Below are positions 1 to 64,000 of a DNA stretch of 64,000 bases, piece after piece. The stretch is from Apostichopus japonicus (lineage: Eukaryota > Echinodermata > Holothuroidea > Aspidochirotida > Stichopodidae), in the NCBI RefSeq assembly GCF_037975245.1, contig NC_092564.1:28750984-28814983 (forward strand), read 5' to 3'. A model generated the notes under the pieces. It had not been told where the DNA came from. It saw nothing but the letters and a program-made list of their open reading frames with translations, and ran no database searches. Each line of letters starts with the position of its first letter. Position 1 is the stretch's first letter. Both the position numbers and the translations under genes were made by a program.

Positions 1-149
1 CACAGGCCACCGAGTAAAACACATGCAATATATGTCAGACTAAAATGCTGTAAAATAAAAGTTCAGGCCTGTACCTTAGTCAGTTATTAGTCTAAATATG
101 CCTTAGAATGCACCATTTGACTGCAAAATTATGCAAGAGGAACCCCACA

Positions 150-245
150 TCCCTTATACATTGGACTCGGCTTCAATGACCTCGGCAGCATCCCTCTTTT
201 AAAAATACTTTATTCGCACCTGGCCCGAGGGTTCCAGAAAGTTCA
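150..245. repeat. Dispersed repeat copy, paired with 43465-43580
   Basis: The sequence shares the phrase CGGCTTCAATGACC, then a TCCCTC block, a TTATTC/TTCATTC block and CACCTGGCCC/CACCTCTGGCCC with 43465-43580 in the same orientation. This marks a degenerate interspersed family. No ends or target duplication could be fixed, and the class is unknown. Confidence 0.5.
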
Positions 246-2328
246 GCCCCTACTTAATCGGTCCGGGAAAACTTGCCCTTCCCCGTTATGGCCTTATATG
301 AGAACATTACGCACCTTGATAACCTGTCTGTTAGCGTATAACTTATTACAAGACTTGATAAATGGGCACTCTAAGACAGAAATAAAACTTGATTTGACAA
401 CAAAAATAAGAAGAGCATAGGCCTACCCCTCTTGCCGGAGAGTAATTTTTTGTTATATGTTATTGCGGGCAACATTACATAAGATCACGAGATAAAGAAG
501 GTTAGGAGAGGTGTGGTGAATGCTTATCGAAAACGGGTATTTATTGTCTTCTATAATCATGTGAAGTCAAATTCCATGCATGCACGCCTAACATTGTAGT
601 TTCTATAAATTATGAAAAGCCTAATGGTTAGGCTTTGGCATGCCTAACTTAAACTATAGCATTAGCAGTAAACATGTTATTGTTACAGTAACATTGTGTA
701 TTCCGATGGAAAATGGGGTGTCAACGCTTATAAGACAACATCGACATCACTGTGTGTAAGGTAGCGTAATGGTAATACGTGGGTGGCCTCCTCAACAATG
801 AACCTTGTAACATAAAGCCATGACTGGAGTCGCATATTCTCCAAACTGAAGATCCTGGACGAAAAGATTTCCCCATAGACATTGTACAGGTCCTTGGGTC
901 TCAGCTAGAAGAAACAACTCTTTGCCATGGTGCAGCTATGGGCAGATATGCAATGCAATTGAAGGCCTTTTGTTGCTTGTATAGGCTAGGCCATGTGTCC
1001 TGCAATATTGTACAGTGAATGTTGGTCCCAAATACATGCCTTCCACTCAGAGATGGTTAAGGCAGGCTCCGAGTAGCACCCATACCTTCCAAACTTGCAC
1101 CCATCTGTTTCATAGAAAACAAGGCTTGGCGCCACTTTTCAACTCAGTAGTGCCTAACTAATTCTCCATATATTGTACGCTGATAGCGTAGTGCATGATT
1201 AAAATTCCCACACTATTTGATCAAACCTGTTGCAAACTTCAACATCAAGTTAACTTGCAATGCTTGTAGTAAGCTGTCTAGTTTTGCACTAAAAATGCAC
1301 AGGTCCGGTTACAAGTTAACTCTTAAAACTTTATCTACTTATTGTAAACATTTGTAACTTCCTTGCTGTACATAGGCAAACCTACAGATAAAGGCTGCAA
1401 GCTTGAAAGTGCTGCAAATTATGAAACATTTTAATAATAAGTTGTAACCATGACATAAGTTTTGGATGTTTAAAATACAAGATTTAGTGAAACAAGAGTG
1501 TTTTAGAGCTGAGATTATATGAATCAAATCTGTAGTTCCCAATTAATTATCACTGGTTTCAAACTAATCACCAAAGAAGCATGTAGCTGCAGAGGTGGTC
1601 TGGCTTCCTTCCGACCTACACTAACAACAATAGGATAGTATTTGGTGATCGGTAACACAAAACCCTGAAGCAAAAAAACATTTTGTGTCAGAAATAAAAT
1701 ACAGGAGAAGTGGACATACCTCTCATGAATGGTTCTTTGGGGATTTTCTACATAATTTTCGTTTTACATTGTACAAAATTTGAGGACTTCTTGAACATAT
1801 TTGCTGTCCTTCTGTACCGTGATTTTTGGAAAACAGTTCCCCCATTCTCAAAAAGAAGCGTAATAATTGGCAATTGAATTGTGCGTTGCCCTGAAAAAAG
1901 GATTTTAGTTACGTTTGCCACACAGCGGGTAATATTTGTACAGAAAAGATTCACTCATATGTGACAGGCTTTTGGGCTGGCATTTCTTGTGGGAGATCTT
2001 GATAGTCTTAGCAAGCCCTGCCGCTATATGTTCATGGTATAACATATATCCGCGTTTTCTATTTAAATTATAAACTGGCTCCTGGTTCCCACCAAGTGGT
2101 TCCTAGGGACATAGCAATAAGTCTGTGACCTAGGAATGACTTTCACAGAAAAGTGGTCCCTTGACCTTAAAATCTTAATTTCACCCCTGCTATCATGACA
2201 CATTTATTGTCATCAGTATTGCAGGTGCTCCCTACAATATGCTAGAGAAGGTTAACTATAAAACAAAAGGCAAGAAGATCTAAGGGTCCAACCTAAGCAC
2301 ACAACTTTTAACCTGGAATTTCTACATT
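246..2328. other. Non-coding stretch upstream of the NPL/zinc-finger gene
   Basis: I see no convincing coding exon or RNA gene here. The open frames are short, with no splice-compatible partners. The stretch should contain the promoter and at least one untranslated first exon of the gene starting at 2736, because the exon at 2685 begins with a splice acceptor. I could not pin down the upstream donor or the transcription start. Confidence 0.4.
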
Positions 2329-2590
2329 GAGAGCCTCGTGGCCAATTGGCTAAGGCGTCGGACTCGTGACCCAAGGAATGCTGGTTCGATTCCTGCGTAG
2401 TTCACTACATCGTGTCCTTGGGCAAGATGCTTTATCTCAATTGCCTCTCTCCACCCTGTGACAGGTTATCATTGACCAGGGGTAATATTTATAAGATCTG
2501 TAAAGCACTTTGAAACCTTGGTATAAAGCCCTCTATAAATCGAACATTATTATTGTTATTATTATGATTATTATTGTTATTAATACTATG
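2329..2590 (+). mobile_element. tRNA-derived SINE with Deu/L2-like body and ATT tail
   Basis: The head carries Pol III promoter boxes: a near-consensus A box TGGCCAATTGG (2339-2349) and a perfect B box GGTTCGATTCC (2383-2393). The body contains GTGTCCTTGGGCAAGATGC, which resembles the conserved central domain of Deu-type SINEs. The 3' part reads GTAAAGCACTTTGAAA, then CTCTATAAAT, then ATT-rich repeats, as in L2-type LINE tails. It lies just upstream of the first identified exon of the NPL/zinc-finger gene. Family naming is from memory of these motifs and is an inference. Confidence 0.75.
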
Positions 2591-2718
2591 ATTATTATAA
2601 ATTTATCTCCCTTAAAGCCTCATTCGTAATGTTATGGTCCATTATCTAATACTTCTACAGGTAATTTTCAATTTTATTCCACAGAAAATATCCAGCATTC
2701 ATTGAGAAACTTCCCTTG

Positions 2719-2739
2719 ATGCCCTACCAACGAAAATGA
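2719..2739 (+). promoter_or_regulatory. Six-codon upstream ORF overlapping the main start codon
   Basis: In the exon 2685-2745 an ATG at 2719 opens six codons (M-P-Y-Q-R-K). It ends at TGA 2737-2739, which overlaps the main ATG 2736-2738 as ATGA. The main frame has an upstream TGA at 2703-2705, so the coding start cannot lie further 5' in this exon. An ATGA overlap is a known geometry for termination-reinitiation, so translational control is possible but only inferred. Confidence 0.6.
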
Positions 2740-5700
2740 TTTGGGGTAAGTGTGTTCTTTACATTTAAGAGTAAAGTGCTCTGATAGAAGGAAGACTTTG
2801 TTTGTTACTTGTAAACAATTCTACTGTTATGTCTATGGATTAGATTACGCTGGCAATTTAAAGCCTCATTATATTCATTCCATTATAAACACAAGCTAAC
2901 CAATCTCTAACTCTTCAATCATTTTTAATACAATTGTGCAGTACTTAGATAATCATAATGACAACGTACTTTTTTACCAAAATGTTGACCTAGATTGAAC
3001 TAATGATTCAAACCAAAACATTAGCGTCTCATCAAAACATGAATGATAACATGAGATATAGAGACTGGGTTTTTAGTTAGCAGTGTGGGATATTTTTCCC
3101 CTTCAATGTTAGTTTCACATTGTTTGTAACCTGAAAATCTTTTTAACCAATGGTGCTTGACATAGGGACTAGAAACAGAAAAGTTAATTAATCTGCCGGT
3201 GCATGCATCCAAGTAATGTTTTGATGGGATTTTCTTATAAAACACCAGTGTGTCTGTTTGTAGTTTTCGTTCACTTGTTCTCTGCACATGGGCCGAGTTT
3301 GGCAAAAAATATGTCATCGTGATTGTATGATTATTTACGACATAATAGTACCAAAACAGTTTGTGTAGGCCATCAAGATTGAATTCATAATGAATCTTTA
3401 AGCATCATATTGATCTTACAAGTCATAAGCCATGTGTGGAACAGCTCTGATGTAAAATTTGAACCAAGCTTAGATGTGTATTGAGGGCTCTATCTTTTGA
3501 TATGCAAGGAATTCAGAAGTGTAGAAAAAACCTTGTATTTCTTGCCAATATTCTGCTGTTTATTGTTTGTCTATGGTTCCACCATTTCATGTACATTGTT
3601 TAAAACAGGATAAAGTTTAACAATTTGATAATTGTGTGTTTCTGCTCCGTAATTTTTCTATAGTCGTCCTTTCTACTCTCTCATTAGGCAAAACCTTGGA
3701 TCCTGGGAAACTGTACACAGAAGTTGTACATACAGACATCCACCTGTCCATGGCTGCACTTGAAAGCAGGGGTGACCGAGGTAGGTCACCCTCGGGTAGC
3801 GACTGCAAAATGTTTCTCTGGATTTTATGTGGCAGGAATTCAGAGATTTCAGTGCTGTTGTAACTCTGAGCACAATTATTTAATTGTAGTAATAATTTAG
3901 TCTTTCAGTTGAATAGTTAAACTATGACAACATATTGTGATTAGTTTTTAATCCTGATCATGCACTTCAAATTATGAATTTTATTTTTAGATGAGCCTGG
4001 TTCAAATTTGCCAATTAAACCATTTGCAAAGTTGACATGTGCCACTTTTAGCTGTTATAAACATTCATGACAATATCATCTTGTATTTCTATTATGTAAT
4101 CAGTGTTAAGTGGCATTAGCTTTCTAAAATATCTTATGTTGAACAGCTTGTTGATGTATAGGCTATCTATGCTTGGAAGCATGCATCTTTTGTATGGAAC
4201 GCCAAAAGCGCAACGCATTTCGTTGCCTCGATCGATTTCGCCTCCTTCTATTTCGTTGCCTCCCTTTATTTCGTTGCCTCCTTTGATTTCGTTTCCTCCT
4301 TCTATTTCGTTGCTTCGTTCTATTTCGTTGTCTCATTCTATTTTGCTGCCTCGTTCTAATTCATTGTCTCCTTCGATTTCGCTTCTTCGTTCTATTTCGT
4401 TGCCTCCTTTGGTTTTGTTGCCTCGTTTGATATCGTTGGGCCTCGTTTGATTTCGTCGCCTCCTTCTAATTCGTTGTCTCCTTTGATTTCGTTGGCTCCT
4501 TTGATTTCGTTGCCTCGTTCTATTATCTACTATCGGTAACAAAAATGATTTCTTGACCAAAAGTGGCCTTAAAGTTTTAACCCCGATACGGACATCTCTA
4601 AACGCGCTGTATATACATAATGTGTAATGATCAGAAAAATGTAGGCTCCATAACTAAAGTTAATTGATTTTGAAGAAAAAAAAAATTAAACAGTTTTCTG
4701 GTCATTACACATTACGTATATATATGCGCGTTTAAAGATGTCCGTATCGGGTTAAAATTTGAGGCCACTTTTGGTCAAGAAATCATTTTTATTACCGATA
4801 GTAGAGATATACCACGTGAATGATGAACCTGTCTACTTTAATGTGGTGCTAACCGGACATCTCAATAGGCTCCATAACTCAACTTAATCGATTTTGAAGA
4901 ATAAAAAATTTAATCAATATTTTAAAACTTTTAGCCACTTTTGGTCAAAAAAAAAAATCGGCTTTGTTACCGATAGTAGGTATAACACGTGAAAGAAGAA
5001 ATTTTATTTTTTGATGTGATGCTAACCGAACCTCCTAACTAGGTCGATAACTCAAATTAATCGATTTTTAAATAATAATACGTCACTTTGGATCTTAACA
5101 CATTACCGCGCGTTTCGAGCTAATTTTCCCATTTGCATCCCACTCCTGTTAGGATCGAACGGTTTGTAGCCATCGAATTTCAATAAATCAAAGTGTTACT
5201 GACTGTTCTTTCATACCACGTGTAATAGGAATAACTTAACATCGTCATTGTACCTCTCTTGACTGTTGCATATTCTCATAAATTAATTGTTTAGACATTT
5301 GAAAAAAAAGAAATGGTATAAAAATTGTCGCAATTTACGCCTTTCTCCACAAGATTTGGTAGGATCACAAGTTTCAGTTCAATATGGATGCAGAAATCGT
5401 CCACCATTTAATTCCAAAATTATAACACATGAAAGAGCAACATCTTCTCTCTCATATGGTGCAATTATTGGCATTTTACAGTATTCATAGCGTTAATTAT
5501 TATCGCTTTAAAACAGGTACGAAAAAGTAACAGTCTTGTTATTGTCCGCTAATTTAGGCTGCCCTTAGTGGCTGCTGGGGATCCACTTTCCCGCCACAGC
5601 GTACCCAGCGCTCGTCACAGTGTACAAACATCAGTGGCCAACGGCGTGTAACGTTGATGTATACACTATTGGCTGCTGTTAGTGGCTGCTGTTAGTGGCT

Positions 5701-8700
5701 GCTACGTTCAAACAGGTGCTAGGCTGCTCAGTACGTGCTAGGCACTGTGATCGACCAGGTAACGTTCGCGTTAACCGGCCGGTCGCGACCGAAGGAGAAA
5801 AAAGCTCCGCCCACCAATGCATGCCTGCAATACCTAATTAACATAACCAGGCGAATTCAATCGAGGCAACGAAATCGAACGAGGCAACGATGTAGAACGA
5901 GGCAACGAAATAGGTGGAGGCAGCAAAATAGAAGGAGGCAACGAAATCAATGGAGGCAACGAAATCAATGGAGGCAACGAAATAAAAGGAGGCAGCAAAA
6001 TAGAAGGAGGCAACGAAATAGAAGGAGGCAGCAAAATAGAACGAAGCAACGAAATCAAAGGAGGCAACGAAATAAAGGGAGGCGACGAAATAGAAGGAGG
6101 CGAAATCGATCGAGGCAACGAAATGCGTTGCGCTTTTGGCGTTCCATACTTTTGAAGTGCAGTGGTGTAAGATCTTATCCCTCACGTTCACGTTCACGTT
6201 CAAAATTTCAGTCAAAATGTGGGTATCGTGTCAACGTATTACAAGAGGGAGACTCACACAGATCTGTGGCATGTTGGATGTCCCTTATAATAAGAACTGT
6301 TGTGGTGGGGGTTAAAGGTCATCTGCAGTTATCGATGGTCAAGGCTAAGATCATAATCATTTGCATTTAAAACAAAGTCAAAAGCATAAGATGTGTGGAA
6401 TTCTTAATCAGTCGCTCCAGAAAGGACATTGTAGAGACAGTCATTTTAATGTTAATCTCATTAGAAAGATAAATTGTGTTTGTAAACTGGAAGACTAGCA
6501 GTACTCTATTAATGAATGGTGACTACTTCATATTCATATTGTCAATAAGTGGAGGCTCACCGGCAACCCACATGTTGATAAAATGGATAAAATGAACTTC
6601 TCACTGGCATTAACCTTGGTTACAAGACACATCAGTTACTGTGCAGTCCAATAATATTTGCTGATATCAATGTGGGGCACATGTTAGGTACAGAAATCTT
6701 GCCAATTTTTAACAGATGATTTTAAGCGACTTATCATGTGTTTACTTTATGTACTTCATGTCTACTGCAAGGGCTTTTCCCTCATCTGCTGGCAAACGGA
6801 AAAATCCAACGGCATTTAGTCAGTAAATAGCCAAAAATTCTGGGTTGTGAGTTGGTCCTTGCTAAGGATTGTACTTCCTACTCATTAACATAACTACAAT
6901 TATTTTGTTTTGCATATGGCAGGTGCTGAATATAGCGGCTACTCTCAGGTGATGCTGAAAACAGCAGAGGCAGAATTCTTGCTCTGCACATTGGTTCATG
7001 GAATGATTTTTCAACAAACCTTGGATGTTCAACTCAAGAAAGGAGAAGAAATATCTGTCTACACAGAAGGGAAAAGTATGTGTTACACACCAAGTATATT
7101 TAATGTCTACATAATTTTGGGTATAAGAGATACCAGAATTAAAGTCTGACAGAAGTGGTTATCACATTAGAAAACTGGCCTGTAATATGTTTGCTGGAAA
7201 ATTAAATAATATTTTTAAACATATCTCAGGAAGGGAAATTATCGGTCATACACAACAAGTATGAAATGCACATTTTGTTTATGTTTGTTGACCTTTGAGG
7301 TTAGCAAGATTTTCAATTTCTGTAAATTCTGTTGACCACAAGTGAACTTTGACCCTCTCCAGTAATAACTTTATATTTTAACTAAATGCACATCCAAGTG
7401 CAAAATGTGCATTTACCAGTACAGACTATTGCCACCTTACTTTTTGACACAAAAGAGAATTGATTGATCCTTGAACTTCTGTAGGTGAGACAAGAAACCT
7501 TATGTGGAAGAAAGTAAGAACTGCTGAAATATTTAGTGGCAGCATTGTTCACCTTCATGCCCACAGTAACATACATAAAATATCAAATTTCTTCTAGTTG
7601 TGATTTTCTTCGCTGACAAACTGAAAATGCTACTCCACCCATAGAAACGGCTATATAAATGAAACATTCAAATGTCAAAACCTTTAGGAGATGATAGATT
7701 GTCATCAACGTTAAAAGTTTCAAGATCTCTGCCAAGTTGGTACAACCAAAAATGTCATTCACATTTTGCTTAATAATATCATATTTTGTCTTGTAGTTGA
7801 ATATATTGCTTCAGTTTTAAAGTAAATGTGGCAAACTATATATATCTTCTTTATTCCAGATAAAGTCCATCTCACTGGATATTCAATTTGCTTAGGAGAA
7901 AATCTTGTAAGTTCAGTTAGTGGACGGACAGGAAGAAGCAACAATCAAGATGGTGCCGCCCTTCATTCAGATTCAGACAGTGGTAGGTATGCTAATCAAT
8001 GACTACAAAATAACAAACTTACAGATTAGACAGTGGTAGGTATGCTAATCAATGCCTATCATATAACAAACTTACAGATTCAGACAGTGGTAGGTATGCT
8101 AATCAATGACTATAAAATAACAAACTTACAGATTCAGACAGTGGTAGGTATGCTAATCAATGACTATAATATAACAAACTTACAGATTCAGACAGTGGTA
8201 GGTATGCTAATCAATGACTATAAAATAACAAACTTACAGATTCAGACAGTGGTAGGTATGCCAATCAATGACTATAAAATAACAAACTTACAGATTCAGA
8301 CAGTGGTAGGTATGCCAATCAATTACTATGAAAATAACAAACTTACAGATTCAGACAGTGGTAGGTATGCTAATCAATGACTATAATATAACAAACTTAC
8401 AGATTAGCCAGTGGTAGTTATGCTAATCAATGACTATCATATAACAAACTTACAGATTCAGACAGTGGTAGGTATGCTAATCAATGACTATAATATAAAA
8501 AACTTACAGATTCAGACAGTGGTAGGTATGCTAATCAATTACTATGAAAATAACAAACTTACAGTCAGATTCAGAGAGTGGTAGGTATGCTAAGCAATGA
8601 CTATAAAATAACAAACTTACAGTCAGATTCAGAGAGTGGTAGGTATGCTAATCAATGACTATAAAATAAACTTACAGATTCAGACAGTGGTAGGTATTAC

Positions 8701-11700
8701 TATAATATAACAAACTTACAGATTCAGACAGTGGTAGGTATGCTAATCAATGACTATAAAATAACAAACTTACAGATTCAGACAGGGGTAGGTATGCTAT
8801 TAAATCAATTACTCTAAAATAACAAACTTACAGATTCAGACAGTGGTAGGTATGCTTAGCAATGACTATAAAATAACAAACTTACAGGGTTTGGTAGTTT
8901 CAGGGAGTTGACTTTGTATATATATTCATATCTGTTTCTCACATTTCAATGAGTTAGGTGAAAAGTGGAGGAAACATCTAACTTTTGTTTTGTGTTTTCA
9001 GTTGCAAGTTCCCAAGATGGGGTGCACTGCCCCGTGATCAAAACTGAATACCAAGAGTCGGAGTTAGAGGAGTTTTGGCAGGCCTCTAGGTCAGAGTCAT
9101 TTACAATGGCACCGTTACCCTGTGGAACATCGGACTTGATGCGTTGGGTGGAACTAAGGAATAGGACCATGGATGGCGTATCAAACTATGGACCAAGACT
9201 GGAAGGAGTACATGAGGCAACGAGATTAAATAGCTACACCTTATCACACCAGAGAACGAGCAAAAACCCAGAGAAGGATGTCACAAACTCTGCTTCTGTA
9301 GGTGCGTAGTATACCAGCAGTATCCTCCTCAATGTTTGTAGCGTATCTTAGCTTGCCGCTTTCTCCTTCCCTATAGTTATGCCTCAAGATATAGGGTCAA
9401 CTTAAGACATTTTTGACAAAACTCTCTAACACCTATATATGAACCACCTTAAAAATTGGACATCAACTGAATAAGGTAGATGTTGATGTATGAGATCATC
9501 AAGCCACCTGTGCTTCATTTCTTAAATGGTTTCTCTGTCTTTATTAAAATGCAATGCTGAATCTATAACATATTGAAAGTCTTAACATGACCTTATGATG
9601 TCATTAGTTTTAGTGTCAACATTGTTAACATTCTACCTTGAAAATAGGAAGCAGAAAACAAAGAGAAAGTAAAGGTTTTCAGATCTTAATGGCAACTATG
9701 ACATCACAGATACACAGCATGATAGCTTCTAGGCTAGGATATCTCCCACATCAAACAACATTTTTCATAGTTGTTTGATGGGGGAGATTGGGGGAGGGGG
9801 GGAGGGGGTTGCTCATTTCAACAATCTCTGCAATATGAGCCAAGGATAATGGTTGGGTTTGTGCCTCCTTTAGTGTTATGTATGACAATGCAAAAGTACC
9901 AACATGGAATTAATGTAAAACAATTTTGACAAAAAAACAAAAAATATACTAGTATGTGTTCAGTATGTAAACTCTTTGACATGAATAACAACTGCAGCCT
10001 CTGCATTAACTTAATGAGCATGAATAAGCCACTTTCCTGTTCTGAATGTTTTGTGTGCATCTTATTTTGGTTCCGTGCAGAAGAGAAAGAAATCTATGAG
10101 ACAGTGATGGTGTATGTGACACTTGCTTGTAAACAACGTAACTCAAAAAGTTAAAGAGGAATTCACTTCAGAGTTGGTATGTGGATCCGTCTTATTGAGT
10201 ACAAGAAGCCTTTTTGATTTCTGGGAAGTCCAATGGTCATATGGGGTCAATGGCTGTTATAGTCTGAAAACCTGGTTAACACCATAACTCAAAAAGTACA
10301 TCTTTGTCCAACTTCATACTTATTATGTAGATCCAGCTTGGTAAGTGTAGGAACTAAATTGAAATTGGTCGGGTCAAAGGTCATTTGTGGTCAACAGAGG
10401 TTAACTTCTGAAAACCTTGTAAATGTGATGACTTAAAAATGTCAATTTTTGCTGAAGTTCATTCTTGGTTTGTAGGTCCCCTTGGTGAGTACGAGAACTC
10501 TATTGAAATTGGTGGAGGTCAAAGGTCATTTGCAGTCAACATAGGTCATAGTCTGAAAACCTTCTAGCTATTTGCCCTTTGAAGCTATAAAAACATTTCC
10601 ACATTTTTCCGCTATCATGTTTCTCTTACTGTATATGAAGAGAAAGGAGGATTAGAAGCTTATTTTGACAAATGATGAAGCGTGAGTCTTTCAATGAACT
10701 TTTTTGGTTTGCAGCTGAGTTGAGACAGATGTTGAACCAGGATTCTGAGGATGACATTAGTTCTGGAAGTGAAGATGAAAGGCAGCCAAGCTCTGGGAGG
10801 GAAGCCTCATCCCCTAATCAGGACCAGATCGCAGCTCTCCATCAGTTAAAATCACCTCCTATTACGCAGAGAATCAATGCTGTGGTGGCTCAGAAAGGTG
10901 AGGAGGAGGAGGAAGAGTATGGCTGGCAGTGTGTTAAACTACTCAATGATTTGGAAAGTGAAATGTCTCCCACTATCTGGCATGACAGGACATACATCTT
11001 GGCAGTCCTCCAAGCTAGTCTAACAACTCAATTAAAGATTACTTGGGTGAAACAATTGACTTCATGGGAGACTCCCCTGTCAAGAGTAACTAAGGGGATG
11101 AGGGGTAACCCATAATAATATTGAAGTATCTTACTTCATGAATATAGACAAAAGTTGGATTTTCCTACCTCCATATTTCCCAGTTCCAAACAGGAACAAA
11201 ACAACACACATTTTGTTTATACTGGTATGGTGATGTTAGTACAAAAGAAGCATACTTTTGCATAACATTTACATCTGTTTGTCGTTAATATTCATCAAAT
11301 TGCAAGAAATGTGAAGGCACCAAACTTTCCATGATTTTCATTCTTGAGATATTAGGTTTGTCTCACTACATTCATAAAATCAGTTTTGGCCATCTAGCCA
11401 CTCTGAGCCACTTTGAGCAGAGTAAAGGTAAATTGTCAGTAGTAACAGTCCTTAGTCATTCCCTATCTTACAAGTGACACTGCAATTTTGTTGTGTTTTA
11501 TTTTGGCCATCCACACTGACTCCACTGTAGGAACCTACCCAGCAAAGTCCACATTGACTGTAGGAACCTATCCTTCAAAGTCATTGTTTTCTTTTAAAGG
11601 GAGAGAAATCCCTTAACTTAGGTCTATTCCTCAAGCTACTACAAATTTTCCTTTCTTCCTTCAGATAAATAAGGTAATCCTAGTCATCCGTGACTCAATA

Positions 11701-14055
11701 GGGGTATACCTCAATAACAATTACCACATGAGGGCACACTATCGGTCTGCATGTTATCACTACAGTTATTACTTCCTGAAGATATCATGTAAATTGTTAA
11801 TAGTAAACCTATGCAATCATAGTGCAGTATGCATGTGTTATTGATATATCGAGTAGTAAAACATGGATAGATCTCATATTTAGTATGTGGATTCTTCATA
11901 GAGTAGAAACACCATTGCCTGTTTTGGAGAATATCAGAACTCACCTGACATCAAGGTCTTGGCAACCTTAAAAGGATTGTCTGGTGGCCCAAAGAAGTTA
12001 CCTTAAAAAATAGTAAATAATTTTCCAAACATGTTGTCAAAGTATGAGAACGCTAATGTTACGTTTGACAGAGAAACGATTTTTTAATCGTTATGGATAG
12101 ACATTTCAAATATGATTTGAACAGTACAATACGTGACGTCAGCTCTGCCATAGCATATTGCGTCATAACCCACCCTCCGCACAGTACCTATACGGTAATC
12201 ACAACAAAAACAGCGTGTGTATACAGATAAATTTCTTCCTTAATTTCCGGTGAAATTTCTTAAAAATTAGATATGTTTTCAAAAACTCCTTAAGCCACCA
12301 TGTACTTGAGCGGTGGTTCCGTGGTCTTTGTGTAACACAAGGTAAATTTTAACAGCAGACTCTGAGTTGTTCAGGCTATACATCGCGCTATCCAGCTCCA
12401 ACGCGAAAAATGTTCGCATGTAGGCTGTACTCAAACGTTGACAATCGGACAGTTCTGCGAAGCCTAAGCTTTTCAGCGCTATATTCTGCTCTGACAACGA
12501 TTCGATCAATTTCTTCAATAATTTCCGGTGAAATTTTTTATAAATTAGATATGATTTAAAAAACTCCTTAAGCCGCAATATATTTAGTAGATCGGTGGTT
12601 TCGTGGTCTTTGTGTAACACAAGATAAGTTTTAACAGCAGGCTCTTCGTTGTTTATACATCGCGGTATCCAGCACCAGCGCGAAGAATGTTCGCGTGTAT
12701 AGGCTACTCTCACGTTTACAATCGGACAGTTCTGCGATGACATCGATCCCGCCAAGTTTCATCTTTCGGTTTAACGAATACTTTATAAGTTTCCTTTTAC
12801 TGTTAATTTGATCCGTGAATTTTATTTCAGCGAGTTCGAAGAACAGTTAATGAACTGTGGTTTGAGTGTGAGTGTACTATGTGTAACGCTATACAAGTAC
12901 ACCAACTGAGCATCGTAGTATATACGTTCGCGAGTATGTACGTTATATATATGAGGCAATTCAATGTGCTTACACGTGAGTTAATTTGCTGCGGAATTGG
13001 GAGTGCTAACTTCAAGTCGCCTGTTTTGCCTATCTGCAAGCACTACGTCAAACACCATATTGAAGCGTTCGAACAAACGGTACTTTTGGTGAGAAACTGG
13101 TGAATTTGAAAACCAGATTTCTACAAGAAGAAAATGTCGAATGGGGACAATTTTTACATGGTTAGAAAGAGAAAAATAATAACTACAAGGACAATGTATC
13201 AAAATCTTCCACCAGACAATTCCTTTAAAACCAGGATATCTAAAGTATGAAATCTTGGATGGTGTCTCATATTTAGTACACAGATGCCCCCATTATGTGT
13301 AGATGAACCCTATTGTTTGTATTAGGGGTAAAGGTCTTTTGAAATCAGAAAGCACCCCTTTTGAAAACCATGTATTACTGTTATCTGAAGATGTAAATCT
13401 GAAACCAGACTCTTTAATAGATTGAAATATTTATATGATCAAAACTTCAGTGCCTTTTTTGCATTTCTGGTTTTGTATAATTTGATTAAACGTTTGGTAT
13501 TCTTGGTCTCATGTTTCAGCAGCCCACCAAAGGACAGAAGAATCTGTGCAAAGCCGTGATCTTCCTCCAAATTCTTCCTATCAGAGGATATCAGAGCCAG
13601 TAGCCGCCTCTCAAGTATCGCCAGTACTTCAATTACAAGCTGCAATGCTTCAGAAAGCCTCATCTCAGGAGTGCAGTAACCATGACGAGGTTGTCACTCT
13701 ACCCATCCCAGCGCCCGTCAGAGGGTACCAATGCCAGTTTTGCTTCAAGTTATTTCGACATGTCTCCAATTTCAAGTCTCACCAGCTCATCCATACCAAC
13801 CTGAAACCGTACAAGTGTCGCTTCTGTGGTGTCGGCTTTAAGCAGACAGGTAACTTAAAAGCGCACGAGCGTATTCATACTGGTGATAGACCCTACAAGT
13901 GTTCCTACTGCGGTAAGCAGTTTGCTAGGTCCACAACCAGAAACACTCACGAGAAACTACACACAAATTCTGTGACGTACCGGTGCAATGTGTGCGACAG
14001 GATTTTCATGCATGCCAACTCATTGAAGAAACATCAGATGTTACATAAAACATAG
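2736..14055 (+). CDS. NPL-domain / four C2H2 zinc-finger protein (seven coding exons)
   Basis: The exons are 2736-2745 (5' UTR from 2685), 3664-3780, 6923-7075, 7860-7982, 9002-9301, 10715-10897 and 13520-14055. All have AG acceptors and GT donors (gtaagt, gtaggt, gtatgt, gtaggt, gtgcgt, gtgagg), and every intron is phase 1. Joined, they give 1422 nt, or 473 residues. Residues 1-104 resemble the nucleoplasmin-like (NPL) domain of FKBP39/Fpr3/4 and plant HD2 proteins: an initial M-x-W, LDPG, HLSMAAL, a TLDVQLKKGEEISVYTEG strand pair and HLTGYSI. Residues 130-134 are an SDSDS run, and acidic/serine tracts lie near residues 242-258. Four C2H2 fingers follow (C367/C370/H383/H387, C395/C398/H411/H415, C423/C426/H439/H443, C451/C454/H467/H471), with TGDRPYK-like linkers. 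NPL domains bind histones or pentamerise, and tandem C2H2 fingers bind DNA, so a nuclear chromatin role is inferred. A cDNA could reveal extra exons. Confidence 0.82.
4213..4523. repeat. 18-bp minisatellite, left foldback arm
   Basis: About 17 diverged copies of an 18-bp unit of the form TTCGTTGCCTCCTTCTAT. The period is a multiple of three, so apparent ORFs with a six-residue repeat run across it on both strands. These are by-products of the repeat, not genes. Confidence 0.9.
4527..4806. repeat. 280-bp palindrome inside the foldback element
   Basis: TCTACTATCGGTAACAAAAA near 4527 is inverted at 4787-4806, and the match continues through GGCCACTTTTGGTCAAG to a centre near 4640-4690. A third, looser copy follows at about 4861-4985. 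The transcript or single strand would form a very long hairpin. Confidence 0.8.
5853..6124. repeat. 18-bp minisatellite, right foldback arm
   Basis: About 15 copies of the reverse complement of the left-arm unit (GGAGGCAACGAAAT core). Order and variants near the outer end match the left arm, so the two arms are homologous and not independent expansions. Confidence 0.9.
7969..8888 (+). repeat. 54-bp array made of exon-end, splice donor and acceptor units
   Basis: The array starts with the last 12 nt of the 7860-7982 exon (ATTCAGACAGTG) and its donor GTAGGT. About 16 further copies follow. A typical unit is acceptor-like ACTTACAG, the 12-nt block, GTAGGTATG, CTAATCAATGAC (branch-point-like) and an AT-rich stretch. 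Intact 12-nt blocks occur at 8078, 8132, 8186, 8240, 8294, 8349, 8456, 8510, 8678, 8722 and 8834. Copies at 8025 and 8403 are 11 nt, and two near 8569 and 8626 read ATTCAGAGAGTG after a second AG. The implied introns are 42 nt. The array may be only an expanded exon/intron junction, or it may supply frame-neutral micro-exons. Confidence 0.88.
9742..9808 (+). other. Hairpin followed by a G-quadruplex-like run
   Basis: An 11-bp perfect inverted repeat CATCAAACAAC / GTTGTTTGATG (9749-9759, 9770-9780) extends outward with one mismatch through CTCCC/GGGAG-like flanks. It is followed at once by four G-runs of at least five bases. It lies in an intron of the NPL/zinc-finger gene, and its function is unknown. 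Confidence 0.65.
10140..10565 (+). repeat. Three tandem copies of a GGTCA-rich dispersed repeat
   Basis: Units of roughly 110-140 bp each run from an AACTCAAAAAGT-type start, through a TGTAGATCC/TGTGGATCC block, to a GGTCAAAGGTCATTTG-type block. Related units occur at 30885-31600, 52240-52275 and 61050-61180. The copy at 10516-10528 contains AGGTCAAAGGTCA, a perfect DR1 arrangement of nuclear-receptor half sites. Confidence 0.7.
11969..13228. mobile_element. Inverted-repeat element in the last intron
   Basis: TTAAAAGGATTGTCTGGTGG at the left is mirrored on the right by CCACCAGACAATTCCTTTAA, about 18 bp with one indel. The interior is more GC-rich than the flanks. It holds a palindromic TGACGTCA (12134-12141 region), a direct duplication and no transposase. 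A TTAA-like sequence occurs at both ends, but no clean target duplication could be fixed, so the superfamily is left open. Confidence 0.55.
12242..12735. repeat. Tandem duplication of about 275 bp
   Basis: AATTTCCGGTGAAATTT begins both copies (12242 and 12517). The copies stay alignable through GTGGTCTTTGTGTAACACAA and CAATCGGACAGTTCTGCG. A 158-residue minus-strand frame spans both copies, but I see no domain or splice context for it. Confidence 0.8.
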
Positions 14056-14585
14056 TTGTTTCCTGCTTGAGATTGAGTCAGCCTTAAGTGCCTGTTAAGA
14101 TTCTATACAAGAGAAATGAGAGGGTTTTAACTGATGTAAAGGGATATTAAACACATGCATTGTCTTACCAAAGAATCCATCCACTTCTGGAAATTTGCCA
14201 AGATTTCATTTTTTTTGTTATGATTATTATTTTGATATTTATATATGTTATAGAACCTGACTTTATCAGTTATGTTATTATTTGAAGTAGTCTCCCACAG
14301 TTATAGTCTCTGCATTGCGTGTAAATTGTGAGGGCATAAAGATACAAGTAGAAATAGATGTCAGGATCCCTTGCAATTTATGTTCCTTTGCCGATGGTAA
14401 TTACTTCCATTTATATACTATTCATTGTTGACATAGTGATAAAGTAGACCAGTAATCCATATGGTAGGTTCTACATAAATAAATATGCCATTTATGCTCT
14501 TGTATATTTCCTGTGTAGTGCTTTAGTATATTTCCTGTGTGCTCCAAGAATTCCTGTTGAGGACTTCATATCTGTGCTACGCTAA

Positions 14586-14591
14586 AATAAA
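14586..14591 (+). terminator. Poly(A) signal candidate for the NPL/zinc-finger gene
   Basis: AATAAA lies about 530 bp after the stop codon, within an AT-rich 3' region. Other AATAAA-like hexamers occur near 14479 and 16788, so the true cleavage site is uncertain. Confidence 0.4.
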
Positions 14592-17110
14592 CTGTATCAG
14601 AAAAAGCAAGTAAGGTGTCTGGTTGAACCATAAAATCCAAATGTGCCCTTTAGGAATAATTCTTCATTTGTGACCAATTTTAATATTCTATGATGTAGTG
14701 ACTAGTCAAGATAGGATCACATGGTTACATTACCAGGATTGATATGTTGCAACTAGAATTAAGGTTTGTTGATACTTTTAATAATAATAATATTGTTATT
14801 TTTATCATGATTATTATACTTTTAGCAATCTAACCATCAACTTTTATCTCCTGTTCTTCTTCTTTCTGAAGGGATTTAAATACAAATTTAAAAAATATAT
14901 GAAAGCCAAGTAGTTTAATATTCTACAGCCAGTGATAAATTTACCAGGCCTCTGAGGTATATTTTAGACATGTTTGGTGCAGATTGAGTGAATAAATTAT
15001 GTATGTTGAGGTCAGTATGTCATGTGTGTTATAATGAGATGGCTGAGTTCTGACCATCACTTGTGTCTTGCCCAGCATTATACTGATTGGTCTTGCCACT
15101 TTTTAAAACTTTATTTTAATTTACTTGACTTTTGGTTGATAGCCATGTATGCAGTAGTTTTTTATTAGCCCATGAAACCAAAGAATGTAGCATAGAAGTA
15201 TGTGTCATTTACTGATACTGGTGTCTAGTTTATGTGTCTGTCACATGTGTGATAGAAGATAAACACTTTTAATCATGTTTGAGAGATTTGAGAGTCTATT
15301 AGCTATCAAACTGTAAACAATTATAGCAAAATGCCCAACACAGAACAATGCCATGAAAGGCTGTCAATTTGTATTCACATTCCTGTAGTTACTGTTAGGA
15401 TGTGGTAAGTTCATACAGGAGCTTGGTTTGAGTATTGGCTCTTACAGGGGTGTTTGAGAGACTACCGAGGAAGATTCTACCACTCAAAATGCTTGTGTGT
15501 ACATGATTGTTGGAAAACATATATTTTCACTATGCATAAATTTGTTTCTTTTGTTGAATTTGATGTAATCTGAAAGAAATGGTTACAAAGCAATTTTTAA
15601 TTTCTTGACAGTTTAGTCTGTTGACTTGATGAAGAAATTATGGTTTGAAGGAAAACAAGCAGTATTGTTGACATCATCCTAATTTCATGATTCCATGAAC
15701 ATATTTCCCACGCAGTCTGGAAATCGGGAATGTCAGATAAAAGTAGGGAGAAACAAATTACTATTTTTTTTTTTGGGGGGGGGGGTTGAAAGTCCTTGAA
15801 GCTTGGAAGTTAGGTCTGAGAAAATAAGGAAAACCCTTATTTTGAACTCTTCCTCTAAATACAGCTAGATCTACAAATCCACAGTCATAAGACTTATGTG
15901 AGCAGATTGTATTAGAAGTTTGAGATGTACTCAACAGTATAAATGAAACTGGTGAAAAGTTAAGACTACAGCATGCCAAGTTTGGAGTTCATGGCTCTTT
16001 GAAAAGCCAGCACATCTTATAGGGGTTAGTGTACATGGGTAGCCAAACATTAAGTCCTCATTAGTGAGTAAGCTATATTATAAATAGTATTTTATATATT
16101 TTGGCCTTGCTAAAGTCTGGAATTTCTTTTAAATTCAGGGGAACTATGTCATCATGAAGATACTAATCAGTTGACCACTGTGTGCATGTAATAGACTCAT
16201 TCTGGTATTTACGACTAATAATTAATCATTTCTTCATGAATGTAGTCATCTAAATCAAGTAAGTGATGTTTTGTCCTCCATTCTTACATTATATTCAAAG
16301 CAGTTTGCTGTATGCTTTGAGTTTTGCTGTGCAGGCTGTGGTTGTTGCTTTCAACCTAACTGCAGACACTGAGCAATATTTAATCTGATGTGTGCTTACA
16401 GTTAGGAACATTCTCCCTATTTAATGGCTACGAAGTTACAGTTTTATTTGTACATAGAGTATCAATTTTCTAAATGTGACGGTTGTTAGGGTAGCATGAA
16501 GGTATGCTTAACCTACTGATGTGGTCAGGGACCAAGAATAGCTCCTAAAACTATTTGCAATGTTTACAGAAACTAGTTTCGTTGCTTGCAAATTTGATGA
16601 CTTTAAAGTCCGCTTGAAGATTGCTCCACGAGTGGAATGTGAAAGTATCCATCATATTTAACTTATTTCATATTTCTTGTTTTCTCTTCCTTGCATTTTC
16701 CTTTCACATGGTCCATGTGAAGCTTTTACTGCCATGACAGAATGATAGTCGTTTTCCTATAGCTTTAGTTTTGTACTTTTTGAGAGAAATAAATTAATCT
16801 TAACCAAATGCAACAAATTTGTCTCACTTATTTGAACCTGATGGAGATTATTTAGCTTCTAGAGATCGTGTGTGTATCCTTCACGTTTTAAGTGCACTGA
16901 TAATGAAACTTAAAGTACTAAGTTGCAAGTGGCAGCTATTAACCTACACAGATTGGATGCTGACTGCCACTGTGCAGGTAACAACAGGATAGGTGGTTTT
17001 GGGATGTTTATTACCTCATGGCCTTTCATATACACCTTTAAGTGAAAGTCAAAGAATCAAGTCAATAGAATCCAAATTACTAGCAACAGCGCGGGGAACG
17101 TCACCTAGGA
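14592..17110. other. Stretch with no recognised gene
   Basis: AT-rich unique-looking sequence with a short (AAT)n tract near 14780 and a T10-G10 tract near 15765. No exon pair or RNA gene could be supported. Part of it may be alternative 3' UTR of the upstream gene or of the minus-strand gene that ends at 17628. A TTTATT at 17111-17116 could be the latter's poly(A) signal on the minus strand. Confidence 0.35.
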
Positions 17111-17627
17111 TTTATTTATATTTTATAAAAGTAAGCAGTTCATTCATTAAACATCATATCAGTTTATCATCTACTTTTTACCCACTCTTAAATTTGCGTA
17201 GTTTTAATTCTTGGTCAGAGTAATTATACAGGGGAAGAGTCAACATATTGAATGACGTCACGAAAAATATAGTAATACTGAATAAAAAACTGACGTTGAT
17301 TTTTGCATAGTCATGGTGACGTCCTACTCGTTCTGTATCTTTCCGGACACATGCAATGGTCAGTTACTTATGTCCACCAACATCACTAGGAACGATGAAA
17401 TTATACACAAATGAATGAATGTATGTCACACAAACCTGATCACAAACTTTAGTGTACTGACTTAAGACCGTACTAACTGCATATTTTTCCCAGTCATTCT
17501 ATCATGATAGAGGTTGATCCTGTTTCCTGTGGGGTTATTCCTGCTTTACATCATACGCACTTCTCCGTGTGGTTTGTGAACTAATCTAGACGGGCTCCAA
17601 CTGTTTGAGAGTTCTTTGTTATTCCAC

Positions 17628-20022
17628 TCATCTTCGGTGGAAGATAATCTTGAAGTTCTCTTCTGAAGTTTTAAGTTCCTGAAAAGCAAACAGTTCTATT
17701 TTCACAATCGTTCTCTTAACAATCTCCATTGCATCGCAGTATGTTTAGTAATATTGATTATTATTTTTATTCGATTCTACGAGTAAAAGACAACTTCAAC
17801 ATTTCCATCTCTTTGACTCAGCATTTTAAGCAGAGCGATGTGGCTCTAGGACTACAAGCTACTTAACTGAGTGTTCTTACCTTCCAATGTTTTGATAAGG
17901 TCTCAAATTGGACAATGTCACAGTGATTACAAATGCTCTGCTTATGCAGTTAAAATTGTCGACAAAGTGATACTTAGTCAATACTTGGTTGTGTTATTAA
18001 ACATGCTATCTGGGCCATTATAACTCGTACGTATAATGCAGCTGTCTGTGCCGAATTTGATAAACCTTGATCTTATATCTGAAACTACTTTTTCTCACAA
18101 TGCCCTTAAATATTCTAATTCGTCCGATTATTCTTTCCTAAGTGTGACGGAACTGGTCAAATTTTACAAATTTCCGCTTTCCGCATGGATTAATGCTTCC
18201 AACTCTTAGGTGTGTTAAAAATGGAAACGCCCTGAGCAACGTCTATCTGTTACAGTCGTTGCTTTGGTGCTGATAACATGCAGCAAATTAGAAGTAGAGC
18301 TCAAGATATTGAGGCTGACAAGTTTAAAAGGCATCTTACCTCCTCTGAGCTGATTTGTAAATGGAGCGGCCATGACCTCGGGTCACCTGTTACTGGAAGA
18401 CCCCATCCTATAGATCCTGGACTAGCCTGTTTCGAATTCGGAAATGGTGTTTCTTGAGCTGGTCTTTGTAGGTAGAAGGCTTCTGCGGTCTGTTCATCGG
18501 AAAATGATCCAATGCCGACATACCGGTGCTCTAGCCTGCGAACCAAATGGTTTCGCACCCCTTCAGGCCCTTTAATATAGAGGAGAAGTAAAGTTAATTT
18601 ACACTGTCGGATCCGTTTCAGTAGGTGTAAAGATTCGACTCGGAACGCGGTAACTTATTGCAATTTATTTCTGAATTAAACGCCACCAGTGCCCATTTTC
18701 TAATCATTCATTTGGAGAGGGAGGGGTGGGGTTAAGATGCTATAATATAGCAATTAGATTTTTGTTTTGGTAACAAATTCCGAACTCACACTGGAGTACA
18801 CAGTGGCGTAGGAAGGTACTTTTGAGTGGGAGGAGGGGGGATGAAGACTGATGGCCGGCCTGTGGGAGGGGTCTAAGGGGAGGGGGTGTCCCCCTTCCTT
18901 TTTGAATTTTTTTGCATTTCCAGGTGGCCTCAGATGCAATTTGGTGCAATATAGCACACTTCAACACCCACTCCATTTTGTAAATAATTTTGCATTTTCA
19001 CCTGGCCTTAGATGCGTTTGGTGCTTCAAATGAGATTTTTTTCTCATTTGGAAATGAAAAAGGGGTTTTCTGACTTGCGAAGCGGGGGGGGGGGGGACGG
19101 AATGATACTTCCGCCCCCCAGGCGCCCCCAGGTTCCTACGCCCTTGGGAGTACATTTTCTGTATTCCTCGTGTTTGGTACACAGTGCTCGTAGAAATGAA
19201 AATCAAGAACTCATAATCGTAGGCCTACCCGGGACCTCGCAGGTCGTCTCGTTATTATTGTATCCAAACTATACGAGTTTGTATGTATTTAAATCGTACA
19301 AAATAAAACAAGATTACGTTATCAACCCGACTGCAATTTATACTGCAGGTTGCAAGGACATGTAACGTGAGCTCCTCTGTTTCACCGTAGGGAGGGGGAG
19401 GGGGGAATGGGTATACACCGTGAAAACAAACCTTGTGATGAAAACATTATTATAGTGCAAAAGTTTGTAATTTGTAATTTTGATATATTTTACTGATGTC
19501 TACTTGTCATGTTAGTTGAAGTACGGTGGTGGAAGTTGAGAAATAATGAATGTGCAATATTTTCAAATATTTAAACGGACTTACGGATTTGTGTCTCGAT
19601 CTCTCCGTCTCCCGCATTTTAGTTTATTTTACTTCGACAGTTCTCGACATGCCCAAAATGGACAAGAAGTCTGTGGAATCATGAGTATTCAGACCCCTAC
19701 ATGTACAATGATGAACCCAAATGAACGGTCACTTACCGCTCTTATTATCCCATAAACTAAACCATACCTTAAATTACTTATATCATGATACAAACAATTT
19801 AAGAGTGGTAAAAACTGATTGTTTTATAAAGCATTTAAAGTTTAGTACAACTGACCAGAAGGAGTCTATGTCACTAGAATAATGGTCATATATTGTACCT
19901 GTGTAGAGAAGTTCTCCTTTCCCTGGGAGGGTTGATCCTCCTATTGCTCGTTCTAGAGTTGAGTCTGTTCGTTTAGAGACATTGGTAGCGGTAGTGCTTG
20001 GTCTTGATCTGCTCTCTGACAT
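17628..20022 (-). CDS. Small unrecognised protein, three coding exons (134 aa)
   Basis: On the minus strand the exons are 20022-19899 (ATG at 20022, A at -3, donor GTACAA, phase 1), 18569-18340 (acceptor AAAG, donor GTAAGA, phase 0) and 17678-17628 (acceptor TTTGCTTTTCAG, stop TGA). The frames fit at both junctions and give 405 nt. An in-frame TAA lies about 30 codons upstream of the chosen ATG. The N-terminus is Ser/Thr/Arg-rich and disordered-looking (MSESRSRPSTTATN). A central basic stretch reads VRNHLVRRLEHRY, followed by FSDEQTAEAF. No signal peptide, membrane segment or known domain is visible. The small size, the low-complexity start and the X-box-like promoter sites would suit a ciliary or axonemal protein. 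That is a guess and I assign no name. An inverted-repeat element (18801-19147) sits in its first intron. Confidence 0.6.
18801..19147. mobile_element. Short element bounded by CAGTGGCGTAGGAAGG-type ends
   Basis: CAGTGGCGTAGGAA at 18801 is mirrored by TTCCTACGCCCTTG at 19133-19147. Inside, GCATTTCCAGGTGGCCTCAGATGC and its diverged copy about 77 bp later form a direct repeat (18914, 18991), and a G14 run lies near 19084. It is probably a small non-autonomous element. No target duplication was identified. Confidence 0.5.
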
Positions 20023-20115
20023 CTTACAATCTGTCTGGGCTTTAACTTTGACCGTTCTTTTCCCGCACCACTTCTGCACTGTGACTTGTGCGATGGATTC
20101 GTATTATATGTAAGA

Positions 20116-20430
20116 GTTACCATGGAGGTAAAAACAGTCCATGGAGTTACATAGGCTTTCTTTATCTTCGATTGTAAGGTGCCCCTTGCGAAGTTTCTGG
20201 CTACAATCGGATCCTTCCGTAAAATAAACAAGCGTTTACCATTTCACTATGTAAAGAATATTGTTGTCGACTCTCATCGTTGCCATAGCTACCATTTCGC
20301 GGTTCTCTCATACCCTGTTGTTGAAAACACCATGAAGTCTTTCAATGACTTCATCGATTCCATGTCTGCTGGTGGGTACGACAATGGACATGAGTGATTT
20401 ATATCGACCAGGTGAGGCACTGTGACGTCA
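20116..20430 (-). promoter_or_regulatory. Candidate promoter sites: X-box-like and CRE
   Basis: Upstream of the minus-strand gene (ATG 20022) there are three sites. GTTGCCATAGCTAC (20279-20292) differs at one base from the RFX X-box form GTTGCCATAGCAAC. The half site GTTACCATGG lies at 20116-20125, and the palindrome TGACGTCA, a perfect CRE, at 20423-20430. X-boxes drive ciliary genes in animals. Whether these sites act on this gene is inference. Confidence 0.4.
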
Positions 20431-20522
20431 CAACATGTAGACCCCACTGCCTTGTCAGTTGAACTCGAAATGTCCAAGACCCATTCGAATGTCAGCACAC
20501 ATCGAGGACAACATTATATGCT

Positions 20523-22128
20523 CTCCAAGAGTATAGTGGTCAAAAATTGACTTAATTATCGCAACTTTTTAACCTCATCCACTTCAAAACCAATTGGACC
20601 AAAACGCGCTATCAAATATTTAATAGTTGCCAACCGGTATGTCGTATACAAACCAGCTCAAATCAATTGTTTTGCCACTTTTCCGAGCGAATTAATAACT
20701 CCTGATTTATGCATGTTGCACTGCAGGAGTATGGCGTCTTGCGTGATGTTAAATCATTTTAATGTGTCAACTATTTCTTCAACTTGCTGGAACCAAAAGC
20801 CATTTGCAACCTGTTTCTGGAAACTCCATGTAAATGCCACTTTCATTCGTTAACACATGCGAGGCCGCCGTTTCTTTTTCGGAAAATCCGGCAACTTGTT
20901 TAAAGTGAAAAATAAGTCTTTACAAACGATTTGGTCTTCTGTATACATTTGTCCTTTCACATGGAAAATATACGATGAGATTAGTTCAACTTTCCTCACG
21001 CCGTCAATTAAGTATATGAGTCAACAAAACTAATTTAACATTTCACGTTGACGAAGTATAGGCTTCAAGGGCAGCCTAAAATATGTTGACACATTTCAAC
21101 ATTTCACAGACATATCGATAAAATAGAGAAATAATCAATAGGTTTGATACCGGGATGTAGACTGTGGATACAGACAGCCTAGGGGGATACTAGTGTGTGA
21201 TCTATCGATTCTGATAACCTTTATCATGTTTCAGGGCAAGTCAACATAACATATAATCTAATTGAAAAGGAACTAAGCAGATATGAGGTGATTTTTTGTC
21301 TCCTTGAAAAGACCTTTAATCGTCATCATTTGAGATTAGTAACTGTGAGTTAGGTCTCTGGTCACGATACACATAAACGACAGTTTTTTCTTGTCTCCAT
21401 CTTTTAGCGTGAAAAAAATGGATGTTAACATATATTGCCTCTACTAGTGCATGCATGAGAAGATAAAATGAAATTTAAATTTCATCAACAATTCGAAACA
21501 TCTGCTGTGTGCAGGAGATGATTTGACAATAATTTAACTGTAACACTGTTTGACATATGTATAGGTGAAAACTTATTTTATAAAGCCTTAATGATGCTTG
21601 AACTATTAATTCAATATTTAAAGCCGTAAAGTTCTTTCTTTGTGGTTCTTTCTTTCTTCCGGTGTATGGATATTTCCCTCATTCAGTGTGCTTCTTAATG
21701 TGATGGTACAAATTCATTATTTGAATATGGTATTGCAAAGGTTGTTGTTGAAGGGAAATATAATACACTCACTCAGTTTTGGAGCCGATGAAACAGATTG
21801 ACAACATTCTTTGGTCGAAGGGAAGTGAGCCCTGACTAAACCATACAGGCGGATGGTTGGCTAAATTCGTATGAATAATGAAAAATGCAAAATAATTGGT
21901 ACGAGGAAAAGAGGATACTTATTAGTAATGTTTTAACAAATTTCGCCAAAGGAAACAAACATGTTTTTTTTATCAGAAGATGTGCTGAGGTATGAGTTAA
22001 TTGGGATGCTAATTAATTATGTAGCCATCGTTTTGTGTATCATTAAGCATTGTGTAATACTGTGGCCCCTGCAGTAAATTAGTTTAGACACATGACGAAG
22101 CTAGTTTACAGTATGATGGGTGGCACGT
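20523..22128. other. Stretch with no recognised feature
   Basis: AT-rich sequence with no coherent exon, tandem array or inverted ends that I could support. Confidence 0.35.
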
Positions 22129-22239
22129 TGTGCCGGGCATTGATAACCAAGGACGTATGAAAAGTTACAATCTTGTCAAATGTCTTAGATGCATAGGCCT
22201 CGTCCAAGCATGCTCTGTTGTTAATAAGGACCATCATGT

Positions 22240-22327
22240 TGTTACTGAGTTTATACCCTTTTTGAACATTGCCTTGTGCTCTGGATACCTGCGCTATATA
22301 AATAACAGTTATTATTATTATTATTAC
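22240..22327 (+). mobile_element. 3' end of an L2-tailed SINE or LINE
   Basis: CATTGCCTTGTGCTCTGG, then GCGCTATATAAAT, then (ATT)n is the characteristic L2-type 3' end and microsatellite tail. Its 5' portion is too diverged to bound. Confidence 0.55.
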
Positions 22328-22503
22328 CCTCGAATGGTAATGGAGCTACACTGTATTTGTAAATATTTAACATTTATCCAAAGAAGAATAGCATATCTAC
22401 AAGAAAGTTCCATTTTCATGAAAACATGCGATACGGCAACTATCGAACGCAGCTCGCTTTAGTAGTACTACTAGAAATTACAACGGAAGAAGGAAATTTC
22501 TAC

Positions 22504-22907
22504 CCATTTACCAGTGGTTCTCAAACTGTTTCAGACGACCGCCCCTTTGACTATCTTGAACTGTCCCAATGCCCCCTCCCCCTCCCCCTCCCCTCGACCT
22601 ACCGTCATAGTCGGCCGCTCACTGCAAGCGAGCAATCAGATTGTCCGAAGATATGCATAGATTATAGGAATTAAAAAATAGCCTACATTACCTACAAGAT
22701 GATGAATTTTCTCTCAACAATATTTTATTTTTTCCCCTGGATGCCTTATTGTGCCCTAAATCGCTGCAGTGATGTGTCGTAATCGCCAGGGACCCCCAAA
22801 TCAGTGCCAACGCCCCCTACACCCCATGTACCCTGTAGTGCCCCCTGATACTTCCCAACGCCCCCGGGGGCGGCAGGGACCACTTTGAGAACCACTGCCA
22901 TATACGA
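22504..22907. mobile_element. Non-autonomous hAT element (388 bp)
   Basis: The terminal inverted repeats are CAGTGGTTCTCAAACTG (22512) and CACTTTGAGAACCACTG (ending 22899). The 8-bp flanks CCATTTAC (22504-22511) and CCATATAC (22900-22907) match at seven of eight bases, as expected for an ageing hAT target duplication. The interior is C-rich with no transposase frame. Confidence 0.85.
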
Positions 22908-23519
22908 ACGTAAAAGCTTCGAAGTCGATACCATTTGTCCATAGGGTACATGTTTCACGAGGGGTTTCCTAATGACTCAGTGACCTTACGTTATTTGCAT
23001 TGCACACTATTCAGGTCTCTGTCTCTCAGCCAGCAGTCAATGCATTACTAGTAAGTGTGTTAGACCTACGTTCGGGAGTCCATAAACAGTGCTGTAGAAC
23101 AAAACCGGTAAAATCACACTGTACGTTCGTTACTGCAGATACAGTCATATACAGTTGGATATAGAAATCTGAAAAATGCTCAGGTAGGTTGCGATTTAAG
23201 GTTAGATTCATTATTTAAGAGATCACCGATGGACCACTTTCAGTGGAATGTTCTTGTGGAGCTATAGAGTCAGTCAAACCAAGTTCGTAGTGTTGTTACT
23301 GTACACCAAGCAGGGCCCTAGTGCTATAGGGCTTTGTACTAGGCTGCAGTAGTTTAACCAGTAACATGTTGAATAATGTGGTACTTGTTTCATTATAAGA
23401 CTAGTCACTACGTTAAAACTAGAAGCCCTGACTGTAAATACTACAGTTTCGACGGGATTAAACTAAGTGTTAGGCCTGTGTTGACACCGCCTGTCTTTTG
23501 TTATGCCAGTAGTATAGTC

Positions 23520-24029
23520 AGTATTGCGAAGTTCGCCATACTGCGAAGTTCGGGCACCCTAAGAAATACACGATTTTCACCATGAAAACCTACAGGAAGA
23601 GCCAAATTTCACCAAAAAGTACGAAGCTACAGTTATTTTCTCTCCAAAATGACCCGTGTGCAAGAAATTACTTACATATTTGTCAATAAAATGACAAAGA
23701 TCTATGAAGTCTGTTATAATTACTGAAAGAGCAACAGCGCCACCAATTTTTACCAGCGCCACACTGTGGGTTGCGTGTCCGAACTTCGCAATACTCTAGC
23801 AAGAAATACCAGTTCCACAATCACGAAGAATCTTCTTGGAAAACAACGTGAAAACAGTTTGCAGGAAAGAAAGTTTGGCCGTGTATCGTACTATAACAAA
23901 ATTCTCCCACCATATCAAGTATATTTTCAAATGATTTATACCAGAAGATTTAGTTTTGGGGTGTTTTAAGTCCAAAACTGGTGGCCGAACTTCGTGGCCG
24001 AACTTAAGTGGCCGAACTTCGAAGTCACC
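23520..24029. repeat. Inverted-repeat cluster of GAAGTTCGG motifs
   Basis: AGTATTGCGAAGTTCG (23520-23535) is a perfect inverse of CGAACTTCGCAATACT (23780-23795). A second TGCGAAGTTCGG follows the left copy, and three direct TGGCCGAACTT copies lie at 23979-24020. This is probably a small foldback or MITE-like element. Its outer boundary on the right is unclear. Confidence 0.55.
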
Positions 24030-25738
24030 ATCCTACTGTAGCAATTTAGGCCTTTAATTTTGGGATGTAATATGCAGTGGATATTTCATTATTTAACCAC
24101 AGAAAATCATAATTTACATGCACTCAAGTCCTCCTATGTATTGTTCTCATAGTTTGCAGTCAAAAGATGCTGCATGTATGCAAGACTTGGCCAAAACTAT
24201 AAATATCCATGAATAATTTTGTTAGGTAGCCTACACAACAGTTCTGATGCAAGGGGGCAATAATGCAAATCATCGATTTCCTCTTTGTTCAAAATCTCAG
24301 TTAATCAGGAAGAAGTTCATTTATCCTTACCAACAAACCAAAAAAGTGATACCTTTCCTGAAATTTTAATTTAAGTCCAAGGTAAACAAGAAAAACAGTT
24401 CGATAAAGTTGGACTTTTTCAAGATACGAACTGCTGACTAATGGTCAAAATGTCAAATGCCTTAATTAAACAATTGTCAAGTGTAAGCCAAGACACTGTT
24501 TAACTTTTACTTGTGATTAGAGTAATATAAGACAAATCAACTCAAACCTCTGGTGACCAATTTCTCTAATAAATGGATGGCAAAAAGTTGAACAACATTA
24601 ATTTTATTTGAAAGATGTCTTTGCGACCTACTGTACTATAGAGCAAAATGTTTTACTGGCTCTTGGCCTACCAGAACATTAGAAATGTGCTGAACATAAT
24701 AGCATTTATGATTATATGTACTAGGGCTTCTTAATTTTTTTTGGCCAAATGAGACTATGATGTGCATTCATGGTCTCTTTTCTGTAAAATAAAAATAAAT
24801 ACACTGCCAGCTAAAGAGAATTGGTACAAAACCATAATCTGACTGATAATATTTTTCGGCAAATAGTAACAATTGTGTCCTTACTAAATGTTTGCTAAAT
24901 AAAAGTGAGAAGTACAGTACAGTCTACATATTGTTTTTCATAAAAGGGCTCAAGAAAATCCACTACGAAAAATCTGAAAGTATGTATAAATTTCGAACCA
25001 ATCACAGCAAACATTCTGAATGGCATTGATTCGTGGCAAAACGTCAATATCAATTTTTAGTTTGCTGCTGTATATCTATCCTGATAATTAATGTATGTTA
25101 CTTATAACTACCGTCACTGTTCTGGTTTGTGTGTGTGTCCCATGTAAAGATATGAAGAAATGCCATCAAAATATTTTTTCTGACCTTTATTGTTGTACTT
25201 TTAAATTTGTATAAGAATATACTCATACAACTGTGCTGTATGTGTGACTCTGTGAAGGTCACCCAGGTTAATTTTTGCAAGCCTGTAGCAAATCAATTAA
25301 ATTAGACTTTCATAGTGCACACCCAAAATAGTATTATTGTAGATGAAGGTAGTTCATGTGAGCACTCGTTAATAATTAGATGCTATTGTAGGCAATGTTG
25401 TCACATTTTGTTTCAGAGACAATCATGTAATATCTGGACCAATGTTTTCATCACAAATGCTTCTGTTTGGACCCTTTGTGTTGGCAAATTATTTGGGAAG
25501 TAATATATCAACCTGGATACTGACTCGGTATTTTCATAGATGTGATTAGTCTGCTTTTAAAGTTAACACTACATGATGTATCCTACCTGCTGCAACTTTG
25601 TTTCTTTACCAAATCTCCACATGTGGTCCTCTGACTGCATGCTTTATTTGTATCCAGTTCAGATAGCTGTATGGTAGTGAAGTCAGGCTTTAAGTTTAAT
25701 CTACAGTACAATGTGTAAAAGTCTAAAGACATACTTGC
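24030..25738. other. Stretch with no recognised feature
   Basis: AT-rich sequence with no supportable exon, RNA gene or bounded repeat. Confidence 0.35.
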
Positions 25739-25739
25739 T

Positions 25740-27153
25740 GGGAATGGTAACGGTACATACTAGGGATTGGGGTGATTGTGGGAACAGCACAGACTAGGGA
25801 TTGGGGGATTGTAGGAGTGGGAACAGCACAGTCTAGGGAATGGGGTATTGTGGGAGTGAGAACAGCACAGACTAGGGATTGGGGTGATTGTGGGAGTGGG
25901 AACAGCACAGACTAGGGATTGGGGTGATTGTGGGAGTGGGAACAGCACAGACTAGGGAAGGGGGTGATTGTGGGAGTGGGAACAGCACAGACTAGGGAAT
26001 GGGGGTGATTGTGGGAGTGGGAACAGCACAGACTAGGGAATGGGGTGATTGTGGGAGTGGGAACAGTACAGACTAGGGAATGGGGTGATTGTGGGAGTGA
26101 GAACAGCACAGACTAGGGAATGGGGAGATTGTGGGAGTGGGAACAGCACAGACTAGGAATGGGGGATTGTGGGAATGGGAACAGACTAGGGAATGGGAGG
26201 ATTGTGGGAGTGGGAACAGTACAGACTAGGGAATGGGAGGATTGTGGGAGTGGGAACAGTACAGACTAGGGAATGGGAGGATTGTGGGAGTGGGAACAGC
26301 ATAGACTAAGGAATGAGGTGATTGTGGGAGTGGGAACAGTACAGACTAGGGAATGGGAGATTGTGGGAGTGGGAACAGCACATACTAGGAATTGGGGATT
26401 GTGGGAGTAGGAACAGCACAGACTAGGGGAATGGGGTGATTGTGCAGAGATGCCAACCAGTATGATTTTATCGTATTTAGTATGATAAAAAAAGTGAAAT
26501 ACGATAAAATTACGATTCGCCTCTTGAAAATACGACTTTTCATCTTTCAAAAAAAAAAAAAAAAATCATTTATTTTTATTTTTTATTATTATTATTTTTT
26601 AATAGTTGATCAATAATCTTGCTACATGCTGCAATTCATATTTGATTATTTGAAATATCTGACACTTTTTTTCTTTTAATTGGTTTATAATGTCAGTTAA
26701 CAGGAATGTGGCTCATATTTCCATGAGTATAATGCAAGTCTATACAGTAATTTTTTTCTCACAAGTTTCTACTTCTGGCTTGAACCAAATTCTCATTGGC
26801 CCATAATATGCAAGCAATTAAGCTATCATTATTCTCATTATGCATTTAAACACCCTTTTTGCATCATAGGAATTATTACAGATGCTTTACAATTTTCTCA
26901 TTAGATGTTACTGAAAAAGCAAACATTTTACTTGCCCGTTCTTACAAGTAAAACATTTTTCTGGCCCGGGGCCAACAGGTCAGTGGTAGTGTTGAGTTTT
27001 TGTGAAAATCTGATTTTTCTCCCAAAAATCTGATTTTTTTTAGGATATTCAGTCTGTTTTTTGTGTCAAGAGGTTGGCATCTCTGATTGTGGGAGTGGGA
27101 ACAGCACAGACTAGGGACTCGGGTGATTGTGGGAGTGGGAACAGCACAGACTT
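25740..27153. repeat. 40-bp minisatellite, interrupted by a transposon
   Basis: About 18 units of the form GACTAGGGAATGGGGTGATT plus GTGGGAGTGGGAACAGCACA run from 25740 to 26444, vary by one to three bases in length and resume for about two units at 27086-27153. The gap is exactly the element at 26445-27085. Minus-strand frames with repeating Cys/His/Ser residues across it are repeat by-products. Confidence 0.92.
26439..27091. mobile_element. hAT-like element inserted in the minisatellite
   Basis: Perfect 14-bp terminal inverted repeats CAGAGATGCCAACC (26445-26458) and GGTTGGCATCTCTG (27072-27085) bound 641 bp. The direct repeat ATTGTG flanks both sides (26439-26444, 27086-27091), and the host minisatellite reads through once it is removed. 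The ends fit the hAT pattern (CAGAG...CTCTG). The 6-bp duplication is shorter than the usual eight, although the host repeat itself obscures the exact length. No transposase frame is visible. Confidence 0.82.
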
Positions 27154-27919
27154 GATGAAAGCAGCAGTTGATGAAAGTAATAAGCAATGATTTGTAGGTA
27201 TGGTATCCCACCATTTGGGTGTTGATACCCAAAGGTTTGCCTAAGCTATAATATGCTACTTTATCAAACTCATTGCCCAGCTAATAATGGAAAATGTTGT
27301 ATGATTCTTCCTCATGTGACTGTACAAACATATTACTTGGCATAACTACCAGTTGAAAGAGGAAGGGCAATATTATTATAATGGAGCTACTTGTACAGTA
27401 CCTACTGCATGGAAATATCCTAATGTGTGACAACTTCAAGGTTGTTCCATATAGTCAAAATATTTATACTTACATATTGTAAGAGTGGATATCAAACATT
27501 TGAAGTTTTGAACTTGGTGCTGAAATTAGGAATGGAAGTCCACAAATGCCACAATGACGAAATAGGCAGACAGGGATGCATATATACGGGTGAGGTTTAT
27601 TTGCAAAACTTGATAACCCTTTATTCTTTATGAAATGAATTGAGGATGTACAGGTCAATATGATCATTTTAAGCGAAATCTTTAATTCTTTATGCATTTG
27701 ACTGTTTGGTTACACTGTTAGCACTAGACATCTAGAAAAATAATGTGAATAGAAGTCTGGAAAACCTTGATTTCTGCTTAATGATAACAACATGAAATTA
27801 GGATGTTACATGTTGAAACATAAAACTTCGATCCTATCTTGCCTAGAGTTTTAATCTTTTAATAGAGACAATCATTATGAGTTTCTTCCTTTATACCCTC
27901 TGCTTTCTTTTTTATTGTT

Positions 27920-28723
27920 ACTTGTCTTCATGCTAGAGTATACCTTGTCTTCATGCTAGAGTATACCTTGTCTTCATGCTAGAGTATACCTTGTCTTCAT
28001 GCTAGAGTATACCTTGTCTTCATGCTAGAGTATACCTTGTCTTCATGCTAGAGTATACCTTGCCTTCATGCTAGAGTATACCTTGTCTTCATGCTAGAGT
28101 ATACCTTGTCTTCATGCTAGAGTATACCTTGTCTTCATGCTAGAGTATACCTTGTCTTCATGCTAGAGTATACCTTGTCTTCATGTTAGAGTATACCTTG
28201 TCTTCATGCTAGAGTATACCTTGTCTTCATGTTAGAGTACACCTTGTCTTCATGCTAGAGTATACCTTGTCTTCATGTTAGAGTATACCTTGTCTTCATG
28301 CTAGAGTATACCTTGTCTTCATGCTAGAGTATACCTTGTCTTCATGCTAGAGTATACCTTGTCTTCATGCTAGAGTATACCTTGTCTTCATGCTAGAGTA
28401 TACCTTGTCTTCATGCTAGAGTATACCTTGTCTTCATGCTAGAGTATACCTTGTCTTCATGCTAGAGTATACCTTGTCTTCATGTTAGAGTATACCTTGT
28501 CTTCATGCTAGAGTATACCTTGTCTTCATGCTAGAGTATACCTTGTCTTCATGCTAGAGTATACCTTGTCTTCATGCTAGAGTATACCTTGTCTTCATGC
28601 TAGAGTATACCTTGTCTTCATGCTAGAGTATACCTTGTCTTCATGCTAGAGTATACCTTGTCTTCATGCTAGAGTATACCTTGTCTTCATGCTAGAGTAT
28701 ACCTTGTCTTCATGCTAGAGTAT
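27920..28723. repeat. 23-bp minisatellite, about 35 near-identical units
   Basis: The unit ACCTTGTCTTCATGCTAGAG plus TAT repeats head to tail. Only isolated substitutions occur (GTTAG for GCTAG, one GCCTTC, one GTACACC), so the array is young or well homogenised. There are no spacers, which rules out a CRISPR array. Confidence 0.95.
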
Positions 28724-29628
28724 GTACCTTCAACTTGTTTTCTTTTTCCATACAGTGTAGTTCCCGGTTGTGAAACCTACAAAGTGCATCCAGCAATAAT
28801 TACACAGTTTAAATACCAGTCAAAATGCCAAGGTTTTCCAATAAAACATGGTCTGCCATGACAATTACCATAGCGTAGTACAGTACTTAACGAGATCAAG
28901 CCAATCCTATGTAGTGACTTTGGCAATGAATATAAGGCATGAAGAAGTAATATAATCTAGTTGTATGGTTTATAGTAAAGATACTTTAGATAAGGTTGTA
29001 GCAAGTGCAGCATGAAAACAAAACCTTGGACTAGTAACTAGTGTTGTATCTTTGTGATTCTGGAGGTCAACAATTGCTAAATGTTACTATCAGGACTGGG
29101 CTTGAAGCTATGAATATCCAGTAAGTGGCTTCTTATAGATCTTTGCCTGGCAAATTGCCTTCTTCAGTGTACCAGTGACTCCAGTCATTTAATATTCACA
29201 ATTGTCTATAGGTTTTGAGTTCTGTTAAGTTGGTTTGTAATAAAATATTAAAACTACTGTACCCACAGTTCATTGTACATTACATTTGCATGTACTGTAC
29301 CTTGGTCCGCACTTTGCCAGCATTATATTGTAATATATTTTAGATTATTATTTCCCTGTTCAGTGTTAACGCTGTACGGAGTAGTGGCAACTACATACTT
29401 TTAGTACAGATATTACACCAATAACGGCAGCACATGTATAATAAACGTTGAAGTATTAATTCAGTACTGATTGAACCTAAATAGTACGTACTGTATATAG
29501 TATAGAGTTTCAGTATTCCCAATTGTTAAGTTCTTGACTTAACAGTACATGTAGGTTACTTTCCATTGACAGGCAAGTAACCTACTGTATGCAGCTTGAA
29601 TTTGAATGGTGTGTCAGTGTGTATGTGC
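28724..29628. other. Stretch with no recognised feature
   Basis: AT-rich unique-looking sequence between the 23-bp array and the hAT element. Nothing could be supported. Confidence 0.35.
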
Positions 29629-30821
29629 TTATTAATTAGTGTTTGCACGGGTTATCTGGGTACCCGCCCGACGCGATACTATCGGTTCCTAATTTATTAC
29701 CCGAAAACTTAGCAAAGTGTGATTTAAAGAAAAAAAAATGGCAAACCGACGGTTAGGCAGATTTCCCATTGACTTAGTGTGGTGTTAGGCTACAATGTGG
29801 TCAAAGATAACAGCAATAACGAAGGGGCCCGCTCGACGCGATACTACCCGGTTCCTAATTTATTACCCGAATCATACGCAAAGTGTGATTGTTTGAAAAA
29901 AAATTGCAAACCGATGGTTAGGCTGATTTCCCATTGACTTAGTGTGTTGTTAGGCTACCATGTGTTCGAAGATAACAGCAAAAACGAAAGCTTTCCATAG
30001 ATATCTTATAACTGCGTCACAATTTCAGCTAATAAACAGATGGCTAGGCTAGACTACCCCCATTGACTTAGTGTGGTGTTAGGCAACCATTTGGTTGAAC
30101 GTAACAGCAATAACGAAAGTATTCTATGGATGTCTTAAAACTGCGTCACAACTCCAGCAAATAAACAGATGGTTAGGCTTAGCCAGATTTCTCATTGACT
30201 TAGTGTGGTGTTAGGCTACCATGTGGAAGAAATTATTATTTATTCATTCGTTTATTTCAAAGAAGGAAAGGCTGACAAGGAATTTTACGCGATGTTTATG
30301 GATTATAGACAGGGTAACTAAAAAATAGTAATCGCAAGTGGCTTTTTACTAATCGTTTATTTCAAATTGCGCGAATCGCGCAATCTCACGGCTAATGCGA
30401 ACCCTGGGCCTGCATAATAGATATTAGTAGTATTAAAAACTGTTTAAGAGCTAAATTGGATATTTATATGGTTTGATCCAATAGACGTGCACGAGCTAGC
30501 ATAAGCAGCGGCGGCAATGCGATGTTAGTATTAATGCTAATTATAATTAAATATTTATTAACAAGTTAATGAAAGAAACAGAAGCAAATAAAAATTATTG
30601 AGGGAGGTTTTATACCTTATCTTACACCTACGTGTTTGAACATGAAAACATTGTCAGCAGAGAATATAATGCATTTATTACAGCATCCAATATGTAATTT
30701 CTTGAAAATCGTGATACACGAGGGTAAACAATTTTTTTCCGGGTACCCGGATACCCGACGGGTAACGGCCCTCGGGTACCCGGTTCCCGATTTTTGGACC
30801 CGTGTAAACACTATTATTAAT
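29629..30821. mobile_element. Non-autonomous hAT element (1177 bp) with 8-bp target duplication
   Basis: The ends TAGTGTTTGCACGGGT (29637-29652) and ACCCGTGTAAACACTA (30798-30813) are inverted with one mismatch. The perfect 8-bp direct repeat TTATTAAT flanks the element (29629-29636, 30814-30821). Both subterminal regions carry GGGTACCCG palindromes. The left half contains three to four diverged units of about 110-190 bp marked by CCCATTGACTTAGTGTGGTG and GATAACAGCAATAACGAA. No transposase is visible. Confidence 0.88.
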
Positions 30822-30884
30822 GTATCATACAAGTGTGTGTGTACTTTTGTATACTTATCATATAACAAATGGGATTACTGACAA

Positions 30885-31600
30885 ATGTAATACCTAGTAT
30901 GTGGGTTGCCTATAATGATCAAAAGCTCCATATTCTCTCTGTTGGAGTCTAAGGTTGTTTGAGGTCAGTAGATGTCAAAATGTGAAAGCTTTTTAAAGAT
31001 TAATATCTTGTACAGTTCAATGTATGCAGCTTGTAACCCAAACCTTAGAATAAGGCCACCAGTGCAATAGAGGTGAAAAACATTAAAACATTGTAAACGT
31101 CATATCTCTAGAAGTTAGCATGTGGCTTGCACATAATGAATCTGAAGTGTCTTTAGTTTTTGGGTAGGATTCAAATGTCCTTTGAGGTCAACAGAGGTCA
31201 AATGTAAAAGCATTTATAGGTAGATAGTTTTGTATCAGATCTATATTGATCATGCATCAAGTTCTTGGTGGAAGTAAAAGGTCATTTGAGGTCAGTGAAT
31301 GTCCAAATTGAACAACTTGTAACAACAATATTCCATGAGTACAAGGTGATTAGAGCTTTTGATTTGGGTCAAAGGTAATTTTAGATCAGCAGAAATCAAT
31401 CTGAAATTATTAAAAACTCTAGTTCAAACATAATAATTTTGAGAAAGTTCGCACAGGGTATCTTAAGTTGATTCCATGATGTGCAACAAGACAACAGCAT
31501 TTGACGGCAGTCAAAGATCATTTATGGTCAACGTAGGTCAGTTAAAGGTTCCCATTGTTTTAAGTGGGGTTCAAAGGTCAGCAAAGGAATTGTAAAAATC
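30885..31600 (+). repeat. GGTCA-rich dispersed repeat, several diverged units
   Basis: Consecutive units contain TTTGAGGTCA(A/G)(C/T)AG(A/T)G-type blocks and GTCAAAGGT blocks like those at 10140-10565. They sit immediately upstream of the TLNRD1 exon. No ends were identified. Confidence 0.6.
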
Positions 31601-32141
31601 TTGAACACTTTATTTCTGAAGAAGCTAAAGTTGGACAAAGTTTTCTATTTGCTTGGCAGATTGCTTTCATTTGCAACAAAGCAGCAGTTAGCTAATAAAG
31701 TGCAGATTAACTACATTGTGGTAGACCAATTTTTCTAACAGGTACAAAAGTTGCCCAAAATTTGTAAAGCTACATTAAGAAATTAACTTTTCTTATGACA
31801 AGTAACTGACTTTGGTCCTTCTGGTTAAAGTACTGTAAGTGTCACTTGTACAAGCTTGGCAAGTGGTAATGTTGTTTTTTCTTCTTCTTTTTCAGAATCT
31901 TAGATGCCTGAAAGGAAGAAGTGAGAAAGAACAGAACTGTTACAAGCAGATAATCTGCATGCATTGTGTATACTGCCATACTGTGTAGTGGTAGTGTTGT
32001 ATACATGTATGTTTGGTGAATAGTATATAGCAATGATAATACACAGTACCCCACACTTTGTTCCAGACATTGATGTAGTTTTAAGTAACTGAAGTTTGAC
32101 TGAGTGTGAAGAGGTCTAAATGGAGTCGATGCAGACTGGAG

Positions 32142-33164
32142 ATGGCTGCTGCCCCCAAGCCTTCGTTTGGGCCCAATTCATTAGCAATCGTTTGCGAGAT
32201 GTCAGCAAACAAGATGCAGACAATTGCAGACCTCCTCCTCCTTACCAGCGACATTCGCCCAGTCAACACAGACGGCATAGCCTCAGTCCGAGAGTCTTAC
32301 GCAAAGTGCAAAGACAACATTGTTGCCAAAACCAAAGGTCTCTTCATTATTGCAAGGGATGTCAGAGCTCAGCTTATCGCCGGGAAGCTGAAAGATGTTG
32401 CACATTCCCTTCAAGAACTGACCTCAACAGTGGTCAACATCATCGAGTCATGCAGCCATTCAGCCTATTTAGCGGCCATCAGCGAATCAGGCTGTCGCCA
32501 GGCCATTCCTGGCATTGTAGATAAGTACAAGTGTCAACGGGCCAAGTTTGGCATCCAACACTGTTGTGCAAAGATTCAAAAGGTGCCATTGCCGGAGCTC
32601 TCATCAACGCTTATTTTAGATCTTTCTTCAGACATTACTAAATACTTGACGGTGCTAACCAATGCCTCGAAACTTGCCAGCGAAGCTACCAAGGACCAGT
32701 ATGAGAAGGAGCAGTACAAGTTGGCCATCAAGTGTGTGACTGCTTGCACCAGTGCCCTCCTCGTCAGTCTCAGGCAATTTCAAAGAATCCGCGATGAAAA
32801 GTGTCGGCAAAGGTGTGTCTCATTTTCCAAATCTCTTGTGCAATCTTGTGAAGCTTTAGTCACCTTTGCCTCGGAGCCAGAGCATATCGGTACACCGGCT
32901 AAGCTCACTCAAGTAGGTAAGGAGACCCAGAACATGGTGCTTGCTGGTGGAATGAGTGTTGCCAGCTCATGCATACAGCTTTGCCAAGTGGTTCGTTATG
33001 CAATCTATGACCCCTGCAGTATAATCAACAGTCGTAAGTTGACCACCTGTTGTTCATCGATCATTGACAGCAGTAAGCTACTGAACAGGTCTCTACAAGA
33101 GAGTGGTTCAAGAAATGTTCTACCATCGTCAGTCTCTTGTCCTCATCTCAACCAAACACTTTAG
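32142..33164 (+). CDS. TLNRD1: Talin rod domain-containing protein 1
   Basis: A single intronless coding exon encodes 340 residues. The vertebrate protein has about 362 and is likewise encoded in one exon. Matching family segments include KMQTIADLLLL near the start, YRxxR/YKCQRAK, EQYKLAIKCVT, LVxxFATEP-like LVTFASEPEHIG and GGMSVxSxC-like GGMSVASSCIQL. The fold known for the family is a four-helix bundle inserted in a five-helix bundle, homologous to talin R7-R8. The vertebrate protein dimerises and bundles F-actin. The start was chosen at the ATG with G at -3 and G at +4. An in-frame TGA at 32097 excludes a longer N-terminus, apart from a GTG at 32106. The exon probably begins at 31896, after the strong acceptor TTCTTTTTCAG, so at least one upstream 5' UTR exon is expected. 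Several short upstream ATGs precede the start. Confidence 0.92.
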   Translation: MAAAPKPSFGPNSLAIVCEMSANKMQTIADLLLLTSDIRPVNTDGIASVRESYAKCKDNIVAKTKGLFIIARDVRAQLIAGKLKDVAHSLQELTSTVVNIIESCSHSAYLAAISESGCRQAIPGIVDKYKCQRAKFGIQHCCAKIQKVPLPELSSTLILDLSSDITKYLTVLTNASKLASEATKDQYEKEQYKLAIKCVTACTSALLVSLRQFQRIRDEKCRQRCVSFSKSLVQSCEALVTFASEPEHIGTPAKLTQVGKETQNMVLAGGMSVASSCIQLCQVVRYAIYDPCSIINSRKLTTCCSSIIDSSKLLNRSLQESGSRNVLPSSVSCPHLNQTL

Positions 33165-33643
33165 TTTGTATCTCATTTTGTTACTCAGGAAGAACTGCTG
33201 ATTCAGTAATTGGCGGGCGGATGATGGAAATGTTGCTATTCAGTTTGTCACATTCATGTGCAGTTCCTACACATAGTTGTATATCTGTTATTTATTTCAC
33301 TATTTATCTGTGTTATATACTCTACTCCTTCAAGGTGGTTTGATCATCCAAATTGTAAAGAAGTATCCGTCAAATGTTTTAGATAAATATTATAGCAATC
33401 ATCACGATTGCAATTTGACGATATATGTAAATATGCATGTTCATATTTATGATTTATTATGATTGGTCTGAGGAGAGATTGTTTGTAACATATGTGGTAG
33501 TGAAGATGTACATACTGCTTTGTCAATACATACAACATTTGATCAATATACTAGATGTTACACACATTGAGGTAATGTTATGGTTTAGCTTTAATCTTTG
33601 ATAGGGAGAGACGACATGGAAAACTTAATCATGAGGGAAAACC

Positions 33644-33649
33644 AATAAA
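33644..33649 (+). terminator. Poly(A) signal candidate for TLNRD1
   Basis: AATAAA lies about 480 bp after the TLNRD1 stop, in the expected orientation. Confidence 0.5.
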
Positions 33650-34166
33650 GCCACTTATACCTTGAGGTACTGGCCACAGAAGGGTAGATTTGATAAAAAC
33701 AATTCCTGTGACATTTTGAAACCATGTCATAGCCTATCAACAATAGAACAGAAATATTTGGAAGCTCTTACTTCCTAATCATATTTGTGATTTCACTCCC
33801 TAAGCTAGTCCTAGACATCACTGTTGCTTTAGTACTGGTAATGGATCCAGTTATAATATCTTGCATTAGTTCATAGTTTGGCAGACTCATTAGTACACTG
33901 TCATATATATGTGCTTCAGTTTTGTACATTTTCTTTGTTTCATGAAAACATCTGCTGAAGTAATCCAGCTACAGTACGATGATCAGTCACATACTGACAT
34001 TAGTAATGTTTTATTTCCATTGAACTAACTCTGTCCACACCTTGCCAACTGTTATTTGAGTTGTAGCTGCATCAAAGGCCTCTCAATTGAAGTACGAGTG
34101 CACTATAAAAAATACAAAGCTACATATTGAAAGTGAAAGCAACGCTAGTTTTTCATGCTGATGGCT

Positions 34167-34429
34167 GATTGAACCTTATTACACAGTGTTAAATGTTCGA
34201 TTGAACCTTATTACACAGTGTTAAATGTTCTATTGAATCTTTTTACACAGTGTTAAATGTTCGATTGAACCTTATATATAAACACAGTGTTAAATGTTCG
34301 ATTTAACCTTATAACACAGTGTGAAATGTTTGATTGAACCTTATTACACAGTGTTAAATGTTCGATTGAACCTTATTACACAGTGTTAAATGTTTGATTG
34401 AACCATATAACACAGTGTTAAATGTTCCA
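34167..34429. repeat. 32-bp minisatellite, about eight units
   Basis: Units of the form GATTGAACCTTATTACACAG plus TGTTAAATGTTC repeat, with small indels (one unit has a TATATA expansion). Confidence 0.9.
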
Positions 34430-37300
34430 TTAGGGATAACCGGATAACCGTTAGTGCACTGGCCTAGTCATCTGACAATGTCACTGCTGTCATATGTGTT
34501 TACTCCTTGTTGTACTCTAGTACAGGGCTTTGCAGTGTGCCTCTCATGTCAACTTTTAACGCACACTGTCGTAAAATCAATGGTTAAAATATTTTTGTTG
34601 TATATATGTATGCATGTATTATCCCTATTTAAACTTTCTGAACTGTTTACTCTCTTTTTGTGTTGATTTTGATGAGTCAGTTCTTGCTAATATTTACAAC
34701 CCATCGCAATAGTTCATAAGTTTGACCAGTCAACTCTCATTTCAACAACTCAAGGTTAAAACTGAATATTTGCATGTTTTCCTAATGTTGCTTATTGCTT
34801 GCCGAGTAATAATGATTTAAAAGTATCTGTTCCACAAAACTGTTGAGAATCAAATCATATTCATTGGTTTATCGCATTGTAATCTTCGTGTGGTGCAAAA
34901 ATCTAGGGGAGTGTCTTAGTTTGACCAATTACAGCAATCTTATTTGCATAATACTTAGTAAATTGTTGACCAAACTCAAAAAGATGCTTTAAAGTTAACC
35001 AATATTGCTGTCTTCATCAGGAAATGATGGATAGTGTTGAGTACAACATTTAAATAATGTGTACTTGGTTTTGCTGATATCAGGAAAGGTCAGAGAAAAT
35101 ACACATATATATCAGATTTATCACAGTTTGAACAACTGAGATAGCCAGAATTATTTCATAATTATATATTTCATACTTCCATAAATAACTGTCTTCTCTT
35201 AAAATCCAGTGTTAAGGTTGTAAGAAATGATTGATGTTTATTTTCTTAGTGACTTTAAAATTAAGTGATTGGTTGGTATTAAATGTGGTTAATAAGATAG
35301 TATACTGTAATATAGCAGCTGTGTAATGTTTCAGGGGCATTTTCTGCTTATTAGAGGTTTTTTTGAATTTTTTTGAATTTGTTATTTGTGTAATCATGCA
35401 TCAATGCAGATATGCTTCAAGCTGTTAAATAGAAATTATACAAACAATGCATTTCCATTGCTATCTGTAACCTAACTAGTACTGTCTTCCAAATATAGCA
35501 GATTGTTGGGAATTGGGATATTAAAATCTGGCAGGTTATTAATGTAATATTCATAGCTTCTTTGACTTTTCATGTTGTTGCTAGTTTTCAAGGCAAACGT
35601 TCTCATTGTACAATCTCTACAACTTACATTGAAGCTCTGCATAGAAGCACCTGTGCATTATATATGTTGGATTCCCCTGTTTTTAATGTTAATAAGTGAA
35701 CCTGTCCATAATGAGATCTGCACTTATTTGCACCTGCTCTGATTGTCTTTCACAACCACAGTCAACAGAGCAAACATATTCTCTCGTAGCTGTTCGAATG
35801 ACAAACTCAGAGGAGGGGTGGGGAGGAGGGGTGGGGAGGAGGGAGGGGGTAGGTCGTGTGACATGTAGAGGATGTCTCTGTCAAGTTTGGCCCAAAGAGC
35901 TTTTAAAATTTAGAATCAACTCTTCTTAATCAAGTTTGCTAATTGCAGGTACTTTCCCTAACTATTGCATTATTACTATGAGTTTTCATGTGCAGTATTA
36001 TTCAAAAGGAGCTACAATTTAGTTCATAGCAAAATTTAGGGACAAAGTGGTCTCCTCTTGATTTTGAATCCATGGCTATTAACTCCAAATGATTTAATTT
36101 GAAGGTATGTCGATATTTCTTTCATTACCTTCTACTGGGAATGCATGTGAGCATCTGTTTCAGGACATCCTTATCATCACTCTGCTACAAACCCTAATTA
36201 GCATTGGATTAGTCGATTGTTATCTTGGGGTTGTAATTAGCATTGGATTAGTCGATCGTTATCTTGGGGTTGTAATTAGCATTTGATTAGTCCATTGTTA
36301 TCTTGGGCTTGGAAGCCTTTTGTCATTTATCTTCCCAAGAATGTTCGTTAATAATCAGTGTTAATTAAGCAATATACATTTCCAATGTAAGTCAATTAAA
36401 AGTATACAATGCTTGATGAAACTTGCATGAAATGTTTGATGTAACCTCCTCCCACCCTCCTCCCCCCCACCCCACCCCACCCTCCTTTCCAGAGGAGTTG
36501 CTGAGATGCAGTAACTTTGTCTCTTTCAACTGTTTACTACGTCCCTACAATAAAACCTGCTGATGGTCTCAGTGTATTTTGTGAATCATCAGAAATTCCA
36601 AAGGCTTTCTAGAGAGAAGAAATAAGTTGCATAGTGATTGCATTTGTATTCTATGACACAAAGCAAAAAGGAATGTTTACAATGATATGTACTGATCACA
36701 TATCTTACAAACATAATGAAATGTCTCTTCAACTCTTAGAATTAGATAAAGTTTGACTGACAGGAGAGAGAAACCAAAACAAAGTAATGATATGTTGATA
36801 AAGCATGAGTATTCTCAGCACACTGAATCAAATAGGAGTGAAAGGAATGCTTTGACAGATGGCAGCTTATTAAACAGTGTATATATCTAGTGAATAGTTG
36901 GTTGAGTTATCCTGATGTATTGTCATTACCTTGTCAGCATCCACTGCTGGCAGTTACATCTCTCATGGAGAGATATTAGTTGCATTCAAACTGTATGGTG
37001 AAAGGGTCAGAACCAAGCTTTAGTTTAACACCTAGTAAATTGATTGTATGTGTGTTTGTGTTATTGGCTTTTTTAGCACAATACTAAGTGTCAGAATCGA
37101 TTTGCACAGACTTTGTTGATGAGCATTAAATTGGATTTTTTGGTATTCTGTGCTTGATTGTGATATTTCTGTTGGGTGATTTTATGTGTTAAACTGTCAA
37201 CATTTGTGCATAGAAGGGAAGGTCTTTTAACGTGTACCGTTTTACATTACTTTGGTGCACACTTAGGTTTCACTCCATGGTTACACTCTTGTCAGTACAC
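34430..37300. other. Non-coding stretch with minor repeats
   Basis: No gene could be supported. It contains a G-rich tract at 35809-35853 (GGGGTGGGGAGGAGGGG repeated, G-quadruplex-like), a 39-bp unit repeated about three times at 36196-36307 (ATTAGCATTGGATTAGTCGA core) and a C-rich tract near 36448-36485. Confidence 0.5.
36196..36307. repeat. 39-bp unit, about three copies
   Basis: AATTAGCATTGGATTAGTCG followed by ATTGTTATCTTGGGGTTGT recurs at 39-bp spacing with three or four substitutions. Confidence 0.85.
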
Positions 37301-37302
37301 AC

Positions 37303-37430
<128 letters not shown>

Positions 37431-38089
37431 GTATTTAGAGCTTAAAGTAAGTACTGTTTCAAGTTTATGCTTGTTTCTGATGTACATTCTGATGTCAATG
37501 TGTATCAAAATACAAACAAAATTAGTCGTACTCTTCCACACAGTTTACTCTTCCACACAATTCCACACAATTCCACACAAAGTATTGTTGAGTCGAAAGA
37601 AAAATTATCATTGAAAATATATTTATGTGTTAACTGTTATCTATTGGCTTCCATATTATCAGTGAATTTGCAAGATAAGTAATATAAGTATGTCTTTGTT
37701 TAGTATTGAGTTTATTATAACCATGTATAACAATGCCAGTAATGTCAGTTTGATATTGGTTAGAGTGTTGACTATTAGGCCTACACAATTATCTAGTTCT
37801 TCATATTTCCCACCAATATATGTGCAACTAGTTTTATTTTAAAATATTGTATATCTATCAAATTTTGTTCAATGTAGGAAACTAAGATGACCTGCAAATT
37901 TTATTTATGTATTGAAATTATTTCCCTGTTTATGAAACTTTTACTGAACCAAATGGAACTTCTTTATCAGTTTCATGTCTGGTCTTCCATGTTATTGGTC
38001 ATGAAATGATACTTGAGCTTCTTCTTCTTCTTCCTCTGTGAAGTGTGTGGTTATTTTCATATGTTGAGTAGTTCAGGAGAATAAAACCT

Positions 38090-38183
38090 TTGGACACATA
38101 TATGAAACATATATGACACATATGAAACATGAAACATATATGACACATATATGAAACATATATGACACATATATGAAACATAT
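38090..38183. repeat. Short tandem array of ATATGAAAC / ATATGACAC units
   Basis: Alternating ATATGAAACAT and ATATGACACAT blocks repeat with an overall period near 20 bp. Confidence 0.9.
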
Positions 38184-41100
38184 AGTGAGTTATACAGTAC
38201 AGGATAATATATAGCGTTCCAACACATTTCCTTTAGTTCTGGGGGCCATTTTATAGTAAATTTTCAGAGTTGTAGATATATATTGGTAAATGCATCAAGA
38301 CAAATCCACAATTTTCCTTCTTTTTTTTCAGCACGGTGTCGGTTGTATGTAGATTCTTTACTTCCAAATATCCGGCTGATAAACTTTACTATTATAATGT
38401 GAATTTTTAATATTTTCAAATTAATACCTTACTAGTGTTGACACTGAAGCTAATGCCATTTTCAGTTCATGTGAAGATATTCCATATTTGGATTCACCAT
38501 TTACTAAATGTACTTTAAATATGGAAAATTGTAATAAACAACAATTATAATAAGAAAATTTTGATGCACAAGTGGCTTGATGATGTCATATTAAGAATTG
38601 ATCAAGTCTTCAGCCTCTTGTGAGAGGAAATGATGATTCTGTGATATCTCCTAAATGGTAGAAGATGTCCCAGTTCTCGGGGAAGTTTTCCCTGTTGCCG
38701 GGGAAGGTTTCCCTGGTTTAAAGGCCTACATATGTCAGTGTAAGAACCTTGTTGATCCCTACAGCGGACATCTTGTGTCGAAGCTGGCTGGCTGGCTTTC
38801 TTAATGAGCATATTCTTGGAGTGGATGTTAAAAGTTAATCAAAGACTGAACACTAAGAAACTTCTGTCAGCCTAGAGAATCTATTTAGAAAAATCAATGG
38901 AGATTAGAACTGTTGAATTCGTTGATGGTATAGATTTCAGTGACCACATAGCTATTAAAAGCTTTCTTGTGGGGTGATTTGGCCTGCCTTGGTACTCGTA
39001 CAACAAGGCTCGCAATGATCATTTGCTGATGTTGTGTTCCATCAAGTGGCTGACAAATGATTTAACATAAATTTCTCTATGAACAGTTCTACTGTAGTGG
39101 TTTGGTGACCTTTCTAATAGCTTATTGCATGATGTGTGTATGTTTTTAATTTTGGTCATACATTAGAAATCAGTGCGATATATTTTAATTCACATTTCAA
39201 TATGAAAATTGAGTTGATACTGATGTGCATCATATTATGTATCTTATGAGTAAAAGACATCAGAAGCATGTTTGTACTGTTTAAAATTTGAGAGGGTTGA
39301 GTTTATTTTGAAATAGTCATTTTTTGGGGTATATATGATAAACTCCTCTGGACTGTTGTTGTAAGGAAGTAAATTACTCCTGCCTAAAATTATTCTCATA
39401 AAACTATTTTACCTTGAAACCCCTTCTAGCTCTATCTTACCTTTTGATAGAGGTATATGGCTGTTCTTCTCTTGACCCCCTGGGCTGTTTTTATCCAGAG
39501 GAATTGTGGACCTAAACCATGATATCACAGACCTGGGAGGCCCAGAAATATCAATTATTATAGCTAAAATGACTCAACCTTTACAGATATGGAAAAAACA
39601 AAAACATCAAAAGTTGTGGTAATGTTTGAGACGTTAGTCATTAAAATGTTATTTAAAACCTTCCGTTACCTGCAATCTTATCCTTCAAACGAGCTTGATT
39701 GCCAAGTCTGTGGGCACATATGATACCTTATGTAGTAACATTTAATTGGATGTCTTCTCTATGCTAAGGTAGTTCCCAGATATCGTCTGTTAAACTATGA
39801 CATACAAACTGTACTATTGATGTATTCTGCTTTGAGATGGATTGGGCTGTTATTGTAAATTTTACTTAAAAGAAACATTTTCACTATGAATACCTGGTGA
39901 CCACTAACAGGGGTTTCCAGTAAATAGCTTCCACAATGTGGGATGCAGTCTGGTCTCAGACCTGCAACATTAATGTCAATAGTAGTACATAGTCATAATT
40001 ATACTTTAGTGAACGGTCTGCTTTATCATGTGGAGTTACTATAAACAGCCATCTAAAAATACCCCCTCCCCCCACACCTGTAACAGGATATGCAGATATG
40101 GGTTGAACAGATTGGGTCTGCACTATGCATTGGGCATTGCAAAATGCAGCAGGTACCTCTCTTTGCTGAAGGCCAGTAGAACCTGGTTAATCAGCTTATA
40201 GTGTGACGACGAAACTAATACCAATCTCTTGGGTAAAACCTTCCCGTTAATTGAAGTTAAATCACTGTCTTGAAGGTTAATAATACTTAAGTGTTTTTGT
40301 GGGGGTTGTGTCTCCACTCAACTCAATTCTAGACTGTATTTCTTATTTAACCAATCAATTGGAGATTAGCATGTAAACTGGATGGATTATGTGTATTGTT
40401 AATGTATCAGAAAAAAAATATACATGTAAACCAGAAGCTGGCCTCATTATTCATTGAATAAATTCATGTAGGTCTATATAAGACAAATCAAGAACACATT
40501 TTTATTAGAGCTAATTAGCTAATGTGGCTTTAATACCATGGTTAGGGTTAGACATCTCAGTTGTTAGTACACAGGACATGTATTTCTATAACTCTGTAAT
40601 GAATACTGTCTTAGAGCTCTTTCAAATCTGCTTTGCAATTTCAAGGCTACATTTTGTCTTCATGATTTGCTTATTTCCCTAAATATTTAAAAAGCACAAT
40701 TTATGCTGAAACCCATCGACTGCCATTCCTTAGTTTTAATGAACAGAAATGAAGTTCACTGGTTCTATTTACTGATCTATTTCCGAATTCTTATCTCAAT
40801 TTATATCACTGTCAACCATTGATTAGCAAAACATTATCCAGCACCCCCTCCCCCATACCCCTCCCCCATACCCCTCCCCTGCACCCTCTCCCTCCCACAG
40901 GCACATACATTCACACACAAAAAGAGTGTGGCTTCTGAAGAAAGAAAGTACCTACAGTATATTATCATTAACTACTACGCCAATGCGAATAGCCCCCTAC
41001 ATGCGACCCACACCCTCCCACCCACACCAACCGCCTATACCCTTCACCATTCTCACACAGACTCGTCTTGATGTAATTAAGGTCAAATCAAACTGATCCC

Positions 41101-43440
41101 ACTTTAAACCCCAGCCCCCAGTATTATTAAAAGGAAGGGCACCCATGACATTAGCTGAAAGTCAAGCTGGGTTGAATGTGTCGGCATACCCTGTCTGCAA
41201 TAACATAATACTCTTACATGTTACATGAGAACAGGGTGCCTTCTGTGGTTGTAATGAGGGAACCTCGGGAATTCTTACAGTAAGTGCAAGAAAACATTTT
41301 GAGTGCTTATAAAGCCTTTATTGAAGGCAACTTCACAAATTCCCGAGTAGATTATTGCAATGCGCCTATTCGATGGCTCCGCTCATCTGTAAATCCAATA
41401 AAGGAGATGTTTAATTGGGTAGCGCTGAACATGCTGGCGAGTTTCATACTTCAATGAATGGTTTAACGCAGTCGATTTGATGAGATTTTTATCGGAATGG
41501 AGCGGAAACAGGCAACGCCTTTGTGGTGAAATGAATTCGAAATGAGTCACATTGAATCAACTTGTTATGGAACTAGACTTCATTGGTTGCTGATTGTTAT
41601 TTGTTCAACGCCCTTCGTTTGGAAATGATGGGGGGAAAGATTCGTGAGAAAGGAGGGGCACTACAGGATCAGAAATCCTGAGGATTCACTTTGTGCAAAA
41701 TGACGTAAAGTTTATCAACACTACAAGTATGCCAATAGCTCTTACACATTTCAGTGCACATTTTCAGCATACAGTTCCAATACACTGCAGCAACACAAGT
41801 CCACTTAAGTTTGTCAAGATTCTTGGGAAAAGTAATGACTGAATCACGCAAATAGTTGATGATTAAAACAACAAAAACACGGAAACGACTTGAAACAGCG
41901 ATACGAATGACATTTCATACAAAAACAAACGTCTTGACGTATCGGATCTTTTACTTGATTTACAGATAAGCTTAGTCATCGAACTACATTAATGGTCAGT
42001 AGTCGTTATACTTCGGAGAAGACAATGAGACCTGCTCTTCTCGCAAAACTTGCCATTAAACGACGGACAGACTGATGTGAACAAATATTTGGGTCAAAGG
42101 GTAGTTGACTGACAGGACCCACTCCTGAATTGAATTTCCTTCGTTTCTTCAAATAAAGTAACTGACGCAATGCCCTCCGTCAATGATTGAATCATACTCA
42201 AGATTAACATCATTCTAACGTGTTCCATTTCGTCTTCTACGAATAATTCCATCGCGGTGTCGGCTATTGAAAAGATGTCCTCAATCAGGCCACATGATCG
42301 AAAGTGAAGAAATAATGCCTCGGTGACATATGATGTATAGTCCGAGAGGACAACGTAACCCCCCCCCCCCCACACCCTGTCCTCTCTCCCCCTGCATGGA
42401 GTCGAACCTAAGGAGCCTCGGCTCAATTATGCCAATTGAGGGGAAATATCTTAACATGGAAACAATGAAAAAAGGATATTGAGGTTGCAATGATGCAATA
42501 TGCCGAATATTTTGTTTGATGTTTTCGTGATAATGTGTTTACAAGGATTGACACATCTGGATTTCTGCTGACCTCAAATGACATCAACAAAAGCAACAAT
42601 CTACTTTCAATTTCAACATCTACAACACCGAAACCGTTGCACCTCGTCTAGTCAAATATATTAGGCTGTATCACATCAGACAGTTCAAGTTAAAGCAAAG
42701 AAACTATAGGCATGCTACAAGCCTACAAGCATAGCCCAATCAGTCGGTTTGCCTTGATGTAAGTAAATAGGGACAATCTATCATGCCAGTCCCTGCTCGA
42801 AATGATCTAGTTGTATAAGTTCAGGCATATGGACATTGTCAAATCTTCGTTACTGTTTAAAAAAGAGATTCATTCCATAATAGGAAGTACCATGGTACAG
42901 AAACAAGACTGAATATTGCATGAGTTCTAATGATTACTTTTAATGAAACAGAGCTGGATGAAAAGTACAAATTGATGCTTACTACACAGCACCACCAGTC
43001 TCGGCTAATGATGTCAATCGAATGGTGTTGTTTGGATTGCTGTTTGTGTTGGGTACAACCTTTTCTTCGACCCACAACTGAGCCACACCCAAAACTGTCT
43101 ATACTGAAACCACTACATGCATGATTAAATTATAATCCTATTCTCAACAATGGAAGTGGAAATCATATAGGGATTTCTGACAACATGTATGCATTCATGG
43201 TTGAACAATAAACAGAGCGCTCTTGACCTGAGTTTTTGAATCAACACAAAGATGAGGGCAACTGTATGTCTATATCACCGAGGGAGCTCGCTGCAAACTT
43301 CAATTCAAAGCTCGAGTATTCAATTGTTTGTCGTGTAAGATCCTGCACCGCAAAATTATTTGTTAGATCCGTTTTTGAAACTCATGTTGGGTTGCGGTTT
43401 CAAACAAATTTTCGAAATGCACCACTTGACTTTTAATTTC
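38184..43440. other. Long stretch with no supported gene
   Basis: I find no exon chain or RNA gene. Notable are C-rich tracts near 40058, 40846-40890 (a CCCCATACCCCTCC repeat) and 42360 (C12). A minus-strand open frame at 42426-42094 has a somewhat protein-like tail but no start context, acceptor or family match. Confidence 0.4.
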
Positions 43441-43444
43441 ATTT

Positions 43445-43646
43445 TTTTTCTGGTGGGAGGACCCCTACCCCTACACCCTTTGTAGGATCGGCTTCAATGA
43501 CCCCAATGCGGTCCCTCTCCTTTATGGAATCCTTCATTCACCTCTGGCCCAAACAGAGTAAAAGTTCAGGCAAACAGTCAGGGTAGTTTGAAGTTGCCCT
43601 CCCCCACCCGCCCCCAGTCCCACCTTTGAAATCCTGTGCACGCCAT
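43445..43646. repeat. Dispersed repeat ending in CTGTGCACGCCATTG
   Basis: It carries the CGGCTTCAATGACCCC block shared with 150-245. It ends with the inverse of the CA(A/G)TGGCGT(A/G)CACAG motif that begins the neighbouring element at 43851. Confidence 0.45.
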
Positions 43647-43850
43647 TGTTTGTGGGGGGGGGTGTTTTCATAAAAAACAAAGTTTCGGAAGGAGTTGATG
43701 CCAATTGTCTTCGCGCACGTTGCCCTTTTGCGAAAGATTCGCCGTGAAAGAGACGCCAGCTCCCCTGTCCCCACCTTCCCCACAGAATATCATCATCTGT
43801 ATTCATGTGCACATTGCGAGGACAATCGGTTAATTGTAAATTTAAACCAG

Positions 43851-44190
43851 TGGCGTACACAGTATTACAAAGGCGTGTGGGGTTTAATATTTTCCCGACT
43901 GAAGTTTAGGTAGTAACCCGAATAATAGGATGTTGCCGTAGGGTCATTAAAGTCGACTCCCGTATATGGGGGAGGGGGTCCTCCACAGAGGCATATTTAG
44001 ATTATAAGTTAGGGCTGTATAAGTGCCTCTACAAACAGAAGGTTGTGCTAAAAAAAGAAATTCAAAATCTCCCCGACTGATTTAGTTAGAGGCTCGAACC
44101 TATGGTATACAGGACCAGAGATGAATCTTTGATATTATAGATTAGGCGGGGTCCTGCCATGCCCCCCGGCCTCCACCCTTGCGCACGCAC
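43851..44190. mobile_element. Short element with GTGGCGTACACAG-type ends
   Basis: It begins CAGTGGCGTACACAG and ends ACCCTTGCGCACGCAC, whose inverse GTGCGTGCGCAAGGGT matches the start loosely. The interior is rich in G and C runs (GGGGGAGGGGG, GCCCCCCGGCC). It is probably the same broad class as 18801-19147. Confidence 0.4.
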
Positions 44191-45704
44191 TCCCGACATC
44201 CCCATTTGATTGAGCAAATAAAAATATTCAGATGTAAACAAATTTCCAGACCATGACTTTGAGTATGTTTACAATATTAGTCAAACACATGGGTAAGAAC
44301 ATGCCTTCACCTAAATACTTTATGCTTCAGAAATCAAAACCAGGTAACCATAAACATTTTCCTTCCCAGAATACTAAAGAAAATGGCAAATGAACCATAC
44401 AGTATAGCTACTGTTGGCTGGGAGAGAGCTAATCGCATTCACAGATTAGCAGCACGTTTTAGTAAACCATTATATGTAAACTGTGTCTTCGACCGGCTCT
44501 ATCCTCAGCTTAATCTGTTAGTGCCGAAACATCATTCGAGCCGACAGACAATGGTGCTTAACATATATAAATTGCGTGAAATATCATATCCCAGAATATA
44601 AAAAGTAGTAACGAATGTGAAATCAAGACATCTGTTTCGGCGCATTAGTTTCAAGACGTTATTTTGGACGTCATTCATTGTAAACTGAGGCAGGGCACGA
44701 TTTCATGAACGCCTGAAAATATTCATTCTCTCTGTCTTTGCGAATGAGCCAAAATGTTTGAGGAAAAAGCAGAAAGTAACTTTACATATGTTGGTGATAG
44801 TTTATTATCCCTCCCCCCACCCTACCCGGACCTCCAATATACCGTGAAGAAAAAAAGATATGTTGACACCCTTAAGATTGATATTGTGTTGGTCGTATAG
44901 GCCTATATTGGCTGTATCGGAATGCAGTGCATGACATTAACATCTGTACAATATCGTATCAAAATGATCAATTATTCCTACATGTAGTGATAATTCGTTT
45001 CTAAGTTCAACAATGCGGAAAGTACCGTGCTTTGTAGCAAATTACGAACTTAGACTAGTTTCATATGGCATGTGGTTAGTCATCCGCGTTACTGATTCCT
45101 GCATGCAAAATGTCACCAAGATTGGATGGATCTTATGATTTCAATAAGTTGCGACTAATTTCTTATAGAAATATGCACAAATCAATTCGCGTGCACTGAA
45201 CCAAATATCAAATTCATAAAATTTGGAAACTGATCAATTTATATTTTATTTTTTATTTTTTTTCAACTGCTGATTGATGTGGGTAACTGAATCATGTACA
45301 GACTATAATAAAATTAATTTCTATGAGCAATTCGTTATTAACTACTTTAAAAAAAATCAAGGCTGCTAAGATATTATTCAACTTATTGCAGCAAGTTTCC
45401 TTGTGAAAATAACTTGCTTATAAAAAATAAGTGAGTCAAATATTTGAATGGCACCTTGTAACTTTTCATTACATATCACCTTATTGGATCCTCTAAGCAC
45501 ATTTACATTATGAGCCACTCGATCGGACAAGAATATTTACTTTACTCGATTTAATTGTCTCCTGAGTCTGCAAATATCTAAGCGCTAAGTTAAGAATAGC
45601 AATTCTATATTTAGTTTCACTAAGAAAATACAGCAAAATTGAAAGGAGGGGGCTCTAAATAGGCCCTATTTGTATGATAAAGAAATTCAGAACTTTTTCC
45701 AATA

Positions 45705-45795
45705 CAGTGACGGATCTAGAATGGCTGCCCGGTTGGCAGCCCGGCAGCCCCACGGGCCGACCGCCCGGCACCCCTCCGTGGATCCGCCACTTGAA
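45705..45795. mobile_element. 90-bp GC-rich inverted-repeat element
   Basis: AGTGACGGATCTA at the left is mirrored by GTGGATCCGCCACT at the right. The core is far more GC-rich (GCCCGGCAGCCCC) than the AT-rich surroundings. It is probably a miniature element or solo end. No target duplication is clear. Confidence 0.5.
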
Positions 45796-46146
45796 CATAA
45801 CGCACAAAGAAAGATGGTTCGATGGCGCTATAACACAATTCTGAGAGGTATAAAGGTTTCACGCTAAAGAGAGAAACGATAGAGTGTACGAATTAAGTGA
45901 AAGAGCGCCACCTCTACAGTGGTGTGAATTTCAATGCAATGAATAGTACAGTGACTAGAACAAACGTCATATGATCCACAGTTTCATTGCCAGGCCTAGC
46001 CTATATGTACACGAAACAGATGACCAATATCCGAATGTAGTGGAAGTAGCGTAACTGAAGTCTAATGATTAACGAGACCAAAGACTTGAAGATATTGATC
46101 ATATTACAACACATTTATACTCATCGAACTATTTTGGTTTGTGAAA

Positions 46147-49100
46147 ATGATTAAGGCAATACTCATTTTCAATAACCATGGGAAGCCTAGACTTGCGAAA
46201 TTTTTCACTCATTATGTGAGTTACTTTTAGTTTGGTAAATAGATAGCACAGGCTTTGGGCCTAGGCCTATGCCTAGGCTAGCTTAACTTAACCTAGGGCC
46301 TAGGACTAGCCCTGCAGGCCTAAGGTAGTCCAAAGTCGAATGTATAAATCAATCCCATCGTAACGTTAGGGCTAACCTGTGCCCTAACTTAGCCTAAAAC
46401 TTAGCCTGTAGGGTATATGTATGCATGTATTTACCACAGTGCAAACAAGTGTAAGTTCATAATATCATTAGCCTACACAGTGAATAGCCCAATAATCTAA
46501 TTATGTATCTTTTCCAGCTCAACAACCTTCTTGTTTGTAGGCCCTGAATAGAACAACTGCTTGGTCAAATAGGAAGAAAAGGTCCCAGTAACCTGATAGC
46601 CCTGGGGACAAACATGTCTTCCATTTTGTTACCAATTGCTATGTAGGGTGGCCTGACCTCCAGCATTTATAGGCCAGACAGTTTGGCAATTAAGTACACT
46701 GGTATCCATTCGATATGACCTGCTGCATATCAAAGATCACATGTTTCAAGTATTTCTAATAATCATATTTGAAGCAAAACTAAATCACTATTTACAGATC
46801 CTACAGCTGCATATTTTGAAAGCTATATTTTGGCTAACTTGCTTCTGTACTATACTGGCTTACACATAAGATTATAGTACCATGGTGGGTCCAGTAACTA
46901 TTTAAGTGTAGTCTGCTTAAATAAATGAGTGCAATTTGTCTGGAATCTACTTGGATGACCCCATTGCTAGGACTTTCCTGTTGTGCTTCTTATTCATCAA
47001 TATCTATAACGCACTTAAGGTCATCTAAGTGAATTGTGGATGCAGACCAGGGAGGCTGCTATTATTTTTGTTGGGGAAAAAATTTATGTTGCTTTATAAT
47101 TGACAAAATGAATTTGCATTTTTTATGATTTTACTTTCCTAGAACGAAGACGACCAGCAACAGATTGTTCGGGAGACATTCCATTTAGTGTCCAAGCGAG
47201 ATGACAATGTCTGTAACTTTTTAGAAGGTGGCACGTAAGTATCTCTTCTACCTAATCATATTCTACTAAGGGAACAGGTTAAGCATACCAAATGCAAAGT
47301 CTCTGTCTTCCTCCTCATTTGCAGGATAAATGTGAAAAAAACATTTTATATAATGGTTGTGATCAGCAAAACATGATTGTCATAAAGAAAACACCTTACA
47401 AAGCATATATACTAACTCATCTACACAGCAGTAACATGTCCATGATGTGAAGTTTGTATATGGAATAAAAATCATTCTGATGATCAATAGGACAGATAAC
47501 AACATTTACTCTTTCAGAATCTGATAATCTTGATATCTTTTGGCTGATACCAGAAAGTCTTTGAGCTCTAAGAGTTGGTATGAACGTGATATTAGTTTAG
47601 AAACTCATTTTAGTTTCGTAACATTTTCATTCGCTGTAACTTCACATTTCAAAGTTTAAATATTGTGGACACATTATAGAAAATTAACTTCAACCATAAG
47701 TTTCAACCAGTTCAACCATATCAATTTCTAAGTTGCCAGTGAGTAATAATTCTAATCATGGCTTCAGATGTGAGACTTACATGCTGTCACATTGCTTTTG
47801 ATGGAACTTAAGTCACATTTCATTTGAAAGTATTAAATCTCTTTGCTAAACAATGCTGAATTGTTATCCTCTTGTGATTGTTTTATGTTGTTTACAGTTA
47901 TAGTAAAGCTTTTTTTCTTTAACCATTTCCTTTCTAATGTGGGGACCCTCAATATGATACATCACTTACTGATCATTGTTTTTAAAACATAATTTGCAGA
48001 ATGAAGTATGATAATATTCATCATTGAGGGTGCATGCTAAATGTTGTTATTGTGGCACTGCCCCTTAACACATCTACTTTTATTTTCTCTTATCCTTTTG
48101 TTGTTCAGGCTGATTGGTGGAGCAGATTACAGATTGGTCTACAGACATTATGCAACTCTCTATTTTGTCTTTTGCGTTGATTCATCAGAGAGTGAACTGG
48201 GAATTCTAGATTTAATCCAGGTATGCACCACATTTATGCATGTGTGGAATTGACATGTTTGTGCATGAAGGTAAAATTACTTTTTTACTTTACTAAAACA
48301 TAGAAAGTACAGGAGAGAACAAAATCTTTGTTTACTGTAGCTCATTGTCCAGCCTTACAGTAATTTACATTGTAAGTGTATGAATGTTGTAACTGATGCA
48401 ACTAAATTGCATTGAGCTATCTATGATTGAGATGGATGTGTTTCGTATTTTCCCTTCATTTGTCAGATTTTAACAGAGGTAATAGTAATGGTGAAAAGTA
48501 GCCTGTTCTGATTATTAACTGATTACCATGCTGAGGTTTTAAAATTATTACTGAAAGTCAGGAATTCATGAAATTGAATGCTTCCAATTGTGGTAATGGA
48601 GACAGCAAACATTCCTTGGTTAATAATATTCACCCTCTGCTCTAGTCATATGATTGTGTGTTTAGCTTTCCAGTTACAACTCACAACTGTTTACAACATG
48701 CTCTGTTAGATTTAGTAGTTGAGCAAATGCTATAATATGGTTTTCTTTTTGCTTCTTCAGGTTTTTGTCGAAACTTTAGATAAGTGCTTTGAGAATGTCT
48801 GTGAACTGGATCTTATATTTCATATAGATAAGGTAAGCCTGAGTTGTATGGACCTCTCAGGAATTCATCAGTTTGGCCATTGACATTTATTTCAATGAAT
48901 GCAAAAAGGAAGTTTTTTTTAGAATCATTTAACATTTTAATTTTAAAAGCTGTTCTAACTGGTAACAAAAGTTCATGCTTAATCTGAGAATGATCAGTGG
49001 ACATGTCTTTGATCATCTGTGTTTGATGAAGATTTGAATAAATTTGACAAATGAGAAGCAATTACACATGTGGTTAATTACATACATGTGTTTTACCTTA

Positions 49101-52100
49101 CAATTGGCATACTAATGTTTGGAATACACACTGAAGCATCCCTTTACAAAACAACACAAAGTTTAAATAGGAATATGGAAGACTTACATGACAAATTTAG
49201 GCCTGCAACGCAAATCAGATCTTTGACTCGTACATACAGATCAGACCTTTTACTCCTCATACACTGATCAGGTCTTTTACTCTGTACACACAGATCAAGT
49301 CTTTTACTCTGTACACACAGATCAAGTCTTTTACTCTGTACACACAGATCAAGTCTTTGACTCTGTACACACAGATCAAGTCTTTGACTCTGTACACACA
49401 GATCAAGTCTTTGACTCTGTACACACTGATCAAGTCTTTTAATCTGTACACACTGATCAAGTCTTTGACTCTGTACACACAGATCAAGTCTTTTACTCTG
49501 TACACACAGATCAAGTCTTTTACTCTGTACACACAGATCAAGTCTTTGACTCTGTACACACAGATCAAGTCTTTGACTCTGTACACACAGATCAAGTCTT
49601 TTACTCTGTACACACTGATCAAGTCTTTTACTCTGTACACACTGATCAAGTCTTTTACTCTGTACACACAGATCAAGTCTTTGACTCTGTACACACAGAT
49701 CAAGTCTTTTACTCTGTACACACAGATCAAGTCTTTGACTCTGTACACACTGATCAAGTCTTTTACTCTGTACACACAGATCAAGTCTTTGACTCTGTAC
49801 ACACAGATCAAGTCTTTTACTCTGTACACACAGATCAAGTCTTTGACTCTGTACACACAGATCAAGTCTTTTACTCTGTACACACAGATCAAGTCTTTTA
49901 CTCTGTACACACTGATCAAGTCTTTTACTCTGTACACACAGATCAAGTCTTTTACTCTGTACACACAGATCAAGTCTTTGACTCTGTACACACTGATCAA
50001 GTCTTTTATTCTGTACACACTGATCAAGTCTTTTACTCTGTACACACTGATCAAGTCTTTTACTCTGTACACACAGATCAAGTCTTTGACTCTGTACACA
50101 CAGATCAAAACTTTGACTCTGTACACACTGATCAAGTCTTTTATTCTGTACACACAGATCAAGTCTTTTACTCTGTACACACAGATCAAGTCTTTTACTC
50201 TGTATATACAGATCAAGTCTTTTACTCTTCACACACAGATCAAGTCTTTTACTCTGTACACACTGATCAAGTCTTTTACTCTGTACACACTGATCAAGTC
50301 TTTTACTCTGTACACACAGATCAAGTCTTTGACTCTGTACACACAGATCAAAACTTTGACTCTGTACACACTGATCAAGTCTTTTATTCTGTACACACAG
50401 ATCAAGTCTTTGACTCTGTACACACAGATCAAGTCTTTGACTCTGTATATACAGATCAAGTCTTTTACTCTTCACACACAGATCAAGTCTTTTACTCTGT
50501 ACACACAGACCAGGTCTTTGACTCTGTACACACAGATCAAGTCTTTTACTCTGTACACACAGACCAGGTCTTTGCCTCTGTACACACAGATCAAGTCTTT
50601 GACTCTGTACACACTGATCAAGTCTTTTACTCTGTACACACAGATCAAGTCTTTGACTCTGTACACACTGATCAAGTCTTTGACTCTGTACACACAGATC
50701 AAGTCTTTTACTCTGTACACACAGATCAAGTCTTTGACTCTGTACACACAGATCAAGTCTTTGACTCTGTACACACAGATCAAGTCTTTTACTCTGTACA
50801 CACAGATCAAGTCTTTGACTCTGTACACACAGATCAAGTCTTTGACTCTGTACACACTGATCAAGTCTTTTATTCTGTACACACAGATCAAGTCTGTTAC
50901 TCTGTACACACTGATCAAGTCTTTTACTCTGTACACACAGATCAAGTCTTTGACTCTGTACACACAGACCAGGTCTTTGCCTCTGTACATACAGATCAGA
51001 TCCTTTACTCTTCACACACAGATCAAGTCTTTTACTCTGTACATACAGATCAAGTCTTTGACTCTGTATATACAGATCAGATATTTGACTCTGTAAATAC
51101 AGACCAAGTAATTTACTCTGTACATACAGATCAAGTGTTTTAGTCTTCACACACAGATCAAGTCTTTTTCAAACACATGTCATAAGACCAGTCTGTGGTA
51201 GATATGGCGTTATGGACGTCTGGTAGGCCCAGGCTAAAGTTTACTGTCAGCTTAGAAATTAACTTGCCGTCTGCATACATTTTTCATGACTTTGTTGGAA
51301 CTACCAAGATATTGCATTTTTGAGCCATAATTAATTTTCTACAGTTTTAGCTGATAGATTTTATCTCATGTCTTACATCTTGACAGGTTCATCATATCCT
51401 AGCTGAACTAGTAATGGGGGGAATGGTCTTGGAGACAAATATGACAGAAATTCTGACGAGAATTGAGGAGCAAAGCAAGATAGAGAAACAAGAGGTGAGT
51501 GCAGTGTATTCAATGTTGAATGAATCCTGGTATATTTAGAATACTACTTGGAACTTCTGGGAATGAAGATATACTGGATGAGATGAGATGAGAGATGCAC
51601 ATATTCTTCACCATATGAAAATTCCTGCCAATATGGAAATCTCTAAGAAGACTAGGATAGCTTGTATTGATGTGTCATTTAACTTTAGTTGTTGTAAAGT
51701 ATGTACAGAATTAAGCAGAAAAAAATCACAAAATTGGCTTTAACAATAGCATTAAAACAATGTTCAGAGGAAAGAACTCAACACAAATACATCACTGTAC
51801 AAACTTTATCAATTGGCTTTAACAATAGCATTAAAACAATATTCAGAGGAAAGAACTCAACACAAATACATCACTGTACAAACTTTATCAACTTATAACA
51901 GAGATTGAATAGAATATTTGAAAATAAATTAACTTTTTACATTTTTGAGCTCTCAGAGTGTAAAATGTGAACATCTTAAAAGCTCTGTAGCTGAAGAATG
52001 ATCACTTGGACAAAGTTTGTATCGACCAATCAGTGCATGTCTTCCATTCCATACTTTTCAGTCTTTGACTATGATTGACAGTAATCAAACAGTACATGCA

Positions 52101-53076
52101 TGTAGGCATATTGATACAGCATTACACATCAAAATTCATTTGAAGTCACCATATGTCAAATGATACTCTGAAAACGGTCTAAACACTAACTAATGAATGT
52201 TACTCACAAGACGTTGATCCATCTAAGGAGTAGACGATACCTGGTATTATTCATGGAGGTCAAAGGTCATTTTTGTAATCATACATGATTACTACATCTC
52301 AAAGTCTTATAGTCTTACTGACACTGTGCATAAAGCATAGTAGGTATTCAAACTGCAATGTGCCACATATATATGTATTTGGATAGGTCTTTGGGCTATG
52401 AGATACATGGTAGGCTTACCCTACCAACATTAAACTACCACACAGGTTGGCACTCACCACTATGATCTCAGTGTGTTTGTCACTGTCAGTGTTTGCATAG
52501 ATATTGCTTTAAACAAATGTTTATAAAGAATATGTATGTGAGTTTGATAAGCAGTGTTTCTCTGCATTTGTGCTACAAGATCATTGCAAAGAGGTCAATA
52601 GCCAGTTCAGTAAAGCCTTTGTTGTACAGGTATTATACAGGTAATATACAGGTTATATGTACAGGTAATATACAGGTTATATGCATGTTATATACAGGTC
52701 ATATGTACAGGTAATATGTACAGGTAATATACATGTAATATACTGAGTAGGTTTCATAAGGGTGTGGTACTGTAAGGAATCTGTTAATATCTTTGGTACA
52801 GTTTATGGTACTGGCTTAATATATCTTTCAAGCTTTAAACAATTAGAACTATGTAAATGTATTTTTCAGAAATGCCTGAAGTTAGACTTCACATTCACCT
52901 AATGTACTTCATGAGCTGTCTTGATGTGGCATTGCTACTTCATGTTGTTTGTGTTTATCCCACAGGCTGGACTTTCTGCTGCACCAGCACGAGCTGCTGC
53001 TGCAGTCAAGAACATCAACTTGCCAAACATTTCCACAAGTAACATCCATCTTCCCAATCTGCCATCTTTCAAGTGA
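46147..53076 (+). CDS. AP3S1: AP-3 adaptor complex sigma subunit (six exons)
   Basis: The exons are 46147-46215, 47143-47234, 48109-48220, 48761-48832, 51387-51494 and 52966-53076. All have GT/AG borders (gtgagt, gtaagt, gtatgc, gtaagc, gtgagt donors). The joined 564 nt encode 187 residues, against 193 in human AP3S1. The protein starts MIKAILIFNNHGKPRL, continues IVRETFHLVSKRDDNVCNFLEGG and RHYATLYFVFCVDSSESELG, and ends NLPNISTSNIHLPNLPSFK. This is the longin-fold small chain of the AP-3 heterotetramer, which sorts cargo from endosomes to lysosomes and related organelles. The sequence fits vertebrate AP3S1 and AP3S2 about equally, so the symbol stands for the undivided invertebrate orthologue. 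Intron 4 carries a 2-kb minisatellite. Confidence in the exon structure is very high. Confidence 0.97.
49204..51170. repeat. 27-bp minisatellite in AP3S1 intron 4, about 73 units
   Basis: The unit is GATCAAGTCTTTGACTCTGT followed by ACACACA. Main variants are TTTTACTC for TTTGACTC, ACACTGATC for ACACAGATC, and ACCAGGTC. Because 27 is a multiple of three and the unit lacks stops in several frames, open frames up to 668 codons run on both strands. Rare variants (CAAAACTTTG at 50106 and 50349; CTTCACACAC at 50227 and 50470) recur 243 bp apart, so nine-unit blocks have been duplicated. Confidence 0.97.
51733..51890. repeat. 79-bp tandem duplication in AP3S1 intron 5
   Basis: ATTGGCTTTAACAATAGCAT to ACAAACTTTATCA occurs twice back to back with a single G/A difference, implying a recent duplication. 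Confidence 0.95.
52625..52745. repeat. Short ACAGGTAATAT / ACAGGTTATATGT array
   Basis: About nine copies of a 10-14 bp unit (TACAGGTAATA and TACAGGTTATATG) lie in AP3S1 intron 5. Confidence 0.85.
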
Positions 53077-53287
53077 ATCAGCTGTTTATGTTACCATCTT
53101 TCCTCTGTAGCTGTCCAGAGTTCTTCTATGACTGTAGCCCAGTGATGATGTTATCCAAACCATTAGAAGTGTGGCAGTGGTGTTAACAGGCTGGTTGACT
53201 GCAGATTTGCACACTCCTATGTGTACTAACCATTCCTGCTAGCTACTTGTAAACTAACAGATGTTTCAAGCAGTTTACCATTCGAGC

Positions 53288-53293
53288 AATAAA
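53288..53293 (+). terminator. Poly(A) signal candidate for AP3S1
   Basis: AATAAA lies 212 bp after the AP3S1 stop. It is the nearest canonical signal, though later ones exist (for example near 55410). Confidence 0.5.
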
Positions 53294-53890
53294 TTTTCTG
53301 CAAGCATCTATTAAGTAGTACAAATACTACAAAAAGCATAACAGTTCTAATTATGCAAGCACTCCTGAAAAGGTCAAGGTGATGAAAAATCATAGGTATG
53401 CTGTCACATGTCAGCCTGCATCCTACATAACCATACTATTGTAAATAGTTAACTTGATTCATAGAAGATCCTCCTACATGAGTTTCCTTGGTTCTTGCTG
53501 TTATGTGTTGTATCAAGGTTGCAGACACATGTACGCATATATTATGTTCTGGTTCCTTGTCAGTTTGTAAGCCAGTAAAGCAGTCGCCCAGCCGGCATGT
53601 CAAACTTTTATTATGTCAAGCATATGATAATGAAGCTATGAGATCACATCTGTGGGCATGTACATAATGCCAGGAAGATGTTAAAGTGTACATTCCACCA
53701 GTCATGTTTCAACATATTTAGACATGTTGGTAGCCATGTTTATGTAGTAACAGATAAGTTGGAGAGGGCACAGCTGCAAACCTGGCAAAATATCCTGTTG
53801 GAAATGTTAGGTTCAGTTGACATCAGCCAGTTTGTACAAGTTGTTCTTGTGCCAGGTTTGATACATTATTAATAGCTAAGTCAAATTAGC

Positions 53891-54181
53891 TTAGAGGTAT
53901 GGTTTAGAAATACCTGGAAAAGGTATGGGCATCCAGTAGGTTGAAGGCATACAACTCATGTTATTGATCTGAAACACCAAAAGATAGGGGAGGGGTGTGT
54001 GGGGGGCTGTGTGTGGGGGGTGTGGGGGGCATTGGCTTAGGGGTAGGGTTTAGAAATACCTGGAAAAGGTATGGGCGTCCAGTAGGTTGGAGCCATACAT
54101 CACATGTCATTGATCTGAAACACCAAAAGATAGGGGAAGGGGTGTGTGGGGGAGGGGGTTGTGTGTGGGGGGGGTGGGGGT
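53891..54181. repeat. 146-bp duplication with G-rich tails
   Basis: TTTAGAAATACCTGGAAAAG to CACCAAAAGATAGGGGA occurs at 53903 and 54049. Each copy ends in G-runs (GTGTGGGGGGCTGTGTGTGG and similar), giving two potential G-quadruplex tracts. Confidence 0.9.
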
Positions 54182-54581
54182 AGTTTGTCTAACCTAGATG
54201 TTTAATCTTTAAAGTATTGATTTTGTTGTAAGCTTTTCTTGACACAGATTCCGCACATATACGCTGGTTAAGTCAATCATGGTCAACCCATCCTGACCAT
54301 AGACATGCATATAAGTAGAAGACTTTAGAGAATTTTGAAAGAACTAAATAATAAGATACAATATCAATGACTACTGTTTGTTATCCCTGTCATGGCTAGT
54401 TCACTGCTGTTGTCTCCACTGGCACTTAGCTGTCTTTAGTAGCACTCTAGTAATAATAATTAACTGCTTCTGGTTAACTTCATTAATCCTCTAGATATAT
54501 AAACTGCATTACTACTGATGGCTGTGGAAAATACAACATGCTTGCAATGACTCCTTGCAGAGCAGTGTCTGTGCCTAAGGA

Positions 54582-54623
54582 TTTGTTGTTGTTGTTGTTG
54601 TTATTGTTGTTATTGTTGTTGTT
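54582..54623. repeat. (TTG)n/(TTA) microsatellite
   Basis: Thirteen or so TTG triplets with two TTA interruptions. Confidence 0.95.
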
Positions 54624-57400
54624 AAGGTATGCTGTCTTAACCTCAGCCTATGAATTTGCTTAGTTTCCTAACCTTTATGCTGCATTTGCTATTCTGTTTA
54701 TGTAAATTTGGGAAATCTGCTTGTCTCTATTGTCTTTAGACATGTCCCATTAAGAGTAATTCCCAAGCATTTTGCTGTTGTGTGACCCTTCAAAGCCTGT
54801 ATTCTTTAGGTACAACTAAAGTCATTGTTAAACTTCACATATTCTGTAGCCATATTTGAATTTAACTGAATATGTAAGTTTCAGTTTACCAATGACCAGT
54901 ATAAGTTAATTGTCAGTCATCTGTGAAGCGAGTATATTTGAGCATGTCTAAAATGTAAACAATGCTTTCTAAGTCTTTGATGAGTCATCCTGGAACTACT
55001 AAATGAAATGCTATATGAAAACTGCAGAATGTTACCAAGGCTTTTGGCCTGATGAGTTACATGGGGAATGCTGACCCTGAAGGGGGTTGCTTGGGGTGTA
55101 AGTATAGATTAGTAACATCACATGGTCACACCATTGTAGTGAACTGCATACATGTGATATGTGTAAGGGATTTATCAATCATTTATTGTGGCTTATTATG
55201 TATGTTAGTTTGCCATGCTTATGTTGTGTCATGGCATAAAGTTTGCTTTAAATAGATTTTAGTGCCCATCCATTAGTACATATTGTTTTTAGCTCATGTA
55301 ATAAGTAATGTTGTGGCTCATACCTGTGAATCAGTTAATGTCTTTGTTATTACAGTATCCATTTGTCTATTTAACATCTGTCCATCTTACAAAATATTTC
55401 TTCTCATGTGAAAATAAAAATGAGCCAAAGCTCTACTGGAAATGACCTAGATGAACATTTTACAACATTGTCCTAACACATAGGATATGACATGTGCATC
55501 AATGGTGCTTTGGTGTAAACCATCGATGCGTTAGAGGAATTGATGCTGGTTTTATCCGTTAGAGACTGAATATGATTTTGCAAGCAAACTTATGATGTTC
55601 ATGTAAATTGGTTAATGCACAGATCAGTAACTTAGAAGGAAATATTTTGTCTTGGAGGTAACTTGATGCATTGCATATTCTTAGGTAACTGAATTGCTCC
55701 CAAGCCTGCAGCCATAAAGAAACTTAGTTGACTTTATATGGACATCCGCTGGAGGAACTGTTTGCCAATGATTACTGCTCAAGACTTAAGTCCTAATGTG
55801 ATATGTTTCTTGGTAGTAGGTTCTTAATATCAGAGATTGTATGCAAAGGAACAATGAGAATAGTGTGCAGTGTAGTTTATTTATACTTGTACATCCTTGG
55901 TCACATGATTCAATACCATCCAAACTATTTCTTAGTGAAGCAAAACACACTTTATGCCCATACTCTTTAGAAAGTAATTAAAGGATTTGCTGGACCCTTG
56001 AATGAAACATTGGGTTGTTTATCTTTGTAATATTCAATCATTTATCGACAGGGAAGTTATGGACCAGATACTGCGATGGGGTCAACTAGCAGTGTGGAAT
56101 ACATTCCTCTACAATATAATTTTAATTTGTCTGTGTTGTCAATGTTATTGGCAAATTGTACATCAAAGCACCGATTAGCTATTTCCATTGTTTAAAATTA
56201 TACTGTATTTATATAGAAAAGTCAAATTCTAAAGGCATCTTAAAACCCTCAAGTAGGAAGTGTTTAATGAGGATTAATACTTAAAACATTCGCCTGATCA
56301 GGTAAAGGATGATAGCATCTAACTGTGCCCATGTAATAACCATACTTTAGTCCTATACATTGAAATATATACATATACTTCAGAAACTACTGGTTGTCCA
56401 ATCAACCAAAAGCTGTTTAATTCTTGAGAGAAATGGGATAGGCACAAGATTGTTCAAACTGAATGCTTACTGCACCTGTCTCTTTGTTGTAGATCATTTG
56501 TTGACCACATTTAGTACTGGGTTTTTAACCAGAATGGTGTCCCCACACTGACTATAACAGTACAGTACTCTACTTAAAATGGAACAAACAATCATGATTT
56601 ATATCCTGTCATTAGTGCAATTATCATTTCATAATTTTCTGAGTAAACTTCTAGTTTGTTGTTGTAGAATAAAATTGGAGATATTGAATTATATCTGCTC
56701 TCTTTGTTTCTTTGTTCGAGTTTTCGTTCTTGGTATGTATCCAGACTTGTTTGAGACACTCCTTACTGAATTATGTAACAGTAATAGTGCAAAATTATTG
56801 AATTATTAAACTTATGTTTCATTGTATAGGTGGATGCACACAAAGGCCCCAGTTATGCTGAAACCTTTCAGCTGAGATAAAGCGATCGTGTGATTTTGGC
56901 GAAATTCTGTCACTTTTTGACACCCTGTTTGATAGACTGCCATTTCCTCATCTTTCATTGGATTTGGCTAAAATTTCGTCAGTGGTTTGTGTGGGTTAAG
57001 TTTTCATGCCTGAGATATTTGATAAATTTGAAGGTCATTTATGGTCAGAGTGGTCATTTTCTGAAAATGTAGAAAACACTACCTAGAGCATTTGTCCAAA
57101 TCTGCTGAAATGTTGTTGATAGATACTTTGAATGGTGGTGAACCATACTGGTGACAATGTAGATTCAATGACAATCCAAACCTATGAACTCATGATGCCA
57201 TGAGCTGGTGTGAGTAGGTATGTGTGTGTTTTGGTGTTTGTGTGTGCCCACTTGTAACACTCATATCTCTAATAGTTTTGTTGAGTCTGACCATACCACT
57301 TGTATGTAAACGTTTACCTGGAAATTTCAAGACCCCTGATTACTTTGTTTATGCTTACCGTGCATGACCAAAGAGAGTTATACAAAGCCAATTTATACGC
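54624..57400. other. Stretch with no recognised gene
   Basis: AT-rich sequence downstream of AP3S1, possibly including long 3' UTR forms. Between 56990 and 57330 it is loosely similar in style to the GGTCA-rich dispersed repeats. Nothing else could be supported. Confidence 0.35.
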
Positions 57401-57403
57401 ATT

Positions 57404-57541
57404 CACACACCAGTAGAATCACTGTGGTCGAGTGGTACGGACTTCTGTCTGTGACACAAGATCCAGGGTTCGATTCCTACCTTCGCCTGATGAGTCCCAA
57501 AATGACGAAACCGGTCGTGAAGTGGAATTTTTCTGGTGTGT
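57404..57541 (+). mobile_element. tRNA-promoter plus hammerhead SINE-like unit
   Basis: A perfect A box TGGTCGAGTGG (57424-57434) and a perfect B box GGTTCGATTCC (57467-57477) form a Pol III-type internal promoter, followed at once by a hammerhead ribozyme. The unit is bracketed by the 9-bp inverted repeat ACACACCAG (57404-57412) / CTGGTGTGT (57533-57541). A SINE-like head with a self-cleaving domain is known from the schistosome Sm-alpha repeats and related animal retrozyme or Penelope-associated RNAs. Full element limits are not determined. Confidence 0.7.
57474..57527 (+). ncRNA. Type I hammerhead ribozyme
   Basis: All core residues are present: CTGATGA (57487-57493), stem II GTC/GAC (57494-57496, 57504-57506) with a seven-base loop, and GAA (57507-57509). 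Stem III is a minimal ACC/GGT (57510-57512, 57513-57515) with no loop, then the cleavage-site C at 57516. Stem I pairs CTTCGC (57481-57486) with GTGAAG (57517-57522), one G-U included. It extends past an internal loop by TTCC (57474-57477) with GGAA (57524-57527). A three-pair, loopless stem III is typical of retroelement hammerheads that act best as dimers. Confidence 0.9.
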
Positions 57542-57659
57542 TGTTCTTTATTTAGTTATATATATTTAAATATATATATATATATTTGTATGTGTGTGTG
57601 TGTGAAATTTGTCTTTTTAGAGCATTACTTGCATTACAGGCTTATAGTTGACAATTTCA

Positions 57660-57795
57660 TACGTGGGTGCCCCAGTAGATGCCAATTTTTTATTATTATT
57701 CTTATTATTTTGATTATTATTCTACTTCTTCTTTTTCCTCTTTTTCTTATTAATATTATTATCATTATTGTCGTTGTTATTATTATTATAAAAAT
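57660..57795. repeat. ATT-rich simple sequence
   Basis: Irregular (ATT)n and CTT-rich simple sequence just downstream of the hammerhead unit. A TA/TG microsatellite at 57558-57605 precedes it. Confidence 0.7.
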
Positions 57796-58129
57796 TTGTG
57801 ACTTATTCACCTGAGCTCAACGCCCTATCAACGGCTCTATCTACCATCAAATCAGTATGTCTACCATTATATCTTAATCTTTGTCTACCACCAAATTGGT
57901 TTATGTCTACCATCAGAACGGCTCTCGGTTAGTCTCGATAAACGGTTCTGTCTACCATAGAATGATAACGCCCTCCTTATGTCTTGCGGAATCTGAGGGC
58001 ACTAAATCTGAAATACAGTATTTTTACTGCATTACTCGATGCACCTACCTATTGCCACATACGTCACATGTAAAGTGCAAATTGCATTGGACATGTATGT
58101 GGCAGTGCATGTCTATACGAAGAATACAG

Positions 58130-58310
58130 TCAAGTCCGCTAACACAGCAGTGCATACATGTATATGCGTATGGAAACCGCTCAGCCCGACCATGTAGTGT
58201 TTGTTAGCGATACTAGCCAATAGGCTACAGTACTACTGTAAAACGTCGACACGTTAAATACATACGGGTTATCGCGCGTGGATTGAACCGAGAGGAAAGG
58301 CGCTGAAAGG
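58130..58310 (+). promoter_or_regulatory. Candidate promoter and untranslated first exon
   Basis: This stretch is locally CpG-richer than its surroundings and contains AGCCAATAGG (CCAAT-type, near 58214). It ends GGAAAGGCGCTGAAAG followed by a donor GTTAGT at 58311. It could be the promoter and non-coding exon 1 of the gene whose start codon lies at 61551. The link is inferred from order and spacing only. Confidence 0.35.
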
Positions 58311-58762
58311 TTAGTTATTTAAACTACTATTTCGAAAATATATTGAAATGGATGTATCACCAACGTCATCTAAATTTGTCGTGATAGAACAGGGATTTAA
58401 AAGGCGTTTAATTATATTGAGAATATAACTGTATGAAATCCTTTCATTTAATATTAAGTACGAGATAAACCGAGGATGCCACGAAGGTGTAACTGTAAAC
58501 AGCCATAGGTCTAACTTAGCGATAATATCATACTATGCACTGAAGCCTAAGTTATACCTACCAGTACAACGAAAGTTAGAATACCTTGCATAGGCCGGAC
58601 CCCATGGAGAACTAGTAGAAGCGGGATGTACAGCCGGCCTAAAGCCATAGTACTACTACTATGTCTACAGTAGAATTCTTTCTTAGTCAAATTCACAGTA
58701 ATGTACATATCATTACTTAGTTTAGCAGTAGTAGTAGATACCTTAACTTAAGTTTGATCTAG

Positions 58763-59393
58763 TGCCATTCCACCATAGGTACATACCACCATACCTTTCC
58801 GCCATAGGTTTGGATCCTTGTCGCCATGGCGGAAAGGATCGAAACCTATGGCGTACATTTTAGACATGGATTTTACACTGGTGCACAGGAATGTATCGGT
58901 GAAACTTTCTTTGAATTGCGTGGAAGGATAGGCACCGTCTTCAAATGTGAGGGTTCGCTGGATAGTATTAGGAATAGGAGACTGAATTGTACTAGTTAAG
59001 ATAAGATTGGGAATTGATACACAGTCTTTAATGTACAGGTTGATTGAATAGTTTTAATGGTAATTTCGAAAGAGTTGATACACTGTCTTCAATTATAAAA
59101 TAGTTGGTTGAATAAATTGAATTAAATTTGGCTGATTGTTTATTAAAAGCCTGATTCTGATGGTTGACTTAAAAACATTTTTTTTTTGGGCGGGGGGGGG
59201 GGGGGGATTTTGCATGCCTAGGTAGAGTGAAAGGAAGCAATATACACTGCATATACAATACACTCACAATAATGTGCTCTTTCCGCAATCCAAGAAAGTT
59301 GCTTTACCGCCATGGCGGTAACATGGCGGAATGGCACTTTTCCTATGGCGGAAAGAGCCCATTTTCTATGGCGTAAGGTACCGATGGCAGAAT
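58763..59393. mobile_element. Inverted-repeat element rich in GCCAT motifs
   Basis: The left end TGCCATTCCACCATAGGTAC is mirrored by the right end (inverse of GTACCGATGGCAGAATGACA, 59378-59397), with about 75 % identity over 50 bp. A nested hairpin, CGCCATAGGTTTGGATCCTT (58800-58819) against AAGGATCGAAACCTATGGCG (58834-58853), sits at the left. CCGCCATGGCGG palindromes occur on both sides. No transposase is visible. Confidence 0.65.
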
Positions 59394-60529
59394 GACACAA
59401 TCCCCATTAATTAAACTACAAAACAAGATTAAGAAAGATTGTGTAGCCTAATGTGAAGCATAGGCTAGTATTTGATTTAGTAATATTACTATGCAAGGAC
59501 AAGAAATGTAAGCCTAGGCTAGGTTAACGTGCATTTGTTTAACTTTAAGCCTGGCCTGATGAGCTCTTTATGTAATGTTACATACTCTGCTGAGGCCGAA
59601 CAAGTAACAGTTACATGGGAAAGGTAAGCCTAACCGATTAAGTAGGCCAAAGCATAGTAACGTTCATAAAATAAACAAAACTACTGTCTTCCATGTTTAA
59701 TTCAAGTCATATGGTTTGGAAAAGTCTCAGCCATAGGCCTTTGCATTCTTATTTCACACATTTTGTAGAAGTACTTTTTTGTAGACAATTTATGTTAATT
59801 ATTAGGCTGCAACTAGTGTAGTTATCATAAAAAGGTAAAAGTTGGCTAGTTCAAACTAATGCTTTCAATATCAAAGCATTTTCATCAATTTTCTCACTTA
59901 CAGCATGATAGCAACTTACTGTACAGTATATGCGTCGAGTAACTCTACTAGGTATCGCAACATCTGTGTAGGATTTGAGTTAGTGATAGGAATTGGTACA
60001 GGGGGAACGATCGAAAAAACTTACTAACATCACTAACCTCGTTCTCCTTTTTCAGTTACATTTTTATTTGAATTAATGAAAGGAAGGAAAAAATTCAAGT
60101 TTTTTTTGTTGTAATTCATCACCTGGTAATATTTGCTTTTATCTTGATGTGTTTTAGTGTAAAATTTGTTGAAATTTTGAAAGAATCAAGCAACATGCGA
60201 TTGGTCCATAATTACACAACAGACATGGCCATTTCAACAATAAGGGTTGACTGATGTAGTTTCTATGGACTTTACAACTTAATCTATAAATAGCTGGGAC
60301 CTCCTGGAGTGCTAGCATTAGTGCACAGCATAGAAAAATCAGGTTGGATAGGTCTAGTGCAAGTATGATATCGCAGTGCTGTAAAAGTGTCATGACTCTC
60401 TTGTAAGAAAATTTTGCTTTGTAAATTCTCATCCCCCTTACAAGCCAACTCGTTCTCTCCGCTATCAGCATGCTAATCTCCTTATTGACATTGCTTCAAA
60501 TTCAATGGATATGGTGGTCATGCATTTTC

Positions 60530-61046
60530 TAGAATTGGGAGGTTTATGGAATTCCATGCCACATTAAACTAAGACATTGCCACTCACTGAACAGTTTCAA
60601 GAAACAGCTTAAGTCCTTTCTCTTTGAAGGCGCTTTTGAAGCGTTCCGCAAATTCATAAGTTAATGACACAAGACCCCTTTAGAGCTGATCTCCGGAAAA
60701 CAAATCCACAATACAAGATTATCTGTCATTTTGGTAAAACAAGGTATGTTTGTGTGTCACATTAATATAAGATTATTCATGTAGCATCATCGAAACCACA
60801 CTACAGTTTGCTGTCTGGTAATTGTCTTATTCTTGTTTATCTCTTCATCTGTTGTTTTTATGTTCTTACTTTATGTTTTGTTCCTTGCTTAGTCAACACT
60901 TGTACATTTTAGGTTTCTCTCTACTCGTTTACTGTCATACTTTCAACTATTCGTTTGATACATTTTGTAACTGAAGGCCTCGGGGAGGAGATTAGCCCTG
61001 GCTAACCATGTTACCATCTTCTTTGCAACAGTTTGAATAAAAAAAT
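60530..61046 (+). mobile_element. 3' remnant of a non-LTR retrotransposon
   Basis: A frame reading LWNSMP (about 60543-60560), then after a frame slip LNSFKKQLKSFLFEGAF to a TAA at 60662-60664, matches the C-terminal signature of L2/CR1-type reverse transcriptase ORFs (WNSLP ... SFKxxLKxxLF). About 380 bp of 3' region follows, ending TTTGAATAAAAAAATAA. The 5' part is missing, and the frameshift shows it is dead. Confidence 0.6.
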
Positions 61047-61049
61047 AAC

Positions 61050-61180
61050 TCCAGAAGTGAAATTTGAATCAACTCCATACTTTGCATGTGGATCCACCTT
61101 AGTAGGTAGTAGGTACAACTCTGCAATATTCTGTGGAGGTCAAAGGTCATTAGAGGTTAAATTCTCTGAGATGTGTAAAC
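61050..61180 (+). repeat. GGTCA-rich dispersed repeat with DR1 site
   Basis: This is one unit of the family at 10140-10565: it contains GCATGTGGATCCACCTTAGT, then AGGTCAAAGGTCA at 61137-61149. It directly abuts the LINE remnant. Confidence 0.65.
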
Positions 61181-61550
61181 AGAATCATTTCATTTAAAAT
61201 ACTCTTTCAATTTATGTTTTCCTTACAGTCAAAATGGGCTTCGTAATCCCTTCCCACATGAAAAATTCTAAGACATACAGTATACAGTATATCACATGCT
61301 AAAGAACAAATTATTTTCACAATTAAATCCCATTGAGAATTTTGTTGGGAAAACCTTCAGCCTTTCATTTGAACTTGCTGCAAGTTTATCAAGGCACTCT
61401 ATGAACAGTTGAATGTCTTGTGATTCTGTTAAAGTCCCCCAAAAGCAAATATTCTCTTACACAAAGTATAGGTGTGTGATTTTGTGTGTCTTTGTTGTCA
61501 GGCTGTTAGCTTAGAAAGCAAAGTGATCGTTTTGTAAAACAACATATACA

Positions 61551-61560
61551 ATGGCCGCCA
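61551..61560 (+). CDS. Candidate first coding exon of a gene running off the window
   Basis: An exon likely starting at 61502 (acceptor TTTGTTGTCAG) ends ACAATGGCCGCCA followed directly by a consensus donor GTAAGTATT. The ATG has A at -3 and G at +4 and would encode Met-Ala-Ala before a phase-1 intron. No next exon is certain. One phase-compatible candidate begins at 62883 after TTTCATTTTTCAG and reads TLGGTAVYIKLATLIGS before a stop at 62957. The product is unknown. Confidence 0.35.
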
Positions 61561-64000
61561 GTAAGTATTGGCAGTTGATGTACATTGTACCTATATTTAC
61601 TGATACTAGACCACTAGTGCTACAGTAAAGATTGGCCAATAACTAAATGCATACAGATAACTTGCGCAATACTTTTTACAATGCAAAGGTTCATGATATA
61701 GTAGGTCCCTCAGTCCCAATTGAATACCAGTTTGAAGTATGTCAGGCTGAAATGCAAAGTTTCATACATGTAACTCCAAGATGTATCTCGGACAACTGTT
61801 TCTTTTGTCAGTTAACCGATTGATATTACAAGTTCACACATCTGTGTTAACTACAAATTTCCTAAACTTGCATGCTAAAACCCCACCACATGCCCCATGT
61901 TTCGCCAGACACATACTGCAGCACACAGTATGAATATGCATATATGCACTGTTAACAGAGAACTGAATTTTCACCAGTATGCTTACTGAAATTTCCACTA
62001 TCGCTATATGTGGCATGATGATATAGCTACATTCATCATATATTGAACCCACCTTCACTTAGTACTTAAATCCACACACAATTCTGTGTTGAACAAATGG
62101 AGAAGCAGTGTGCTGTTGTTGGCAGACCGGTCTAATTACTCACCTGGAAGCTGCCAAGCAACCAGTTTAATTTAGCTGATCATTTGCAACATTTAGCCAG
62201 TCTTTCATACATAGGTATGGTCATGCTTGAAATTCACTTCTAGTTCGTTCCTTTAGCATCTTATCATAGGAGATGTTCTCTCGGGATGTGTGTATGAAAG
62301 TACAGTACAACCTCTTTCCATTAACAGTAGTTAGGTTTACAAGGTAAGGAGACCATCTTGGAAAGATTTAACTTGGTGGCTACTTTGTTTGGTTTAGGCT
62401 TTTCTGTCTAATATTTCCTGATTTGCTTTTAATCTGTAAGGAATTGATAGGGTTTGGATGCTTTAATCACTCTTATTAGCTATCGGTGGTTTATGGTTTG
62501 ATATTCACAACATTGATGAGTGAATTGCACTTTGTTGCAGTTGTTCTGTGATAGTGATAAGTGCATTGATCTAGTGTCCTCCTCTCTGTGTCATATGTTT
62601 TGCTACACTTTATGTATGCTGGGCACTTTCTTCATCACGAGACATCGTCATTGTGCCCAAGCTGAAGACATTTCCAGTTTAGGATACTACTGTGTGTCAT
62701 AGCAACATCCTCCTCGTAAAAGTTTCATCACGTGCTGCACAATGTGCTGTCAAGTTGTTTATAATGTGTATTCTTATCAGTGTCTAAGCAGCATGTACTA
62801 AGGTTTTCATGGGTCATTAGTTATCCCAGGTATGGGGAATATGCAGTTATACACTAGAGTTGCTAGTATTTTCATTTTTCAGCCTTGGGAGGTACAGCAG
62901 TTTACATTAAACTTGCAACCCTGATTGGATCTAAAGATTGTGTGTATTATGCATTGTAACAATGAGGACCAAATACTGTGTTGATCAGGTTTACTGTATA
63001 ATCAGCTGATGTTTGCTTCAAAGGGTCATTCTAATTTATAATTGTAATGCCCATATGGTACATTTCTTGAAAACAAAGGAACAGAACACCAGGCTTCAAA
63101 TGTAATTGAAAAAAACAAGTCAAAAATTTGTGAGATAGATGGGACACATCAATTTAAGCCCATAGTTTCTCTGAATGAGAGCTTAGACATGAATAGCACT
63201 TTAGCAGTTGAAATATGGGTTATGATAGCAAACTGTACTTAATGTGACAGTAATACTAGCAGAACAAAAACTTCATGTTTTTCATAAACACATTTAATGC
63301 ACCCAAGTTAATGTTGCAAGGCTGCGCAGTATGAAAGTGTACATCCAACTGGATGGATTTTACAATTATCAGTGTTATAACCATTGATTCTAATTATCAG
63401 GACTGTGCCCTGCTCTAGTTTTGATGTTAAATGCTGATTGGTCAAGTGACTGGTTTGAATTGGCAATGCCAAACAGTGAATATATTATTAGCCTAATGTG
63501 TTGTCAAGCTCTACCTCAATTTCCCTGGGATATTACTCCATTAATTTCAGTTTAACATTTTCCACACTCTACCACAGTAAATTGTGTTTAACAATGTATA
63601 AGATGTGACCATTGTATTGTTTATGGACATTGCCTGCTTGATAGTCCAAAGTGTACAGTAAGTCTTTTCCTATACCTGCTTGCTTGCCTTAATCATTGGT
63701 ATTAGTTTCATGAATGACATGACAAGTTGACTTTGACTAATTGGCTCATACTGTACCTAACAACTACTATCAATATTTTGTCTTTGTTATATTGTATGTC
63801 TTGACACAAGAGTGCTCTGTACAACTTGCATGTCCTATCATAGAAACCTGTTAGCACAGTGGCTGCTGCTAATATTGTTCATGCACCAAAGAAAGCAGGC
63901 TGTTTTTAGTTTTGGCTTCATGCCAAAGAGTCTCATGCATTTGAATACTATATCCGCTGAAGCTGTTCACAATTTGACCATGTTGTTGTATAGTTGTGCA
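61561..64000. other. Probable intron, otherwise empty
   Basis: Apart from the doubtful exon candidate at 62883, I see no gene, array or bounded element. If the 61551 start codon is real, this is intron sequence. Confidence 0.3.

What the first reader, a model, noticed from the sequence alone, without database searches (positions are those of the whole stretch)
7969..8888. Minisatellite of potential 12-nt micro-exons encoding Asp-Ser-Asp-Ser
Each intact 54-bp unit has an acceptor-like ACTTACAG, a 12-nt block identical to the end of the upstream exon, the same GTAGGT donor, and a branch-point-like CTAAT. The 12-nt block is a multiple of three and phase 1/1, so each included unit would add exactly DSDS to an acidic, CK2-like serine tract between the NPL domain and the next exon. 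The array could be a tunable acidic-tract generator at the RNA level, a bank of competing donors, or a passive expansion of an exon/intron junction. Against splicing, the implied introns are only 42 nt and lack a strong polypyrimidine tract.
Basis: partly seen in the sequence, partly recalled or inferred. Interest (0 to 1): 0.85.

Follow-up and report, generated by a model that had tools for sequence, protein, structure and literature searches.

The report
Repeated splice-donor junction ("mirage") minisatellite
The end of one exon and the start of its intron have been copied about 17 times in a row in a probable sea cucumber gene; the copies carry good splice donors but poor splice acceptors, so this looks like a known kind of junction repeat rather than a machine for adding tiny exons.

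Summary
The array is real: 17 units of about 54 bp (7968-8887), starting with the last 15 nt of exon 4 of a gene whose 7 predicted exons code for 465 aa with an NPL domain and C2H2 zinc fingers. Of 16 copies after the true junction, 11 carry the exact 12-nt block, 12 are 12 nt long, 2 are 11 nt, 2 are 16 nt. On a splice model from this gene family, 14 of 16 donor copies score like good real donors; all 17 acceptor-like sites score below all 37 real acceptors. A paralog (L027) has an unrelated junction-spanning array with no AG before its exon copies, so micro-exons are impossible there. The anatomy matches lancelet "mirages", minisatellites over exon-intron boundaries whose reported RT-PCR suggests normal splicing. 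Best reading: a passively expanded donor junction, removed with its intron. Any later donor keeps an in-frame stop (DSDSGRYANQ*). Micro-exon inclusion is unlikely but not excluded: no RNA data. Human boundary repeats that do alter splicing are in print (PMC2812944), so donor competition stays open. The genome is probably Apostichopus japonicus, by size only.

The parts
2736..2745 (+). predicted exon 1 coding start (MIWG)
   Evidence: in-frame join; not confirmed by RNA
3688..3780 (+). predicted exon 2, NPL domain
6923..7075 (+). predicted exon 3, NPL domain
7860..7982 (+). exon 4, end of NPL domain and tail ending DSDS; its last 15 nt are the first part of the repeat
7968..8887 (+). junction-spanning minisatellite, about 54 bp x 17
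   Evidence: TRF; units; alignment
7983..9001 (+). intron 4 (phase 1), 1019 nt, holds the array
8036..8851 (+). 15 further GTAGGTAT donor copies (first base 8036 to 8846); the unit at 8403 has GTAGTT instead
9002..9301 (+). exon 5
10715..10897 (+). predicted exon 6, acidic and serine-rich
   Evidence: in-frame join
13520..14055 (+). predicted exon 7, C2H2 zinc fingers, stop
   Evidence: Pfam; join

Best explanation
This is a 5' splice-site-spanning minisatellite of the kind called a mirage in lancelets. A tandem duplication joined an internal point of intron 4 to the end of exon 4, probably at a shared CAG (exon ..TTCAG/ATTCAG.., intron ..CTTACAG), and the unit then spread to about 17 copies by slippage or unequal exchange. 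The acceptor-like AG before each 12-nt block is a by-product of where the join fell. In the RNA the first donor (7982) is normally joined to 9002 and the array leaves with the intron. Later donors are a cryptic hazard: using one keeps GRYANQ-stop in the message, predicting decay or an NPL-only fragment. Shown: anatomy, donor and acceptor scores, reading frames, a second such array in a paralog. Inferred: the history, the CAG join, and normal splicing (by analogy with lancelet RT-PCR).
For: The array starts inside exon 4. 14 of 16 later donors score 8.59 (above 20 of 28 real family donors; 98.9th percentile of 12,573 GT in the paralog loci); the other two score 7.82 and 4.01; the 17 acceptor-like sites score -1.2 to -6.2 against 2.9 to 14.9 for 37 real acceptors. 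Predicted U1 pairing is -11.4 kcal/mol, second to exon 1 among the donors of this gene tried. Joining 7982 to 9002 is open for 465 aa; the 5 later donors tried give a stop at codon 133. Paralog L027 has 9 copies of 23 nt of exon 3 plus its donor (one copy CAT|GT), and the 8 later copies are preceded by TTTAAATAC or TTTAAAATAC, no AG. Junctions inside arrays, 2 of 48 donors and 0 of 37 acceptors, do not exceed the background of about 5% of random positions. In lancelet Adh3, TnC, globin and PGBD5 genes such repeats are reported or held not to disturb splicing (PMC3087553 section 16; PMC3902484 passage).
Against: No RNA evidence. Variable human repeats at exon-intron boundaries are reported to generate alternative splicing (PMC2812944, passages). 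Splice-core columns vary less than the spacer (5 of 26 against 19 of 28, p=0.0004) and a 13-column invariant run (p=0.003) covers AAACTTACAG-ATT; counting substitutions only, the difference is 4 of 26 against 10 of 28 (p=0.12), because one 10-nt deletion made many spacer columns variable. Array starts near donors are more frequent than at random positions (4 of 48, p=0.008; 4 of 57 with a second sample, p=0.015; 3 of 56 without this locus, p=0.067), so arrays at donors may not be wholly neutral. The species is inferred.
Confidence: 0.8

Rival explanations
1. Micro-exon bank: one or a few 12-nt blocks are spliced in, each adding DSDS to the acidic tract after the NPL domain.
For: 12 of 16 blocks are 12 nt and phase 1-1; CTAAT lies 29 nt before the AG; strong donors; the acceptor-like AAACTTACAG is invariant in 17 of 17 units; acidic tails after the NPL domain are seen in several paralogs. 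The lancelet authors propose that a mirage's exonic part could become a real exon.
Against: All 17 acceptor-like sites score below all 37 real ones; adjacent introns would be 42 nt with donor-to-branch 13 nt, while 46 nt is given as the minimal productive distance in a human intron (PMC11291888 abstract) and 43 nt is the smallest human spliced intron named in the passages read (PMC4463651); 2 of 16 units shift the frame; the L027 array lacks the AG.
Confidence: 0.06
2. Donor rheostat: competing identical donors divert part of the transcripts to later donors or to intronic ends, giving a stop after DSDSGRYANQ and thus decay or an NPL-only protein; unit number would set the fraction.
For: 15 extra GTAGGTAT donors, 14 of 16 later units scoring 8.59; the in-frame TGA at 8000-8002 lies before every later donor; AATAAA at 8665 and ATTAAA at 8799 inside the array; human boundary repeats can change splicing (PMC2812944 passages).
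Against: Lancelet mirages are reported not to disturb splicing; no RNA evidence; exons extended by many units would be far longer than the A. japonicus mean of 194 bp (PMC10344927 passage).
Confidence: 0.12
3. The repeat acts through RNA structure, for example donor copies masked by pairing with ACUUAC.
For: GUAGGU can pair with ACUUAC; of 4 stretches folded, two lean towards more structure than shuffles (z -2.11 and -1.75).
Against: The other two do not (z -0.15 and +0.70); the first two overlap each other.
Confidence: 0.02

Closest known systems
Mirages: exon-intron boundary minisatellites of lancelet Adh3, TnC, globin (BflGb6, BflGb9) and PGBD5 genes (PMC3087553, section 16 read; PMC3902484, one passage)
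   Same: Tandem repeats that span an exon-intron boundary; many units carry AG/GT signals; neighbouring or distant units share variants; unit sizes there 10-72 bp (Adh3) and 150-160 bp (globins)
   Different: Another animal (probably a sea cucumber), another gene family, about 17 units; length instability and RT-PCR not tested here
Variable tandem repeats at exon-intron boundaries of human genes in segmental duplications (PMC2812944, passages)
   Same: Minisatellites at a boundary, repeat may be spliced out
   Different: There the repeats vary between recent paralogs and are linked to novel introns and alternative transcripts; none of that is shown here
Schistosome micro-exon genes (search listing and abstract starts only)
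   Same: Very small exons would add a few residues each
   Different: Listed as exons of 3-81 bp among long introns (PMC10526429 abstract start); here blocks are copies of one exon end with 42-nt spacers and weak acceptors
Intronic minisatellites linked to splicing decisions in C. elegans (PMC4039745, search listing only)
   Same: Intronic minisatellites near alternative splicing
   Different: Not described in the listing as copies of a donor junction

Membership tests
lancelet-type mirage | minisatellite-like tandem repeat that includes an exon-intron boundary | tested here: met
   (exon boundary predicted, not from RNA)
lancelet-type mirage | regular splicing is not disturbed | not testable with these tools
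   no RNA data; the open 465-aa frame only fits it
lancelet-type mirage | length instability between haplotypes or cells | not testable with these tools
   one haplotype only; variants shared by units 1 and 8, 6 and 10, 11 and 12 suggest turnover
functional micro-exon bank | usable acceptor before each block | tested here: not met
   0 of 17 acceptor-like sites reach the weakest of 37 real acceptors; a score, not an RNA test
functional micro-exon bank | block length a multiple of three | tested here: inconclusive
   12 of 16; 2 of 16 are 11 nt, 2 of 16 are 16 nt or 12 nt by a second AG
functional micro-exon bank | conservation in orthologs | not testable with these tools
   the genome has no relatives in this collection (note)

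The most novel reading that the evidence does not exclude
The array is a length-variable splice rheostat: the number of near-identical donors (and occasional inclusion of a 12-nt block) sets how much message makes the full NPL-zinc-finger protein, an NPL-only fragment, or versions with extra DSDS, and array starts are drawn to donors in this genome more generally.
Probability: 0.08. Interest if true: 0.7.

Novelty: new member of a known kind. Interest (0 to 1): 0.33.

Why it matters
It puts lancelet-type boundary minisatellites in what is probably an echinoderm, with two unrelated cases in one gene family. It gives a natural test of how a spliceosome picks one donor among 16 GTAGGTAT copies, and of the published idea that such repeats seed new introns and exons.

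Tried and rejected
RNA folding of the array: no consistent signal. Constraint on splice cores: p=0.0004 weakens to 0.12 when only substitutions count; the L027 control leans the same way (4 of 29 against 7 of 27 variable columns). Enrichment of array starts at donors: suggestive, not firm. The 11-bp TACAGGTAATA array at 52625 was looked at by eye for an exon before it; none recognised. The plasmid search was off target, no match. My draft said no such repeats were reported outside lancelets; reading passages of PMC2812944 showed human boundary repeats, so I dropped that claim and moved 0.02 of confidence from the best explanation to the rheostat.

Rows dropped or weak: of 19 exon 2 rows, 5 donors were not at the expected GT and L036 was dropped; L035 was dropped from the 15 exon 4 acceptors. 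Six AGTAAG donors were missed's model (28 donors) and added (48 donors). Exon 4 donors of 13 of 20 paralogs were chosen with the donor model itself, so they are not independent; none was placed in the 5 later loci. The second sample is 9 junctions judged by eye, one (L041 exon 2) without a clear donor. Some paralogs look like near copies (L018/L019, L024/L026, L040/L041, L035/L037, L036/L038). Genome-wide searches for close pairs of canonical donors or acceptors did not complete.

Full report
Observation. The array is at 7968-8887 with a 54-bp period, 17.1 copies and 90% matches. The first unit lies across the end of exon 4: CAG ATTCAGACAGTG is exon, GTAGGTATGCTAATC... is intron. Unit by unit, 11 of 16 later blocks are exact, 12 of 16 are 12 nt, 2 are 11 nt and 2 are 16 nt. 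The 24 nt across the junction recur perfectly 107 nt downstream. The unit was found nowhere else in the genome at the sensitivity.

The gene. Predicted exons 2736-2745, 3688-3780, 6923-7075, 7860-7982, 9002-9301, 10715-10897 and 13520-14055 join in one frame to a 465-aa protein. Pfam finds an NPL domain (PF17800, E 1.2e-17) in the product of exons 2-5 and C2H2 fingers in the frame of exon 7. By sequence the best of three weak hits among solved structures is the FKBP39 NPL domain (4ca9, E 0.0014). Exon structure rests on frame, splice sites and paralogs, not on RNA.

Splice signals. I used 28 donors and 37 acceptors of this gene family as a yardstick, exon 4's own donor left out. The repeated donor GTG|GTAGGT scores 8.59 in 14 of 16 later units, above 20 of 28 real donors scored by leave-one-out and at the 98.9th percentile of 12,573 GT; the units at 8776 and 8403 score 7.82 and 4.01. 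GTAGGT also ends exon 2 in this gene and in paralogs L022 and L027. The 17 acceptor-like sites score from -1.2 to -6.2, while the weakest real acceptor scores 2.9; they lie near the middle of all AG (median -4.0, n=12,574). The stretch between CTAAT and AG is rich in A, with no pyrimidine tract. So the units are donor copies more than exon copies.

Frames. Joining 7982 to 9002 is open. Reading on from exon 4 gives DSDSGRYANQ and a TGA at 8000-8002, before every later donor; the 5 later donors tried stop at codon 133. Adjacent-unit introns would be 42 nt with the branch-like A 13 nt from the donor. Published human data give 46 nt as the minimal productive donor-to-branch distance in EMD intron 5 (PMC11291888, abstract) and splicing of a 43-nt intron (PMC4463651, passages). 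Skipping units would give about 96 nt or more, so this speaks only against a ladder of adjacent units.

Constraint. Core splice columns vary less than the spacer (p=0.0004), but not clearly so when only substitutions count (p=0.12). The AAACTTACAG stretch is invariant in all 17 units, a fact that the passive reading does not explain except by chance or homogenisation.

Paralogs. The genome has 30 NPL matches over Pfam's cut-off, this gene included (30 of 34 rows; some may be other NPL proteins; the tool's 14 control genomes gave none). In the 25 paralog stretches fetched, 12 show C2H2 fingers downstream on the same strand within 10 kb (9 of 20, 3 of 5). One, L027, has its own junction array: 9 copies of about 56 bp, each with 23 nt of exon 3 and the donor; none of the 8 later copies has an AG just before it. 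L034 and L023 have arrays that start within 100 nt after a donor without crossing it. Two of 48 donors and 0 of 37 acceptors lie inside arrays, against about 5% of random positions; the 24-mer test gives the same 2 and 0 against 5.5-9.5%. Array starts within -30 to +100 of a donor: 4 of 48 (p=0.008), 0 of 9 in the later sample (by eye); 4 of 57 p=0.015, and 3 of 56 without this locus p=0.067.

Comparison. Lancelet genes carry minisatellites over exon-intron boundaries called mirages (PMC3087553, section 16 read; PMC3902484, one passage). The authors say their RT-PCR suggests no interference with regular splicing, report length differences between haplotypes, and propose that a repeat's exonic part might become a real exon. 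The present array fits the anatomical definition; splicing and instability could not be tested. Boundary repeats are also known in human genes of segmental duplications, where they can give alternative splicing (PMC2812944, passages). Searches listed no mirage, under that name, outside lancelets; the library misses most subscription papers, and the original Adh3 paper was not seen.

Organism. The held genome has 671,581,487 bases in 35 contigs. The A. japonicus assembly is given as 671.60 Mb (scaffold total 671,643,915), 34 scaffolds, 23 chromosomes of 18.21-46.02 Mb (PMC10344927, passages). Contigs seen here run from 18.96 to 46.04 Mb. Close, not identical: an inference from size only.

Verdict. 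A real and attractive member of a known kind of repeat. The micro-exon reading is unlikely; donor competition is open and testable.

Noticed in passing
window 2736-14055; L017-L041: An expanded family of NPL-domain genes, many with C2H2 zinc fingers (30 NPL matches over cut-off in the genome; 12 of 25 fetched loci with fingers downstream). A 2015 survey (PMC4414354, passages) names only nucleoplasmins, NPL-FKBPs and plant HD-tuins with a C-terminal finger.
   Followed up: partly
L027 2120-2623 (oriented as fetched): Second junction-spanning minisatellite, 56 bp x 9, over the exon 3 donor of a paralog.
   Followed up: yes
L034 2020-2442 and L023 4224-4621 (reverse strand of the loci): Minisatellites that begin 25 and about 70 nt after a splice donor.
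   Followed up: partly
window 4217-4524 and 5852-6124: Two 18-bp repeat arrays whose units look like reverse complements of each other, in intron 2 of the same gene.
   Followed up: no
window 49220-51168: 27-bp array of 72 copies, open for hundreds of codons in several frames on both strands.
   Followed up: no
window 52625-52743: 11-bp array TACAGGTAATA with donor-like CAGGTAAT in its consensus; no exon recognised before it by eye.
   Followed up: partly
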